Part shown: piece by piece, positions 1-39,755 of the stretch
How positions within the stretch are numbered: position 1 is the first letter of the stretch
How the letters are laid out: the number at the start of each line of letters is the position of its first letter
Notes under the pieces: generated by a model
Database searches by the model: none
What the model was told of the DNA's origin: nothing
What the model saw: the letters and a program-made list of their open reading frames with translations, nothing else
Source: Candidatus Dormiibacterota bacterium
GTDB lineage: Bacteria > Patescibacteriota > Saccharimonadia > UBA4664 > DATLOE01
Assembly: GCA_035536395.1 (NCBI GenBank)
Contig: DATLOE010000015.1
Location: forward strand, 1-39,755
Length of the DNA stretch: 39,755 nucleotides
Direction: 5' to 3'
Program-made: the position numbers and the translations under genes

Positions 1-516
1 ACCGGTAAAGGTCTGCGAATTGCGGTTAAGTAGCGCTACATTGCTTGAGAGCTGGGAGTCAGAGACGGAGCCGGAGGGGCCTTCGGGGCCCTGGGCACCA
101 GTGGCTCCGGTTGCTCCGGTTGCGCCAGTGGCTCCCTGGATACCTTGGGCACCGGTTGAGCCTTGTAGGCCTTGAGCTCCCTGAGGGCCATCTGAACCTT
201 GTAAGCCTGGCGCGCCTTGCAAGCCGGCTGCGCCGCTTGGGCCAATGTGACCAATGGAGCCTTGTGCTCCTTGCTCCCCTTTCGGCCCTCTCTCACCGGG
301 GTATGCCACAAATTGATCAGCTAGTAACCCTACTCCAACTCCGACTGTAGCCGTGGTAAAGAATATAATAAGTAGTTGGTTAAAGGAGAGGGAGAGTATC
401 CCAGTTTGATTCTTGAGTAACGCAAATAGACCCGTTGGGGGCGGGGTGTTGGGTTGGTTTGGCGCAAGCCTTCTGTAACCTTGATGGGCCGGTAGGCCTT
501 TGAGGTTATGATCCAA
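1..516 (-). CDS. Collagen-like repeat surface protein, N-terminal part (cut by window edge)
   Basis: The frame is open from a TTG start at 516 to the window edge (172 codons seen). The start is chosen because AGAGGAG lies 10 nt upstream and an in-frame TAA lies just before it. The N-terminus is hydrophilic and proline-rich, with one membrane segment at about residues 43-68, then about 25 Gly-X-Y triplets from residue 73 to 147, including four consecutive GAT triplets. After the repeats comes a non-collagen stretch with SNVALLNRN and FTG, of the kind seen before tail-fibre-like surface domains. Collagen-like proteins of this type normally form trimeric fibres on the cell surface; that role is inferred. 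The C-terminal domain lies outside the window. Confidence 0.8.
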   Translation of the reverse strand, partial: MDHNLKGLPAHQGYRRLAPNQPNTPPPTGLFALLKNQTGILSLSFNQLLIIFFTTATVGVGVGLLADQFVAYPGERGPKGEQGAQGSIGHIGPSGAAGLQGAPGLQGSDGPQGAQGLQGSTGAQGIQGATGATGATGATGAQGPEGPSGSVSDSQLSSNVALLNRNSQTFTG

Positions 517-616
517 CCGTATATAGCTCCTCTTTAGTTTTTATTTACTCCACCCTACTTATGCCAATAACAGCCCTTATTTAGAGCCTGAAAAAGCATA
601 AGCGTGATGTGTAGTA

Positions 617-645
617 ATTATACCGCTTATGTTAATGACTGGCAA
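617..645 (-). promoter_or_regulatory. Promoter of the collagen-like gene
   Basis: On the minus strand TTGCCA (645-640) and TATAAT (622-617) are separated by 17 nt. The spacer contains CATAAGC just before the -10, a motif that recurs at other promoters in this window, and an inverted copy lies downstream at 597-603. The predicted leader before the TTG at 516 is about 95 nt. Confidence 0.6.
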
Positions 646-664
646 CAGGTTTGTACTACTGGCG

Positions 665-1027
665 TTATTCCACAGTTGGGCGACCTGAGGCAGCCGCTAC
701 CAGACGGCCAACTCCCCAGCCGATCAGCGCGTAAACCGCTATTGCCACCAAGGTAGCTGAATCTAGTACGGCGGTGGTTACGGCCCCCTCTGTTACCAAA
801 TCGCCTCCGAATATGCCGTAAAACGGAGCTACAAACGGATTAGTTAGGCTGTAAACGAAGTCTACAAAACCGCTACCTGGATTAGCCCCCAATAGCCGAA
901 ATATGAATCGGAAAGTTAATAGTGCTATGAGTAAGCCGAACAGGAAGTAAATAAGGTTCTGCGCAGTGTAATAATCTGAACCGTTAGAACTGCTCTTCCT
1001 CTCGGTAATAATCTCTCTTTCTGCCAT
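665..1027 (-). CDS. YggT family membrane protein
   Basis: A 120-residue protein with two membrane segments (about 22-46 and 90-110). Between them is the family signature LGANPGSGFVDFVYSLTNPF followed by VAPFYGIF, typical of YggT proteins. The start at 1027 is chosen over an ATG four codons upstream, because that upstream ATG overlaps the GGAGG ribosome site, which lies 5 nt from the start at 1027. YggT proteins are small integral membrane proteins of poorly defined role, often linked to cell division or osmotic shock. The gene has its own promoter and stands upstream of the collagen-like gene on the same strand. Confidence 0.85.
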   Translation of the reverse strand: MAEREIITERKSSSNGSDYYTAQNLIYFLFGLLIALLTFRFIFRLLGANPGSGFVDFVYSLTNPFVAPFYGIFGGDLVTEGAVTTAVLDSATLVAIAVYALIGWGVGRLVAAASGRPTVE

Positions 1028-1053
1028 GACATCCTCCAAAATTAATTAAGCTT

Positions 1054-1082
1054 ATTATATGCCTATTATTGGCTTGTGTCAG
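1054..1082 (-). promoter_or_regulatory. Promoter of the YggT gene
   Basis: On the minus strand CTGACA (1082-1077) and TATAAT (1059-1054) are separated by 17 nt. The leader to the ATG at 1027 is about 20 nt and contains GGAGG. Confidence 0.65.
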
Positions 1083-1214
1083 GGATTTTTCTTTGTGCAA
1101 AATGCTAAATATCTAACTTGGCTTGACCAAACACTCGCTTTATGTCATTATCATAACTCTGCTAGGATGTGAGCTAATAGCTGTTCTGTAAAACCAAAAA
1201 CTCAAAGGGGCAAA

Positions 1215-1637
1215 ATGAAGCGCTTCTTGATTGCAATTCTAGCCTTGGGGGCGCTGATGGCAGCTGCCAGCGGCGGGGTGATTGCCTACGACAAGCTAAC
1301 CACGCCCAATGTCCAAGAACTCAAGACCAAGTTTCGAAAAGTTCAGGTGCTGACAAATAAAGTGGCGCGGGCCAGGCAGTCTTTCATTCGCTACGACCGA
1401 ATGCACCCGCACTTCAGTCAGCTGCCAGAACCTATTCAGGTTAAGAAGGCTGCTAAAATGCGCAACCTGGAGCAAACTTACGCGCGCTGCAAAAAGGTCT
1501 TAGAGGCCTACCTCTCCGACTTTGATAAGGCAAAAGCCGATGTTCAGAAACAAGCGCCTAAAGACAAAGGTGGCTGCAACGGCGCAGCAGTTGATCGTGT
1601 AATACTCAGAGTGGCTGACGGCAAACCAGCCAGCTAG
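1215..1637 (+). CDS. Small membrane-anchored exported protein of unknown function
   Basis: A 140-residue protein, not recognised. MKRFLIAILALGALMAAASG is a signal sequence or N-terminal anchor (residues 1-25). The rest is lysine-rich, mostly helical in appearance, and has two cysteines (in ARCKKV and GGCNGA). AAAGGGG lies 5 nt before the ATG, and a strong terminator follows the stop, so it is probably monocistronic. Upstream, TTGACC at about 1126 followed 17 nt later by CATTAT could be a weak promoter. It is predicted to face the outside of the cell; no function can be assigned. Confidence 0.7.
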   Translation: MKRFLIAILALGALMAAASGGVIAYDKLTTPNVQELKTKFRKVQVLTNKVARARQSFIRYDRMHPHFSQLPEPIQVKKAAKMRNLEQTYARCKKVLEAYLSDFDKAKADVQKQAPKDKGGCNGAAVDRVILRVADGKPAS

Positions 1638-1642
1638 CTACA

Positions 1643-1674
1643 GGCGGTACCACATTAAGTGGTGCCGCCTTTTT
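1643..1674 (+). terminator. Rho-independent terminator
   Basis: GGCGGTACCAC (1643-1653) pairs with GTGGTGCCGCC (1659-1669) through 11 bp with one G-U wobble. The loop is 5 nt and a run of five T follows. It ends the transcript of the 140-residue gene. Confidence 0.85.
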
Positions 1675-1700
1675 CATACTTGAAATTATGCAGAATTATT

Positions 1701-1733
1701 TTGACAGTAAAACGCTTATGCTGTAGCATAAGC
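1701..1733 (+). promoter_or_regulatory. Promoter overlapped by a perfect palindrome (probable operator)
   Basis: TTGACA (1701-1706) and TAGCAT (1724-1729) are separated by 17 nt. GCTTATGCT (1714-1722) and AGCATAAGC (1725-1733) form a perfect 9-bp inverted repeat around a 2-nt centre. It covers the -10 box, where a bound repressor would block transcription. The half-site recurs at other promoters in the window. Confidence 0.7.
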
Positions 1734-1741
1734 AGTACGAG

Positions 1742-1764
1742 TTCTGGAGAATCCAGAATTTTTT
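1742..1764 (+). terminator. Terminator-like hairpin in the 5' leader of the 1808 gene
   Basis: TTCTGGA (1742-1748), a GAA loop and TCCAGAA (1752-1758) form a perfect 7-bp stem followed by six T. It lies only about 6-13 nt after the predicted start of transcription and 43 nt before the ATG at 1808. It would release a very short RNA unless readthrough is allowed. A second terminator already serves the upstream gene, so this one is more likely an attenuator. Confidence 0.55.
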
Positions 1765-1807
1765 AGTTCATTGAAACTTAACCCATAAACGTCGGGAGGC
1801 GTTAAAG

Positions 1808-2167
1808 ATGGCAATGAGTGCACAGACAGGGTGTGTCGTTGGCAGTGTGGTTGCTGCCTGCCTCGGCGCAGGGGTAGTTAGCGACCCGGCAAAGCCGGTT
1901 CAGAAGAAGTCGGTAACCCCCAAGGTAAGGGCGCACCACGTCAAGACGGTGCATGACTTTACCCGTGTAGGCGGCAAGCTGGTAGTAGGCGTCGAATCCA
2001 TCGGCGGTAAGCCGGTGCGGCACGTAGTCTACCCGGCTGGCAAGTCCTACACCGTAGAGCACGATATCGTCCGGCGCGGCAGCAAAGTATGGGTACACCA
2101 CGTAGTGCGTGGCCCACTGGGCAATGTAGTGATCGGCTCGGTTGTCCGCCACGTAACTGCTGACTAA
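1808..2167 (+). CDS. Small exported or membrane-associated protein, basic, unknown
   Basis: A 119-residue protein that I do not recognise. Residues 8-25 (CVVGSVVAACLGAGVV) are hydrophobic and could be a signal or anchor. The rest is rich in Val, Lys and His with several HHV and RHV clusters, suggesting a beta-rich domain. The start is supported by GGGAGG with 8 nt spacing. The opposite strand is also open here, but has no ribosome site and a low-complexity translation. It probably shares a transcript with the glycosyltransferase, which starts 2 nt after its stop. Confidence 0.7.
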   Translation: MAMSAQTGCVVGSVVAACLGAGVVSDPAKPVQKKSVTPKVRAHHVKTVHDFTRVGGKLVVGVESIGGKPVRHVVYPAGKSYTVEHDIVRRGSKVWVHHVVRGPLGNVVIGSVVRHVTAD

Positions 2168-2169
2168 AG

Positions 2170-3276
2170 GTGGGCAGTCTAAATAGTTGGCTGCCACTAG
2201 CTTTCTTTGTTTTCCTGGTTCTGTTCGATATGCAGAACCTCGCTATTTACCTGAAGCGAAAGCTGCCAATTGGTGCAAATCCGTCAAGCGATTTCACCAT
2301 TCTGGTGCCGATATTCGGACACTCCAAATATCTAGCCAACTTGTGGTATCTGGAGCGGTATAAAGCAAATACCGTCATCGTCCTCAACACGACGACTCCA
2401 GAACTGCAGCAGTTCGCAAGCGAGCTGGAGGGTCAGGACTGGCGAGTACACCATACGGCCTTTGCCGGAAAGATCTCGCCGGCCGATATGCTGAAAGCCG
2501 GCCTAGGCGCCGTGCAGACAACCTATGCCCTCCGCATGGATGGCGATAGCTACACCAAAGACGATTTGGCTCTGGCTGTCGGCGCTATGGAGGATTCCGG
2601 CAAAGACCTGTGCAGTGTGCGGGTTCTGCCCAGCCGCCGTAAAACCCTGGCCGAGAAGATGCAGGGCGTGGAATACGATGTGGCCATGCAGGGCAGAAGG
2701 CTTCGGCCTTGGTTCACTTCTGGTGCTTGTATACTAGGGCGCACCGAAGCGCTTCGCCACATAATGAACCATCATTCACAATGGTTCTTTGGTGAAGATA
2801 TCGAAGTCGGCATGGTGGCCAAGCACTTCCGGATGAAGGTCGGGCACATTGATATGCCGGTGTATACCGATGTGCCGGAAACCTTCAGGGCCTTGGCTAA
2901 GCAGCGGCGCGGATGGTGGGCAGGGCACTTCAGGCACTCCATCATCAATATGGAACACCTACTGCACTACCCGGTAGATATGGCCTACAGGCTGGTACTG
3001 ATCTACCTGCTGTTGGCCACTAAATGGTGGGAAGGGCTGGCTCACTACTGGCTGCTACCGATAATTATGTTTTTGTACATTTTTATCACCCTGCTTGCCA
3101 ACTGGCCTGTACGCAGTAGATGGATGGCGCTTTTCCCTCCCTATGCTCTGTGCCAAACCCTTTTCTTCCCCGTACTGGGAATGTTCTATTTCTTCCAAGT
3201 GCGGCGGCAGACAGGCCGGCCAGCCCGTTTTAAGATCCGGCTCCGCCGGCAGAGATGGCAGCCCAAAACTGCCTAA
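2170..3276 (+). CDS. Processive family 2 glycosyltransferase (membrane)
   Basis: A 368-residue protein with a GTG start, probably translationally coupled to the gene ending 2 nt upstream. There is one N-terminal membrane segment (about 6-22), a cytoplasmic GT-A domain and three C-terminal membrane segments. GT2 landmarks are present in order: the metal-binding MDGDSY, the catalytic GEDIE and the QRRGWW motif typical of hyaluronan, chitin or cellulose synthase-like enzymes. It probably polymerises or extends a sugar chain at the inner face of the membrane and may export it. The substrate cannot be told from sequence. A strong terminator follows. Confidence 0.85.
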   Translation: MGSLNSWLPLAFFVFLVLFDMQNLAIYLKRKLPIGANPSSDFTILVPIFGHSKYLANLWYLERYKANTVIVLNTTTPELQQFASELEGQDWRVHHTAFAGKISPADMLKAGLGAVQTTYALRMDGDSYTKDDLALAVGAMEDSGKDLCSVRVLPSRRKTLAEKMQGVEYDVAMQGRRLRPWFTSGACILGRTEALRHIMNHHSQWFFGEDIEVGMVAKHFRMKVGHIDMPVYTDVPETFRALAKQRRGWWAGHFRHSIINMEHLLHYPVDMAYRLVLIYLLLATKWWEGLAHYWLLPIIMFLYIFITLLANWPVRSRWMALFPPYALCQTLFFPVLGMFYFFQVRRQTGRPARFKIRLRRQRWQPKTA

Positions 3277-3279
3277 ACT

Positions 3280-3309
3280 AAGCCCTCTCCTTTAAGGAGG
3301 GGGCTTTAA
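3280..3309 (+). terminator. Rho-independent terminator after GT2
   Basis: AAGCCCTCTCCT and AGGAGGGGGCTT form a GC-rich stem with a short TTA loop and one mismatch, followed by a short T-run. The end of the minus-strand 33-aa ORF lies within it, so it may work for both strands. Confidence 0.75.
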
Positions 3310-3407
3310 CTTTCTTGGTCATCATTGTCCTTATTTAGCGAAAGATATACAAGAGTGGCTAAAAGGGCCGCTAAAACCGATATTAAAATAACTATCCGTT
3401 TTTTCAC
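3306..3407 (-). CDS. 33-aa single-pass membrane peptide, last gene of the hydrolase-DsbA operon
   Basis: A short frame starting at GTG (3407) and overlapping the stop of the previous gene as GTGA, the same junction used inside this operon. GGAG lies 7 nt before the start. The peptide begins VKKR, has one membrane helix (IVILISVLAALLATLVYL) and ends with an acidic tail (NKDNDDQES). Charge distribution suggests N-in topology. Function unknown; it may be a small accessory subunit of the neighbouring membrane protein. Support is the junction, the ribosome site and the clean membrane-peptide composition. Confidence 0.55.
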   Translation of the reverse strand: MKKRIVILISVLAALLATLVYLSLNKDNDDQES

Positions 3408-3976
3408 TTGGCGCTCCTGACTTTGGCCTGAAGAGCAGAGGCTCGCTTCCCTAGGCCGTAGATGGAGTACACCGATAGGGCGATTGCCAGAATGTTAGCC
3501 GCGATGCCGATGGTTCTAATTAACCCCACCGAGGTGCCGGCACCCACCGCGGCCAGTAGCGGCCCCAGAAAACCGGTGCCGCACACTGCGCAGCCGGCGC
3601 CAATAATAGCCGCTGCCAAAGACAGGCCGCTTTTACCTCCCTCCCTGGCTGCTTCTCTGCCCACACCTACAAGCACATACCATAGAACCGCTGCGTTAAC
3701 TCCGAAAAGAACCGAAAATGCCAATATTGTAGCTGCGCCCAGTGAATCGAAATTAGTAAACACTGAGCCGTAGCCGTTTAAGACGAACTGAACTTTTTCA
3801 ATAAACGATAGATTGGGGCTGGCAAAAATGTAGGCCAGCAGGTTGAGGTTGAACACCCACAAAAGCACCCCTAGCGCTATAACGGCCATAACCAGTGCCG
3901 CGAGGCCGTACCGGCTGGCTAAAATTGTCAGCACCGCCCTCGCGCTAACTTTTATTTTTAGAAGTAACAAGCTCAT
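3404..3976 (-). CDS. Four- or five-TM membrane protein with a CxxC motif, partner of DsbA-like protein
   Basis: A 190-residue protein that I do not recognise as a named family. Membrane segments lie near 27-50, 80-104, 118-145 and 150-175. The third contains GAGCAVCGTGFLGPLLA with Cys129 and Cys132, a CxxC pair at a membrane helix. Its ATG overlaps the stop of the DsbA-like gene as ATGA, so the two are made together. In other bacteria DsbA is reoxidised by DsbB or VKOR, and neither is visible here. This protein is a candidate for that role, or for an electron carrier like CcdA. That is inference from the cysteine pair and gene order. Metal binding is an alternative. Confidence 0.75.
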   Translation of the reverse strand: MSLLLLKIKVSARAVLTILASRYGLAALVMAVIALGVLLWVFNLNLLAYIFASPNLSFIEKVQFVLNGYGSVFTNFDSLGAATILAFSVLFGVNAAVLWYVLVGVGREAAREGGKSGLSLAAAIIGAGCAVCGTGFLGPLLAAVGAGTSVGLIRTIGIAANILAIALSVYSIYGLGKRASALQAKVRSAK

Positions 3977-4620
3977 AACTGCGAATCAATAATCGTTTTA
4001 AAAACTGAGAATGGCTGGGCGCCTACGACTTTCTGCGTACCTATGAAAAAGGTCGGTGTGCCGCTAATTCGGCTCTGGGCCTCGGTGTTATCGGCTTCAA
4101 CTTGAGCGGCATACTTACCGCTTTCTAAACACTGATCAAAAGTATTCTGATTCAGTCCGATTTGTCCGGCAATCTGCTTTAAGCTCGTCTCGTTAATCCC
4201 GGATCGCTGTCGGCGAAAGGTTTCATCGTGATAAGCCGCAAACTGATTTTGCTCAGCCGCGCAGTACCAAGCCTGGCCGGCCAGTTTTGAGTTCGCGCCA
4301 ATGTGCGTTTCTACCTTCAGCTGCAGTTTAGCCTTGCCGGTATCAAGATACTCCCTCTTTAGCTGTGGTTCGGTAGTCTCAAAAAAGCGCAGGCAAATCG
4401 GGCATTGCGGATCGCTGTATTCCAGGATTGTCACCTTGGCATTCGGATTACCAATGATAAGCTCGGGAGCAGATTCGGTCTTCTTGGTCTGCGGTTGTTG
4501 GGTAGTCGGCGCTGGCGTGGTCTGAGTGTTCTTGTCTTTGCTTGAACCTATCCATAAGTAAGCCCCTCCTATGGCCAGAGAAGCTGCTGTGAAAATGAAT
4601 ATGACAGTCCGCTTGCTCAC
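3973..4620 (-). CDS. DsbA-like thiol-disulfide oxidoreductase, membrane-anchored
   Basis: A 215-residue protein with a GTG start overlapping the upstream stop as GTGA. Residues 4-24 are a membrane anchor, followed by a Thr/Gln/Pro-rich linker to about 50. The thioredoxin fold carries the active site CPIC (Cys73, Cys76), a helical insertion with WYCAAEQNQFAAYHDETFR, and the cis-proline loop SGTPTFFIG. This is the layout of DsbA/BdbD-type proteins that introduce disulfides into exported proteins. The enzymatic domain should lie outside the membrane. The next gene downstream encodes a CxxC membrane protein. Confidence 0.9.
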   Translation of the reverse strand: MSKRTVIFIFTAASLAIGGAYLWIGSSKDKNTQTTPAPTTQQPQTKKTESAPELIIGNPNAKVTILEYSDPQCPICLRFFETTEPQLKREYLDTGKAKLQLKVETHIGANSKLAGQAWYCAAEQNQFAAYHDETFRRQRSGINETSLKQIAGQIGLNQNTFDQCLESGKYAAQVEADNTEAQSRISGTPTFFIGTQKVVGAQPFSVFKTIIDSQL

Positions 4621-5150
4621 TCGGCGTCGCCGCTGACAGACTCGGTCTCTTTTATGCGCTTGTTTATGCTAGAGATCGAATTTTTATTGTTGACTGGCTT
4701 TACAAAAATCACCCAATCCTGCCCCCACCAATGATTTTTAAGCCCGGCCTCTTCGCTCCAGCCTAAACGGCGATAGTAATCGGGCGCGATTTCTGTCCAA
4801 ACCATAATTTTACTTACAGGCGGCTTTACGTACTGTTTTTCGAACTCATTCAAAAGAGCGCGGCCAATACCCTTCTTACGCGCGGCACCGTCTACATATA
4901 TCGAGTAAACCAAGGCTACGCTATCATTATTAGGATTAGCGATAATGTAGCCCACTATCCGTCCGTTATCTTCAGCTACTAAAATCAGGCGCTGGCGCCT
5001 AATGATTGTGGTGAGTAGAGAGCGCTTGGAGTTGCGGGCTTTCAGCTGCTGTTTTACGTGCGGTGGATAAAAGCCGTAATCGTTTTCGATTGACTGGGCG
5101 GCCAGTTTACTGACTGCTGTTAAATCGCGTACTTTGGCCGGCCGGATCAC
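4617..5150 (-). CDS. GNAT family N-acetyltransferase
   Basis: A 177-residue protein with a GTG start in a GTGA overlap with the hydrolase gene. The GNAT fold is clear: a central beta region (LILVAEDNGRIVGYIIANP) leading to the acetyl-CoA loop RKKGIGRALL, then the C-terminal part with PDYYRRLGW. The last 20 or so residues are polar and extend past the domain. It should transfer an acetyl group from acetyl-CoA to an amine; the acceptor is unknown. Its place between a secreted-type hydrolase and a DsbA-like protein gives no direct clue to substrate. Confidence 0.85.
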   Translation of the reverse strand: MIRPAKVRDLTAVSKLAAQSIENDYGFYPPHVKQQLKARNSKRSLLTTIIRRQRLILVAEDNGRIVGYIIANPNNDSVALVYSIYVDGAARKKGIGRALLNEFEKQYVKPPVSKIMVWTEIAPDYYRRLGWSEEAGLKNHWWGQDWVIFVKPVNNKNSISSINKRIKETESVSGDAE

Positions 5151-6514
5151 TGGCGATACCTCGAGCAGTCAGTGGCAGGGGCAAGCGGGCTTTCTATCTG
5201 CTTAAGCCACTCGAGAACTTTATTTCTACCTGCAGCCATAGCGGTATAATGCGTGGCCGCAGGGCTTACAAACAGCTGCACACTGCGAGAACTATTGTTG
5301 CGGCAGAGTCTTTGGGTGAGTTGTAGCTGTGAATTCGGCAGTACTACGGTGTCTCGTTCGCCGCTAATTGTCAGCACCGGTGTTTTGGAGCTGTAGTCGC
5401 CGGCCAGGTTTTTTCTCATCAGCCGCTCAAACTCAGGTACCAGCAGCTCAAGCGTATCGCCCCTGGCCGCCTTAAGGAATTCCGGCTGGTAGACCTTATC
5501 GACCGTGGATTTATTGCCAAAACGGCCGGCCATAATCTCTACCTGGTCAATACACAGGCTTCTAGCGTCAGTCTCTAAGGTTTGGGCGTGAGGTTCCTGG
5601 AGCATATCCAAGGGCAGCGTGGGCAGTTCGTAATAATCACGATAGGCAGCCAGTAGGTAGGGCGGCAGCCAAGTAGCCGTGGCACCGCTAACGGCGTCTT
5701 TAACCAGCTTGCCTACATCTGCGGCCGGTACAAACCCGGCAATGGCATTAATATCAATCTCCTCAGCGTAATCACGCCTGATTTGGTCGGCCCACAGAGC
5801 GGCATGGCCTCCCTGGGAATAACCGGCCATTACGAAACCTTTGGGGTGAATGTACCCAGGGATTCTTTCGTCTTTCAGCTTCTGCATTGCCCGAGCGGTG
5901 TCTAGCATAATCCGCCCCTCAAATTCACCTACAAAGTAGGCTTGAATTCCGCCTGGCAAACGATTGTCGTAATCGGTTGTAGCAACAGCATAACCCTGGC
6001 CGGCATAAAAAGATAAATGATTGTCGTACCGGCTCCAGTTTTTACCCCTGGCCCGCTCGAGCGTTGGAGCGCATTCGGCTCCAGGGCCGGTTGTGCCTGG
6101 GCCAAATACAATCGCGTTGCCAAAGTAAGGCTGCTGCGGTATATAGAAGCGGCCTTTAATATTCACCTCTTTGCCGTTACGAGGATCTTGGCTGGTATAA
6201 GTGACTTCGTACTTTTCAATCGCGGTTTTAGCCGTCTGCACTCCAGTGGGGCCATATACCACGGCGGCCTCGGTATTAATAGCAGCTGCATTCAGTGTAC
6301 CGGTATGTTTAAGCTCTACTATCTCCCCGCCTACCGGCTTAGGCTTTTTTAACTCGAATAAAGGCAGGCCGCTATCCTCACTTGTCTGCCCACCCCAACG
6401 CAGAACAGCAATAATCACCAGTAGCAGTACCAGCACAAAAAGGGATATTGAATATTTTCGTCTTGCTTTAGACTTCTTCATCTCTTGTAAATGAAAAGTC
6501 TCCTGATTATCCAT
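5147..6514 (-). CDS. Membrane-anchored alpha/beta hydrolase, secretory lipase-like
   Basis: A 455-residue protein. After a short N-terminus, residues 23-38 form a membrane anchor, so the enzyme is probably exposed outside. The nucleophile elbow GYSQGG has Ser233. A late Asp in SGERDTVV and a His in AATHYTAM complete a plausible Ser-Asp-His triad. Length and arrangement resemble the secretory lipase (LIP) group. It may release fatty acids from lipids outside the cell, useful for a reduced, host-dependent bacterium; that is inference. It is first in an operon of five genes joined by 4-nt overlaps. The start at 6514 fits a leaderless mRNA; an internal ATG at residue 12 is an alternative. Confidence 0.8.
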   Translation of the reverse strand: MDNQETFHLQEMKKSKARRKYSISLFVLVLLLVIIAVLRWGGQTSEDSGLPLFELKKPKPVGGEIVELKHTGTLNAAAINTEAAVVYGPTGVQTAKTAIEKYEVTYTSQDPRNGKEVNIKGRFYIPQQPYFGNAIVFGPGTTGPGAECAPTLERARGKNWSRYDNHLSFYAGQGYAVATTDYDNRLPGGIQAYFVGEFEGRIMLDTARAMQKLKDERIPGYIHPKGFVMAGYSQGGHAALWADQIRRDYAEEIDINAIAGFVPAADVGKLVKDAVSGATATWLPPYLLAAYRDYYELPTLPLDMLQEPHAQTLETDARSLCIDQVEIMAGRFGNKSTVDKVYQPEFLKAARGDTLELLVPEFERLMRKNLAGDYSSKTPVLTISGERDTVVLPNSQLQLTQRLCRNNSSRSVQLFVSPAATHYTAMAAGRNKVLEWLKQIESPLAPATDCSRYRQ

Positions 6515-6520
6515 AGATTA

Positions 6521-6549
6521 ACCATACAATTGCTTATGGTTTTGTTCAA
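6521..6549 (-). promoter_or_regulatory. Promoter of the hydrolase-DsbA operon (leaderless type)
   Basis: On the minus strand TTGAAC (6549-6544) and TATGGT (6526-6521) are separated by 17 nt. The -10 ends 6 nt before the ATG at 6514, so the mRNA should begin at or near the start codon. The spacer contains AACCATAAGCAATTG, very close to a sequence at the 13931 promoter. Confidence 0.6.
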
Positions 6550-6561
6550 ATTATTTACATA

Positions 6562-6586
6562 ACAAAAACCGCTCCAAGTGGAGCGG
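6562..6586 (-). terminator. Rho-independent terminator of the 66-aa gene
   Basis: On the minus strand CCGCTCCA and TGGAGCGG form an 8-bp stem with a 2-nt loop, followed by TTTTTG. It lies just after the stop at 6605. Confidence 0.85.
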
Positions 6587-6604
6587 CTCTGCTTAGTAGG
6601 CTTA

Positions 6605-6805
6605 TTAGCCCTTCTTTAGAATCGGTAGGCCGGTGCGAGGGTTTTCCTGCACAATGTAGCCAGCTGGCAAAGCGTCTACGGCGTCGTTATCGCGTACGTC
6701 GCGGGCGAAGAAGTAAATGCGCTGAACGCGTCCGCCTTTAAGTGTTACGTCTTTGCCGTGCAGGAAATATTCCTGACCTTTCGAGTTTGTATGTGAGTAA
6801 GCCAT
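6605..6805 (-). CDS. Conserved small protein of CPR type, unknown function
   Basis: A 66-residue soluble protein that begins MAYSHTNSKGQEYFLHGKD, contains a GGRVQRIYFFARDVR segment and ends with GYIVQENPRTGLPILKKG. From memory, similar short proteins are frequent in Saccharibacteria, without a known function. AAAGGAG lies 10 nt before the ATG. The gene is monocistronic, with its own promoter and terminator. The alternation of basic and aromatic residues suggests a compact beta-rich fold. Confidence 0.75.
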   Translation of the reverse strand: MAYSHTNSKGQEYFLHGKDVTLKGGRVQRIYFFARDVRDNDAVDALPAGYIVQENPRTGLPILKKG

Positions 6806-6838
6806 GTGTAATCGACTCCTTTAATTAATCTTATCCCA

Positions 6839-6867
6839 GAGTAAGCTAAGCCTTACAGGTATGTCAA
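6839..6867 (-). promoter_or_regulatory. Promoter of the 66-aa gene
   Basis: On the minus strand a consensus TTGACA (6867-6862) is followed after 17 nt by TTACTC, or after 18 nt by TACTCT. The -35 is perfect and the -10 is weak. Confidence 0.45.
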
Positions 6868-6889
6868 CCCTTAAGTCATCAGGTGAGGC

Positions 6890-6918
6890 TTGCGCGCTAC
6901 CCTTCCCTTCGCTACAAT
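6890..6918 (+). promoter_or_regulatory. Promoter of the 6952 gene
   Basis: TTGCGC (6890-6895) and TACAAT (6913-6918) are separated by 17 nt. The leader of about 27 nt contains CGGAGAG before the ATG at 6952. Confidence 0.55.
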
Positions 6919-6951
6919 AACGCTAATGGTAATAAGTAGCGGAGAGTATAC

Positions 6952-7413
6952 ATGCATCAAATAGCCCCAGGCAGACAGTCTAAGAATTCAACCCTTAACA
7001 CAGCTCTGGTCGTACTGCTGATAGTGGTTTCGGTTGTAGCAACTATTTATTTAGGAATGCGCATCTTAAGCACGTCTAACACCAGCAAGGCTATTAAGAG
7101 CAAGCAATACCAAGCGCTCTTCCTGACCAACGGACAGGTCTACTTTGGAAAATTAAAATCAGTCGACAGCAGCTACGTGAGGCTGAACGATATTTACTAC
7201 CTGCAGGTACAGCAGTCAGTGCAGCCTGGTGAGCAGAAAAAGGAAGGTGACGATAAACAGCCTCAAGTTTCCTTGGCCAAGCTAGGCGGTGAACTTCACG
7301 GACCAGAAGATGTTATGTATATCTCACGCGATCAAGTGCTGTTCTGGGAAAACCTAAAAGACGACGGTAAGGTTGTAACAGCGATTAAAGAGAACCAGTC
7401 GGGTAAAAAGTAA
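6952..7413 (+). CDS. Conserved CPR single-pass membrane protein
   Basis: A 153-residue protein with a short basic N-terminus and one membrane helix at about 17-39. The outer or soluble domain contains YQALFLTNGQVYFGKLKSVD and then YVRLNDIYYLQVQ, followed by SLAKLGGELHGPEDVMYIS. I recall this pattern from small proteins common in Saccharibacteria and related CPR groups, of unknown function. The repeated beta-hairpin look of the domain suggests a barrel or PRC-like fold, but that is a guess. A ribosome site (CGGAGAG) lies 5 nt before the ATG, and a terminator follows. Confidence 0.8.
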   Translation: MHQIAPGRQSKNSTLNTALVVLLIVVSVVATIYLGMRILSTSNTSKAIKSKQYQALFLTNGQVYFGKLKSVDSSYVRLNDIYYLQVQQSVQPGEQKKEGDDKQPQVSLAKLGGELHGPEDVMYISRDQVLFWENLKDDGKVVTAIKENQSGKK

Positions 7414-7425
7414 AATAAAAGTTTA

Positions 7426-7456
7426 TTAAAAAGTCCCCTTTCGGGGGGATTTTTTA
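7426..7456 (+). terminator. Rho-independent terminator
   Basis: AAAAAGTCCCC, a TTTC loop and GGGGGGATTTTTT form a stem flanked by A and T runs, so it could act on both strands. Confidence 0.8.
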
Positions 7457-7484
7457 ATTCCACCCTTCTTCCCCAAGGAAGAGA

Positions 7485-8579
7485 TTATTTAAGTTTTACC
7501 CTGCCGGCAGGCAGGCTTGAGTGTCGGTTTGGGGATTGGGAAAGGAAGATTACTAGCCACCAGATAAGCCACAGCACGGCCGTAACTATGGCAAAGTTAA
7601 CTGCGATATTATCTGACACCCACGCACCTAGCAGAATATCTAGCAGGAAAATTACGATGCCTTGCAGCGTATAAGCCAGCAGAGAGTTGCGCCCCAGCAC
7701 AGTGAGGAAGCCTCCTGCCAGCCGGCTAATAGCTGCCTGGTATTTGCTAAATAAACCGTAGAGCAGGCTAAACCATAATAGGGCTACTATAATCCTAGCC
7801 GGCTCCATCGTCTGCCGCACAAAATAAGATTCTAGATTATCCCTATACCACTGCTCTGCCCCGTGAAAATGGATGAAGAATACGCCCAGAGCCACCGTTA
7901 TAGCCATGAAGCTGCCTAAGAACATCCAGGCATTCCGCTTTAGGCGTGGGGCAAGAGAGCGCCACTTGGCTTCTAATCGCGGCAAGTGGTAGCCGGCTAT
8001 GATTCCGATTACAAAAAGCAGCTGCCAGGCGAGGCCGAAATGATCTCCGCGCAGCAGCCAGACAGATGCCGACGCGACCAGTACCAATTGCCACAAGCGC
8101 TTGTGCAAGGCCCACAGAATTAGCGGCGAAACAAATAAAAAGGCCGCGTAGTAAATTAAAAAGTCGGTCCAGCCATAAACATACTGACCGGTAATGGCAT
8201 TAAGGATCAGTGAAGGCCAATCGTCATTTAAATTCGCGCCGCCTTTAATATTGCTGCCAAAACCCAAATGTTTGGCAAGTGCCGTAAACCCGAGAGTTAG
8301 CGCTACCGCCAGTACATACAGCTTCCCGGCCCGGCGCCAGAGTTTACTCGTGGCATAACGGGCACCATAATGAACCCAATCCCTCCCCCGGACCAAGCCG
8401 ACCATCATACCCGAAATTATAAAGAAGCCTTCAGCTGCAGAAGCCCATAGAACACCCTTGCCAGTTATCACCTCATAACCGGCCGGTGCTCGGCGCAGAT
8501 GATCGACTATTATCACGAATATAAAAAACCCGCGTAAAAGGTCTATTGCGGGGCGGCGAATTAGTTTAGAAGTCTTCAA
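7485..8579 (-). CDS. OpgC-like membrane acyltransferase
   Basis: A 364-residue polytopic protein with about ten membrane helices. The N-terminal part, with LLRGFFIFVIIVDHL and then SAAEGFFIISGMMVG, matches the pattern of OpgC-type proteins (RG..., DH, AE.F...SG), which transfer acyl or succinyl groups to sugars or glycans at the membrane. The start is TTG at 8579, overlapping the upstream stop as TTGA, so it is translated with the 173-aa gene. Its likely job here is modification of surface polysaccharide; the acceptor is unknown. Confidence 0.75.
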   Translation of the reverse strand: MKTSKLIRRPAIDLLRGFFIFVIIVDHLRRAPAGYEVITGKGVLWASAAEGFFIISGMMVGLVRGRDWVHYGARYATSKLWRRAGKLYVLAVALTLGFTALAKHLGFGSNIKGGANLNDDWPSLILNAITGQYVYGWTDFLIYYAAFLFVSPLILWALHKRLWQLVLVASASVWLLRGDHFGLAWQLLFVIGIIAGYHLPRLEAKWRSLAPRLKRNAWMFLGSFMAITVALGVFFIHFHGAEQWYRDNLESYFVRQTMEPARIIVALLWFSLLYGLFSKYQAAISRLAGGFLTVLGRNSLLAYTLQGIVIFLLDILLGAWVSDNIAVNFAIVTAVLWLIWWLVIFLSQSPNRHSSLPAGRVKLK

Positions 8580-9097
8580 GCCCTAGCCCGATAAATTCCT
8601 ATGGCTAAAACCACGACAGCAGCTAGGATGCTAAGGCCGGCCAAATCCGGCGTCCAGATTGGCGAAGTAAGTACCTTAGTGTAAGCGGCCTGGTCGGGCA
8701 TCACTGCCGGTTGGGGGTTAGCGCCAGGACGCGCCCGAGAATTAATATAGTCACTCACGCATTTTGCCTGGGCAATCGAATCTTTATGAACCGCACATGC
8801 CCGCTGCGCCTCGCCATACAGTTGGCTACTGGAGCTGGGCTGGGCGGTAGCCTTTGCTGCCTCCACTGCACGATTGTAGCTGTCTTTTAGAAAAATCTGG
8901 GTACCGGAAAGCATATGCGCATTGGTGTAGAGCTGTAGTGCTACGAGATCGGCGCCTACATCCTGGCCGGCAGCGTCTTTTGCAACTATTTTCGCGGCCT
9001 GCTGGTTTACATAGCTTTTGCCGGCTGCAATCTGGATAATTCCGAATGCCATAGCCAGGGCGGCAATAATTAAAATATTACGCTTAGAGATTTTCAT
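8576..9097 (-). CDS. Two-TM protein with an external domain, unknown
   Basis: A 173-residue protein, not recognised. It has a membrane helix at each end (about 8-25 and 149-168) and a central polar domain of about 120 residues, which should lie outside the cell. The central domain holds two cysteines (ACAVHKD and AKCVSDY) 14 residues apart that could form a disulfide. It precedes and overlaps the OpgC-like gene, so it may be an accessory of the acyltransferase. A possible promoter lies just upstream: TTGTAA then, after 16 nt, TAAAAT, 9 nt before the ATG. Confidence 0.7.
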   Translation of the reverse strand: MKISKRNILIIAALAMAFGIIQIAAGKSYVNQQAAKIVAKDAAGQDVGADLVALQLYTNAHMLSGTQIFLKDSYNRAVEAAKATAQPSSSSQLYGEAQRACAVHKDSIAQAKCVSDYINSRARPGANPQPAVMPDQAAYTKVLTSPIWTPDLAGLSILAAVVVLAIGIYRARA

Positions 9098-9139
9098 ACC
9101 TTAGCTATTTTAAAAGAAGGCTCACACATTACAACCGCC

Positions 9140-9226
9140 CTATAGAAAAGCAAAAGGTGCGAGGGTTGCCACCACAAATAGCAGAACCATAATAATAATT
9201 GCTATTTTTTGTGCTTTATCGCTCAT
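9140..9226 (-). CDS. 28-aa single-pass membrane peptide after the ZIP transporter
   Basis: A short frame beginning MSDKAQKIAIIIMVLLFVVA and ending LAPFAFL. It consists of a short charged N-terminus and one membrane helix. The ATG overlaps the stop of the ZIP transporter gene as ATGA and is preceded closely by AGGA. Like the 33-aa peptide at 3306-3407, it is a tiny membrane ORF at the 3' end of a membrane-protein gene. Function unknown; a small subunit or modulator of the transporter is possible. Confidence 0.5.
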   Translation of the reverse strand: MSDKAQKIAIIIMVLLFVVATLAPFAFL

Positions 9227-9960
9227 ATTCCTGCCATCTTAGTAACTGTAAAAATAAATACCGCGCCGACCATGGTCATGGCCAAAGTAAGGCGCGAAGG
9301 ATGCTTGGTGCTAGCCTCAGGCAGCACATCGCTGGCACCTATATAGAGCAAGAAGCCGGCCGAAATGCCCAGATAAGCTAGAAGTACCGGCTCGGGCAGT
9401 GTAAAGAGTAAAGTAGAGGCAGCACCCAGCGGAGCGGCTAAGGCCACCACTAGAAGCAACTGTAGCGATTTTCGGGGAGAGTTCTTATGTGCTAGCATCA
9501 GCCCGACAGTATTTAAGCCATCCGAAAAATTATGCGCCACCACCGCTAGCGCTACAGCTAGTCCAATAGCCGCATTCACCTGAAAAGCCAGACCAATCGC
9601 CACTCCGTCTAGAAAGGTATGACTGGCAATTGCGGCGGCTGAAAGCTGGCCGACAGCCGGGTGACCCAAACGCACATTGCGCTCTTCCTCATGGACATGT
9701 GTATGAATGTGAGTCATCTTCTCTAATATGTGAAAAGCCAGAAACCCGCCCATCATGCCTATCATAGGAATAGTTGGATCATAACCACCGGCATGTACGA
9801 TTTCAAAGATTTCAGGCAGCAGATCAAAGATGACTACTCCCATTAAAATCCCGGCCGTTAGGCCTAATACGTGATGCAAGTGGCGCCGGTATTTAAGCGC
9901 GAATAAGCCCCCGGCCATAGCGGCCAAGAACCCGACAATAGCAAACCAGACTGCAATCAA
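9223..9960 (-). CDS. ZIP family divalent metal transporter
   Basis: A 245-residue protein with about eight membrane helices. Metal-site motifs of ZIP proteins are present: HTFLDGVAIG in TM4 and HNFSDGLNT in TM5. Between TM3 and TM4 lies a His-rich loop (HIHTHVHEEE), typical of metal sensing or delivery. It should import zinc, iron or manganese. The start is TTG at 9960 with a modest GGGA upstream. The gene is divergent from the histidine kinase at 10062. Confidence 0.9.
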   Translation of the reverse strand: MIAVWFAIVGFLAAMAGGLFALKYRRHLHHVLGLTAGILMGVVIFDLLPEIFEIVHAGGYDPTIPMIGMMGGFLAFHILEKMTHIHTHVHEEERNVRLGHPAVGQLSAAAIASHTFLDGVAIGLAFQVNAAIGLAVALAVVAHNFSDGLNTVGLMLAHKNSPRKSLQLLLVVALAAPLGAASTLLFTLPEPVLLAYLGISAGFLLYIGASDVLPEASTKHPSRLTLAMTMVGAVFIFTVTKMAGI

Positions 9961-10025
9961 ACTTGTATTCCCATATTTATCACCTGTTCCACTTTATAGA
10001 TAACTATATTCTAAATCAAACGATT

Positions 10026-10055
10026 TTGAACCTGAGCCAACATAAGCAGTATAAT
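10026..10055 (+). promoter_or_regulatory. Promoter of the 10062 kinase (leaderless type)
   Basis: TTGAAC (10026-10031) and consensus TATAAT (10050-10055) are separated by 18 nt. The -10 ends 6 nt before the ATG at 10062, with no Shine-Dalgarno between. AACATAAGCAGTATAAT here differs by one base from the collagen gene promoter. Confidence 0.7.
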
Positions 10056-10061
10056 ACTGCT

Positions 10062-12020
10062 ATGGGTGTAATTGACGAACAGGCTGCTAACCGGCTAAAT
10101 GCCAGGCGCGGCTTAAGCAGAAGATTCTTTTTAACGGTAGTATTGCCGCCAGTTATTCCTTTTATTGTACTTGGATATCTCGGTTACGGGCAGCTCTCTG
10201 GCTTAATTAGAGCCTCACTTATAGATCAGCTAGCCAAATCGGCTCAAACCACGGCTGCCAAAGTAGACCGCGAAATCTCCATTCGCCAGACGGTTTTAAC
10301 CAAAACGGCCGAAGAAGTATTCGAGATAAAAAACGAATTTGACAGTAGAAGAAGCAAGCTGGCCACCCAGCGCGACAGCTGTACCCGCAATGTGAGTGTG
10401 AATATTAGTTTTATCGGCCAAGCCGATTGTGACCCCTTTCTGGCTGAGTTTGCCAGGTTAACAGTAAGAAGCAGCTCGCCCAGCTCAGTGTTGGCTGACT
10501 ACCGGCAGGCTATCAGCCAGGGCTACCAAAAGCAGGTTGCTGGGCTCACTAGTGATGAGAAGGCTAAAATCAGCGACCGGCTGCGGTCATACACAGTTTT
10601 CTTCCCGGAAACCACTGAAATTGTTATTAAAGCTGGGGGCAACACAGTGGCCGAAACGGCCAGTATCAGCCAGCGCTACAAATCATCTGGCTCCGGTGTG
10701 TTACCGCTTCAGACGGCTGGGGATAAACGGCTGGTAGGTCTTGGCGGTAATGTATCTGCTAAAGGCTACAGCGGCAGCGTGCTGGCGGCTTATGACGCCG
10801 ACCACAGCGGTTTTTTAAAGCCCTCTTGGCAATCAGCCCCCCGGCCGTATAAAGAAGATGCCGTATATATTGCCGAATCAAGCGGTAGTGTGGTTTACCC
10901 CAAGCTAGCTGATAGCAAAAATAGATCAAAAATCTTGGCAAGCGCCGCCAAACAAAGCAAGGCTGCAAGCCCCGAGTATTCATTTAATGAGGGTGGAAAG
11001 CCAATGATTGCCCGGTCTGCTAGGATCAACGACAGCCCTTGGCTGGTCATGGCAGCTTCCCCAACCCAGCTAGTATTGGGTGAGCTGAATACTGCGCAAA
11101 ATCTGGCTTTGGGGGCTATTGTCATCTCGCTATTGGTCTCACTGTTTGTCGGATTAGTCTTTGTAGCCTCTGCCACAGAAGCAATTAAAAAACTATTAGC
11201 CGGCGCGTTGCTATTTGCCAGCGGTAAGCTGGACCACAAAATCACCCTTAAGACTAAGGATGAGCTGCAGGCCTTGGCCGAAACTATGAATGATATGGCG
11301 GCCCAGATTCTGGCTGGCCAGAAAGCGCTAGACGAAAAAAACAAAGAGTTTATTAGTGTTGCCACTCATGAGCTCAAAGCCCCCATGACGTCCATTATCG
11401 GCAACTTATCGATGGTATTAGAGGATGGGATGGGCAAGGTCGATAGGCAAGCCCGGGAGCTAATAGGCCAGGCCTTTCTGGGAACTACCCGACTACGGGA
11501 GCTAGTAACCGATATGCTAGACATTGCCCGGTTGGAAGGCGGCAAGATCCAGTTTGAGATTAAACCGACAGATATCGGCAAACTCACAAATGAAATAATT
11601 AGTATGCAGTCCGTACCGGCTAAGGGCAGAAAGGTCAGCTTCGCCTACCAGCCAGGCAAACCACCCCAAAAAGTACTTGCCGACGAAGCCAAACTGCAGA
11701 TTATTTTGACGAATTTTATTTCTAACGCCATTAAATACAACCGCACTGGCGGCCAGGTGATTATAAGGCATTCCGTACAAAACGGACATCTAACCACCTC
11801 GGTAGCCGACACCGGTCTAGGTATACCCAAGGAGCAGCAGGCCAAGATGTTCCAAAAGTTCTTTAGAGTGCAATCGCGCAATCGCAGTAATATTCCTGGT
11901 ACCGGACTTGGTCTGTATATCACTAAGCAGTTTATCGAAGCAATGGGTGGTGCAGTCTGGTTTGAGTCGCAAGAAGGCAAAGGTACAGCCTTTTACTTCA
12001 GACTGCCGCTGGCTGAATAG
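10062..12020 (+). CDS. Membrane sensor histidine kinase with Cache-like external domain and HAMP
   Basis: A 652-residue protein; the start is chosen at 10062 because the -10 lies 6 nt upstream. TM1 is at about 21-42, an external sensor of about 300 residues follows (Cache-like by position and length), and TM2 is at about 346-368. Then come a HAMP linker, HisKA with the phosphorylated His436 in VATHELKAPM, and HATPase with the N box FISNAIKYN, G1 DTGLGIP, F box FQKFFR and G2 GTGLGLY. All catalytic motifs are intact. No response regulator is adjacent, so the partner must be encoded elsewhere, perhaps one of the two receivers at 16.1-16.9 kb. The sensor ligand is unknown. Confidence 0.9.
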   Translation: MGVIDEQAANRLNARRGLSRRFFLTVVLPPVIPFIVLGYLGYGQLSGLIRASLIDQLAKSAQTTAAKVDREISIRQTVLTKTAEEVFEIKNEFDSRRSKLATQRDSCTRNVSVNISFIGQADCDPFLAEFARLTVRSSSPSSVLADYRQAISQGYQKQVAGLTSDEKAKISDRLRSYTVFFPETTEIVIKAGGNTVAETASISQRYKSSGSGVLPLQTAGDKRLVGLGGNVSAKGYSGSVLAAYDADHSGFLKPSWQSAPRPYKEDAVYIAESSGSVVYPKLADSKNRSKILASAAKQSKAASPEYSFNEGGKPMIARSARINDSPWLVMAASPTQLVLGELNTAQNLALGAIVISLLVSLFVGLVFVASATEAIKKLLAGALLFASGKLDHKITLKTKDELQALAETMNDMAAQILAGQKALDEKNKEFISVATHELKAPMTSIIGNLSMVLEDGMGKVDRQARELIGQAFLGTTRLRELVTDMLDIARLEGGKIQFEIKPTDIGKLTNEIISMQSVPAKGRKVSFAYQPGKPPQKVLADEAKLQIILTNFISNAIKYNRTGGQVIIRHSVQNGHLTTSVADTGLGIPKEQQAKMFQKFFRVQSRNRSNIPGTGLGLYITKQFIEAMGGAVWFESQEGKGTAFYFRLPLAE

Positions 12021-12023
12021 TTC

Positions 12024-12464
12024 TTATTTAGGATTTTCGGCTAAAATTTTGATATTGTTTAAATCAGATTTGATGCGGTTGTAGGCCATATACTTAAAAA
12101 TCGGCTCCGCCATATTAAATATTTTGACATTAGCCTCAATCTTACAGTTGCAGATTAAATTGGTGCAATTCTTTTTGGTCTCTGAAACCTGATAATTTAC
12201 TGTGTAAGCCAATGGGCCGGCCTCACTTTTTACCTCAAATTCTTTGCCCGCAAGCAGTTTTGTTACCCTATTAGTCGATTTAATTTTTTTACCAAGTGGA
12301 TAGCCGGTAGAATCATAGACCTGATTGACTTTTAATTCCCCGACAGCCGAAACGTGAGTAATAACGGTGCTCCATAGAGTATGGCAATCAGCATTCTGGA
12401 GATATTTAAACACCTCCTTTGGCTTGGAGCTGATCACGATCTTGGCTTGGATACTTACTGACAT
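12024..12464 (-). CDS. SRPBCC (START/polyketide cyclase-like) family protein
   Basis: A 146-residue protein with the usual SRPBCC opening (SIQAKIVISSKPKEVFKYLQN, followed by the Trp of TLWSTVI), a beta-rich middle part (AGPLAYTVNYQV) and a C-terminal helix (KYMAYNRIKSDLNNI). Such proteins bind hydrophobic ligands in a deep pocket or act as cyclases; nothing here points to a specific ligand. Its 3' end lies 3 nt from that of the convergent kinase. No clear ribosome site precedes the ATG. It lies 42 nt after trpC on the same strand and could be cotranscribed. Confidence 0.75.
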   Translation of the reverse strand: MSVSIQAKIVISSKPKEVFKYLQNADCHTLWSTVITHVSAVGELKVNQVYDSTGYPLGKKIKSTNRVTKLLAGKEFEVKSEAGPLAYTVNYQVSETKKNCTNLICNCKIEANVKIFNMAEPIFKYMAYNRIKSDLNNIKILAENPK

Positions 12465-12506
12465 CTACTTAAAACTACCAACCCTGCAGTCTTTTTAAAA
12501 GGCTTT

Positions 12507-13283
12507 TCAATGTGTACCAAGCAGTTCTCTTGTCTTTAGTTCGGGGTCTTTAGCTCTCATCAATACTTCACCAATCAGCACTGCGTCAAAACCTGCAATA
12601 TTCAACTCTGTTAGTTGTTGGGCGCACGAATATCCGCTTTCTGCGACCACCAAGGTACCCGGCGGCGCCATTGGTCTCAGTAGGTTGGCCGTTTGGATAT
12701 CGACCTTGAAGGTTTTTAAGTTCCGGTTGTTAATACCAATAATCCTAGGGTTAATCTCCAGCGCGCGCTTTAGTTCGGCTTCGCTATGCACCTCTATAAG
12801 GCAATCCAGACCCAGCTCCCTAGCCTGCGCGTAAATCTCCCTGAGTTGCTTGGTGCTGAGTATGGCCGCTATCAGCAAGACTGCATCGGCGCCATATGCA
12901 GCGGCCTCATACAGCTGATACTGGCTAGTAATGAAGTCTTTGCGCAGAATCGGAATATCCACCGAATCTCTTACGTCTGCCAGATCTTGCAGCGATCCGC
13001 CGAAGCTCCCCTCTTCGGTTAAAACCGAAATGGCGGCCGCCCCAGCCCGTGTATACATCTTTGCGATTTCGGCGGCATTGCTTCCGCGACGAATATCACC
13101 CTTGCTGGGCGAGCGCCTTTTATGCTCAGCAATTAGGGACAGGCCCGGCTGCCCAAGAGCTTGGGTAAAGGATAGTTTAGCCCGACTGCGATTTTGTATC
13201 TTTCTTTCTAGCTCTCTTATGGGCAATTTTTTGCGCCGTACTTCGGCTTGGCGCGCTGAAGCACTAGCTAGCTGCTTTAGCAT
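12507..13283 (-). CDS. trpC: Indole-3-glycerol phosphate synthase
   Basis: A 258-residue protein of normal family length. The enzyme closes the indole ring in tryptophan synthesis, turning CdRP into indole-3-glycerol phosphate. Signature segments are intact: AEHKRRSPSKG (Glu53, Lys55), LRKDFI (Lys115), EVHSEAEL, IGINNRNLKTF, ESGY and GEVLMR. The start at 13283 lies inside the end of the MFS gene (20-nt overlap), so translation is probably coupled; only AAGAAAA precedes the ATG. No other trp gene is in the window, which is odd for a biosynthetic enzyme and suggests either a scattered pathway or another use. Confidence 0.93.
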   Translation of the reverse strand: MLKQLASASARQAEVRRKKLPIRELERKIQNRSRAKLSFTQALGQPGLSLIAEHKRRSPSKGDIRRGSNAAEIAKMYTRAGAAAISVLTEEGSFGGSLQDLADVRDSVDIPILRKDFITSQYQLYEAAAYGADAVLLIAAILSTKQLREIYAQARELGLDCLIEVHSEAELKRALEINPRIIGINNRNLKTFKVDIQTANLLRPMAPPGTLVVAESGYSCAQQLTELNIAGFDAVLIGEVLMRAKDPELKTRELLGTH

Positions 13284-13827
13284 TTTTCTTAAATTCGGAA
13301 TAAGCGATCAGCACCGCTAGCACCTGAACTAGAGTCATAAGTGTGAATATACCGGTAAATCCATGGGTAGCGATTATCAGCCCCCCTATTGCCGAACCGG
13401 CCGCAATTGCCAACATACTACTGGAATCATACAGCGACCACTCCTGAGATTCGCGGCCCTTGTCTTGGTTCCTGGCGTAAACGGTTTTATAGGCCGGCAA
13501 AAGCACCCCGGCTACAAGTGAATTAACTAGTAGCGCTAGAGCTAGAGAGGTGACATCACTCACCAGAAAAAAGCTGGCTGAGCCAATAGCGGCCATGCCA
13601 AAGCCCAGTACTACCAACTTGTCTTGGTTGAACCGGCTGGCAAACCGGGCGATAGCTAGTATCCATACCGCCATGGCCAGTGAATAAAAACTCCAAAGCA
13701 AACCGATTACAGCCGGTGTTGCGCCCACCTCAGTGGCGAATAGCGCGTATAGCGGCACGAAGAAATAATACCCGGCGAGGCTGATAAGATTGGCAGCTAA
13801 AAGCATTCTGAGTCTTGAGTTAGGCAT
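13264..13827 (-). CDS. Half-size MFS transporter-like protein (about 6 TM)
   Basis: A 187-residue protein from the ATG at 13827; a start eight codons upstream is possible. It has about six membrane helices and an MFS-like first half: PLYALFATEVGATPAVIGLL, then the cytoplasmic loop ARFASRFNQDKLVVLG. Full MFS transporters have about 400 residues and 12 helices, so this is half the usual length. The end is clean and no second half follows; trpC starts instead. It may act as a dimer or be a relic. A -10 (TATGAT) lies 6 nt before the chosen ATG. Confidence 0.75.
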   Translation of the reverse strand: MPNSRLRMLLAANLISLAGYYFFVPLYALFATEVGATPAVIGLLWSFYSLAMAVWILAIARFASRFNQDKLVVLGFGMAAIGSASFFLVSDVTSLALALLVNSLVAGVLLPAYKTVYARNQDKGRESQEWSLYDSSSMLAIAAGSAIGGLIIATHGFTGIFTLMTLVQVLAVLIAYSEFKKNAKAAS

Positions 13828-13833
13828 AGCACT

Positions 13834-13842
13834 ATCATAACA
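13834..13842 (-). promoter_or_regulatory. Extended -10 promoter of the MFS-trpC unit (leaderless type)
   Basis: On the minus strand TGTTATGAT (13842-13834) is an extended -10 ending 6 nt before the ATG at 13827. No good -35 is visible. Confidence 0.4.
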
Positions 13843-13869
13843 ATCTTGCATTCATCCTAAAACTTAAAA

Positions 13870-13898
13870 TTCAATTGTGCTTATGGTTAAGATATAAT
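13870..13898 (+). promoter_or_regulatory. Promoter of the 13931 kinase
   Basis: TTCAAT (13870-13875) and consensus TATAAT (13893-13898) are separated by 17 nt. The spacer carries GCTTATG. In the reverse complement it reads AACCATAAGCACAATTG, close to the sequence at the 6514 promoter. The leader contains AGAGGTGGGG 12 nt before the ATG. Confidence 0.65.
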
Positions 13899-13930
13899 TA
13901 ATATGATAAGAGGTGGGGTATATTTAAAAA

Positions 13931-16096
13931 ATGGCAAGTACGCAGCCCAATGAAGCCGGCCTAGCCAGACGCGTTCGCTGGTATGTTGCTATTCGTTGGT
14001 TCTTTGTAGCCTCCATTGCCGTACCAAGCGTTCTGGCGCGATATATCAGCCAGGGGCTTTCACAAGATGTTATTAACGTTTTTACCTCCGGTCTAATCGC
14101 AGCTATTTATAACGTCTTTTTCTGGCTACTTACAAAACGTCTGAACCAGAGGGCCGTCTGGCTGAAAGCCTTAAGTATCTTCCAATTAGCTGCCGACACC
14201 CTGCTTATCACCTTTTTGGTATTCGAGTTTGGCGGGGTCGAAAGCCGCAGTCCGATACTGTTTGCCATACCCATACTGATTACGGGTGTGCTGTTCGGAC
14301 GGTTTGCTATTTACCTCGTAGCCATCATCAGCGCCCTGCTGTATAACGGCGTATTGCTGGCCGAAATAACCGGACTGATTCAATCGCCCGTTATCAATAA
14401 TGCCGCGCTGCACAGCAATATGCCTTATACCTTCAGCTCGATGGTCTTCTTTGCATCGACCTTCCTTGTAATTGCCGCCATTGCCGATTTTATGACCGCC
14501 TTACTGAAAGAAAATGAGGCCGTCACCGAAGAGCAAGCCGAATTCTTAAGAAACGCTGAGAAGATTGCCCGGGTCGGCAGCTGGGAGTGGGAAGTAGTTA
14601 CCGCCGAGGTAGACTGGTCAGACGAGCTGTATGAAATTTACGGGGTTGATCGCCAGACATACCGGCCCGGCATCAGGTCTCTGCTGGATCTCGTCCACCC
14701 GGATGATGTGGAAAGAGTTGATGCCGCAATTAGAAAATCGGCAGAGAAAGCCTTCAGCCTGGAGTACCGAATAGTGCGTCCAGACGGCCAAATACGGGTA
14801 GTGCATAGCGAGGGCAGAGCCACCACCAATCCCCGCGGCAACCTCTCCGTCATCGGCACCAGCCAAGACATTACCGAGCGCATTAAGGCCGAGCAGGAAG
14901 CCCTACGCCGGGCTGAGCAGCTAGAAATGCTCAATGCTACTCTGGAGGATACCAAAAAGGCTGTTCTAAGCGCCTTGGAAGACTTGAAGAAAGAAAAGGC
15001 CCTGGCCGAAGAAGAGCGCGCTAAAGACGAGGCTATTCTGGCTAGTATTGGCGACGGGGTGTTTGCTATTGATACTAACCGCAAGATCATACTCTTCAAC
15101 CAAGCTGCTGCTGACATAACCGGCTATCAATCTAAGCAGGTGATGGGTGAAAATTATCATAAGGTGTTTATGTTCCAAACAGAAAAGGAGGGCCAGCCAA
15201 GTTATGAGTTCGTCGAAAATGCCTTGAAGGGGCGGCCAGTTAATACCGAAGCTCATTTGCTACTTGCAACTAAGGGCGGGCTCTTAGTGCCAATCGCTTA
15301 CTCGGCAGCGCCAATCAAAGATACTGGTGGTAAAACGCTGGGTGCGATTGTGGTCATTAAAGACATAACGGTTGAGCGAGGCCTCGAGCAGGCTAAAGAT
15401 GATTTTCTAAACCTCGCCGCCCACCAGCTAAGAACCCCCGCCAGTGGTGTTAAGGCCTACAGTTATATGCTGCGAGATGGTTACGCCGGTAAGCTCACCC
15501 CTAAGCAGCTCGAGTTTTTAAAGCAGCTGAACGATAGTAATGAGCGACAGCTGAAAATCATTAACGATATGCTAAGTGTGGCCAGAATCCAATCCGGTAA
15601 GTTCGAGCCGGTGCTCGCCTCTTGTAATACCAGTAAATTAATTCAAGACATAGTAGAAGAACAGAAACAGGCTATTGCCGGCCGCAGGCAAAAAGTAACA
15701 ATGCGCTTGGCCACAAACCTGCCTGAAATAAATATTGACCCCGACAAAATCAGGATGGTAATAGAGAATTTGGTTTCGAATGCCAGTAAATACACCCCCG
15801 ATGGTGGGCAAATCAACATTGATGGACGACTTAAAGGCGATTACTTTGAAATCAGCGTGGCGGACACCGGAGTCGGCATACCAAAGAAGGATATGTCTAG
15901 TCTGTTTCAGCGCTTTGGCCGCCTAGATAACCCTCTAAGCACTAAAGCCGGCGGAACCGGCCTAGGCCTTTACATAGCCAAAACAATTATAGATATGCAC
16001 CATGGGGAAATCACCGTTAAATCAGAGGTGGGTAAAGGTTCTGTCTTCACCATCAGTCTGCCTATTGGGTTGCAGGAGGCAAAGCATAAAGGTTAA
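13931..16096 (+). CDS. Hybrid-free sensor histidine kinase: 6TM, two PAS domains, HisKA, HATPase
   Basis: A 721-residue protein. Residues 1-195 contain about six membrane helices with short loops, a membrane-embedded sensor. PAS domain 1 (about 207-320, with VGSWEWEV and HPDDVERV) is of the PAS_3 type. A charged coiled coil links to PAS domain 2 (about 365-485, IGDGVFAIDTN). HisKA has His498 in AAHQLRTP, and HATPase shows NLVSNASKYT, DTGVGIP, LFQRFGR and GTGLGLY. All are intact. The gene is followed after 20 nt by a single-domain receiver, a natural partner. The signal is unknown; PAS domains may bind a cofactor, but no diagnostic residue is evident. Confidence 0.92.
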   Translation: MASTQPNEAGLARRVRWYVAIRWFFVASIAVPSVLARYISQGLSQDVINVFTSGLIAAIYNVFFWLLTKRLNQRAVWLKALSIFQLAADTLLITFLVFEFGGVESRSPILFAIPILITGVLFGRFAIYLVAIISALLYNGVLLAEITGLIQSPVINNAALHSNMPYTFSSMVFFASTFLVIAAIADFMTALLKENEAVTEEQAEFLRNAEKIARVGSWEWEVVTAEVDWSDELYEIYGVDRQTYRPGIRSLLDLVHPDDVERVDAAIRKSAEKAFSLEYRIVRPDGQIRVVHSEGRATTNPRGNLSVIGTSQDITERIKAEQEALRRAEQLEMLNATLEDTKKAVLSALEDLKKEKALAEEERAKDEAILASIGDGVFAIDTNRKIILFNQAAADITGYQSKQVMGENYHKVFMFQTEKEGQPSYEFVENALKGRPVNTEAHLLLATKGGLLVPIAYSAAPIKDTGGKTLGAIVVIKDITVERGLEQAKDDFLNLAAHQLRTPASGVKAYSYMLRDGYAGKLTPKQLEFLKQLNDSNERQLKIINDMLSVARIQSGKFEPVLASCNTSKLIQDIVEEQKQAIAGRRQKVTMRLATNLPEINIDPDKIRMVIENLVSNASKYTPDGGQINIDGRLKGDYFEISVADTGVGIPKKDMSSLFQRFGRLDNPLSTKAGGTGLGLYIAKTIIDMHHGEITVKSEVGKGSVFTISLPIGLQEAKHKG

Positions 16097-16116
16097 AATA
16101 TTTGGAAGGAGAAACC

Positions 16117-16503
16117 ATGGCCCGAATACTGATAGTAGAAGATGACTCGATTTTGCAGAGTGCTTACAATACCGTTTTGAGCATGGAGGGCTACCAGGTA
16201 GATGTAGCTTCTGACGGCCTGGAGGGATTGAGGGTAGCCAAAGAAAAGAAGCCGGATCTAATATTACTGGATATGCTAATGCCTAACCTCGGCGGATTAG
16301 AATTCCTGAAGGTTTTTGAAGCCAAAAACCACCCTGAAACCAAGATTATTGTCTTTAGTAATATCGTTTCACCCGAGGATGTTAGACAGGCAATGGATCT
16401 AGGGGCAGTCAAATATATGACCAAAGCCAACTTTACCCCCAAAGAGATGGTTGCGACCATCAAAGAGCTTCTGGGGCAACAATCAACAGGGCAGGCTACT
16501 TAG
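16117..16503 (+). CDS. Single-domain response regulator (CheY-like receiver)
   Basis: A 128-residue receiver with no output domain. The acidic pocket is EDD at 8-10, the phosphoacceptor is Asp52 in LILLDMLMP, and the switch residues are Ser in VFSNIV and Lys in YMTKANFTP. The start at 16117 is fixed by GGAAGGAG 5 nt upstream; an in-frame ATG five codons earlier has no such site. It is cotranscribed with the kinase ending 20 nt before. With no DNA-binding domain it should signal through protein contacts. Its last 8 nt overlap the end of the opposite-strand receiver gene. Confidence 0.92.
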   Translation: MARILIVEDDSILQSAYNTVLSMEGYQVDVASDGLEGLRVAKEKKPDLILLDMLMPNLGGLEFLKVFEAKNHPETKIIVFSNIVSPEDVRQAMDLGAVKYMTKANFTPKEMVATIKELLGQQSTGQAT

Positions 16504-16867
16504 CAGCTAGCTCGGCGGTTACTAAGTCCACTAGTTTTTGAGGTGTGTAATCTGACTTTACCAGGTATTTTCCTGCGCCCAGCTTTTTGGTTTCTTCAAT
16601 ACTGGTGGCCGTGGTACTGTTACTTAAAACGACCACCTTCACCTCTGGATGCTTGTTTATCACATCGTAGCGGCGTAAAAACTCATTGCCGTCCATTTTC
16701 GGCATAAGGATATCCAGTATTATTAGATCGGGCTTCACCTCTTCTGCTTTCAGCAGCCCTTGCTGCCCGTCTTCCGCCTCTGATACTTCATAGCCGGCAT
16801 GGGTAAAGATCGTCGTATACGCCGTCCGAATTACTTCGTCATCTTCTATTATTAATATTTTAGCCAT
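16496..16867 (-). CDS. Single-domain response regulator (CheY-like receiver)
   Basis: A 123-residue receiver, paralogous to the one facing it. The acidic pocket is EDDE at 8-11, the phosphoacceptor is Asp52 in LIILDILMPKMDG, and the switch residues are Ser in VLSNST and Lys in YLVKSDYTP. The start at 16867 is given by AAAGGAGGG. It is the last gene of the four-gene operon that starts at 19205, 11 nt after the soluble kinase. No output domain is present. Confidence 0.92.
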   Translation of the reverse strand: MAKILIIEDDEVIRTAYTTIFTHAGYEVSEAEDGQQGLLKAEEVKPDLIILDILMPKMDGNEFLRRYDVINKHPEVKVVVLSNSTTATSIEETKKLGAGKYLVKSDYTPQKLVDLVTAELAAK

Positions 16868-16878
16868 TAAACCCTCCT

Positions 16879-18033
16879 TTAATCTTCTAAGGCCTTGCCG
16901 TCTTTGGCAGTCAATTCTGCCGTAAGCGGCAGAGCAAACCAAAAGGTAGTGCCTTCGTTTTCCACGCTCTTAAACCAAATCGTTCCCGCAAGAGCCTCAA
17001 CGATTGATTTGACTAGGTACATTCCCAGTCCTGTACCCTCCTCGACCTTTTGCACGATGTTCGCCCCGCGGTAAAATTTGCTGAACATCCGGCCTTGCTC
17101 GGCCGCCGGAATGCCATAACCGTTGTCGCTGATGGCTGTTACTATTTTATCGCCTTCTGCCGTAACAGTCACCTTAATCTGCCCTTTCTCAGGAGTATAT
17201 TTAATAGCGTTAGAAAGCAAATTGGCCAGTACCTCCTTAACTAGTAATGGATCGGTAACAATCTGCGGTAAGGAGGTTGGCTCAAATATTAGCTGCTGCC
17301 CCTTTTTTTGCAGCTTCGGTGTGAGCTCATGGATAATCTCTTGGTAAAGCTGTGGTATGTCGGCCTTGGCCGGGGTAATCTGCAGCCGGCCCGATTCTAT
17401 GCGCGAGATATTTAAAAGTGTATTCACCAGCTGGGTCATACGGCTGACAGTCGTTATGATGGTGTCGGTAAACTTCCGCTGCTCGGGGCTTAACTGCCCA
17501 CCGTAGCCATCCACCAGCATATGAGAGTACATCATAATGGCCGATAGCGGTGTGCGCAGCTGGTGGGAGGCAAGGGATATAAATTCGCTCTTCATTCTGT
17601 CCACCTCTACCTCTTTGGCAATATCGCGAAACACTTCAATCGCCCCTACCGGTTTGTTCTCCAACAGCACCGGTGATACCGTAACGGCTACCGGCAGAAT
17701 AGTGCCGTCTTTTTTCTTGTAATAGCATCTTTGCGACACCGGCTGCCCAGCAAGGAAGGCTTTTGTAATTGGCCTGTCAATCTGGCTGATTGGCTTACCG
17801 GCCTCATCCACAGCCAGTATGGTCTTGGGGTACCAGGCACCTATTATTTCCTCTGCCCTATAGCCCAGCAGGCTCAGGGCTATATCGTTAGCCCGGTTGA
17901 TCCTGCCCTGCTCGTCGGTAGCTATTGCCCCATCGCCAATGCTGATAAACAACGCATCGGCCTTGGCCCGCTCCTGCTCTATCTCACGGGCTCCGGCTTC
18001 AAGCTCTTTTATTAGCTTGTCGAGATCGTACAC
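16879..18033 (-). CDS. Soluble PAS histidine kinase
   Basis: A 384-residue kinase without any membrane segment. It has an N-terminal helix (about 1-24), a PAS domain (about 25-140, IGDGAIATDEQG to AIEVFRD), HisKA with His157 in ASHQLRTPLS, and HATPase with NLLSNAIKYT, DNGYGIP, FSKFYRG and GTGLGMY. The GTG start follows the stop of the 85-aa gene with no gap, so translation is coupled. Since it has no sensor in the membrane, the 7TM protein two genes upstream is the obvious candidate to bring it a signal. The receiver 11 nt downstream is its likely target. Confidence 0.92.
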   Translation of the reverse strand: MYDLDKLIKELEAGAREIEQERAKADALFISIGDGAIATDEQGRINRANDIALSLLGYRAEEIIGAWYPKTILAVDEAGKPISQIDRPITKAFLAGQPVSQRCYYKKKDGTILPVAVTVSPVLLENKPVGAIEVFRDIAKEVEVDRMKSEFISLASHQLRTPLSAIMMYSHMLVDGYGGQLSPEQRKFTDTIITTVSRMTQLVNTLLNISRIESGRLQITPAKADIPQLYQEIIHELTPKLQKKGQQLIFEPTSLPQIVTDPLLVKEVLANLLSNAIKYTPEKGQIKVTVTAEGDKIVTAISDNGYGIPAAEQGRMFSKFYRGANIVQKVEEGTGLGMYLVKSIVEALAGTIWFKSVENEGTTFWFALPLTAELTAKDGKALED

Positions 18034-18291
18034 CTAGGCAGTCTTTTTAGATAACGCCAATAAGCTTTGGGTGAAAGCTTCGACTGTTTTCCCATCTTCG
18101 GTTAATAGCGCGACCGCGATCTTGACCCAATCTACCAGCTTCGCCAGATCTTCTGGGGTCAACTCTTCGGGTTTTTTATTTAGATGGGTCTCTATCTGGC
18201 GTGCAATAAACCTCTCTGAGGCTGGGCCAAGATAGCTCTGTGTTACTTCTACGACCTGCGAGTATAAATTATTCGGCGCTGTAGCTACCAT
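18034..18291 (-). CDS. 85-aa helical protein between 7TM protein and kinase, unknown
   Basis: A small soluble protein that I do not recognise. After a short N-terminus it looks all-helical: VVEVTQSYLGPASERFIARQ, then THLNKKPEELTPEDLAKLVD, then VKIAVALLTEDGKTVEAF. Its ATG overlaps the 7TM gene stop as TAATG, with a near-perfect GGAGG just upstream, and its stop touches the GTG of the kinase gene. Being locked between membrane protein and kinase, it may be an adaptor that links the two, comparable in position to CheW-like linkers but not in sequence. That role is inferred only from gene order. Confidence 0.8.
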   Translation of the reverse strand: MVATAPNNLYSQVVEVTQSYLGPASERFIARQIETHLNKKPEELTPEDLAKLVDWVKIAVALLTEDGKTVEAFTQSLLALSKKTA

Positions 18292-19205
18292 TAGACCTCC
18301 TCAATCTTTTTTAGCTGTTTGGCCCCTAAGGCTATTAAAACATATCCGACCGCTATTACCATCAGCAGTATGTATATGATTATCAATAGCGGCGCCAGGC
18401 TTAACTTCTGCAATGCTACACTGACGGCCCCCAGGAACTGTAAGAATATAGAAGATACCACCACCGCTGTTAAGCCAGCGGCCAAGTAGCCAAGCATTTT
18501 CTTATACAGGATGCCCTGAATATTTTTACGGTAAAAGTTGATGTCGAAGGCTGCCTGAAGGCCCTTGTACCAAACATACAGGTAGGGGGTGATAATTGTA
18601 GTAAGAATTAGCCAATCCGGGAGGAAATAGGTAGCCCGGCCGCTGGCTATGACCGGCACTGTGCGGTTCGGGTTGGTAAGAGTAGCGTAAATATATGCAG
18701 CCGCGAGTAGCAGAAATACGACGATTGCTACCAGGGATCGGCTGGGTAGAGCCTTCTTGGTAACTTTTGCCAAATCGGCCGCGCCCTTGGCTATCAGGGT
18801 AAAGCCGACAGCGGCAATCAGCAGGCTAATATAGTTATTGGTAATTACGACTTGCGGCAGAAGGTCATGGTTCTGCCGGCCTAGGTAGTTTAGGGTGCTG
18901 GATAGTATGGAGGAAACGGGTAAGCCTATAGCCAGCACCATAATACCGGAAGATAATCGGACGAACGCCTTTCCGTCGGGAGATGATTTGATTAGCTCAG
19001 CGTAGGATTTAAATTTAGAAAAACCGTAAAAGGCCGCAAACCAGATGCCTATTACCGGTACGGCGATGCTCAGGCTAAGCAGGCGGGACTGCAAAACAGA
19101 CAAATTGTATTTGGCTAGAGAGACCGGATCGGGCGGAATACTAAAGGTAATACCAAGGTAAATGATAACCAGGAGAGCCAAGAGGGCCATATACTTTTTT
19201 GTCAT
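18291..19205 (-). CDS. 7TM-like membrane protein, putative split sensor of the two-component operon
   Basis: A 304-residue protein with seven or eight membrane helices. No family is recognised. It is clearly paralogous to the protein at 24678-25610: shared landmarks are WFAA-Y, LSSG or LLSG, a TNPNR or INPQR loop, FLPD or YLPD, and the C-terminal (K/R)-IEE-(V/I) end. There is no lysine in the last helix, so it is not a retinal-binding rhodopsin. It is the first gene of a tightly coupled operon with an 85-aa protein, a soluble PAS kinase and a receiver, so a sensor role is proposed. AAAGGCAG lies 4 nt before the ATG. Confidence 0.8.
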   Translation of the reverse strand: MTKKYMALLALLVIIYLGITFSIPPDPVSLAKYNLSVLQSRLLSLSIAVPVIGIWFAAFYGFSKFKSYAELIKSSPDGKAFVRLSSGIMVLAIGLPVSSILSSTLNYLGRQNHDLLPQVVITNNYISLLIAAVGFTLIAKGAADLAKVTKKALPSRSLVAIVVFLLLAAAYIYATLTNPNRTVPVIASGRATYFLPDWLILTTIITPYLYVWYKGLQAAFDINFYRKNIQGILYKKMLGYLAAGLTAVVVSSIFLQFLGAVSVALQKLSLAPLLIIIYILLMVIAVGYVLIALGAKQLKKIEEV

Positions 19206-19229
19206 AATCTGCCTTTATTCTTATGCTTA

Positions 19230-19257
19230 ATTATAGCTTAGGTGGGTCTTATTGCAA
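19230..19257 (-). promoter_or_regulatory. Promoter of the split two-component operon
   Basis: On the minus strand TTGCAA (19257-19252) and TATAAT (19235-19230) are separated by 16 nt. The leader to the ATG at 19205 is about 18 nt with a ribosome site. Confidence 0.6.
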
Positions 19258-19304
19258 TAAAACCATTATAAAAGGGGTAATTTAGTAAATGGTATAATTC
19301 AGCT

Positions 19305-20033
19305 ATGTTTACGGTTGAACTCGGTGTGCCGTTTAATTCAGTGGCTTGGGTGGTCGGTGCGGCGGGCACCTTACTGCTGAGCTATAAAAGCTATAAGAAC
19401 TGGCAAAAAAACCAGGATCCGTTTTCCAAGTATTTGGCCTGGTTTGGTTTGGTAACCGGTATCGGTCTAGCTTTTCTGGGTATACCCCCTATTTTGAGTA
19501 GTGACGAAACCTGGCTGCGAATTCCCTACTTAATAGGCCAGGACCTAGTGTTTTTAGGATTCTTGGTTCAGGCTCGCATAGTCTGGTGGCTGTATCTGCA
19601 TAATAAAATGTCTTTTGGGGTACCCGCGCTAGTTACCGCCATTCCCCTCCTTTACGCCTCCTCTCAAGCCTGGATGGGCTCTATGGTAGACCGCCAGCCC
19701 GATTTCGTTACCTTCGTGCAACCCCGGGAAGTCACCGTCATACTGGGAGCCACCCTGCTAGTACTGTTTGTGGCTACCGGCCTGTTCTTCTTGTGGCAGG
19801 TCCGGCGGCAGGCTAGCGCGCTTGCCAAAATTAAGGCTAGCGTCATCGGTATGACATACGTCATTATCGGGCTCTCAGTTGGCGGCCATAACTTGTTTTA
19901 CGGTTATGGCACTACGCCGCTCTCTACTGTCTTTAATCTGGGATTCTTCATCGCGCTGATAATCAGCCTGCTAATGCCGAAAGTCACACAGCAAGAGCAT
20001 CAGGTACAGCTTAAGTCCGGTCAGCCAAGTTAG
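19305..20033 (+). CDS. 7TM-like membrane protein (paralogue of 30032-30760)
   Basis: A 242-residue protein with seven predicted helices and short loops, not recognised. It has the same length as the protein at 30032-30760 and shares with it NS-AWV-G, YKS---WQK--DPF, AWFGL, GIPP-L, VWWL-LHN and ATGLFFL-QV-RQ. These conserved positions make one family. The C-terminal tail is short and polar, with no output domain. A -10 (TATAAT, 19293-19298) lies 6 nt before the ATG and there is no ribosome site, so the mRNA is probably leaderless. Its end overlaps that of the convergent MASE1 gene by 4 nt. A stand-alone membrane sensor role is possible. Confidence 0.8.
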   Translation: MFTVELGVPFNSVAWVVGAAGTLLLSYKSYKNWQKNQDPFSKYLAWFGLVTGIGLAFLGIPPILSSDETWLRIPYLIGQDLVFLGFLVQARIVWWLYLHNKMSFGVPALVTAIPLLYASSQAWMGSMVDRQPDFVTFVQPREVTVILGATLLVLFVATGLFFLWQVRRQASALAKIKASVIGMTYVIIGLSVGGHNLFYGYGTTPLSTVFNLGFFIALIISLLMPKVTQQEHQVQLKSGQPS

Positions 20034-21058
20034 CTACCAGTAATAATCCTATGATTGTTCTCTGATTCTGCCTTGCTAAGCTGCTCGTCTGAATCGTCTA
20101 AAATCTTTTCTAAAATGTTTGTTGCGCGCCGGTTGGATTCCTTTAGCTCCTCTGCCTGGAGTTTAAGAATTTTCTCCACTCGCTGTCTGTGGTAGACCGC
20201 AACCGCCATCAGCAGGCTAGTGGTGGAAACTACCAAAAGGTAGGTTTGAAGCAAGATCAAGTCACTCTCTGTTGAGCCCGAGCCCGCAAATGGCCCTAAA
20301 CCGTTAATGGTCCCCCATACTGCTGTAGTGGCGGCAGTAATTGTGGCAGTTACGGCACCGATCTGAGCGAACCTAAGCACTGCCCAAATCATAAAGGGGA
20401 ATAACACATAGGGCATAGGAAAAATCGAGTCGGGCGGCTGGGCAAATATCAGCGTGGCTACGACCAGTATCGAGGCAAACACCATACCGGCTTCCACTAG
20501 CCGGCCTTGAATCGAACTTCTCAGACCCTTATGTAAATATACAAGCAGTAAGGGGGTAATGATCACAGCGCCCATCATATCGCCGACCCACCAGGTCAGC
20601 CAGGTTGCCGAAAACGCACCAGGCGAGACCAAGCCACCGGATATCAAACTAGCAGTGCCTATTGTGGCAGCAATACTGGTGCTCACCATGCCGGCCAGAA
20701 CAACCAGACCTAACGCATCCCTTACCCGCGTGAGCGCATTATCAAAACCCACTACTCGTCTCAGTAAGTAAGCTCCAACTACAGCTTCGAGCGTGTTGCC
20801 AATCGCAATACCGGCAGCTACGGCAGCCGGTACGTTAGTCAGCATATTAGCCACAAACGCGCCCGCAAATATTGCCGGCCAGTACTTGTACCCCATAAGT
20901 AAGAGAGCCGCCAAGGCGATTCCTGTGGGCGGCCAGACGGTACTGACTTGCTCAACAGAAAAGGCCAAAGACAAACCGAATTTGGCAGCCGCTAAGTACA
21001 CCAATGCCAGGGCAGCGATTTTAGCTAGGTAAAGTGAATTTTCCCTACTTAGCTTCAT
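20030..21058 (-). CDS. Stand-alone MASE1-type membrane sensor protein
   Basis: A 342-residue protein. Residues 1-285 show the MASE1 integral membrane sensor pattern: STVWPPTGIALAALLLMGY, FAGAFVANM, GNTLEAVVGAYLLRR, and TWWVGDMMGAVIITPLLL. About eight helices are predicted. It then ends in a charged helix of about 55 residues (HRQRVEKILKLQAEELKESN) with no kinase, GGDEF or other output. MASE1 is normally fused to such outputs, so this is a detached sensor with a possible coiled-coil handle. The HK at 21183 starts divergently 124 nt away. TACAAT lies 6 nt before the ATG (leaderless type). Confidence 0.85.
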   Translation of the reverse strand: MKLSRENSLYLAKIAALALVYLAAAKFGLSLAFSVEQVSTVWPPTGIALAALLLMGYKYWPAIFAGAFVANMLTNVPAAVAAGIAIGNTLEAVVGAYLLRRVVGFDNALTRVRDALGLVVLAGMVSTSIAATIGTASLISGGLVSPGAFSATWLTWWVGDMMGAVIITPLLLVYLHKGLRSSIQGRLVEAGMVFASILVVATLIFAQPPDSIFPMPYVLFPFMIWAVLRFAQIGAVTATITAATTAVWGTINGLGPFAGSGSTESDLILLQTYLLVVSTTSLLMAVAVYHRQRVEKILKLQAEELKESNRRATNILEKILDDSDEQLSKAESENNHRIITGS

Positions 21059-21182
21059 GCCCTAATTGTACATCTAAAAAGAGTGAAAAAATACTACCGC
21101 AACGCTTTAGTTAAAAGTTGGTAAGAATCCGCTGAAACAGTTTATTATATTAGTAAACGGTAACCACTAGGGGGAGGGCTTG

Positions 21183-22745
21183 ATGGGTCTATTAATAACT
21201 AAAGATACTTTATCGGAATGGACCAGACGGCTTGATCAGTATAGGGCCGGTATCGTTCTATACGTACTGATCCTTTTGGCTGCAACTATAGTTTTAGTCG
21301 ATGAGCTTGCTGGCGCAACCCCCAACCAGGCTATATTACTCAGTATTTTCGTTGCCATACCATTAGTGACATTAAGCTTAATAACGCATCTTAGGCATTG
21401 GCGCTATTCTTCAGAAGCGCTCGTGATAATCATTTCCCTGCTGATTGGCTTCACCATAGAAGAGCCCTACCTGAGTGGGGAGGCCTCGATAATAATTTTC
21501 TTACCTGGTGTTATTGCGGCTCTAGCTTGTAGACGCAGATCACCCGTAGCGTGGGGAACCATTTTAACGCTCGTGTTGCTTATATCTCGTTCAGGGGGCC
21601 AGAGTGCGTACTTAGATCCAATCGGGCTGGTAATAATAGGTTTGATTGTGGGTGGAATCTTCTTAACTAGAATCGTCCTGGAAAACACCTCGGAAGCTCG
21701 TCAAGATGCAGAACGGCTACGCCAGCTTTCTGAAACCTATTTAAAAAGTATTGGGGATGGAGTGGTTGCCATCGACCGAGATTGGAGTGTCACCCTCTTT
21801 AACCCTGCTGCCGAAAAAATAACAGGATGGACAAAAGCAGAAGCCATTGGTAAGCCGCTGCGGGAGGTACTGAAATTCATTAAAGAAAGCGATCGCAGTG
21901 AAAATATCCTGTTTATTGAGAGGGCCCTGATAGAAGAAAAAATTACCACCCTTGCTGAGCCAACCCTACTTATCCAGAAAAATGGGCGAGAAACTCCCGT
22001 CGGAGAAAGCGCAGCGCCTATTTATGATGTAAACGGTAAAGTGAATGGCGCGATTATCATCTTTCGGGATGCAGCCGAGGAAAGAGCAAGTACCCAGCTG
22101 CGTTCTGGGTTCAGTTATGCATCACATCAGCTACGCACCCCAGCCACGGAGCTGAACTGGGTGCTAGAGACGGCATTGGCCGAAAAAGACCCTGAAAAAA
22201 CCAAGCAGGCAATTAAGCTGGCTCAAAATTCGCTGCAAAGCATAGTCCGTCTGGCAGACGAACTGATTGAAGTTTCTGATATCGATCAAGGTACGATTGC
22301 TCTTAAATCCCAAGAGGTAACGCTTGCGCAAGTTATTGAAAATGTCAAAAAAGAGTTAAACCGCACCATGCCAGGTCTAAATGTGGCACTTGAATCCGCT
22401 CCCAGTATTAAAATCACTACGGATCCTAAGCTGTTAGAACGTGCACTGTTTGAAGTTACTAAAAACGCCTTGCAGTACGGCAAGAACATAGAGCCTAAAA
22501 TTTCTGCTAGTATGCACGAAAACGGTTTACTGCTAACAATCAATAATGCAGGTAAGCCGATTCCCCCCGGTGAGCAGGCGCTGGTTTTTACTAAATTTTT
22601 CCGTGGCAGCAACCGCGACCAGAAAATTCCTGGGGCTGGGCTCGGCCTATATATCGCTAAATCTTATGTAGAAATGCTAAAGGGCAAAATGTGGTTTAAG
22701 TCTGATGCAAAAGGCACTGAGTTTAACATTCTGCTGCCGAAATAA
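21183..22745 (+). CDS. Membrane PAS histidine kinase with variant G1 box
   Basis: A 520-residue protein from the ATG at 21183, preceded by GGGGGAGGG; a TTG just before is less likely. Residues 20-165 hold about five or six membrane helices. PAS follows (about 185-300, IGDGVVAIDRDW), then HisKA with His315 in ASHQLRTPAT, then HATPase. The N box is FEVTKNALQYG, and the G2 region is GAGLGLY. The G1 box reads NNAGKPIPPGE, without the usual Asp of D-x-G-x-G, so ATP binding or turnover may differ. No receiver is adjacent. It is divergent from the MASE1 gene. Confidence 0.88.
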   Translation: MGLLITKDTLSEWTRRLDQYRAGIVLYVLILLAATIVLVDELAGATPNQAILLSIFVAIPLVTLSLITHLRHWRYSSEALVIIISLLIGFTIEEPYLSGEASIIIFLPGVIAALACRRRSPVAWGTILTLVLLISRSGGQSAYLDPIGLVIIGLIVGGIFLTRIVLENTSEARQDAERLRQLSETYLKSIGDGVVAIDRDWSVTLFNPAAEKITGWTKAEAIGKPLREVLKFIKESDRSENILFIERALIEEKITTLAEPTLLIQKNGRETPVGESAAPIYDVNGKVNGAIIIFRDAAEERASTQLRSGFSYASHQLRTPATELNWVLETALAEKDPEKTKQAIKLAQNSLQSIVRLADELIEVSDIDQGTIALKSQEVTLAQVIENVKKELNRTMPGLNVALESAPSIKITTDPKLLERALFEVTKNALQYGKNIEPKISASMHENGLLLTINNAGKPIPPGEQALVFTKFFRGSNRDQKIPGAGLGLYIAKSYVEMLKGKMWFKSDAKGTEFNILLPK

Positions 22746-22798
22746 CTGCTTCTTAAAGAACTTTGCCGCTCTTTCCTAGCTCTACTTAGGTCTCGCTA

Positions 22799-23209
22799 CT
22801 AAGGCAAGGAAGTCTGGGGTACCGCCTGAAAAGCTTTTGGAATACTTTGGTTGATCTGTTTGGTTTCCTGTAAAATCTGCCGGGCAATTATTAGGAGCTG
22901 CCTTTGCACCCCTAAGCTTTCTTGTAGTTTGGCGTCCATTTGGTATGAAACCGCTAGCTGCTGCTCGGAAAGACCCAACTGCTGCTCTGTGATCTCAAGC
23001 TGTTTCTCGGCTATCCCTAGTTGGCGCTGTACCAATTGAAACTGCTTCTGGCTAAGATCCAGTTGCTGTTTGCTAATTTCCCTTTGCTCCCTAACAGCAA
23101 CTCCCATTACGGCGACTTCGCGGTAAATATGAAAAACCAATATACCCGCCGATAAAGCCAAAAGGCATACACCTAAAATCGCCATGGCTTTCGCCTCTAG
23201 AAGTCTCAT
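22799..23209 (-). CDS. Membrane-anchored heptad-repeat coiled-coil protein
   Basis: A 136-residue protein with one membrane helix (about 8-28) and then a long coiled coil. From about residue 47 six heptads follow one pattern (QQLDLSQ, KQFQLVQ, RQLGIAE, KQLEITE, QQLGLSE, QQLAVSY), with Gln-Leu at fixed places. The synonymous codons vary, so this is not a fresh DNA expansion. It could be a tether, a spacer or a parallel dimer at the membrane. AAGG lies 5 nt before the ATG. Function unknown. Confidence 0.75.
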   Translation of the reverse strand: MRLLEAKAMAILGVCLLALSAGILVFHIYREVAVMGVAVREQREISKQQLDLSQKQFQLVQRQLGIAEKQLEITEQQLGLSEQQLAVSYQMDAKLQESLGVQRQLLIIARQILQETKQINQSIPKAFQAVPQTSLP

Positions 23210-23305
23210 AGTAGCCTTGTTTATACAAAAAGCTTAACAAAGCGATTTATACTCTCCTTTGTGCAATATTACAGATTAAGAGTAATACCAACGGACTACT
23301 TAGGT

Positions 23306-23887
23306 TTATGCAGGCTCCGGTAAAATGACGCTGGTATGTAAGTGCCCGACTTCACGATGGGAATGATTCGCGCAATCAAAGTAGTGCATAGGGTAAGCGC
23401 AGAACAAGGTAAACGAGTATTCATCGGCAATCTCGTTCCATAATCTTTCCAATGATATAGCAGCATTTTGATTACCCTCTGCCCATAGAAGGGCCACCAT
23501 TTCCCCGAAAGCCCTTATTTCTTTCCCTGTTTCGGCAACTTCTCTGAGCAGCCCCCCAATTACTTCCTTAAAAAGTGCTCTGTTTGGCCTGCCATTTACA
23601 ATAAATTTCGATAAGGTTTCCCCTGCATCCAGGCAGATATAGTGCCGGGTGCGTTCAAGTTTTTCCACATCAAAACCCTCCTCTGCTAGAGCAGTATTGA
23701 GATCCTCGATGTGCTGTTGGGTGGCAATGATTATAGAGACATTGTTATTTTTAAGTCCGGCGCCTACGAAACTTTTGAGATTTTTTATCAGTAAATCATC
23801 CTTATTATAAAACTGCACAAAGTGCTCTTGTTCATAGATCACACCGAGAGAACTGGATTTTCTTGCATTACTCATATTATCTGCCAC
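23306..23887 (-). CDS. MEDS-domain (DcmR-type sensory) protein
   Basis: A 193-residue single-domain protein from GTG at 23887. The domain is recognised by HFVQFYNKDDLLIKNLKSFV near the start, then IIIATQQHIEDL, CLDAGETL, AFGEMVALLWAEGN, LERLWNEI and FTLFCAYPMHYF. This is the MEDS (methanogen/methylotroph DcmR sensory) pattern, often found next to or fused with kinases and seen as an input domain for an unknown small molecule. Here it has no fused output, in keeping with the detached sensors around it. The C-terminus ends with HSHREVGHLHTSVI, rich in histidine. Confidence 0.85.
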   Translation of the reverse strand: MADNMSNARKSSSLGVIYEQEHFVQFYNKDDLLIKNLKSFVGAGLKNNNVSIIIATQQHIEDLNTALAEEGFDVEKLERTRHYICLDAGETLSKFIVNGRPNRALFKEVIGGLLREVAETGKEIRAFGEMVALLWAEGNQNAAISLERLWNEIADEYSFTLFCAYPMHYFDCANHSHREVGHLHTSVILPEPA

Positions 23888-24005
23888 TTTTTATTAAGTA
23901 CTAGCAATATTAGAGAGGCCTTGAGGATAATGGATTAGATGTTTTGCTGAAAATCGATAAGCTTTTTAAATTGAATTTTGTATTTTATGAGTTGTATTTT
24001 AAATA

Positions 24006-24554
24006 ATGATACTCACCGATAGTTTCTACTTAAGTATGTTGTCATCTCAGCGCAATCGCAGGATAATGTGGGGGCGTTCAACCTCTCTATATGGAGGAGT
24101 TGTGGAACCTAACGAGTACATCATGACAGTAACCAGTATGGAATACCGCTGTAAAAGAGACGGTAAAAAACGCTTAGGGCAGGTCATTCAAATGGGCATA
24201 CTTCAGCAAGCCTTAGATCTCAGCGCGCTCCGAGGGCTAGACAGTCTGCCCACCGAAGTACAGGCCACCTATCGCGATCCGGAGATGGCCCGTGAGCATG
24301 GCGATTTGGAGCTTGAAGCCAGGCCAGAAAATATCCCTCTGGTTATACCGCACTTTGGTACAGATCCACTTAAGGGCTTTTATGAGCCCCTTGTGCTAAG
24401 CGAACCGGAGCTTAAACCCTGGCCAGAGCACCTGCCACTATTCATTAGAGAGCTGGCAGCCGGCACAGATGCAGTTAAAGAGTGGTTTTGTGAGCGGGGC
24501 GGCCAGTACCCTGAAATATATGCCAAGCTCGTAGCTATGCTGGAACCAACCTAA
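24006..24554 (+). CDS. Unknown soluble protein with uncertain start
   Basis: Up to 182 residues, not recognised. The C-terminal 120 residues look globular and acidic, with IPHFGTDPLKGFYEPLVLSE and AGTDAVKEWFCERGGQYPEI. Two starts are credible. The ATG at 24006 has a -10-like TATTTT 5 nt upstream (leaderless). The GTG at 24102 has GGAGGAG just before it and gives about 150 residues. A strong terminator follows. It is divergent from the MEDS gene. I see no membrane segment and no catalytic motif I can name. Confidence 0.65.
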   Translation: MILTDSFYLSMLSSQRNRRIMWGRSTSLYGGVVEPNEYIMTVTSMEYRCKRDGKKRLGQVIQMGILQQALDLSALRGLDSLPTEVQATYRDPEMAREHGDLELEARPENIPLVIPHFGTDPLKGFYEPLVLSEPELKPWPEHLPLFIRELAAGTDAVKEWFCERGGQYPEIYAKLVAMLEPT

Positions 24555-24555
24555 T

Positions 24556-24597
24556 GCGCCCTTACATTGCCTAAGAAACTTTGTAGGGGCGCTTTTT
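24556..24597 (+). terminator. Rho-independent terminator
   Basis: GCGCCCTTAC (24556-24565) pairs with GTAGGGGCGC (24583-24592) with one wobble and a 17-nt loop, followed by TTTTT. Confidence 0.75.
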
Positions 24598-24677
24598 AAG
24601 ATTTGCCAGTAGAATCTCTTAATCAGGAGGGGTGTTGACTTGCCCTGCTTATCCCCTCATGAGCCTAGAGCAACTAT

Positions 24678-25610
24678 CTAGATTTCCTCTATTCTGCTTA
24701 AACGTTTAGTGGCTTTGGCCAAAAGCATAAACCCTAATGCGAGCATTCCTGCAAAAGTATAAATCGTTAAAACCAAGGGTACTGCGCCTAACTGAAAGAG
24801 CTTATTTGTCCCCACTGATACTACAGCTTGTAATGCGGCCGATCCTATAATTACAGCTGCCAAACCCCCACTAAAGGCAGGTAGCGCGCTTTTATATATT
24901 AGGCCGGGTGCTTGATCTTTAAAATTATTTATTTTGACAATCGCTAATATACCTAAAATCCAAGAGGTAAAGGCCGGCAGCACAATAGTGGCAATTATCA
25001 AGGGGTCAGGCAGGTAGAAGGTGGCGGGTACTCCTGGGGCCGGCGAGACATTGCGTTGGGGGTTGATGAAAAGCAACCATAAGTACAGTACCGCGAATAA
25101 GGCCAGTGCTAAAAACCACCAAACGCTCTGTATTCGGAAGCGGTTTTCAACCTTGACAGCTTCTAGGATCTTACTCGTGCCTCTATAAATTAAATAAAAT
25201 CCAACGAGCGGCGGTATTATCATTAGATAATTAAAGAAATAAGTCAGTACCTGAATTAAATCTGGGTTGCTAGTAAATAATGCCCGTACTGCCGTCATTG
25301 GTGGCCAGGCCAGCATCCCCAGAGTAATAACTAAAAGACCTGATAATAATTGACTAAACCCTCTGCTCTCAGGTGACTTGTGGATTAACTTACAGTATCT
25401 GGCCAGGTGCATAACTGCATAGGCCGCCGCAAACCAGCTTATTATGTATCCGAAAGACAAGACAAAGCGAACAAATTTAATTTTTGTAGTGTATATTCGT
25501 AGCTCTTCAGAGGTGGTAGCTATTGGTGTTTGCCAAACAAAACCAAGATAAACAATCGCAGCAAACACTGCTAATACATACAGAAATAAGTAGTTCTTAA
25601 GTATATTCAT
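24678..25610 (-). CDS. 7TM-like membrane protein (paralogue of 18291-19205)
   Basis: A 310-residue protein from the ATG at 25610, chosen because it aligns with the start of the 304-aa paralogue (both begin just before a helix ending in VIYLG or IVYLG). A frame 33 codons longer is open upstream but lacks support. Seven or eight helices, shared landmarks WFAA-Y, a NP-R loop, YLPDPLI and the end SRIEEI. Unlike its paralogue it has no kinase beside it: it stands between an unknown gene and an SPW protein. It may be a receptor acting on a kinase encoded elsewhere, or a membrane enzyme of unknown kind. Confidence 0.78.
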   Translation of the reverse strand: MNILKNYLFLYVLAVFAAIVYLGFVWQTPIATTSEELRIYTTKIKFVRFVLSFGYIISWFAAAYAVMHLARYCKLIHKSPESRGFSQLLSGLLVITLGMLAWPPMTAVRALFTSNPDLIQVLTYFFNYLMIIPPLVGFYLIYRGTSKILEAVKVENRFRIQSVWWFLALALFAVLYLWLLFINPQRNVSPAPGVPATFYLPDPLIIATIVLPAFTSWILGILAIVKINNFKDQAPGLIYKSALPAFSGGLAAVIIGSAALQAVVSVGTNKLFQLGAVPLVLTIYTFAGMLALGFMLLAKATKRLSRIEEI

Positions 25611-25805
25611 CAGTAGATCCAATAATACTATATCATAGTGCATTAGGTTTATTATTAAACCGTTCTTAAGCCAAATTATGGGAATTTTGACAGATCTGCT
25701 AGAAATCACAAAAATTTTAACTATTTATTAGCCTATATTGTGATTACCGCGGCAGTATTTGTAGGAGTTAGCTGTTAAATTGAAGTAATACTGTAGGAAT
25801 CTCTT

Positions 25806-26174
25806 ATGAAGTTATTGTCGCCCCGCACACATACTATAATCGGTTTTATTACTGGACTGGCATTATTGGCTGCTCCAAGTGTTTTAGACTTTAGGGATGT
25901 TGGCGGTGCTTCCGTAGCTACATCTCAGCTTATTGGTATTATTATTCTCTTAAGTGAGTTAACTGTACAGGAAACGTTTTTCGGCATCGGATTCGTGCCA
26001 ATAAGAATCCACCTCATCCTAGATATGCTACTAGGAGCTGTTCTGGCTATATCGCCGTGGTTGTTTGGGTTTGCCAGCGAAGAGGCCAATGCATGGATGC
26101 CGCACCTTGTAGTGGGTGTTTTTATTATCATGTATGCGCTTTTTACGCGCGCGGACAAACAAGTCGCTGATTAA
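25806..26174 (+). CDS. SPW-repeat-like small membrane protein
   Basis: A 122-residue protein with four membrane helices. The segment LAISPWLFGFASE has the Ser-Pro-Trp mark of SPW-repeat proteins, and the following WMPHLVVGVFIIMYAL matches the next helix of that family. The first helix pair (TIIGFITGLALLAAPSVLDF) looks like a degenerate first repeat without SPW. Function of the family is unknown. TAGGA lies 6-7 nt before the ATG. A TTGACA at 25687 has no good -10, so the promoter is uncertain. Confidence 0.75.
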   Translation: MKLLSPRTHTIIGFITGLALLAAPSVLDFRDVGGASVATSQLIGIIILLSELTVQETFFGIGFVPIRIHLILDMLLGAVLAISPWLFGFASEEANAWMPHLVVGVFIIMYALFTRADKQVAD

Positions 26175-26281
26175 GTTTATTTAATGCACTCATGAATCTA
26201 CCTTAATAAGCTTTAATTTTTCAAATTAGACTCTTTAGCTATGCTAGTCTCGCCAAAATGCTTATGTTATAATAGTTAACT

Positions 26282-27232
26282 ATGAAATCAAGTTTTAAGT
26301 ATGCTCTGGTGATAATCGGTCTGTCGGCCCTGCCGCTCCTGGTGGCTTCTGCCCTAGGCATTCTTTTGGCACGAGACGAAATCACTCGCCAAGCTACAAA
26401 TAGCCTGGAGTCATTGGCCTCATCCCAAAAAGCACGGGTCGAACAAGCTATTAACCAATTCAAGATCATTCATGACGGCATTGCCAGCCGCACTCAGCTG
26501 CGAAACAGCCTAGAGGAATTTAACCGCACGCATTCTCCTGAAGCAGCTAGCTCTATAAACCGGATTCTCACCGATGCCAAGACACCATTTACTGACATTA
26601 AGGGGGTGGTTCTCCTTGGTGCGGATGGTACAGCGGTATCTAAGCTGCAAGACGAGACTATTCCATCTGAGCTATACAAATCCCTCTATGCTAAAGGTAA
26701 AACCTCTCCTGCTCTAGTAGCTAGCGGCGAATCTGACAATCAGGTAATCTTGCATGCCGCGCCTGTTAAGCGGGGAGAAACTCTGCTGGGCGTATTGGTA
26801 TTGTCGTTCTTACCAGATCATTTAAGGTCTATCACGCATACCGATATTGGACTTGGACGTACTGGGGAAACTATCCTGGGTTATCGAGATGGAGATGGCG
26901 CCATCCTCTTCCCAACTAGACTGCAAACCACAAAAGAGACCATCCGTATTACTAAGGAGCAGAATACAACTACCATCCAGGCACTAGAAAAGAAAGAGGT
27001 GACACTGAGCTCCGCAAAAGACTATCGCGGGCAAGATGTTTTAGCGGTTACGAAATATATTCCTGAAGCCGACTGGGCTATCGTTACTAAAAAAGACCGG
27101 GCTGAAATTTTTGCGCCGGTTTCCACTTTTACTGCAATATATTTCTTCATCTCTATTATGTTACTTACTATGGCAGCTGCGCTTGCCTGGGTTATAGCTC
27201 CATACATCCTTGGCGCTAAAAACCGCTCATAA
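26282..27232 (+). CDS. Stand-alone double-Cache-like sensor protein without output domain
   Basis: A 316-residue protein with TM1 (about 8-30), an external domain of about 250 residues and TM2 (about 282-306), ending 10 residues after TM2. The external part has the layout of kinase Cache sensors, with DIGLGRTGETILGYRDGDGA and DWAIVTKKDRAEIFAPV just before TM2, as in sensor kinases. No HAMP, kinase or chemotaxis domain follows, and the next gene is on the other strand, so this is not a nearby frameshift. An extended -10 (TGTTATAAT) lies 8 nt before the ATG, with GCTTATG next to it. Confidence 0.8.
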   Translation: MKSSFKYALVIIGLSALPLLVASALGILLARDEITRQATNSLESLASSQKARVEQAINQFKIIHDGIASRTQLRNSLEEFNRTHSPEAASSINRILTDAKTPFTDIKGVVLLGADGTAVSKLQDETIPSELYKSLYAKGKTSPALVASGESDNQVILHAAPVKRGETLLGVLVLSFLPDHLRSITHTDIGLGRTGETILGYRDGDGAILFPTRLQTTKETIRITKEQNTTTIQALEKKEVTLSSAKDYRGQDVLAVTKYIPEADWAIVTKKDRAEIFAPVSTFTAIYFFISIMLLTMAAALAWVIAPYILGAKNRS

Positions 27233-27268
27233 TTATTCCGCCTAAATCTTCTCGACCCACATAATTTT

Positions 27269-27571
27269 TTAAACAAGAATTTCTATCCGAAAGCTTATAG
27301 TACTGTCTTTGGTAATTTTTTCACGTTTTCTGATCTCCGCCTTGAGGGGGAGCAAATACTCACCTAGCTTTTTATCGGGAAATATCGAAGTCTTCCAGAC
27401 CGTACTGCCCAGTGTTACTTTTACCGGTAGCGATCCCCAACCTCTGGCCGCCTCGCCAAAATATTTTTTAATCTCTTTGGAGTATGGATTTGGTATGCTC
27501 ACAAAATACCAGGCCGCCTCGCCTGGGTAGAGCCAAACCTTAGCTTTTATGGAATATTCGGTTGGGTTCAT
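27269..27571 (-). CDS. DUF1905 protein (YdeI-type N-terminal module)
   Basis: A 100-residue protein that fits DUF1905: AAWYFVSIPNPYSKEIKKYF, GWGSLPVKVTLGSTVWKTSI and YLLPLKAEIRKRE. Proteins of this kind have a small beta-barrel fold, and in several bacteria the domain is fused to an OmdA domain. Here the OmdA gene lies just upstream on the same strand, 31 nt away, so the two domains are separate polypeptides. AAGGA lies 13 nt before the ATG, somewhat far. Function is unclear; the YdeI family has been linked to resistance to bacteriocins and antimicrobial peptides. Confidence 0.75.
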   Translation of the reverse strand: MNPTEYSIKAKVWLYPGEAAWYFVSIPNPYSKEIKKYFGEAARGWGSLPVKVTLGSTVWKTSIFPDKKLGEYLLPLKAEIRKREKITKDSTISFRIEILV

Positions 27572-27602
27572 AATAATTTCTTGGTCCTTCGCTCCGTTTA
27601 TT

Positions 27603-27854
27603 TTAGCGATGAAGGCAGCCGGCCCAACAACAAGGGCGGCGCTTGCCTGCTAAAAGCTCCGTGATTGTGCGTTCAATATGATTTCTTCTCGTCTCTGGTT
27701 TTTTGACGGATATCACCCAGCAGATCCACTCATTGCGGGCCAGCGGAGTGAGGCTCTTCCACCTTTCCAGGGCAGATTCGTCGCTCACTAGAGCTTTGCG
27801 TAAATCCTCTGGCACTTTATGCACCACGCTGGTAGCGATTTCTTTTCTAGTCAT
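27603..27854 (-). CDS. OmdA-domain (YdeI-like) protein
   Basis: An 83-residue protein with the OmdA pattern: VPEDLRKALVSDESALERWK, LTPLARNEWICWVISVKKPE and TRRNHIERTITELLAGKRRP. The end is cysteine-rich (CCWAGCLHR). It is upstream of and probably cotranscribed with the DUF1905 gene; together they make the two modules of fused YdeI-type proteins. A -10-like TAAAAT lies 7 nt before the ATG (leaderless type), and a perfect 10-bp palindrome AGACTAGTCT (27872-27881) sits just upstream of that -10. Confidence 0.75.
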   Translation of the reverse strand: MTRKEIATSVVHKVPEDLRKALVSDESALERWKSLTPLARNEWICWVISVKKPETRRNHIERTITELLAGKRRPCCWAGCLHR

Positions 27855-27981
27855 AGGTTTTATTTTACATTAGACTAGTCTGAATTCGTCAGCTAGTGTA
27901 TACCAGGAAATGTAAAACATAAGATACTTTGGGTGATAATAGTGATATTGTAAATAAAATCCCATCTGTCATTATTCCATT

Positions 27982-28509
27982 ATGAGTCGTCCATTACGCA
28001 ATTTCGATATAGCCATGTCCTCGCTAGTAGCTAGAATCCCAAATAGCTATAGCCCGTTAATGACGTTTGCCTCAAAAGTAGGCGATTTTTGGCTGGTAAT
28101 ATTTACATTTTTTTCACTCATCATTAGTGCTTTTGTTTTTAACAATACTGAATTACTCAAAACAACTGCTACTCTAGGCGTTTTAGTTCCCTTGGCAGAA
28201 ATAGCCAAGCTAATAACACGCCGAAAACGGCCCGAAACCTTGTATGTGCAGCAAATGAAATTTAAGACATATAGTTTTCCAAGTGGACATTCGTATGTAT
28301 CTGCTTTGATATGCGGATATTTGATCCTCCTGCTATCGACCCTCTCCGCCGGGCTGCTAGGTATAGTTTTTGCTGGTATATTGCTTGCATTTACCCTGAT
28401 TATAGGTGTTTCAAGGGTTTACCTTGGCGCCCACTTTCCTAGTGACGTCATTGCCGGCTGGTTATTTGCGTTGTTGATGATAACTTTACATAAAAACATA
28501 TCGTCATGA
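27982..28509 (+). CDS. PAP2 family membrane phosphatase
   Basis: A 175-residue protein with about five membrane helices and all three PAP2 motifs: KLITRRKRP, FPSGHS and SRVYLGAHFPSDV. It should remove phosphate from a lipid phosphate or pyrophosphate at the outer face of the membrane, for example undecaprenyl pyrophosphate recycling, or phosphatidate. Its stop overlaps the start of the diacylglycerol kinase-like gene as ATGA, so the two belong to one lipid-phosphate unit. TTGTAA, a 16-nt gap and CATTAT, 6 nt before the ATG, suggest a leaderless promoter. Confidence 0.88.
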   Translation: MSRPLRNFDIAMSSLVARIPNSYSPLMTFASKVGDFWLVIFTFFSLIISAFVFNNTELLKTTATLGVLVPLAEIAKLITRRKRPETLYVQQMKFKTYSFPSGHSYVSALICGYLILLLSTLSAGLLGIVFAGILLAFTLIIGVSRVYLGAHFPSDVIAGWLFALLMITLHKNISS

Positions 28510-29393
28510 ATAAAAGATCTTACGTTTTAGTAGTAAACCTTAAATCGAGAAAAGCAAGTCTCGCTATTGATGAATTTACAAAAGAATTTAAAGCCAGAAA
28601 AATTAAAATTAAAATTCTTAAAGTCAAAAACCCAGCTCGAATAAATTTCAGCCTTCAGAAAGCTTTAGACTTAAACCCAGATGTGATTGTGTTGGGCGGG
28701 GGTGACGGCACGCTGATAAGTGGTATAGAATATTTAGTTAAAAAAAATTACAAGAAAAGTATCGGTTTTCTGCCGTTGGGAACAGCTAATTATTTGGTTA
28801 GAAATTTAGAAATTCCGCTAACTGTCCCAGAAAGTGTAGATGTACTTCTAAAAGGCAAAGTCCTGGAAATACCTATAGGGATAGCCAATGATAAATATTT
28901 TGCACTTACCTTTGTAGTTGGATTAACGCAAGCAGTTTCAGAAAATGTCTCTGATGGTTTAAAGAAAAAAATCGGTCAGGTTGCTTATCTTTTGGAGTTA
29001 TTTAAGCAGTCAACGCAGCACAAACCGTTCCAATACCGTATTGAATCTCCCGATTTAAAAAAACCTGTCACGGGGGTGTGCCACCAACTGGTAGTATACA
29101 ATTCCGACCTCAACCAGCAACTTAAGTTGGTCCCGGATCATCAGCTCACGAAGCATACACTAAAAGTTGTCATAAGTAATACCGGCACTAGTAAAATTAA
29201 GATGTTCATAGGCTTTTTTGTCCACATAGCAACCTTTGGTAAGAAGCGTCCCTACATGAAAGTTTTCGAAGCTTCTTCACTTAAAATAACCACGGATCCT
29301 GAATTGCCTGCAGATTTTGATGGTGAGACATACGGGAAAAGCCCCTTTGATATAACAATGCTCAAAAGAAAAATTCGTGTAATTGCAAACTAG
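28506..29393 (+). CDS. Diacylglycerol kinase-like lipid kinase (DagK/YegS family)
   Basis: A 295-residue protein. The catalytic-domain nucleotide loop GGGDGTLISG and the following LPLGTANYLVRNLEIP are diagnostic of the soluble DagK/YegS/sphingosine-kinase group. The C-terminal domain (VCHQLVVYN, PADFDGE) is of the expected type. It phosphorylates a lipid such as diacylglycerol with ATP, the opposite reaction to that of the PAP2 enzyme encoded just before it with a 4-nt overlap. Base composition is more AT-rich than in neighbouring genes. It is convergent with tRNA-Asn. Confidence 0.88.
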   Translation: MNKRSYVLVVNLKSRKASLAIDEFTKEFKARKIKIKILKVKNPARINFSLQKALDLNPDVIVLGGGDGTLISGIEYLVKKNYKKSIGFLPLGTANYLVRNLEIPLTVPESVDVLLKGKVLEIPIGIANDKYFALTFVVGLTQAVSENVSDGLKKKIGQVAYLLELFKQSTQHKPFQYRIESPDLKKPVTGVCHQLVVYNSDLNQQLKLVPDHQLTKHTLKVVISNTGTSKIKMFIGFFVHIATFGKKRPYMKVFEASSLKITTDPELPADFDGETYGKSPFDITMLKRKIRVIAN

Positions 29394-29409
29394 ATTCGCT
29401 CTGCGAATA

Positions 29410-29449
29410 CCAAGAAATGCCGACGGCAAAAGCCATAGGCATTTCTTGG
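29410..29449. repeat. 12-bp inverted repeat reaching into the tRNA-Asn CCA end
   Basis: CCAAGAAATGCC (29410-29421) and GGCATTTCTTGG (29438-29449) are perfect inverted copies, and inside them GGC-AAAA-GCC makes a second short stem. On the minus strand the hairpin begins with the CCA of the tRNA. There is no good T-run, so it is an imperfect terminator, or a processing signal. Confidence 0.7.
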
Positions 29450-29521
29450 CTCCGGAGGCCGGACTCGAACCGGCAACCGTTCGATTAACAGTCGAATGCT
29501 CTACCATTGAGCTACTCCGGA
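29447..29521 (-). tRNA. tRNA-Asn (anticodon GTT), CCA encoded
   Basis: The minus strand folds as a cloverleaf of 75 nt. The acceptor TCCGGAG pairs with CTCCGGA, the D arm is GCTC/GAGC, and the anticodon stem is TTCGA/TCGAA with the loop CTGTTAA, giving anticodon GTT (29489-29487). The variable loop is 5 nt, the T arm is GCCGG/CCGGC with loop TTCGAGT, then discriminator G and an encoded CCA. No intron. It stands alone between the lipid kinase and a small unknown gene. Confidence 0.96.
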
Positions 29522-29641
29522 ACGACACTGCGTATCAGATTATACAGATAGGCGTAAGCCTCGGTCAAACACTCACTCCCGATATTGTACTTATGTATAT
29601 GTAATCTTATAATGTAATCAAGTGCTCAATTAGGGGATAAG

Positions 29642-29956
29642 ATGTCAGAAATAAATCGACCCGAAGGTGACCCGTCTTTCAAGGCTGGTGAAAATGATAT
29701 GGCAAATCTAGATCATGGATCTGAAGAGCCGGAGAAAATAAAACCACTGAGCCAATTCGAAAAAGCCCAGCGAGAGGTAGAAGCAGTTCTCCGAGCCAGA
29801 GAGTCAGACTATGGTGATATATATACGACTGGGGGTGAAAATGATATCTCGGCACTTGGAGCAAGGCTAGATTTGAATTTGGAGATTTTGCGACAACATG
29901 CAGAAACAGAGCAGCAGCATGCGGCTCTGCGGCGCATCGAAAGCCGCCTCAGCTAA
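29642..29956 (+). CDS. Small acidic hydrophilic protein, unknown
   Basis: A 104-residue protein without membrane segments. The first 45 residues are acidic and look disordered; the rest seems helical (EKAQREVEAVLRARESD, then LDLNLEILRQHAETEQQHAA). TAGGGGATAAG precedes the ATG, and a TATAAT lies upstream at about 29607-29613, so expression is likely. No family is recognised. It resembles the small acidic proteins found beside translation or division genes, but nothing supports a role. Confidence 0.65.
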   Translation: MSEINRPEGDPSFKAGENDMANLDHGSEEPEKIKPLSQFEKAQREVEAVLRARESDYGDIYTTGGENDISALGARLDLNLEILRQHAETEQQHAALRRIESRLS

Positions 29957-29985
29957 AAAGTTCTAGCGTACCTGTTGCCCAATAT

Positions 29986-30020
29986 AGAGAAATGCCCTAC
30001 TGGATTACCCAGCAGGGCAT
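29986..30020 (-). terminator. Terminator of the 30032 gene
   Basis: On the minus strand ATGCCCTGCTGGG and CCAGTAGGGCAT form a long stem with two mismatches and a small loop, followed by TTTCTCT. Confidence 0.65.
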
Positions 30021-30031
30021 GCGCTAGGAGG

Positions 30032-30760
30032 CTATTCTGCAGGAAGAGCGGGTGGCTGGTGTTTTTGTATCCTAACCGGAGCCGCAATTTGAGGAATCAT
30101 AAGACCTGCAAATAAGACCGTGAAGAAGATAATGTTAAAAACACTGCTCTGAGGTGTTGCCCCATGCCCGTTAACGATATTATTGATTCCTACCGAAGAG
30201 CCTACAATAGTATATGTTAAGCCGACAGATACCGACTTTAATTTGGCCGGTAACCCTGGCTGCCTGAAAACCTGCCGTAGAAAGAACAGGCCGGTAGCTC
30301 CAAATATTACCAGTGCTTCTATCCCTAGCGTAAGGGAGGCTGCACGCGGCTGCTCGTAGTAAACAAAGTTAGGGACGTAAATTGCATAGGTGTGTATGAA
30401 GCCTTGAATAGAGGCATAAAGCCCCGCCAAACCGACCACTAGGCCTATCGGCCAAAACGGTATTCTATTATGCAGCATCAGCCACCATACCACCCGAGAT
30501 TGAACTAGCAAAGCCAGGAAGGTAAGGCACAACCCGGTGCTAAAGGCCGTGGCAATAAATTTTTCATCATGCGTCAGAAATGGTGGTATGCCAATAATCC
30601 CAAGTGACAAACCGATAATAAGTCCGAACCAGGCAATGTAGCCAGTAAAAGGATCTTTAGTTTTCTGCCAGCTGCGCCAGCTCTTATAGCCTAGGGTAGA
30701 GAGAGCAACTGTGCCAAACACCCAAGCTAAAGAATTTAGCGGAACTGTGGGAATATCCAT
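30032..30760 (-). CDS. 7TM-like membrane protein (paralogue of 19305-20033)
   Basis: A 242-residue protein from the ATG at 30760, the same length as its paralogue. TATAAT ends 6 nt before this ATG, which supports the start over one nine codons upstream. Seven helices are predicted. Shared with the paralogue are NSLAWV-G, YKSW--WQK-KDPF, AWFGL, GIPP, the VVWWLMLHN segment, ATGLFFLRQV-RQ and a short polar tail. No lysine is found in the last helix, so it is not a rhodopsin. No kinase is adjacent. It lies just after the lexA transcription unit, whose terminator abuts this promoter. A stand-alone membrane sensor role is possible but not shown. Confidence 0.8.
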   Translation of the reverse strand: MDIPTVPLNSLAWVFGTVALSTLGYKSWRSWQKTKDPFTGYIAWFGLIIGLSLGIIGIPPFLTHDEKFIATAFSTGLCLTFLALLVQSRVVWWLMLHNRIPFWPIGLVVGLAGLYASIQGFIHTYAIYVPNFVYYEQPRAASLTLGIEALVIFGATGLFFLRQVFRQPGLPAKLKSVSVGLTYTIVGSSVGINNIVNGHGATPQSSVFNIIFFTVLFAGLMIPQIAAPVRIQKHQPPALPAE

Positions 30761-30774
30761 AACCGCATTATAGC

Positions 30775-30794
30775 AAAAACCCGCCAAGGGCGGG
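30775..30794 (-). terminator. Terminator of the lexA unit
   Basis: On the minus strand CCCGCC and GGCGGG form a 6-bp GC stem with a 3-nt loop, followed by TTTTT. The next gene's TATAAT begins 2 nt after the T-run, so the two units are packed without spare sequence. Confidence 0.85.
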
Positions 30795-30800
30795 CACGCG

Positions 30801-30887
30801 CTAATCTTTTATCTTAATCGGTATGACTTCGAAAGTGTAAGAAAACAAATACCTCCTGTATAGCATGCGAATTTTTCGTCTTTTCAT
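30801..30887 (-). CDS. 28-aa basic ORF in the lexA transcription unit
   Basis: A short frame with an ATG at 30887 preceded by AAGGGGGACC, a good ribosome site. The product starts MKRRKIRMLYRRYLFSYTFE and ends VIPIKIKD, so the first half is very basic (seven Lys/Arg within 12 residues). It lies 43 nt after the lexA stop, and its stop is 6 nt before the lexA-unit terminator stem. It is thus probably transcribed with lexA and induced on DNA damage. Several bacteria keep small SOS proteins beside lexA, but no similarity can be claimed. Confidence 0.45.
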   Translation of the reverse strand: MKRRKIRMLYRRYLFSYTFEVIPIKIKD

Positions 30888-30930
30888 GGTCCCCCTTTTT
30901 TTATTTATTTTTGGTTTCAGCGATTTTAAA

Positions 30931-31551
30931 CTAGTACTTCCTTATGACGCCTATGCATACGCCTTGAATATTAATCGGAGTCCCAGCCTTTACAATAATC
31001 GGTTCATAAGCCGAGTTAGCCGGCTGCAGACGAATATGATTCTTCTCTTTATAGTAGCGTTTTAGAGTTGCCTCTTCACCGTTAATAAGTGCCACCACCA
31101 TTTCGCCATTTGAGGGCACTTCTTTTTCCTGTATCACTACGTAATCGCCTTCAAATATGCCGTCTTCTACCATGGAGTCACCCTTAACTTGCAGCACGTA
31201 GGAGTGGCGGCGGCCGACCATAAAGGGTGGTACCTCCAGGGTTTCCTTATGGCCCTCCAGGGTTTGGATCGGCTGGCCGGCAGCAATCAAGCCCATAATC
31301 GGCAGGCCAATGGAACGATCCTCATCAAAATCGGCTTCTTTAATTACCTGCAGGGAGCGAGCTGAGCCTTCATTCTTGCTCAGCATCCCTTTGGATACTA
31401 ATGTTTCTACATGATCGGCTACAGTGGCCACTGAGCCGAGTTTAAAAGCTTCGGCAATCTCCCGATAGCTCGGGGCATAGCCGTGCGCCTCTATATACTG
31501 AGTGATGTAGTCGTAGACTTCTTTTTGCCGTTTTGTTAATGGTTCGCCCAT
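30931..31551 (-). CDS. lexA: LexA repressor (SOS regulator, self-cleaving)
   Basis: A 206-residue protein from the ATG at 31551, preceded by AGAGGG; a longer frame upstream would read through the operator. The N-terminal winged HTH begins LTKRQKEVYDYI and includes PSYREIAEAF. The S24 domain has the Ala91-Gly92 cleavage site (IAAGQP), the serine in GDSMVED (Ser126) and the lysine in ATLKRYY (Lys164). All parts for RecA-stimulated self-cleavage are intact. The gene controls itself through the palindrome over its promoter. Confidence 0.97.
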   Translation of the reverse strand: MGEPLTKRQKEVYDYITQYIEAHGYAPSYREIAEAFKLGSVATVADHVETLVSKGMLSKNEGSARSLQVIKEADFDEDRSIGLPIMGLIAAGQPIQTLEGHKETLEVPPFMVGRRHSYVLQVKGDSMVEDGIFEGDYVVIQEKEVPSNGEMVVALINGEEATLKRYYKEKNHIRLQPANSAYEPIIVKAGTPINIQGVCIGVIRKY

Positions 31552-31572
31552 TAGTTTACCCTCTTTAATTGT

Positions 31573-31611
31573 GTTCGTTCTTAGTATGGCGAACAAAAAC
31601 CGAATTGTCAA
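31573..31611 (-). promoter_or_regulatory. lexA promoter with overlapping SOS-box-like dyad
   Basis: On the minus strand a perfect TTGACA (31611-31606) and CATACT (31588-31583) are separated by 17 nt. GTTCG and CGAAC (31573-31577 and 31590-31594) form an inverted repeat with a 12-nt centre covering the -10. A protein bound here would block lexA; it is the natural candidate for the LexA site. Confidence 0.7.
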
Positions 31612-31632
31612 CCTTTATTTGTGCGTTACAAT
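31605..31632 (+). promoter_or_regulatory. Promoter of the Nudix gene (leaderless type)
   Basis: TTGTCA (31605-31610) and TACAAT (31627-31632) are separated by 16 nt. The -10 ends 7 nt before the ATG at 31640. The -35 overlaps the -35 of lexA on the other strand base for base. Confidence 0.65.
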
Positions 31633-31639
31633 TGTTTTT

Positions 31640-32149
31640 ATGTTAGATGATAAAGATTACTTAAAAGCGATTAAATCGGTTCCTATCATATGCGTGGATG
31701 TAGTGCCCGTCAGGTTTATAGATGATAAACCTCAAATAGGCATTATTACCCGCCAAACCGGACCCTTTGCGGGCAGTGCTGCCGTGGTCGGCGGCCGGGT
31801 GAGGAAAGACGAGACTATAACAGAAGCTATTGCCCGCCACTTAAGACACGACCTAGAAATCGAATTTTTCGAGTTCTTCCGCTCGAATGAAGCCACGCCT
31901 TTTTATGTGCAGCAGTATTTTGAGGAGGTTGAGTCAGGCAGCAGTTACGGTCACGATCCGGCTAAGCACGATATTGCGCTTAATTACCTGATTGAAATCC
32001 AAGATGATCCAAAGCCGAAAAACGAAGCCAGTGATTTTTACTGGATCAATGAGTCAGAAGTTCCAAAAAGTGGGTACCGACAGGAGATTATTATGAAAGC
32101 CGCCTTTAAGCATCTACATAACCAAGCTACTCAACCGTCACGCTCTTAG
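31640..32149 (+). CDS. Nudix hydrolase-like protein, GDP-mannose mannosyl hydrolase type box
   Basis: A 169-residue protein; the start at 31640 is set by the promoter. The Nudix box region reads GGRVRKDETITEAIARHLRH then DLEI. It keeps the first Gly and Glu, but the REUXEE core is replaced by RHLRHD. Such a degenerate box with GGRV-KDE is, from memory, typical of GDP-mannose mannosyl hydrolases, which use a different base. A GDP-mannose-forming enzyme is encoded 4 kb away, so turnover of GDP-mannose is plausible. The gene is divergent from lexA with overlapping promoters, and its last 23 nt overlap the end of glmS on the other strand. Confidence 0.75.
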   Translation: MLDDKDYLKAIKSVPIICVDVVPVRFIDDKPQIGIITRQTGPFAGSAAVVGGRVRKDETITEAIARHLRHDLEIEFFEFFRSNEATPFYVQQYFEEVESGSSYGHDPAKHDIALNYLIEIQDDPKPKNEASDFYWINESEVPKSGYRQEIIMKAAFKHLHNQATQPSRS

Positions 32150-33953
32150 CCAGGTTGCGAGGCTGATCTACGTCTGTCCCCCGCTCCACCGCGAAATAGT
32201 AGGCAAAAAGCTGCAGAGGGATATTAGCGATAATCGGCTCTATCCACTCCGAGGCTTCTGGTATATATATGACATCATCGGCTTCTTTTGCTATCTCCTT
32301 ATCCCCTTCCGTAGCTATAGCCAGCACCCGGCCGGAACGTGCCCGAACCTCCTCCAGATTACTTTTGGCCTTAGAGTAAAGCGCGTTTTTCGGCACCAGG
32401 AAGACAACTAGTAAGTTCTCATCAATCAGTGCATTGGCCCCATGTTTCATTTCGCCGGCCGGGTAGGCCTCGGCGTGAATGTATGAAACCTCTTTGATCT
32501 TATGGGAACCCTCCAGCGCCACAGGGTACAGCGTATCGCGACCCAAATACATCGCGTTGTTAAAATGAGCATATTTTTTCGCCAATTTCTTAATTTCGGG
32601 AGCTAGCTTTAAGGTCTGTTCAATTTTTTTAGGCAGGTCTTCTAGCGCCGCAATAATAGAGCGTCCCTCGGTAATGCTTAAGCCCTTGAGCCTGGCAATC
32701 TGCAGGCCAAGCAGAAGCTGGGCCGCTACCTGTGAAGTAAAGGCTTTAGTGGAGGCCACCGAGATCTCTGGGCCGGCATGCAGGTACATGCCCCCATCTA
32801 CCTCGCGAGCCACCGAAGAACCGACCACGTTCACTAGCCCCATAGTCGGCACGCCCTGACGCTTAAGCTCACGCAGCGAGGCCATGGTGTCGGCCGTTTC
32901 ACCCGATTGGGTGATAATGACGGCCAGCGTACCATCGGCTAGCACCGGCGCCCGGTAGCGGAATTCCGAACCAAACTCGACATCTACCGGAATCTTGGTC
33001 ATCCGCTCAAGCAAGTATTTGCCCAGTAGCCCTGCATAATATGCCGTGCCGCAGCCAATGGTCAAAAACCGTTTTTGCCCACGCAGAAAATCATCGTGCA
33101 CATTTAGGCCGCCCAAGTGACTGGTACCGTTTTCGCTGTCTAACCGGCCTCGCAGCAGGTCGCCAACTGATTTCGGCTGCTCCATTATTTCTTTAAGCAG
33201 AAAATGATCGTAACCGGCCTTTTCTATCGAGCCGACTTCCAGCGCAATCGTCTGCGCTACACGCATCCGTTCACGGTTTTCCATATCTTTTACCTGATAC
33301 CCGTCCGGACGGCAAATCGCTATCTCATCATCCTCCAGGTACACTACCTTATTGGTATGGCCGACAATCGCCGTGGCATCGCTAGCAATGAACATTTCAT
33401 TATTACCGACCCCAATCAGTAAGGGGCTGCCACGGCGGGCGGCTACGATCACGTCCGGCCGATCGCGCTCGATTACGGCTAGACCAAAAGTGCCTACCAC
33501 CTGCTGCACGGTTTTTTGCACGGCCTGGGGCAGGTCGCAGCCCTCTTGAACGTAAGCGCTAATCATATGGGCCAGCACCTCGCTATCGGTCTGGCTCTTA
33601 AACTCCACGCCTTCGCTTGTAAGCTTGCTCTTGAGTTCACTAAAATTTTCTATTATTCCATTGTGCACAATGGCTACTCGGCCTGCCATATGCGGATGGG
33701 CATTCGCTTCGCTGGGTACGCCGTGGGTTGCCCAGCGGGTGTGGCCGATACCGACCGGTCCATGAAAATCGGCATCATTTACAGCCTTGGCCAGTTCCTC
33801 CACTTTGCCCTGGCGCTTAATGGTTTTTAAGTGACCCTCCTGGATTACGGCGATGCCAGCCGAATCGTAGCCACGGTACTCCATACGCCGCAAACCGCCG
33901 GTTAAAACCGGAGCTGCCTTACCATTACCTATGTAGCCGATAATTCCACACAT
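32127..33953 (-). CDS. glmS: Glutamine-fructose-6-phosphate aminotransferase
   Basis: A 608-residue protein of full length. It makes glucosamine-6-phosphate from fructose-6-phosphate and glutamine, the first step to UDP-GlcNAc and peptidoglycan. The glutaminase domain starts at Cys2 (MCGIIGYIG) and includes GHTRWATHG and HNGIIEN. The first SIS domain has SGETADT and the second ends with the conserved PRNLAKSVTVE. It is the last of three minus-strand genes after manC and the VanW gene, forming a possible cell-wall precursor unit. No clear ribosome site precedes the ATG. Confidence 0.97.
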   Translation of the reverse strand: MCGIIGYIGNGKAAPVLTGGLRRMEYRGYDSAGIAVIQEGHLKTIKRQGKVEELAKAVNDADFHGPVGIGHTRWATHGVPSEANAHPHMAGRVAIVHNGIIENFSELKSKLTSEGVEFKSQTDSEVLAHMISAYVQEGCDLPQAVQKTVQQVVGTFGLAVIERDRPDVIVAARRGSPLLIGVGNNEMFIASDATAIVGHTNKVVYLEDDEIAICRPDGYQVKDMENRERMRVAQTIALEVGSIEKAGYDHFLLKEIMEQPKSVGDLLRGRLDSENGTSHLGGLNVHDDFLRGQKRFLTIGCGTAYYAGLLGKYLLERMTKIPVDVEFGSEFRYRAPVLADGTLAVIITQSGETADTMASLRELKRQGVPTMGLVNVVGSSVAREVDGGMYLHAGPEISVASTKAFTSQVAAQLLLGLQIARLKGLSITEGRSIIAALEDLPKKIEQTLKLAPEIKKLAKKYAHFNNAMYLGRDTLYPVALEGSHKIKEVSYIHAEAYPAGEMKHGANALIDENLLVVFLVPKNALYSKAKSNLEEVRARSGRVLAIATEGDKEIAKEADDVIYIPEASEWIEPIIANIPLQLFAYYFAVERGTDVDQPRNLAKSVTVE

Positions 33954-33992
33954 AATATATAACTATTACTCTTACAGCGGCTTTAATTCAAG

Positions 33993-35732
33993 TTAATTAA
34001 ACTGGGGCTTGGAGGGGAAATCCTTACTCGATTTATAATAAGTATGAACAGTATCGGTCTTAATTACCTGCCCGTTCAGATCCAGTACATCCCGATAAAA
34101 AACAGTGTGTGAAGGCTCTTCGGCATTTGTGCTTCCGCTCACGAACTCGGGGCCGCGGATGCGCCCCTCTTTGGTCTTGGTGCCATAGAACTGAAACTTG
34201 AGCGTGGTGCCCTGCATGACGGTTTGGATCAGAATATGGGCCGGGGTGTCGTTTTTGAACTTAAAGTCCACTGCGGGGTAGTAAATGGTAGCGTCCACGC
34301 CAGGCACTCCGTATGGTTGGGTATAGAAGCTAACGGCAAAGGAGTGGTTAACCCGCTCTAGAATAGGCAGCCCGGCGTTCAATGCGGCGCGGTAAGCAGT
34401 CGAGGAAACCTGGCACAGGCCACCGCCGTATTGCAGTTCCTGCCGGTTGCCTATAATTACCTTAGATGGCGCGTAGCCGGTTTCGGGGCCGACATCGCCC
34501 AGCAGCTTGCCGAAAGAAAACACCTCGCCGGGCTTAAGCAAGACGCCGTTGTATTTAGATTTACCTACCCTAATATTCTGAATACGCTCAGGGTTCGAGC
34601 CCGGAAAAAAGCTTACACCCTCACTCAGCAGTTCTTTAATGCCGAGATTATTCAGATTTTCTTCGTTAATGGCCGGCTTAATGATTTTGGTAGCGAGCGC
34701 TACCTTGCGCTCTGGCTGGCGCTCACCCAGTGTCTTAATAATTGCCTCTACTGCTTGCGGCTGTTCCAGCGCAATGCCATTACGACTGGGGCGGAAGACG
34801 GTAGCTCGGCCTTCGTCTATAGTTAGGGCAGCATCCTGCCCTTCTTGGTTTACCTTCCCCGCCAGCTCGGCCACGTAGCCCTCAACCGCCTTTTTGCTAA
34901 TGGCTAGCTTAACGTTCACAGGAAGCAGCTCCTCGTAATAAGAGGTGAGACGCCTTTGCAGTGGGCTCCCTGATTGGCTTTGGCTGACTTCTATCCAGCT
35001 TACAATTGTGGGTAGCTCAATTACTTCGGTTCTGCCCGAAGCCGTAACCGTTAGCGGGCTAGATATAAATGTGTCGGCCTGGGCTTTAGCGGCGGCTAAG
35101 TCAGTCTCGTTAATTTTAGGTTCAATATTATAAATCGGCGCCCTGATCAGCTCGGTATTCATGCTGGCAATACGCTTCTGCAGAGTCAAAATCAGACCGC
35201 CCCGCTCTAGGCGCTTTCCGGGTATCGCCGGGCCGACTCCTACGCTGCCATTGTGGAAATTTAGCATCGCATTAGACACCGGGGCTACCGCGGCCTCTTC
35301 TGCTTGTTGCAAAAACGGCCTTAATTTAGCGTCATCTATATTGAATCTATCAAACCGAGCCTGGCGGCTAGTCAACAGTCGCCAGCGTTGCTGAAGACGC
35401 TCTATAAAGTTTCCGCTGCGCCCGTAATTATAAGCCTCGTCTACAGCGGCCGTACTGTAAGCCACACCAATACCCGAAACCGGTATACTCAAGGTCGTAT
35501 CGCCATACTGCACCGGTATAATTTTGCCCATATACTGCCGGGCTTCTTCGCCTATTTTCTTTTTGGCTTGATCGCGGCTTAGATTGCCTACGTAGACACC
35601 ATTAACAGTTACGCCCGGATAGATCTTACCGGCACCGGCCCATACCAAGCCGACCTGAGCAATAATAAAAAGCCCGGCCGCAGCTAGCCCCAGATTCAAT
35701 ATTAAACGGTTGGTGATTCTATCAAGCGACAT
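33993..35732 (-). CDS. VanW family protein with peptidoglycan-binding-like repeats
   Basis: A 579-residue protein. It has an N-terminal membrane helix (about 12-33), then two modules of PG_binding_4 type (the first begins IYPGVTVNGVYVGNLSRDQA), and a C-terminal VanW domain (about 395-525) with FSFGKLLGDVGPETGY, GGGLCQVSSTAYRAALNAGL and NHSFAVSFYTQPYGVPG. VanW is found in vancomycin-resistance clusters and many cell-wall proteins without a clear reaction. It should act outside the membrane. An extended -10 (TGTTATAAT) lies in the 27-nt gap before it, 9 nt from the ATG, so it may also have its own promoter. Confidence 0.9.
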   Translation of the reverse strand: MSLDRITNRLILNLGLAAAGLFIIAQVGLVWAGAGKIYPGVTVNGVYVGNLSRDQAKKKIGEEARQYMGKIIPVQYGDTTLSIPVSGIGVAYSTAAVDEAYNYGRSGNFIERLQQRWRLLTSRQARFDRFNIDDAKLRPFLQQAEEAAVAPVSNAMLNFHNGSVGVGPAIPGKRLERGGLILTLQKRIASMNTELIRAPIYNIEPKINETDLAAAKAQADTFISSPLTVTASGRTEVIELPTIVSWIEVSQSQSGSPLQRRLTSYYEELLPVNVKLAISKKAVEGYVAELAGKVNQEGQDAALTIDEGRATVFRPSRNGIALEQPQAVEAIIKTLGERQPERKVALATKIIKPAINEENLNNLGIKELLSEGVSFFPGSNPERIQNIRVGKSKYNGVLLKPGEVFSFGKLLGDVGPETGYAPSKVIIGNRQELQYGGGLCQVSSTAYRAALNAGLPILERVNHSFAVSFYTQPYGVPGVDATIYYPAVDFKFKNDTPAHILIQTVMQGTTLKFQFYGTKTKEGRIRGPEFVSGSTNAEEPSHTVFYRDVLDLNGQVIKTDTVHTYYKSSKDFPSKPQFN

Positions 35733-35759
35733 CTTAAGAGTATTATAACAAGAATGAAT

Positions 35760-36815
35760 TTACCTTTTGGTTTCTTTAGCTCTCTTTTGCAGCTGTTTAG
35801 CGGCTTCACCTACCAGCTGTGATTTTTCTTTGGCACAGACCAGCAGGCCGTCTGGGGTGTCTACTACCACGATTCCGGAAAGGCCGATCGCCACAATCGG
35901 CTTGCCGGAACCGTGTATCATCGAGTCCTCGCAATCTATCAGTTGCACGTCACCTTTTAGTGAGTTGTGTTTGCGTCCTTTCAAAATTTTGTGCAAATCT
36001 AGAAATGAGCCGATATCGGCCCAGCCGAAAGAACCAGGTACTACTAGGTTTTCAGCCGTTTTTTCGATTAAAGCTGTATCTATCGGCTGAGTCTTGAGGC
36101 TCAAATATGTCCTTTGCAACCTACGAGTGTTGCCCAAGCTGGTGGTAATCTTCTGATAACCCGCCCATAAGCTTGGTGCACAGATGCGGATTTCTGACTC
36201 AAAAACCTCTATGGGGGCTGTAAACAGCCCGAGATTCCACAAATAATCTCCGCTCCTCAAGTATTTGCCAGCCGTTGGGGCATCGGGCTTTTCGACAAAT
36301 TTCAGCGTCTTGTTCAAATGTAGGCTCTTTTTCTGTTCTACTTTCTTGCCGACCTGTATATAACCGAAACCAGTCGCAGGGTAGGTTGGTCTTAGGCCGA
36401 TAAGTGTTATTTTTTGATATTTTACCGAACCCTCAGCCGCAAACCGGACGGCCTGGGCAAAACTCTTAGTGTCTGTAATGTGATGATCGGCATGCAAAAA
36501 GACTACTGGCTCCCCCGGCTTTATGCGGTTTTTAAGATGAGCCAAAGCTAAAAGAATACACGAAGCCGTTCCTCGTCTGGCAGGCTCTGCAATTACCCGA
36601 TCTGGCTTTAGTTTCGGTAACTGTTTGCGCACTTCTTCTGCATGAGAAGCCTCAGTAATTACGTATATGTTTTTTGTGATGGCTGCGGATCGCTTATAGG
36701 TATCCTGCAAGAGAGATTGCTTGCCTATTAAACTCAGGAGATGCTTGGGGGTATCTGCCTGCGAAAGCGGCCAGAGTCTGGTGCCGGCCCCGCCAGCTAT
36801 AATCACGATAATCAT
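35760..36815 (-). CDS. manC: Mannose-1-phosphate guanylyltransferase
   Basis: A 351-residue nucleotidyltransferase forming GDP-mannose from mannose-1-phosphate and GTP. The start at 36815 puts the nucleotide-binding loop IIAGGAGTRLWPLS at the N-terminus, as usual; a longer frame has no support. Further motifs are EPARRGTA, FLHADHHI, GYIQVG, FVEKPD, WNLGLF and GSFGWADIGS. The isomerase domain of bifunctional ManC proteins is absent. GDP-mannose probably feeds surface glycan synthesis, for example by the GT2 enzyme. TATAAT lies 6 nt before the ATG. Confidence 0.9.
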   Translation of the reverse strand: MIIVIIAGGAGTRLWPLSQADTPKHLLSLIGKQSLLQDTYKRSAAITKNIYVITEASHAEEVRKQLPKLKPDRVIAEPARRGTASCILLALAHLKNRIKPGEPVVFLHADHHITDTKSFAQAVRFAAEGSVKYQKITLIGLRPTYPATGFGYIQVGKKVEQKKSLHLNKTLKFVEKPDAPTAGKYLRSGDYLWNLGLFTAPIEVFESEIRICAPSLWAGYQKITTSLGNTRRLQRTYLSLKTQPIDTALIEKTAENLVVPGSFGWADIGSFLDLHKILKGRKHNSLKGDVQLIDCEDSMIHGSGKPIVAIGLSGIVVVDTPDGLLVCAKEKSQLVGEAAKQLQKRAKETKR

Positions 36816-36821
36816 TCCACG

Positions 36822-36827
36822 ATTATA
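36822..36827 (-). promoter_or_regulatory. -10 box of manC (leaderless type)
   Basis: On the minus strand TATAAT (36827-36822) is separated from the ATG at 36815 by 6 nt (CGTGGA). The -35 is poor. Confidence 0.5.
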
Positions 36828-36870
36828 CAATAAGCGGCAAAGACGGCTTAATTTTGGCAAAAGCTACAGA

Positions 36871-36899
36871 TTGTAACAGGTAAGAAAAAATTGTATAAT
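36871..36899 (+). promoter_or_regulatory. Promoter of the subtilase gene
   Basis: TTGTAA (36871-36876) and TATAAT (36894-36899) are separated by 17 nt. The leader contains AAGGATGT before the ATG at 36926 and begins like the leader of the 39218 gene. Confidence 0.65.
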
Positions 36900-36925
36900 A
36901 ATACCCTGAAATCTATTAAGGATGT

Positions 36926-39124
36926 ATGAAAAAAGCCAGGAATAAAATCGTATTAGCTGTTATTTTACTTGCATCCCTGGCCGCAGGTGGGGAGTATTAC
37001 ATAAAAACCATACCGTCTTTTCATACAGATAAAAGCCCGCAAGAAACCAGCGATCAACCCGGCAAACCCGCCAATTCCAAGCCTAAGCTTGCCGAGGAAC
37101 CGACCTTAATTAAATTCACTTCACAGCAAGCTGCCGAAGAGTACGAGGCCAAACACCAGATAGAGCTTATTAAAGTGCCTTTAGGCTATTACAAAACCCG
37201 TACACCAAAATCGCAGCTGCCGCCCGACCAAGCAATTGTCTCTGTATCTGACAACCTCCAGTATCGGGCCTTAGTCATACCTAACGACTCCCTCTACAGC
37301 CAGCAATACGCGCCGCCTATTACTTCCGCACCGCAGGGCTGGGATGTTTCTACAGGCAGCGCCTCAACCGTAATAGCGGTGATAGATACCGGCTTCGGCT
37401 TAAACCATGATGATATTAAGAACAAGTGGTGGTCTAACCCAAATGAAACAGGGATCACCGTCCTTGAAGGCGGTGCGCCCAACTGCACATCAAGAGGGCT
37501 GCCGCTCGATAAGAGCTGTAATAATCGCGATGATGACGGCAACAGCCTGACAGATGACTGGCGGGGGTGGGATTACGTCGGAAATGGCACAACTGGCGAT
37601 AATGACGTCAGCGCCGGCACCACTGAGCCGCTTAACCAATACGCTGCTCACGGTACTATGACGGCCGGCCTAGCTGGAGCTCAAACTAATAACGGAACCG
37701 GTATTGCCGGCACATGCTGGCTCTGTAAGGTAATGCCTGTACAAGTGCTGGGTGATAACGGTGTAGGAGAAACCGCCGAAGTTGCGGCCGGCATAAGATA
37801 CGCAGCCGATAATAATGCACATGTGATCAGCCTTAGCTTAGGGGCGGATGGTTTTGACCCCTTGCTGCAGAGCGCCGTTGAATACGCACAAAGCAAAAAC
37901 ATCATAGTAGTAGCCGCCGCCGGTAATAGCGGCCCGGGCAATATGATCTACCCCGCACTCTACCCTGGGGTGATTTCGGTGGGGGCTACGGATTCAAATG
38001 ATAATTTGGCTAGTTTTTCCAGCACCGGGCCGCAGCTAGCGATTTCTGCTCCTGGTGTAAGCGTACGCACCACTTGGTGGCAGGCCACTAACGGCACCAG
38101 CTCCTATGCTTATGCCAGCGGCACCTCTATGTCTACCCCGCAAGCAGCCGGCCTCGCCGCTCTAATAAAGACCCAATACCCTTCTTCTACGCCTACAGAA
38201 ATTACTCGCTGGATCAAAAACGGAGCCGATAAGGTTGCCGGTATGAAGGGCGCCGTGCGCACTGATCAGTACGGCCATGGGCGAATCAACCTGCACCATT
38301 CGCTTACTAATTACTCCTGGAGCTTTAGTTCGCAGGCCTCTTACACCGATAGCTCACTGACTACTCCAATTGATTTGGCCAATATGGGGGCTGGGCAAAC
38401 GGTCTGGCTGGTGGTCAGAGCTACAAATACCGGCAACATTACTTGGCAGAAAACCGGCCCCAACCCGGTGCGTATCGGTGGAGCGCCACCGCTCGAGCGG
38501 CGCAGCCGGTTTGCTACTGGGGCGTGGATTACACCTTCCCGGCCGGCCACTATGGAAGAAGCCAGTGTAGCGCCAGGGCAGATAGCAACCTTCAAATTCC
38601 CAATTACTATTCCCAACGGTAATGGCACCTTTAGTGAGTACTTTAACCTGCTAGCAGAGCACTATATGTGGCTGAATGAGGATGTGGGGCAGCATTTTGT
38701 CATCACAGTCAAAGACAGCTACACCTGGAGTTGGAATTCCCAAGCTGCCTATACCGATAGTTCTAAAACCACCTCGGTAGATTTAAGCAATATGTCACCA
38801 GGTCAAACGGCCTGGTTGCAGGTTAGAGCTAATAATACTGGTAACGCTACTTGGCTTAAAACCGGAAATTACCCGCTCAGAATCGGCACAGCCCATCCAC
38901 TGGAGAGGCACAGTCGGTTTGCTACTGGGGCGTGGATTACACCTTCCCGGCCGGGAACGATGCTAGAGGCAAGCGTAGCCCCAGGCGGAGTTGCTACCTT
39001 TGAGTTCCCTATTACGGTGCCGGCTGGTGGCGGCACCTATCGTGAATACTTTAACCCACTAGCCGAAAGTTTAACCTGGCTGAATGAGGATGTGGGGCAG
39101 TTCTTCCCGATAACGGTTAAATAA
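36926..39124 (+). CDS. Membrane-anchored S8 (subtilisin-like) protease with two NBR1-like Ig repeats
   Basis: A 732-residue protein. Residues 8-27 are a signal or anchor, followed by a Pro/Lys-rich linker. The catalytic triad is Asp154 (VIDTGFG), His242 (AHGTMTAG) and Ser401 (SGTSMSTPQAAG). An insert rich in Asp (NNRDDDGNSLTDD) between Asp and His may bind calcium. Two C-terminal repeats of about 136 residues (463-598 and 599-732) follow, with NTGN-TW, a LER-SRFATGAWITPSRP segment and LNEDVGQ. They resemble NBR1-type Ig domains common in CPR surface proteins. It should act outside the cell, in surface processing or on host material; that is inferred. Confidence 0.93.
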   Translation: MKKARNKIVLAVILLASLAAGGEYYIKTIPSFHTDKSPQETSDQPGKPANSKPKLAEEPTLIKFTSQQAAEEYEAKHQIELIKVPLGYYKTRTPKSQLPPDQAIVSVSDNLQYRALVIPNDSLYSQQYAPPITSAPQGWDVSTGSASTVIAVIDTGFGLNHDDIKNKWWSNPNETGITVLEGGAPNCTSRGLPLDKSCNNRDDDGNSLTDDWRGWDYVGNGTTGDNDVSAGTTEPLNQYAAHGTMTAGLAGAQTNNGTGIAGTCWLCKVMPVQVLGDNGVGETAEVAAGIRYAADNNAHVISLSLGADGFDPLLQSAVEYAQSKNIIVVAAAGNSGPGNMIYPALYPGVISVGATDSNDNLASFSSTGPQLAISAPGVSVRTTWWQATNGTSSYAYASGTSMSTPQAAGLAALIKTQYPSSTPTEITRWIKNGADKVAGMKGAVRTDQYGHGRINLHHSLTNYSWSFSSQASYTDSSLTTPIDLANMGAGQTVWLVVRATNTGNITWQKTGPNPVRIGGAPPLERRSRFATGAWITPSRPATMEEASVAPGQIATFKFPITIPNGNGTFSEYFNLLAEHYMWLNEDVGQHFVITVKDSYTWSWNSQAAYTDSSKTTSVDLSNMSPGQTAWLQVRANNTGNATWLKTGNYPLRIGTAHPLERHSRFATGAWITPSRPGTMLEASVAPGGVATFEFPITVPAGGGTYREYFNPLAESLTWLNEDVGQFFPITVK
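38312..39121 (+). repeat. Tandem repeat of the Ig-like domain in the subtilase gene
   Basis: Two copies with a period of 408 nt (38312-38719 and 38720-39121). Stretches at about 38507-38546 and 38915-38954 are identical over some 40 nt, and the 21 nt encoding LNEDVGQ are also identical, while other parts differ strongly. This pattern suggests recent local exchange between the copies. Confidence 0.85.
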
Positions 39125-39152
39125 AAGCTATGCAAGGGCAAAAGCCAACAGG

Positions 39153-39182
39153 TTTACAACAGATAAACAAAAATGATATAAT
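39153..39182 (+). promoter_or_regulatory. Promoter of the 39218 gene
   Basis: TTTACA (39153-39158) and TATAAT (39177-39182) are separated by 18 nt. The leader contains TAGGGGGC 6 nt before the ATG. Confidence 0.65.
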
Positions 39183-39217
39183 AACCCCTGAAAAAGCGGA
39201 TTTTTAGGGGGCTTGAA

Positions 39218-39727
39218 ATGAAAAAAACCAAAAACAAAATCGCACTAATCATTACCATTGCCTTAGCCACCTTGGCTATTGGCACCGCTTTTTATATTAA
39301 ATCTACTCAAGATAAAGCTAATCAGGGTAAAACCGAACAGCAAATACTTCAGGAGGAAGAAGCCAAGGCCAACTTAGATCCCAAAAAGGACAATGAGGCT
39401 TACTACAGGCAACAAAACGGGGCCACAGAGCAACAAACAGGCAGGGCAAACGTAAATATCACATCTCTCGGCCAAGACGCAAGTATGGTTTATGCCGCCG
39501 CAATGGTAGATGGCCAGACCAGCGGAACCTGCACTCTGGTCATGACGAAGGCTGGCTCGCCGAGAGCTACAGGCCAGGCTCCACTTAAACTAATAACCTC
39601 CTATTATGCCTGTCAGGTAGAGATCAGCAAATCCAGTCTTGCAAAGGGCGAATGGGAGGCCAAGATAGAATTCAGCTCAGATAAAGCCAAGGGCGTATCT
39701 GACACCCAGAAGATAACGGTTAATTAA
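39218..39727 (+). CDS. Membrane-anchored exported protein of unknown function
   Basis: A 169-residue protein. Its N-terminus (MKKTKNKIALIITIALATLA, then YIK) closely resembles that of the subtilase upstream (MKKARNKIVLAVILLASLAA, then YYIK). A Gln/Lys/Glu-rich linker follows to about residue 75, then an external domain with two cysteines (GTCTLVM and YACQVEI) that could form a disulfide, in a beta-rich sequence ending KITVN. The fold resembles small Ig-like or pilin-associated domains, but no family is recognised. The next gene starts in the stop codon (TAATG). Confidence 0.75.
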   Translation: MKKTKNKIALIITIALATLAIGTAFYIKSTQDKANQGKTEQQILQEEEAKANLDPKKDNEAYYRQQNGATEQQTGRANVNITSLGQDASMVYAAAMVDGQTSGTCTLVMTKAGSPRATGQAPLKLITSYYACQVEISKSSLAKGEWEAKIEFSSDKAKGVSDTQKITVN

Positions 39728-39755
39728 TGAATATATTTAAGCAAACAGCCAAATT
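39727..39755 (+). CDS. Start of a further gene, cut by window edge
   Basis: An ATG overlaps the preceding stop as TAATG and opens a frame reading MNIFKQTAK to the window edge. Only nine complete codons are visible, so no function can be given. The overlap, common in this genome, is the main support. Confidence 0.4.

Follow-up and report, generated by a model that had tools for sequence, protein, structure and literature searches.

A conserved four-gene operon of Saccharibacteria as a probable split membrane-sensing two-component circuit with a STAC-like small protein

The window analyzed here is the whole 39,755-nucleotide stretch of DNA, contig 15 of a genome of 642,558 bases with a completeness of 96.4%. 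Its minus strand harbors four closely spaced genes, referred to below as the module, which are listed here in their order of transcription together with two further membrane protein genes of the same contig:

18291..19205, minus strand: eight-helix integral membrane protein of 304 residues, the proposed sensor, with no Pfam or NCBIfam family
18034..18291, minus strand: STAC-like helical protein of 85 residues with a YLGPAxxRF motif, the proposed adaptor from membrane protein to kinase
16879..18033, minus strand: soluble PAS-HisKA-HATPase_c histidine kinase of 384 residues with a GTG start (Pfam and sequence)
16868..16878, minus strand: 11-nucleotide gap between kinase and receiver genes, AGGAGGGTTTA, containing the Shine–Dalgarno sequence of the receiver
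16496..16867, minus strand: single-domain response regulator of 123 residues, ATG at 16867 and stop at 16496 (Pfam and sequence)
20030..21058, minus strand: MASE1 membrane protein of 342 residues that has a short coiled tail but neither a kinase nor a cyclase domain
24678..25610, minus strand: lone eight-helix paralogue (29% identity), with no 85-residue gene or kinase gene adjoining

The membrane protein gene and the 85-residue ORF share one base in a TAATG junction, the TAG stop codon of the 85-residue ORF is followed by the GTG of the kinase with no base between, and all four genes, with the overlap, the zero-nucleotide junction, and the 11-nucleotide gap, were found on the minus strand just as a sequence-only reading of this DNA had placed them. 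The kinase and receiver form an orthodox two-component pair, with PAS, HisKA, and HATPase_c domains in the former and Response_reg in the latter (Pfam), in agreement with the domain content read earlier. The H, N, G1, and G2 boxes of the kinase are intact, as is the phosphorylation site (acidic pair, phospho-Asp, and Lys) of the receiver, which consists of Response_reg alone with no output or DNA-binding domain (Pfam). That the kinase has no membrane segment also held: zero hydrophobic segments were found in its sequence, and none of the module kinases among the relatives has a transmembrane segment. A second kinase–receiver pair (13931-16503, plus strand) is convergent with the module and overlaps its receiver gene by 8 nucleotides; this pair encodes a weak PilS-like 6TM match, two PAS domains, HisKA and HATPase domains, and a single receiver.

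The membrane protein was modeled by AF2 from a 50-sequence family alignment with high confidence (pLDDT of 95.7, pTM of 0.92). The model comprises eight long helices (residues 2-22, 37-71, 78-111, 113-148, 158-176, 197-228, 232-260, and 270-303), which revises the earlier count of seven transmembrane segments; seven is also what a hydropathy scan at 19 residues gives, as it misses the sixth helix (197-228). Mean Lys plus Arg counts per segment across the family alternate between 1.6, 4.1, 2.4, 3.8, and 3.2 on the inner side and 1.1, 0.9, 0.8, and 0.9 on the outer side, a pattern that fits an eight-helix topology in which the N- and C-termini are both predicted to be cytoplasmic. The C-terminal tail, AKQLKKIEEV, is conserved. 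No Pfam or NCBIfam family and no PDB sequence matches this protein, and its fold finds no significant match, with a best Foldseek E value of 0.07 and TM-scores below 0.45 among the 50 matches listed. The top Foldseek matches are rhodopsin- or GPCR-like seven-helix proteins, an identity that we rejected at E ≥ 0.07 and TM < 0.45; nor does the protein match SSF (the SLC5 transporter family) or any other Pfam family. Database identities for the membrane and 85-residue families in Pfam, NCBIfam, and the PDB were limited to chance-level matches, for example SipA, the ETV6 SAM domain, and DUF4014, and were discarded.

The 85-residue protein likewise has no Pfam, NCBIfam, or significant PDB match, but its features recall those of STAC proteins, for which the archaeal Af1502 is the structural type of the stand-alone form: 60 to 90 residues, an LGPx(x)A motif, and translational coupling to the receptor Af1503, one of a type with no recognizable effector (PMC4834066). 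The LGPx(x)A motif of this definition is present as LGPAS at residues 21-25; among 41 family sequences G22 and P23 are invariant, L21 and A24 are conserved at 90% or more, and the invariant or near-invariant positions spell Y-LGPA-xxRF-xxRQ. Relatives are 77 to 97 residues in length, and the partner, as in the STAC definition, is an output-less membrane protein to which the gene is TAATG-coupled. The AF2 model is all helix (9-37, 46-63, and 67-83; pLDDT of 83.9), and Af1502 itself ranks first among PDB matches by TM-score (5A1Q; TM of 0.56-0.57/0.68, rmsd of 2.9-3.0 Å), a match that at E = 2.6-3.1 is not significant by Foldseek E value. Residues 9-37 form one helix in the model, where Af1502, a four-helix bundle made of two hairpins, has an h1–h2 hairpin at the LGP motif. 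Profile comparison with STAC domains fused to SLC5, drawn from SLC5-STAC kinases encoded on plasmids (one of which, L176, matches PDB 10ed_A, annotated "histidine kinase", at 2e-60), lent no support, with hhalign probabilities of 0.9% and 0.5%, and for this reason we use the label "STAC-like" rather than STAC. BLAST, HMMER, and HHblits are reported to miss Af1502 as well (PMC4834066), so STAC membership survives this failure. Taken together, the 85-residue protein probably acts as STAC does and is a probable relative of it.

To learn whether the gene order is conserved in relatives, a check set beforehand, we counted 51 membrane protein genes in fetched Ca. Saccharibacteria loci. The 85-residue gene lies directly downstream in 41 of the 51, with a gap of −4 to 19 nucleotides, and 31 loci hold complete four-gene modules, which bears out the expected conservation. 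A soluble PAS kinase gene is found beside 36 of the 41 pairs; the order is membrane protein, 85-residue protein, kinase in 33, with the receiver next in 28 of these, and kinase, membrane protein, 85-residue protein, receiver(s) in three (L077-L079). Among the remaining pairs, four have no kinase beside them (L042, L048, L054, and L069) and one is ended by a contig boundary. Across a sample of 393 genomes of class Saccharimonadia/Ca. Saccharibacteria, the membrane family is found in 38, the 85-residue family in 39, and both in 36 (hypergeometric P = 4.9e-45); given this overlap and the adjacency in 41 of 51 loci, the pairing is not a matter of chance. Relatives of the 85-residue gene in the GTDB species collection are labeled Ca. 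Saccharibacteria in nearly all cases, and a sample of the phylum yielded none from other classes. In a mirror-tree analysis, distance matrices correlate at 0.77 to 0.92 for every gene pair, including a convergent Crp gene (see below); as the latter correlates too, the result is not diagnostic of contacts and shows only that the whole block is coinherited.

Three genomes (L181-L183) harbor operons of the 85-residue gene and the kinase with no recognizable membrane protein gene, and in two of the three the LGP motif has decayed (LGLEA and LDIGA) while the kinase is kept, so that in these operons the small protein may serve the kinase alone. The 85-residue gene stays with the membrane protein gene where the kinase gene has moved or is missing, and with the kinase gene where the membrane protein gene is missing, as would suit a protein able to bind both partners. 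Ten membrane protein genes are lone copies, nine of which are in genomes that hold a membrane protein–adaptor–kinase set elsewhere, as are all four kinase-less pairs; the lone paralogues and kinase-less pairs could therefore share that set. The tail motif L-x-x-[I/L/F]-E is kept in nine lone copies and lost in L075, which comes from a genome where no 85-residue gene was found. Small as their numbers are, these variants fit an 85-residue protein that contacts the membrane protein through the LGP motif and the tail and uses a different face for the kinase. Near the lone paralogue of the window lies a gene for a further output-less sensor, a dCache protein with two transmembrane segments and no cytoplasmic output domain (26282-27232, plus strand).

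More distant relatives of the 85-residue protein occur in Chloroflexota. A genome scan revealed, in a Dehalococcoidia MAG (L159), a 75-residue relative, 35% identical in the alignment and 41% in the best segment, whose gene directly precedes that of a Cache-HAMP protein ending after HAMP with no output domain (Pfam). A second such neighborhood, again with an output-less Cache-HAMP protein by sequence, was found in the Chloroflexota sample (L167), and both share the arrangement of Af1502 and Af1503, which lends independent support to the STAC-like assignment. In five other Chloroflexota loci (L168-L172), large soluble proteins carry a helical LGPAA domain, related to the 85-residue protein, ahead of repeats that look TPR-like by eye, a context unrelated to the module; this domain possibly belongs to a wider adaptor family.

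Other genes in the neighborhood are candidates for further inputs and for an output. Homologues of the MASE1 protein are found inside the operon, between the 85-residue gene and the kinase gene, in L038 (4623-5735) and L040 (7176-8264), and the MASE1 protein is a possible second input. A Crp/Fnr-type gene in a separate operon is convergent, tail to tail, with the module receiver in 21 loci (among them L041, L049, L053, L057-L060, L062, L066, and L067), the two stop codons often overlapping by 11 to 17 nucleotides, and its product is the first candidate for an output partner of the receiver. Genes of cytochrome oxidase and a UbiA-family protein (COX1, COX3, COX4_pro, and UbiA) lie within ≈6 kb in five loci (L040, L043, L044, L063, and L068), a weak hint at respiration. 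The window also encodes a stand-alone MEDS sensory domain of the DcmR type with no regulator attached (23306-23887, minus strand).

The closest known counterparts are the sensor kinases CbrA, CrbS, and RpuS. These share with the module the order of a membrane domain, a small helical STAC segment, PAS (in CbrA), HisKA, and HATPase, with the gene for a partner response regulator nearby. In CbrA, the STAC segment lies between the membrane domain and the PAS-kinase (PMC4834066, PMC13022988), wedged beneath the membrane domain, the motion of which it is proposed to relay (PMC13022988), and such a relay to the kinase has been proposed for CbrA-type kinases (PMC13022988, PMC7096432). Deletion of STAC from Pseudomonas putida CbrA lowers signaling output (PMC7096432), whereas P. 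fluorescens CbrA or CrbS without STAC gives no visible growth defect (PMC5715377), and the role of the domain is stated as unclear (PMC5715377, PMC13022988). These kinases differ from the module in being one polypeptide built on a 13-helix SLC5 transporter, as opposed to four genes with an unrelated eight-helix protein and a receiver-only regulator, and the adaptor sequence profiles do not match; no SLC5 (PF00474) gene was found in the genome of the window. The Archaeoglobus pair Af1503/Af1502, in which Af1502 is a relative of the CbrA domain that joins SLC5 to the kinase (PMC4834066), resembles the module in that an output-less membrane receptor is translationally coupled to a small helical LGPx(x)A protein, but Af1503 is a HAMP receptor, which the membrane partner here is not, and the module operon adds a soluble kinase and a receiver. 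In view of these two precedents, the earlier statement that no described system has this set of genes is too strong, while its core, a conserved unit of membrane part, small coupler, and soluble PAS kinase, stands. The open literature searched, including that on two-component systems in Saccharibacteria, yielded no description of the four-gene set.

Other systems share the division of labor. In the chemoreceptor-CheW-CheA-CheY pathway, a membrane input, a small coupler, a soluble kinase, and a single-domain receiver are separate proteins, and several inputs may share one kinase. The module has the same separate parts, but its membrane and coupling proteins are not homologous to those of chemotaxis, and its kinase is an ordinary PAS-HisKA protein rather than CheA; MCP signal, CheW, CheA (P1/P5), and methyl-accepting domains are absent from the four proteins (Pfam). 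In UhpC-UhpB and BceAB-BceS, a separate membrane protein senses, while the kinase itself is membrane-bound and a small adaptor is not needed. As proposed for the module, the sensor of these systems is a membrane protein other than the kinase; the module differs in having a soluble kinase with a small adaptor in place of the membrane-bound UhpB and BceS (BceAB-BceS is mentioned in PMC11109136).

We favor, with moderate confidence, the reading that the module is a split CbrA-type membrane-sensing circuit in which a new eight-helix family replaces the SLC5 transporter. Such a circuit is usually built as a single membrane-bound kinase. The conservation of the four genes together across dozens of species indicates that the small protein probably links the membrane sensor to the kinase, and the idea of a coupler gains from its resemblance to stand-alone STAC and from the STAC precedent in CbrA. 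The eight-helix protein would be the membrane input, and the 85-residue protein would dock both on the cytoplasmic side of this protein, with the C-terminal tail (L-x-K/R-I-E-E-V) probably part of the docking surface, and on the soluble PAS kinase. Kinase autophosphorylation would then respond to changes in the membrane protein, and the kinase would phosphorylate the single-domain receiver, which would act through another protein. We infer the physical contacts, the direction of signaling, the ligand, and the output.

It is unlikely that the 85-residue protein is instead a dedicated cytosolic kinase regulator, such as an inhibitor acting on the dimerization helix, with the membrane protein only a coregulated target or anchor. 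Loci L181-L183, which keep the 85-residue gene and kinase (and receiver) with no membrane protein gene upstream, are what such a regulator would predict, but the 85-residue gene adjoins a membrane protein gene in 41 of 44 cases, four of them with no kinase beside, and the two remain coupled in the three loci in which the kinase has moved. Moreover, erosion of the LGP motif is seen in two of the three membrane-less operons, and the Chloroflexota relatives adjoin membrane receptors. We give equally little weight to a transport circuit made up of a transporter or membrane enzyme (the membrane protein), its regulatory subunit (the 85-residue protein), and a two-component pair that controls expression of the membrane protein or of neighboring genes. 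In favor of this are the naming of STAC after a link with solute transport (PMC4834066), the existence of lone membrane paralogues, and the cytochrome oxidase genes nearby in five loci; against it, the membrane protein matches no transporter family, and direct control of expression by the receiver would call for a DNA-binding domain, which the receiver lacks.

Least probable, in our view, is a block that is syntenic by history, with no physical coupling of the membrane protein, 85-residue protein, and kinase. Shared history would account for the convergent Crp/Fnr gene, which keeps its place beside the receiver in 21 loci despite belonging to a different operon and shows distances that likewise correlate with those of the module. 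However, the membrane protein and 85-residue genes remain adjacent where gene order varies (L077-L079, with the kinase first; L038 and L040, with a MASE1 insertion), and additional copies of the two are found together at other places in the genome.

A further reading, which we put forward only tentatively, is that Saccharibacteria use a hub in which several output-less sensors (eight-helix paralogues and MASE1 proteins) plug by way of one small LGP adaptor into a shared soluble kinase. If true, labor would be divided much as in chemotaxis but among unrelated parts, around an adaptor fold in common with archaeal and Chloroflexota output-less HAMP receptors. What is new here is the membrane family and the split genes, as a variant of STAC-type signaling. 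Since nature encodes the proposed parts as individual soluble and membrane proteins in one translationally coupled operon, adaptor–receptor and adaptor–kinase binding can each be tested singly, with no large polypeptide to be cut. The analysis also assigns likely signaling functions to two families that have no Pfam or NCBIfam model, in bacteria that have small genomes and are mostly uncultured.
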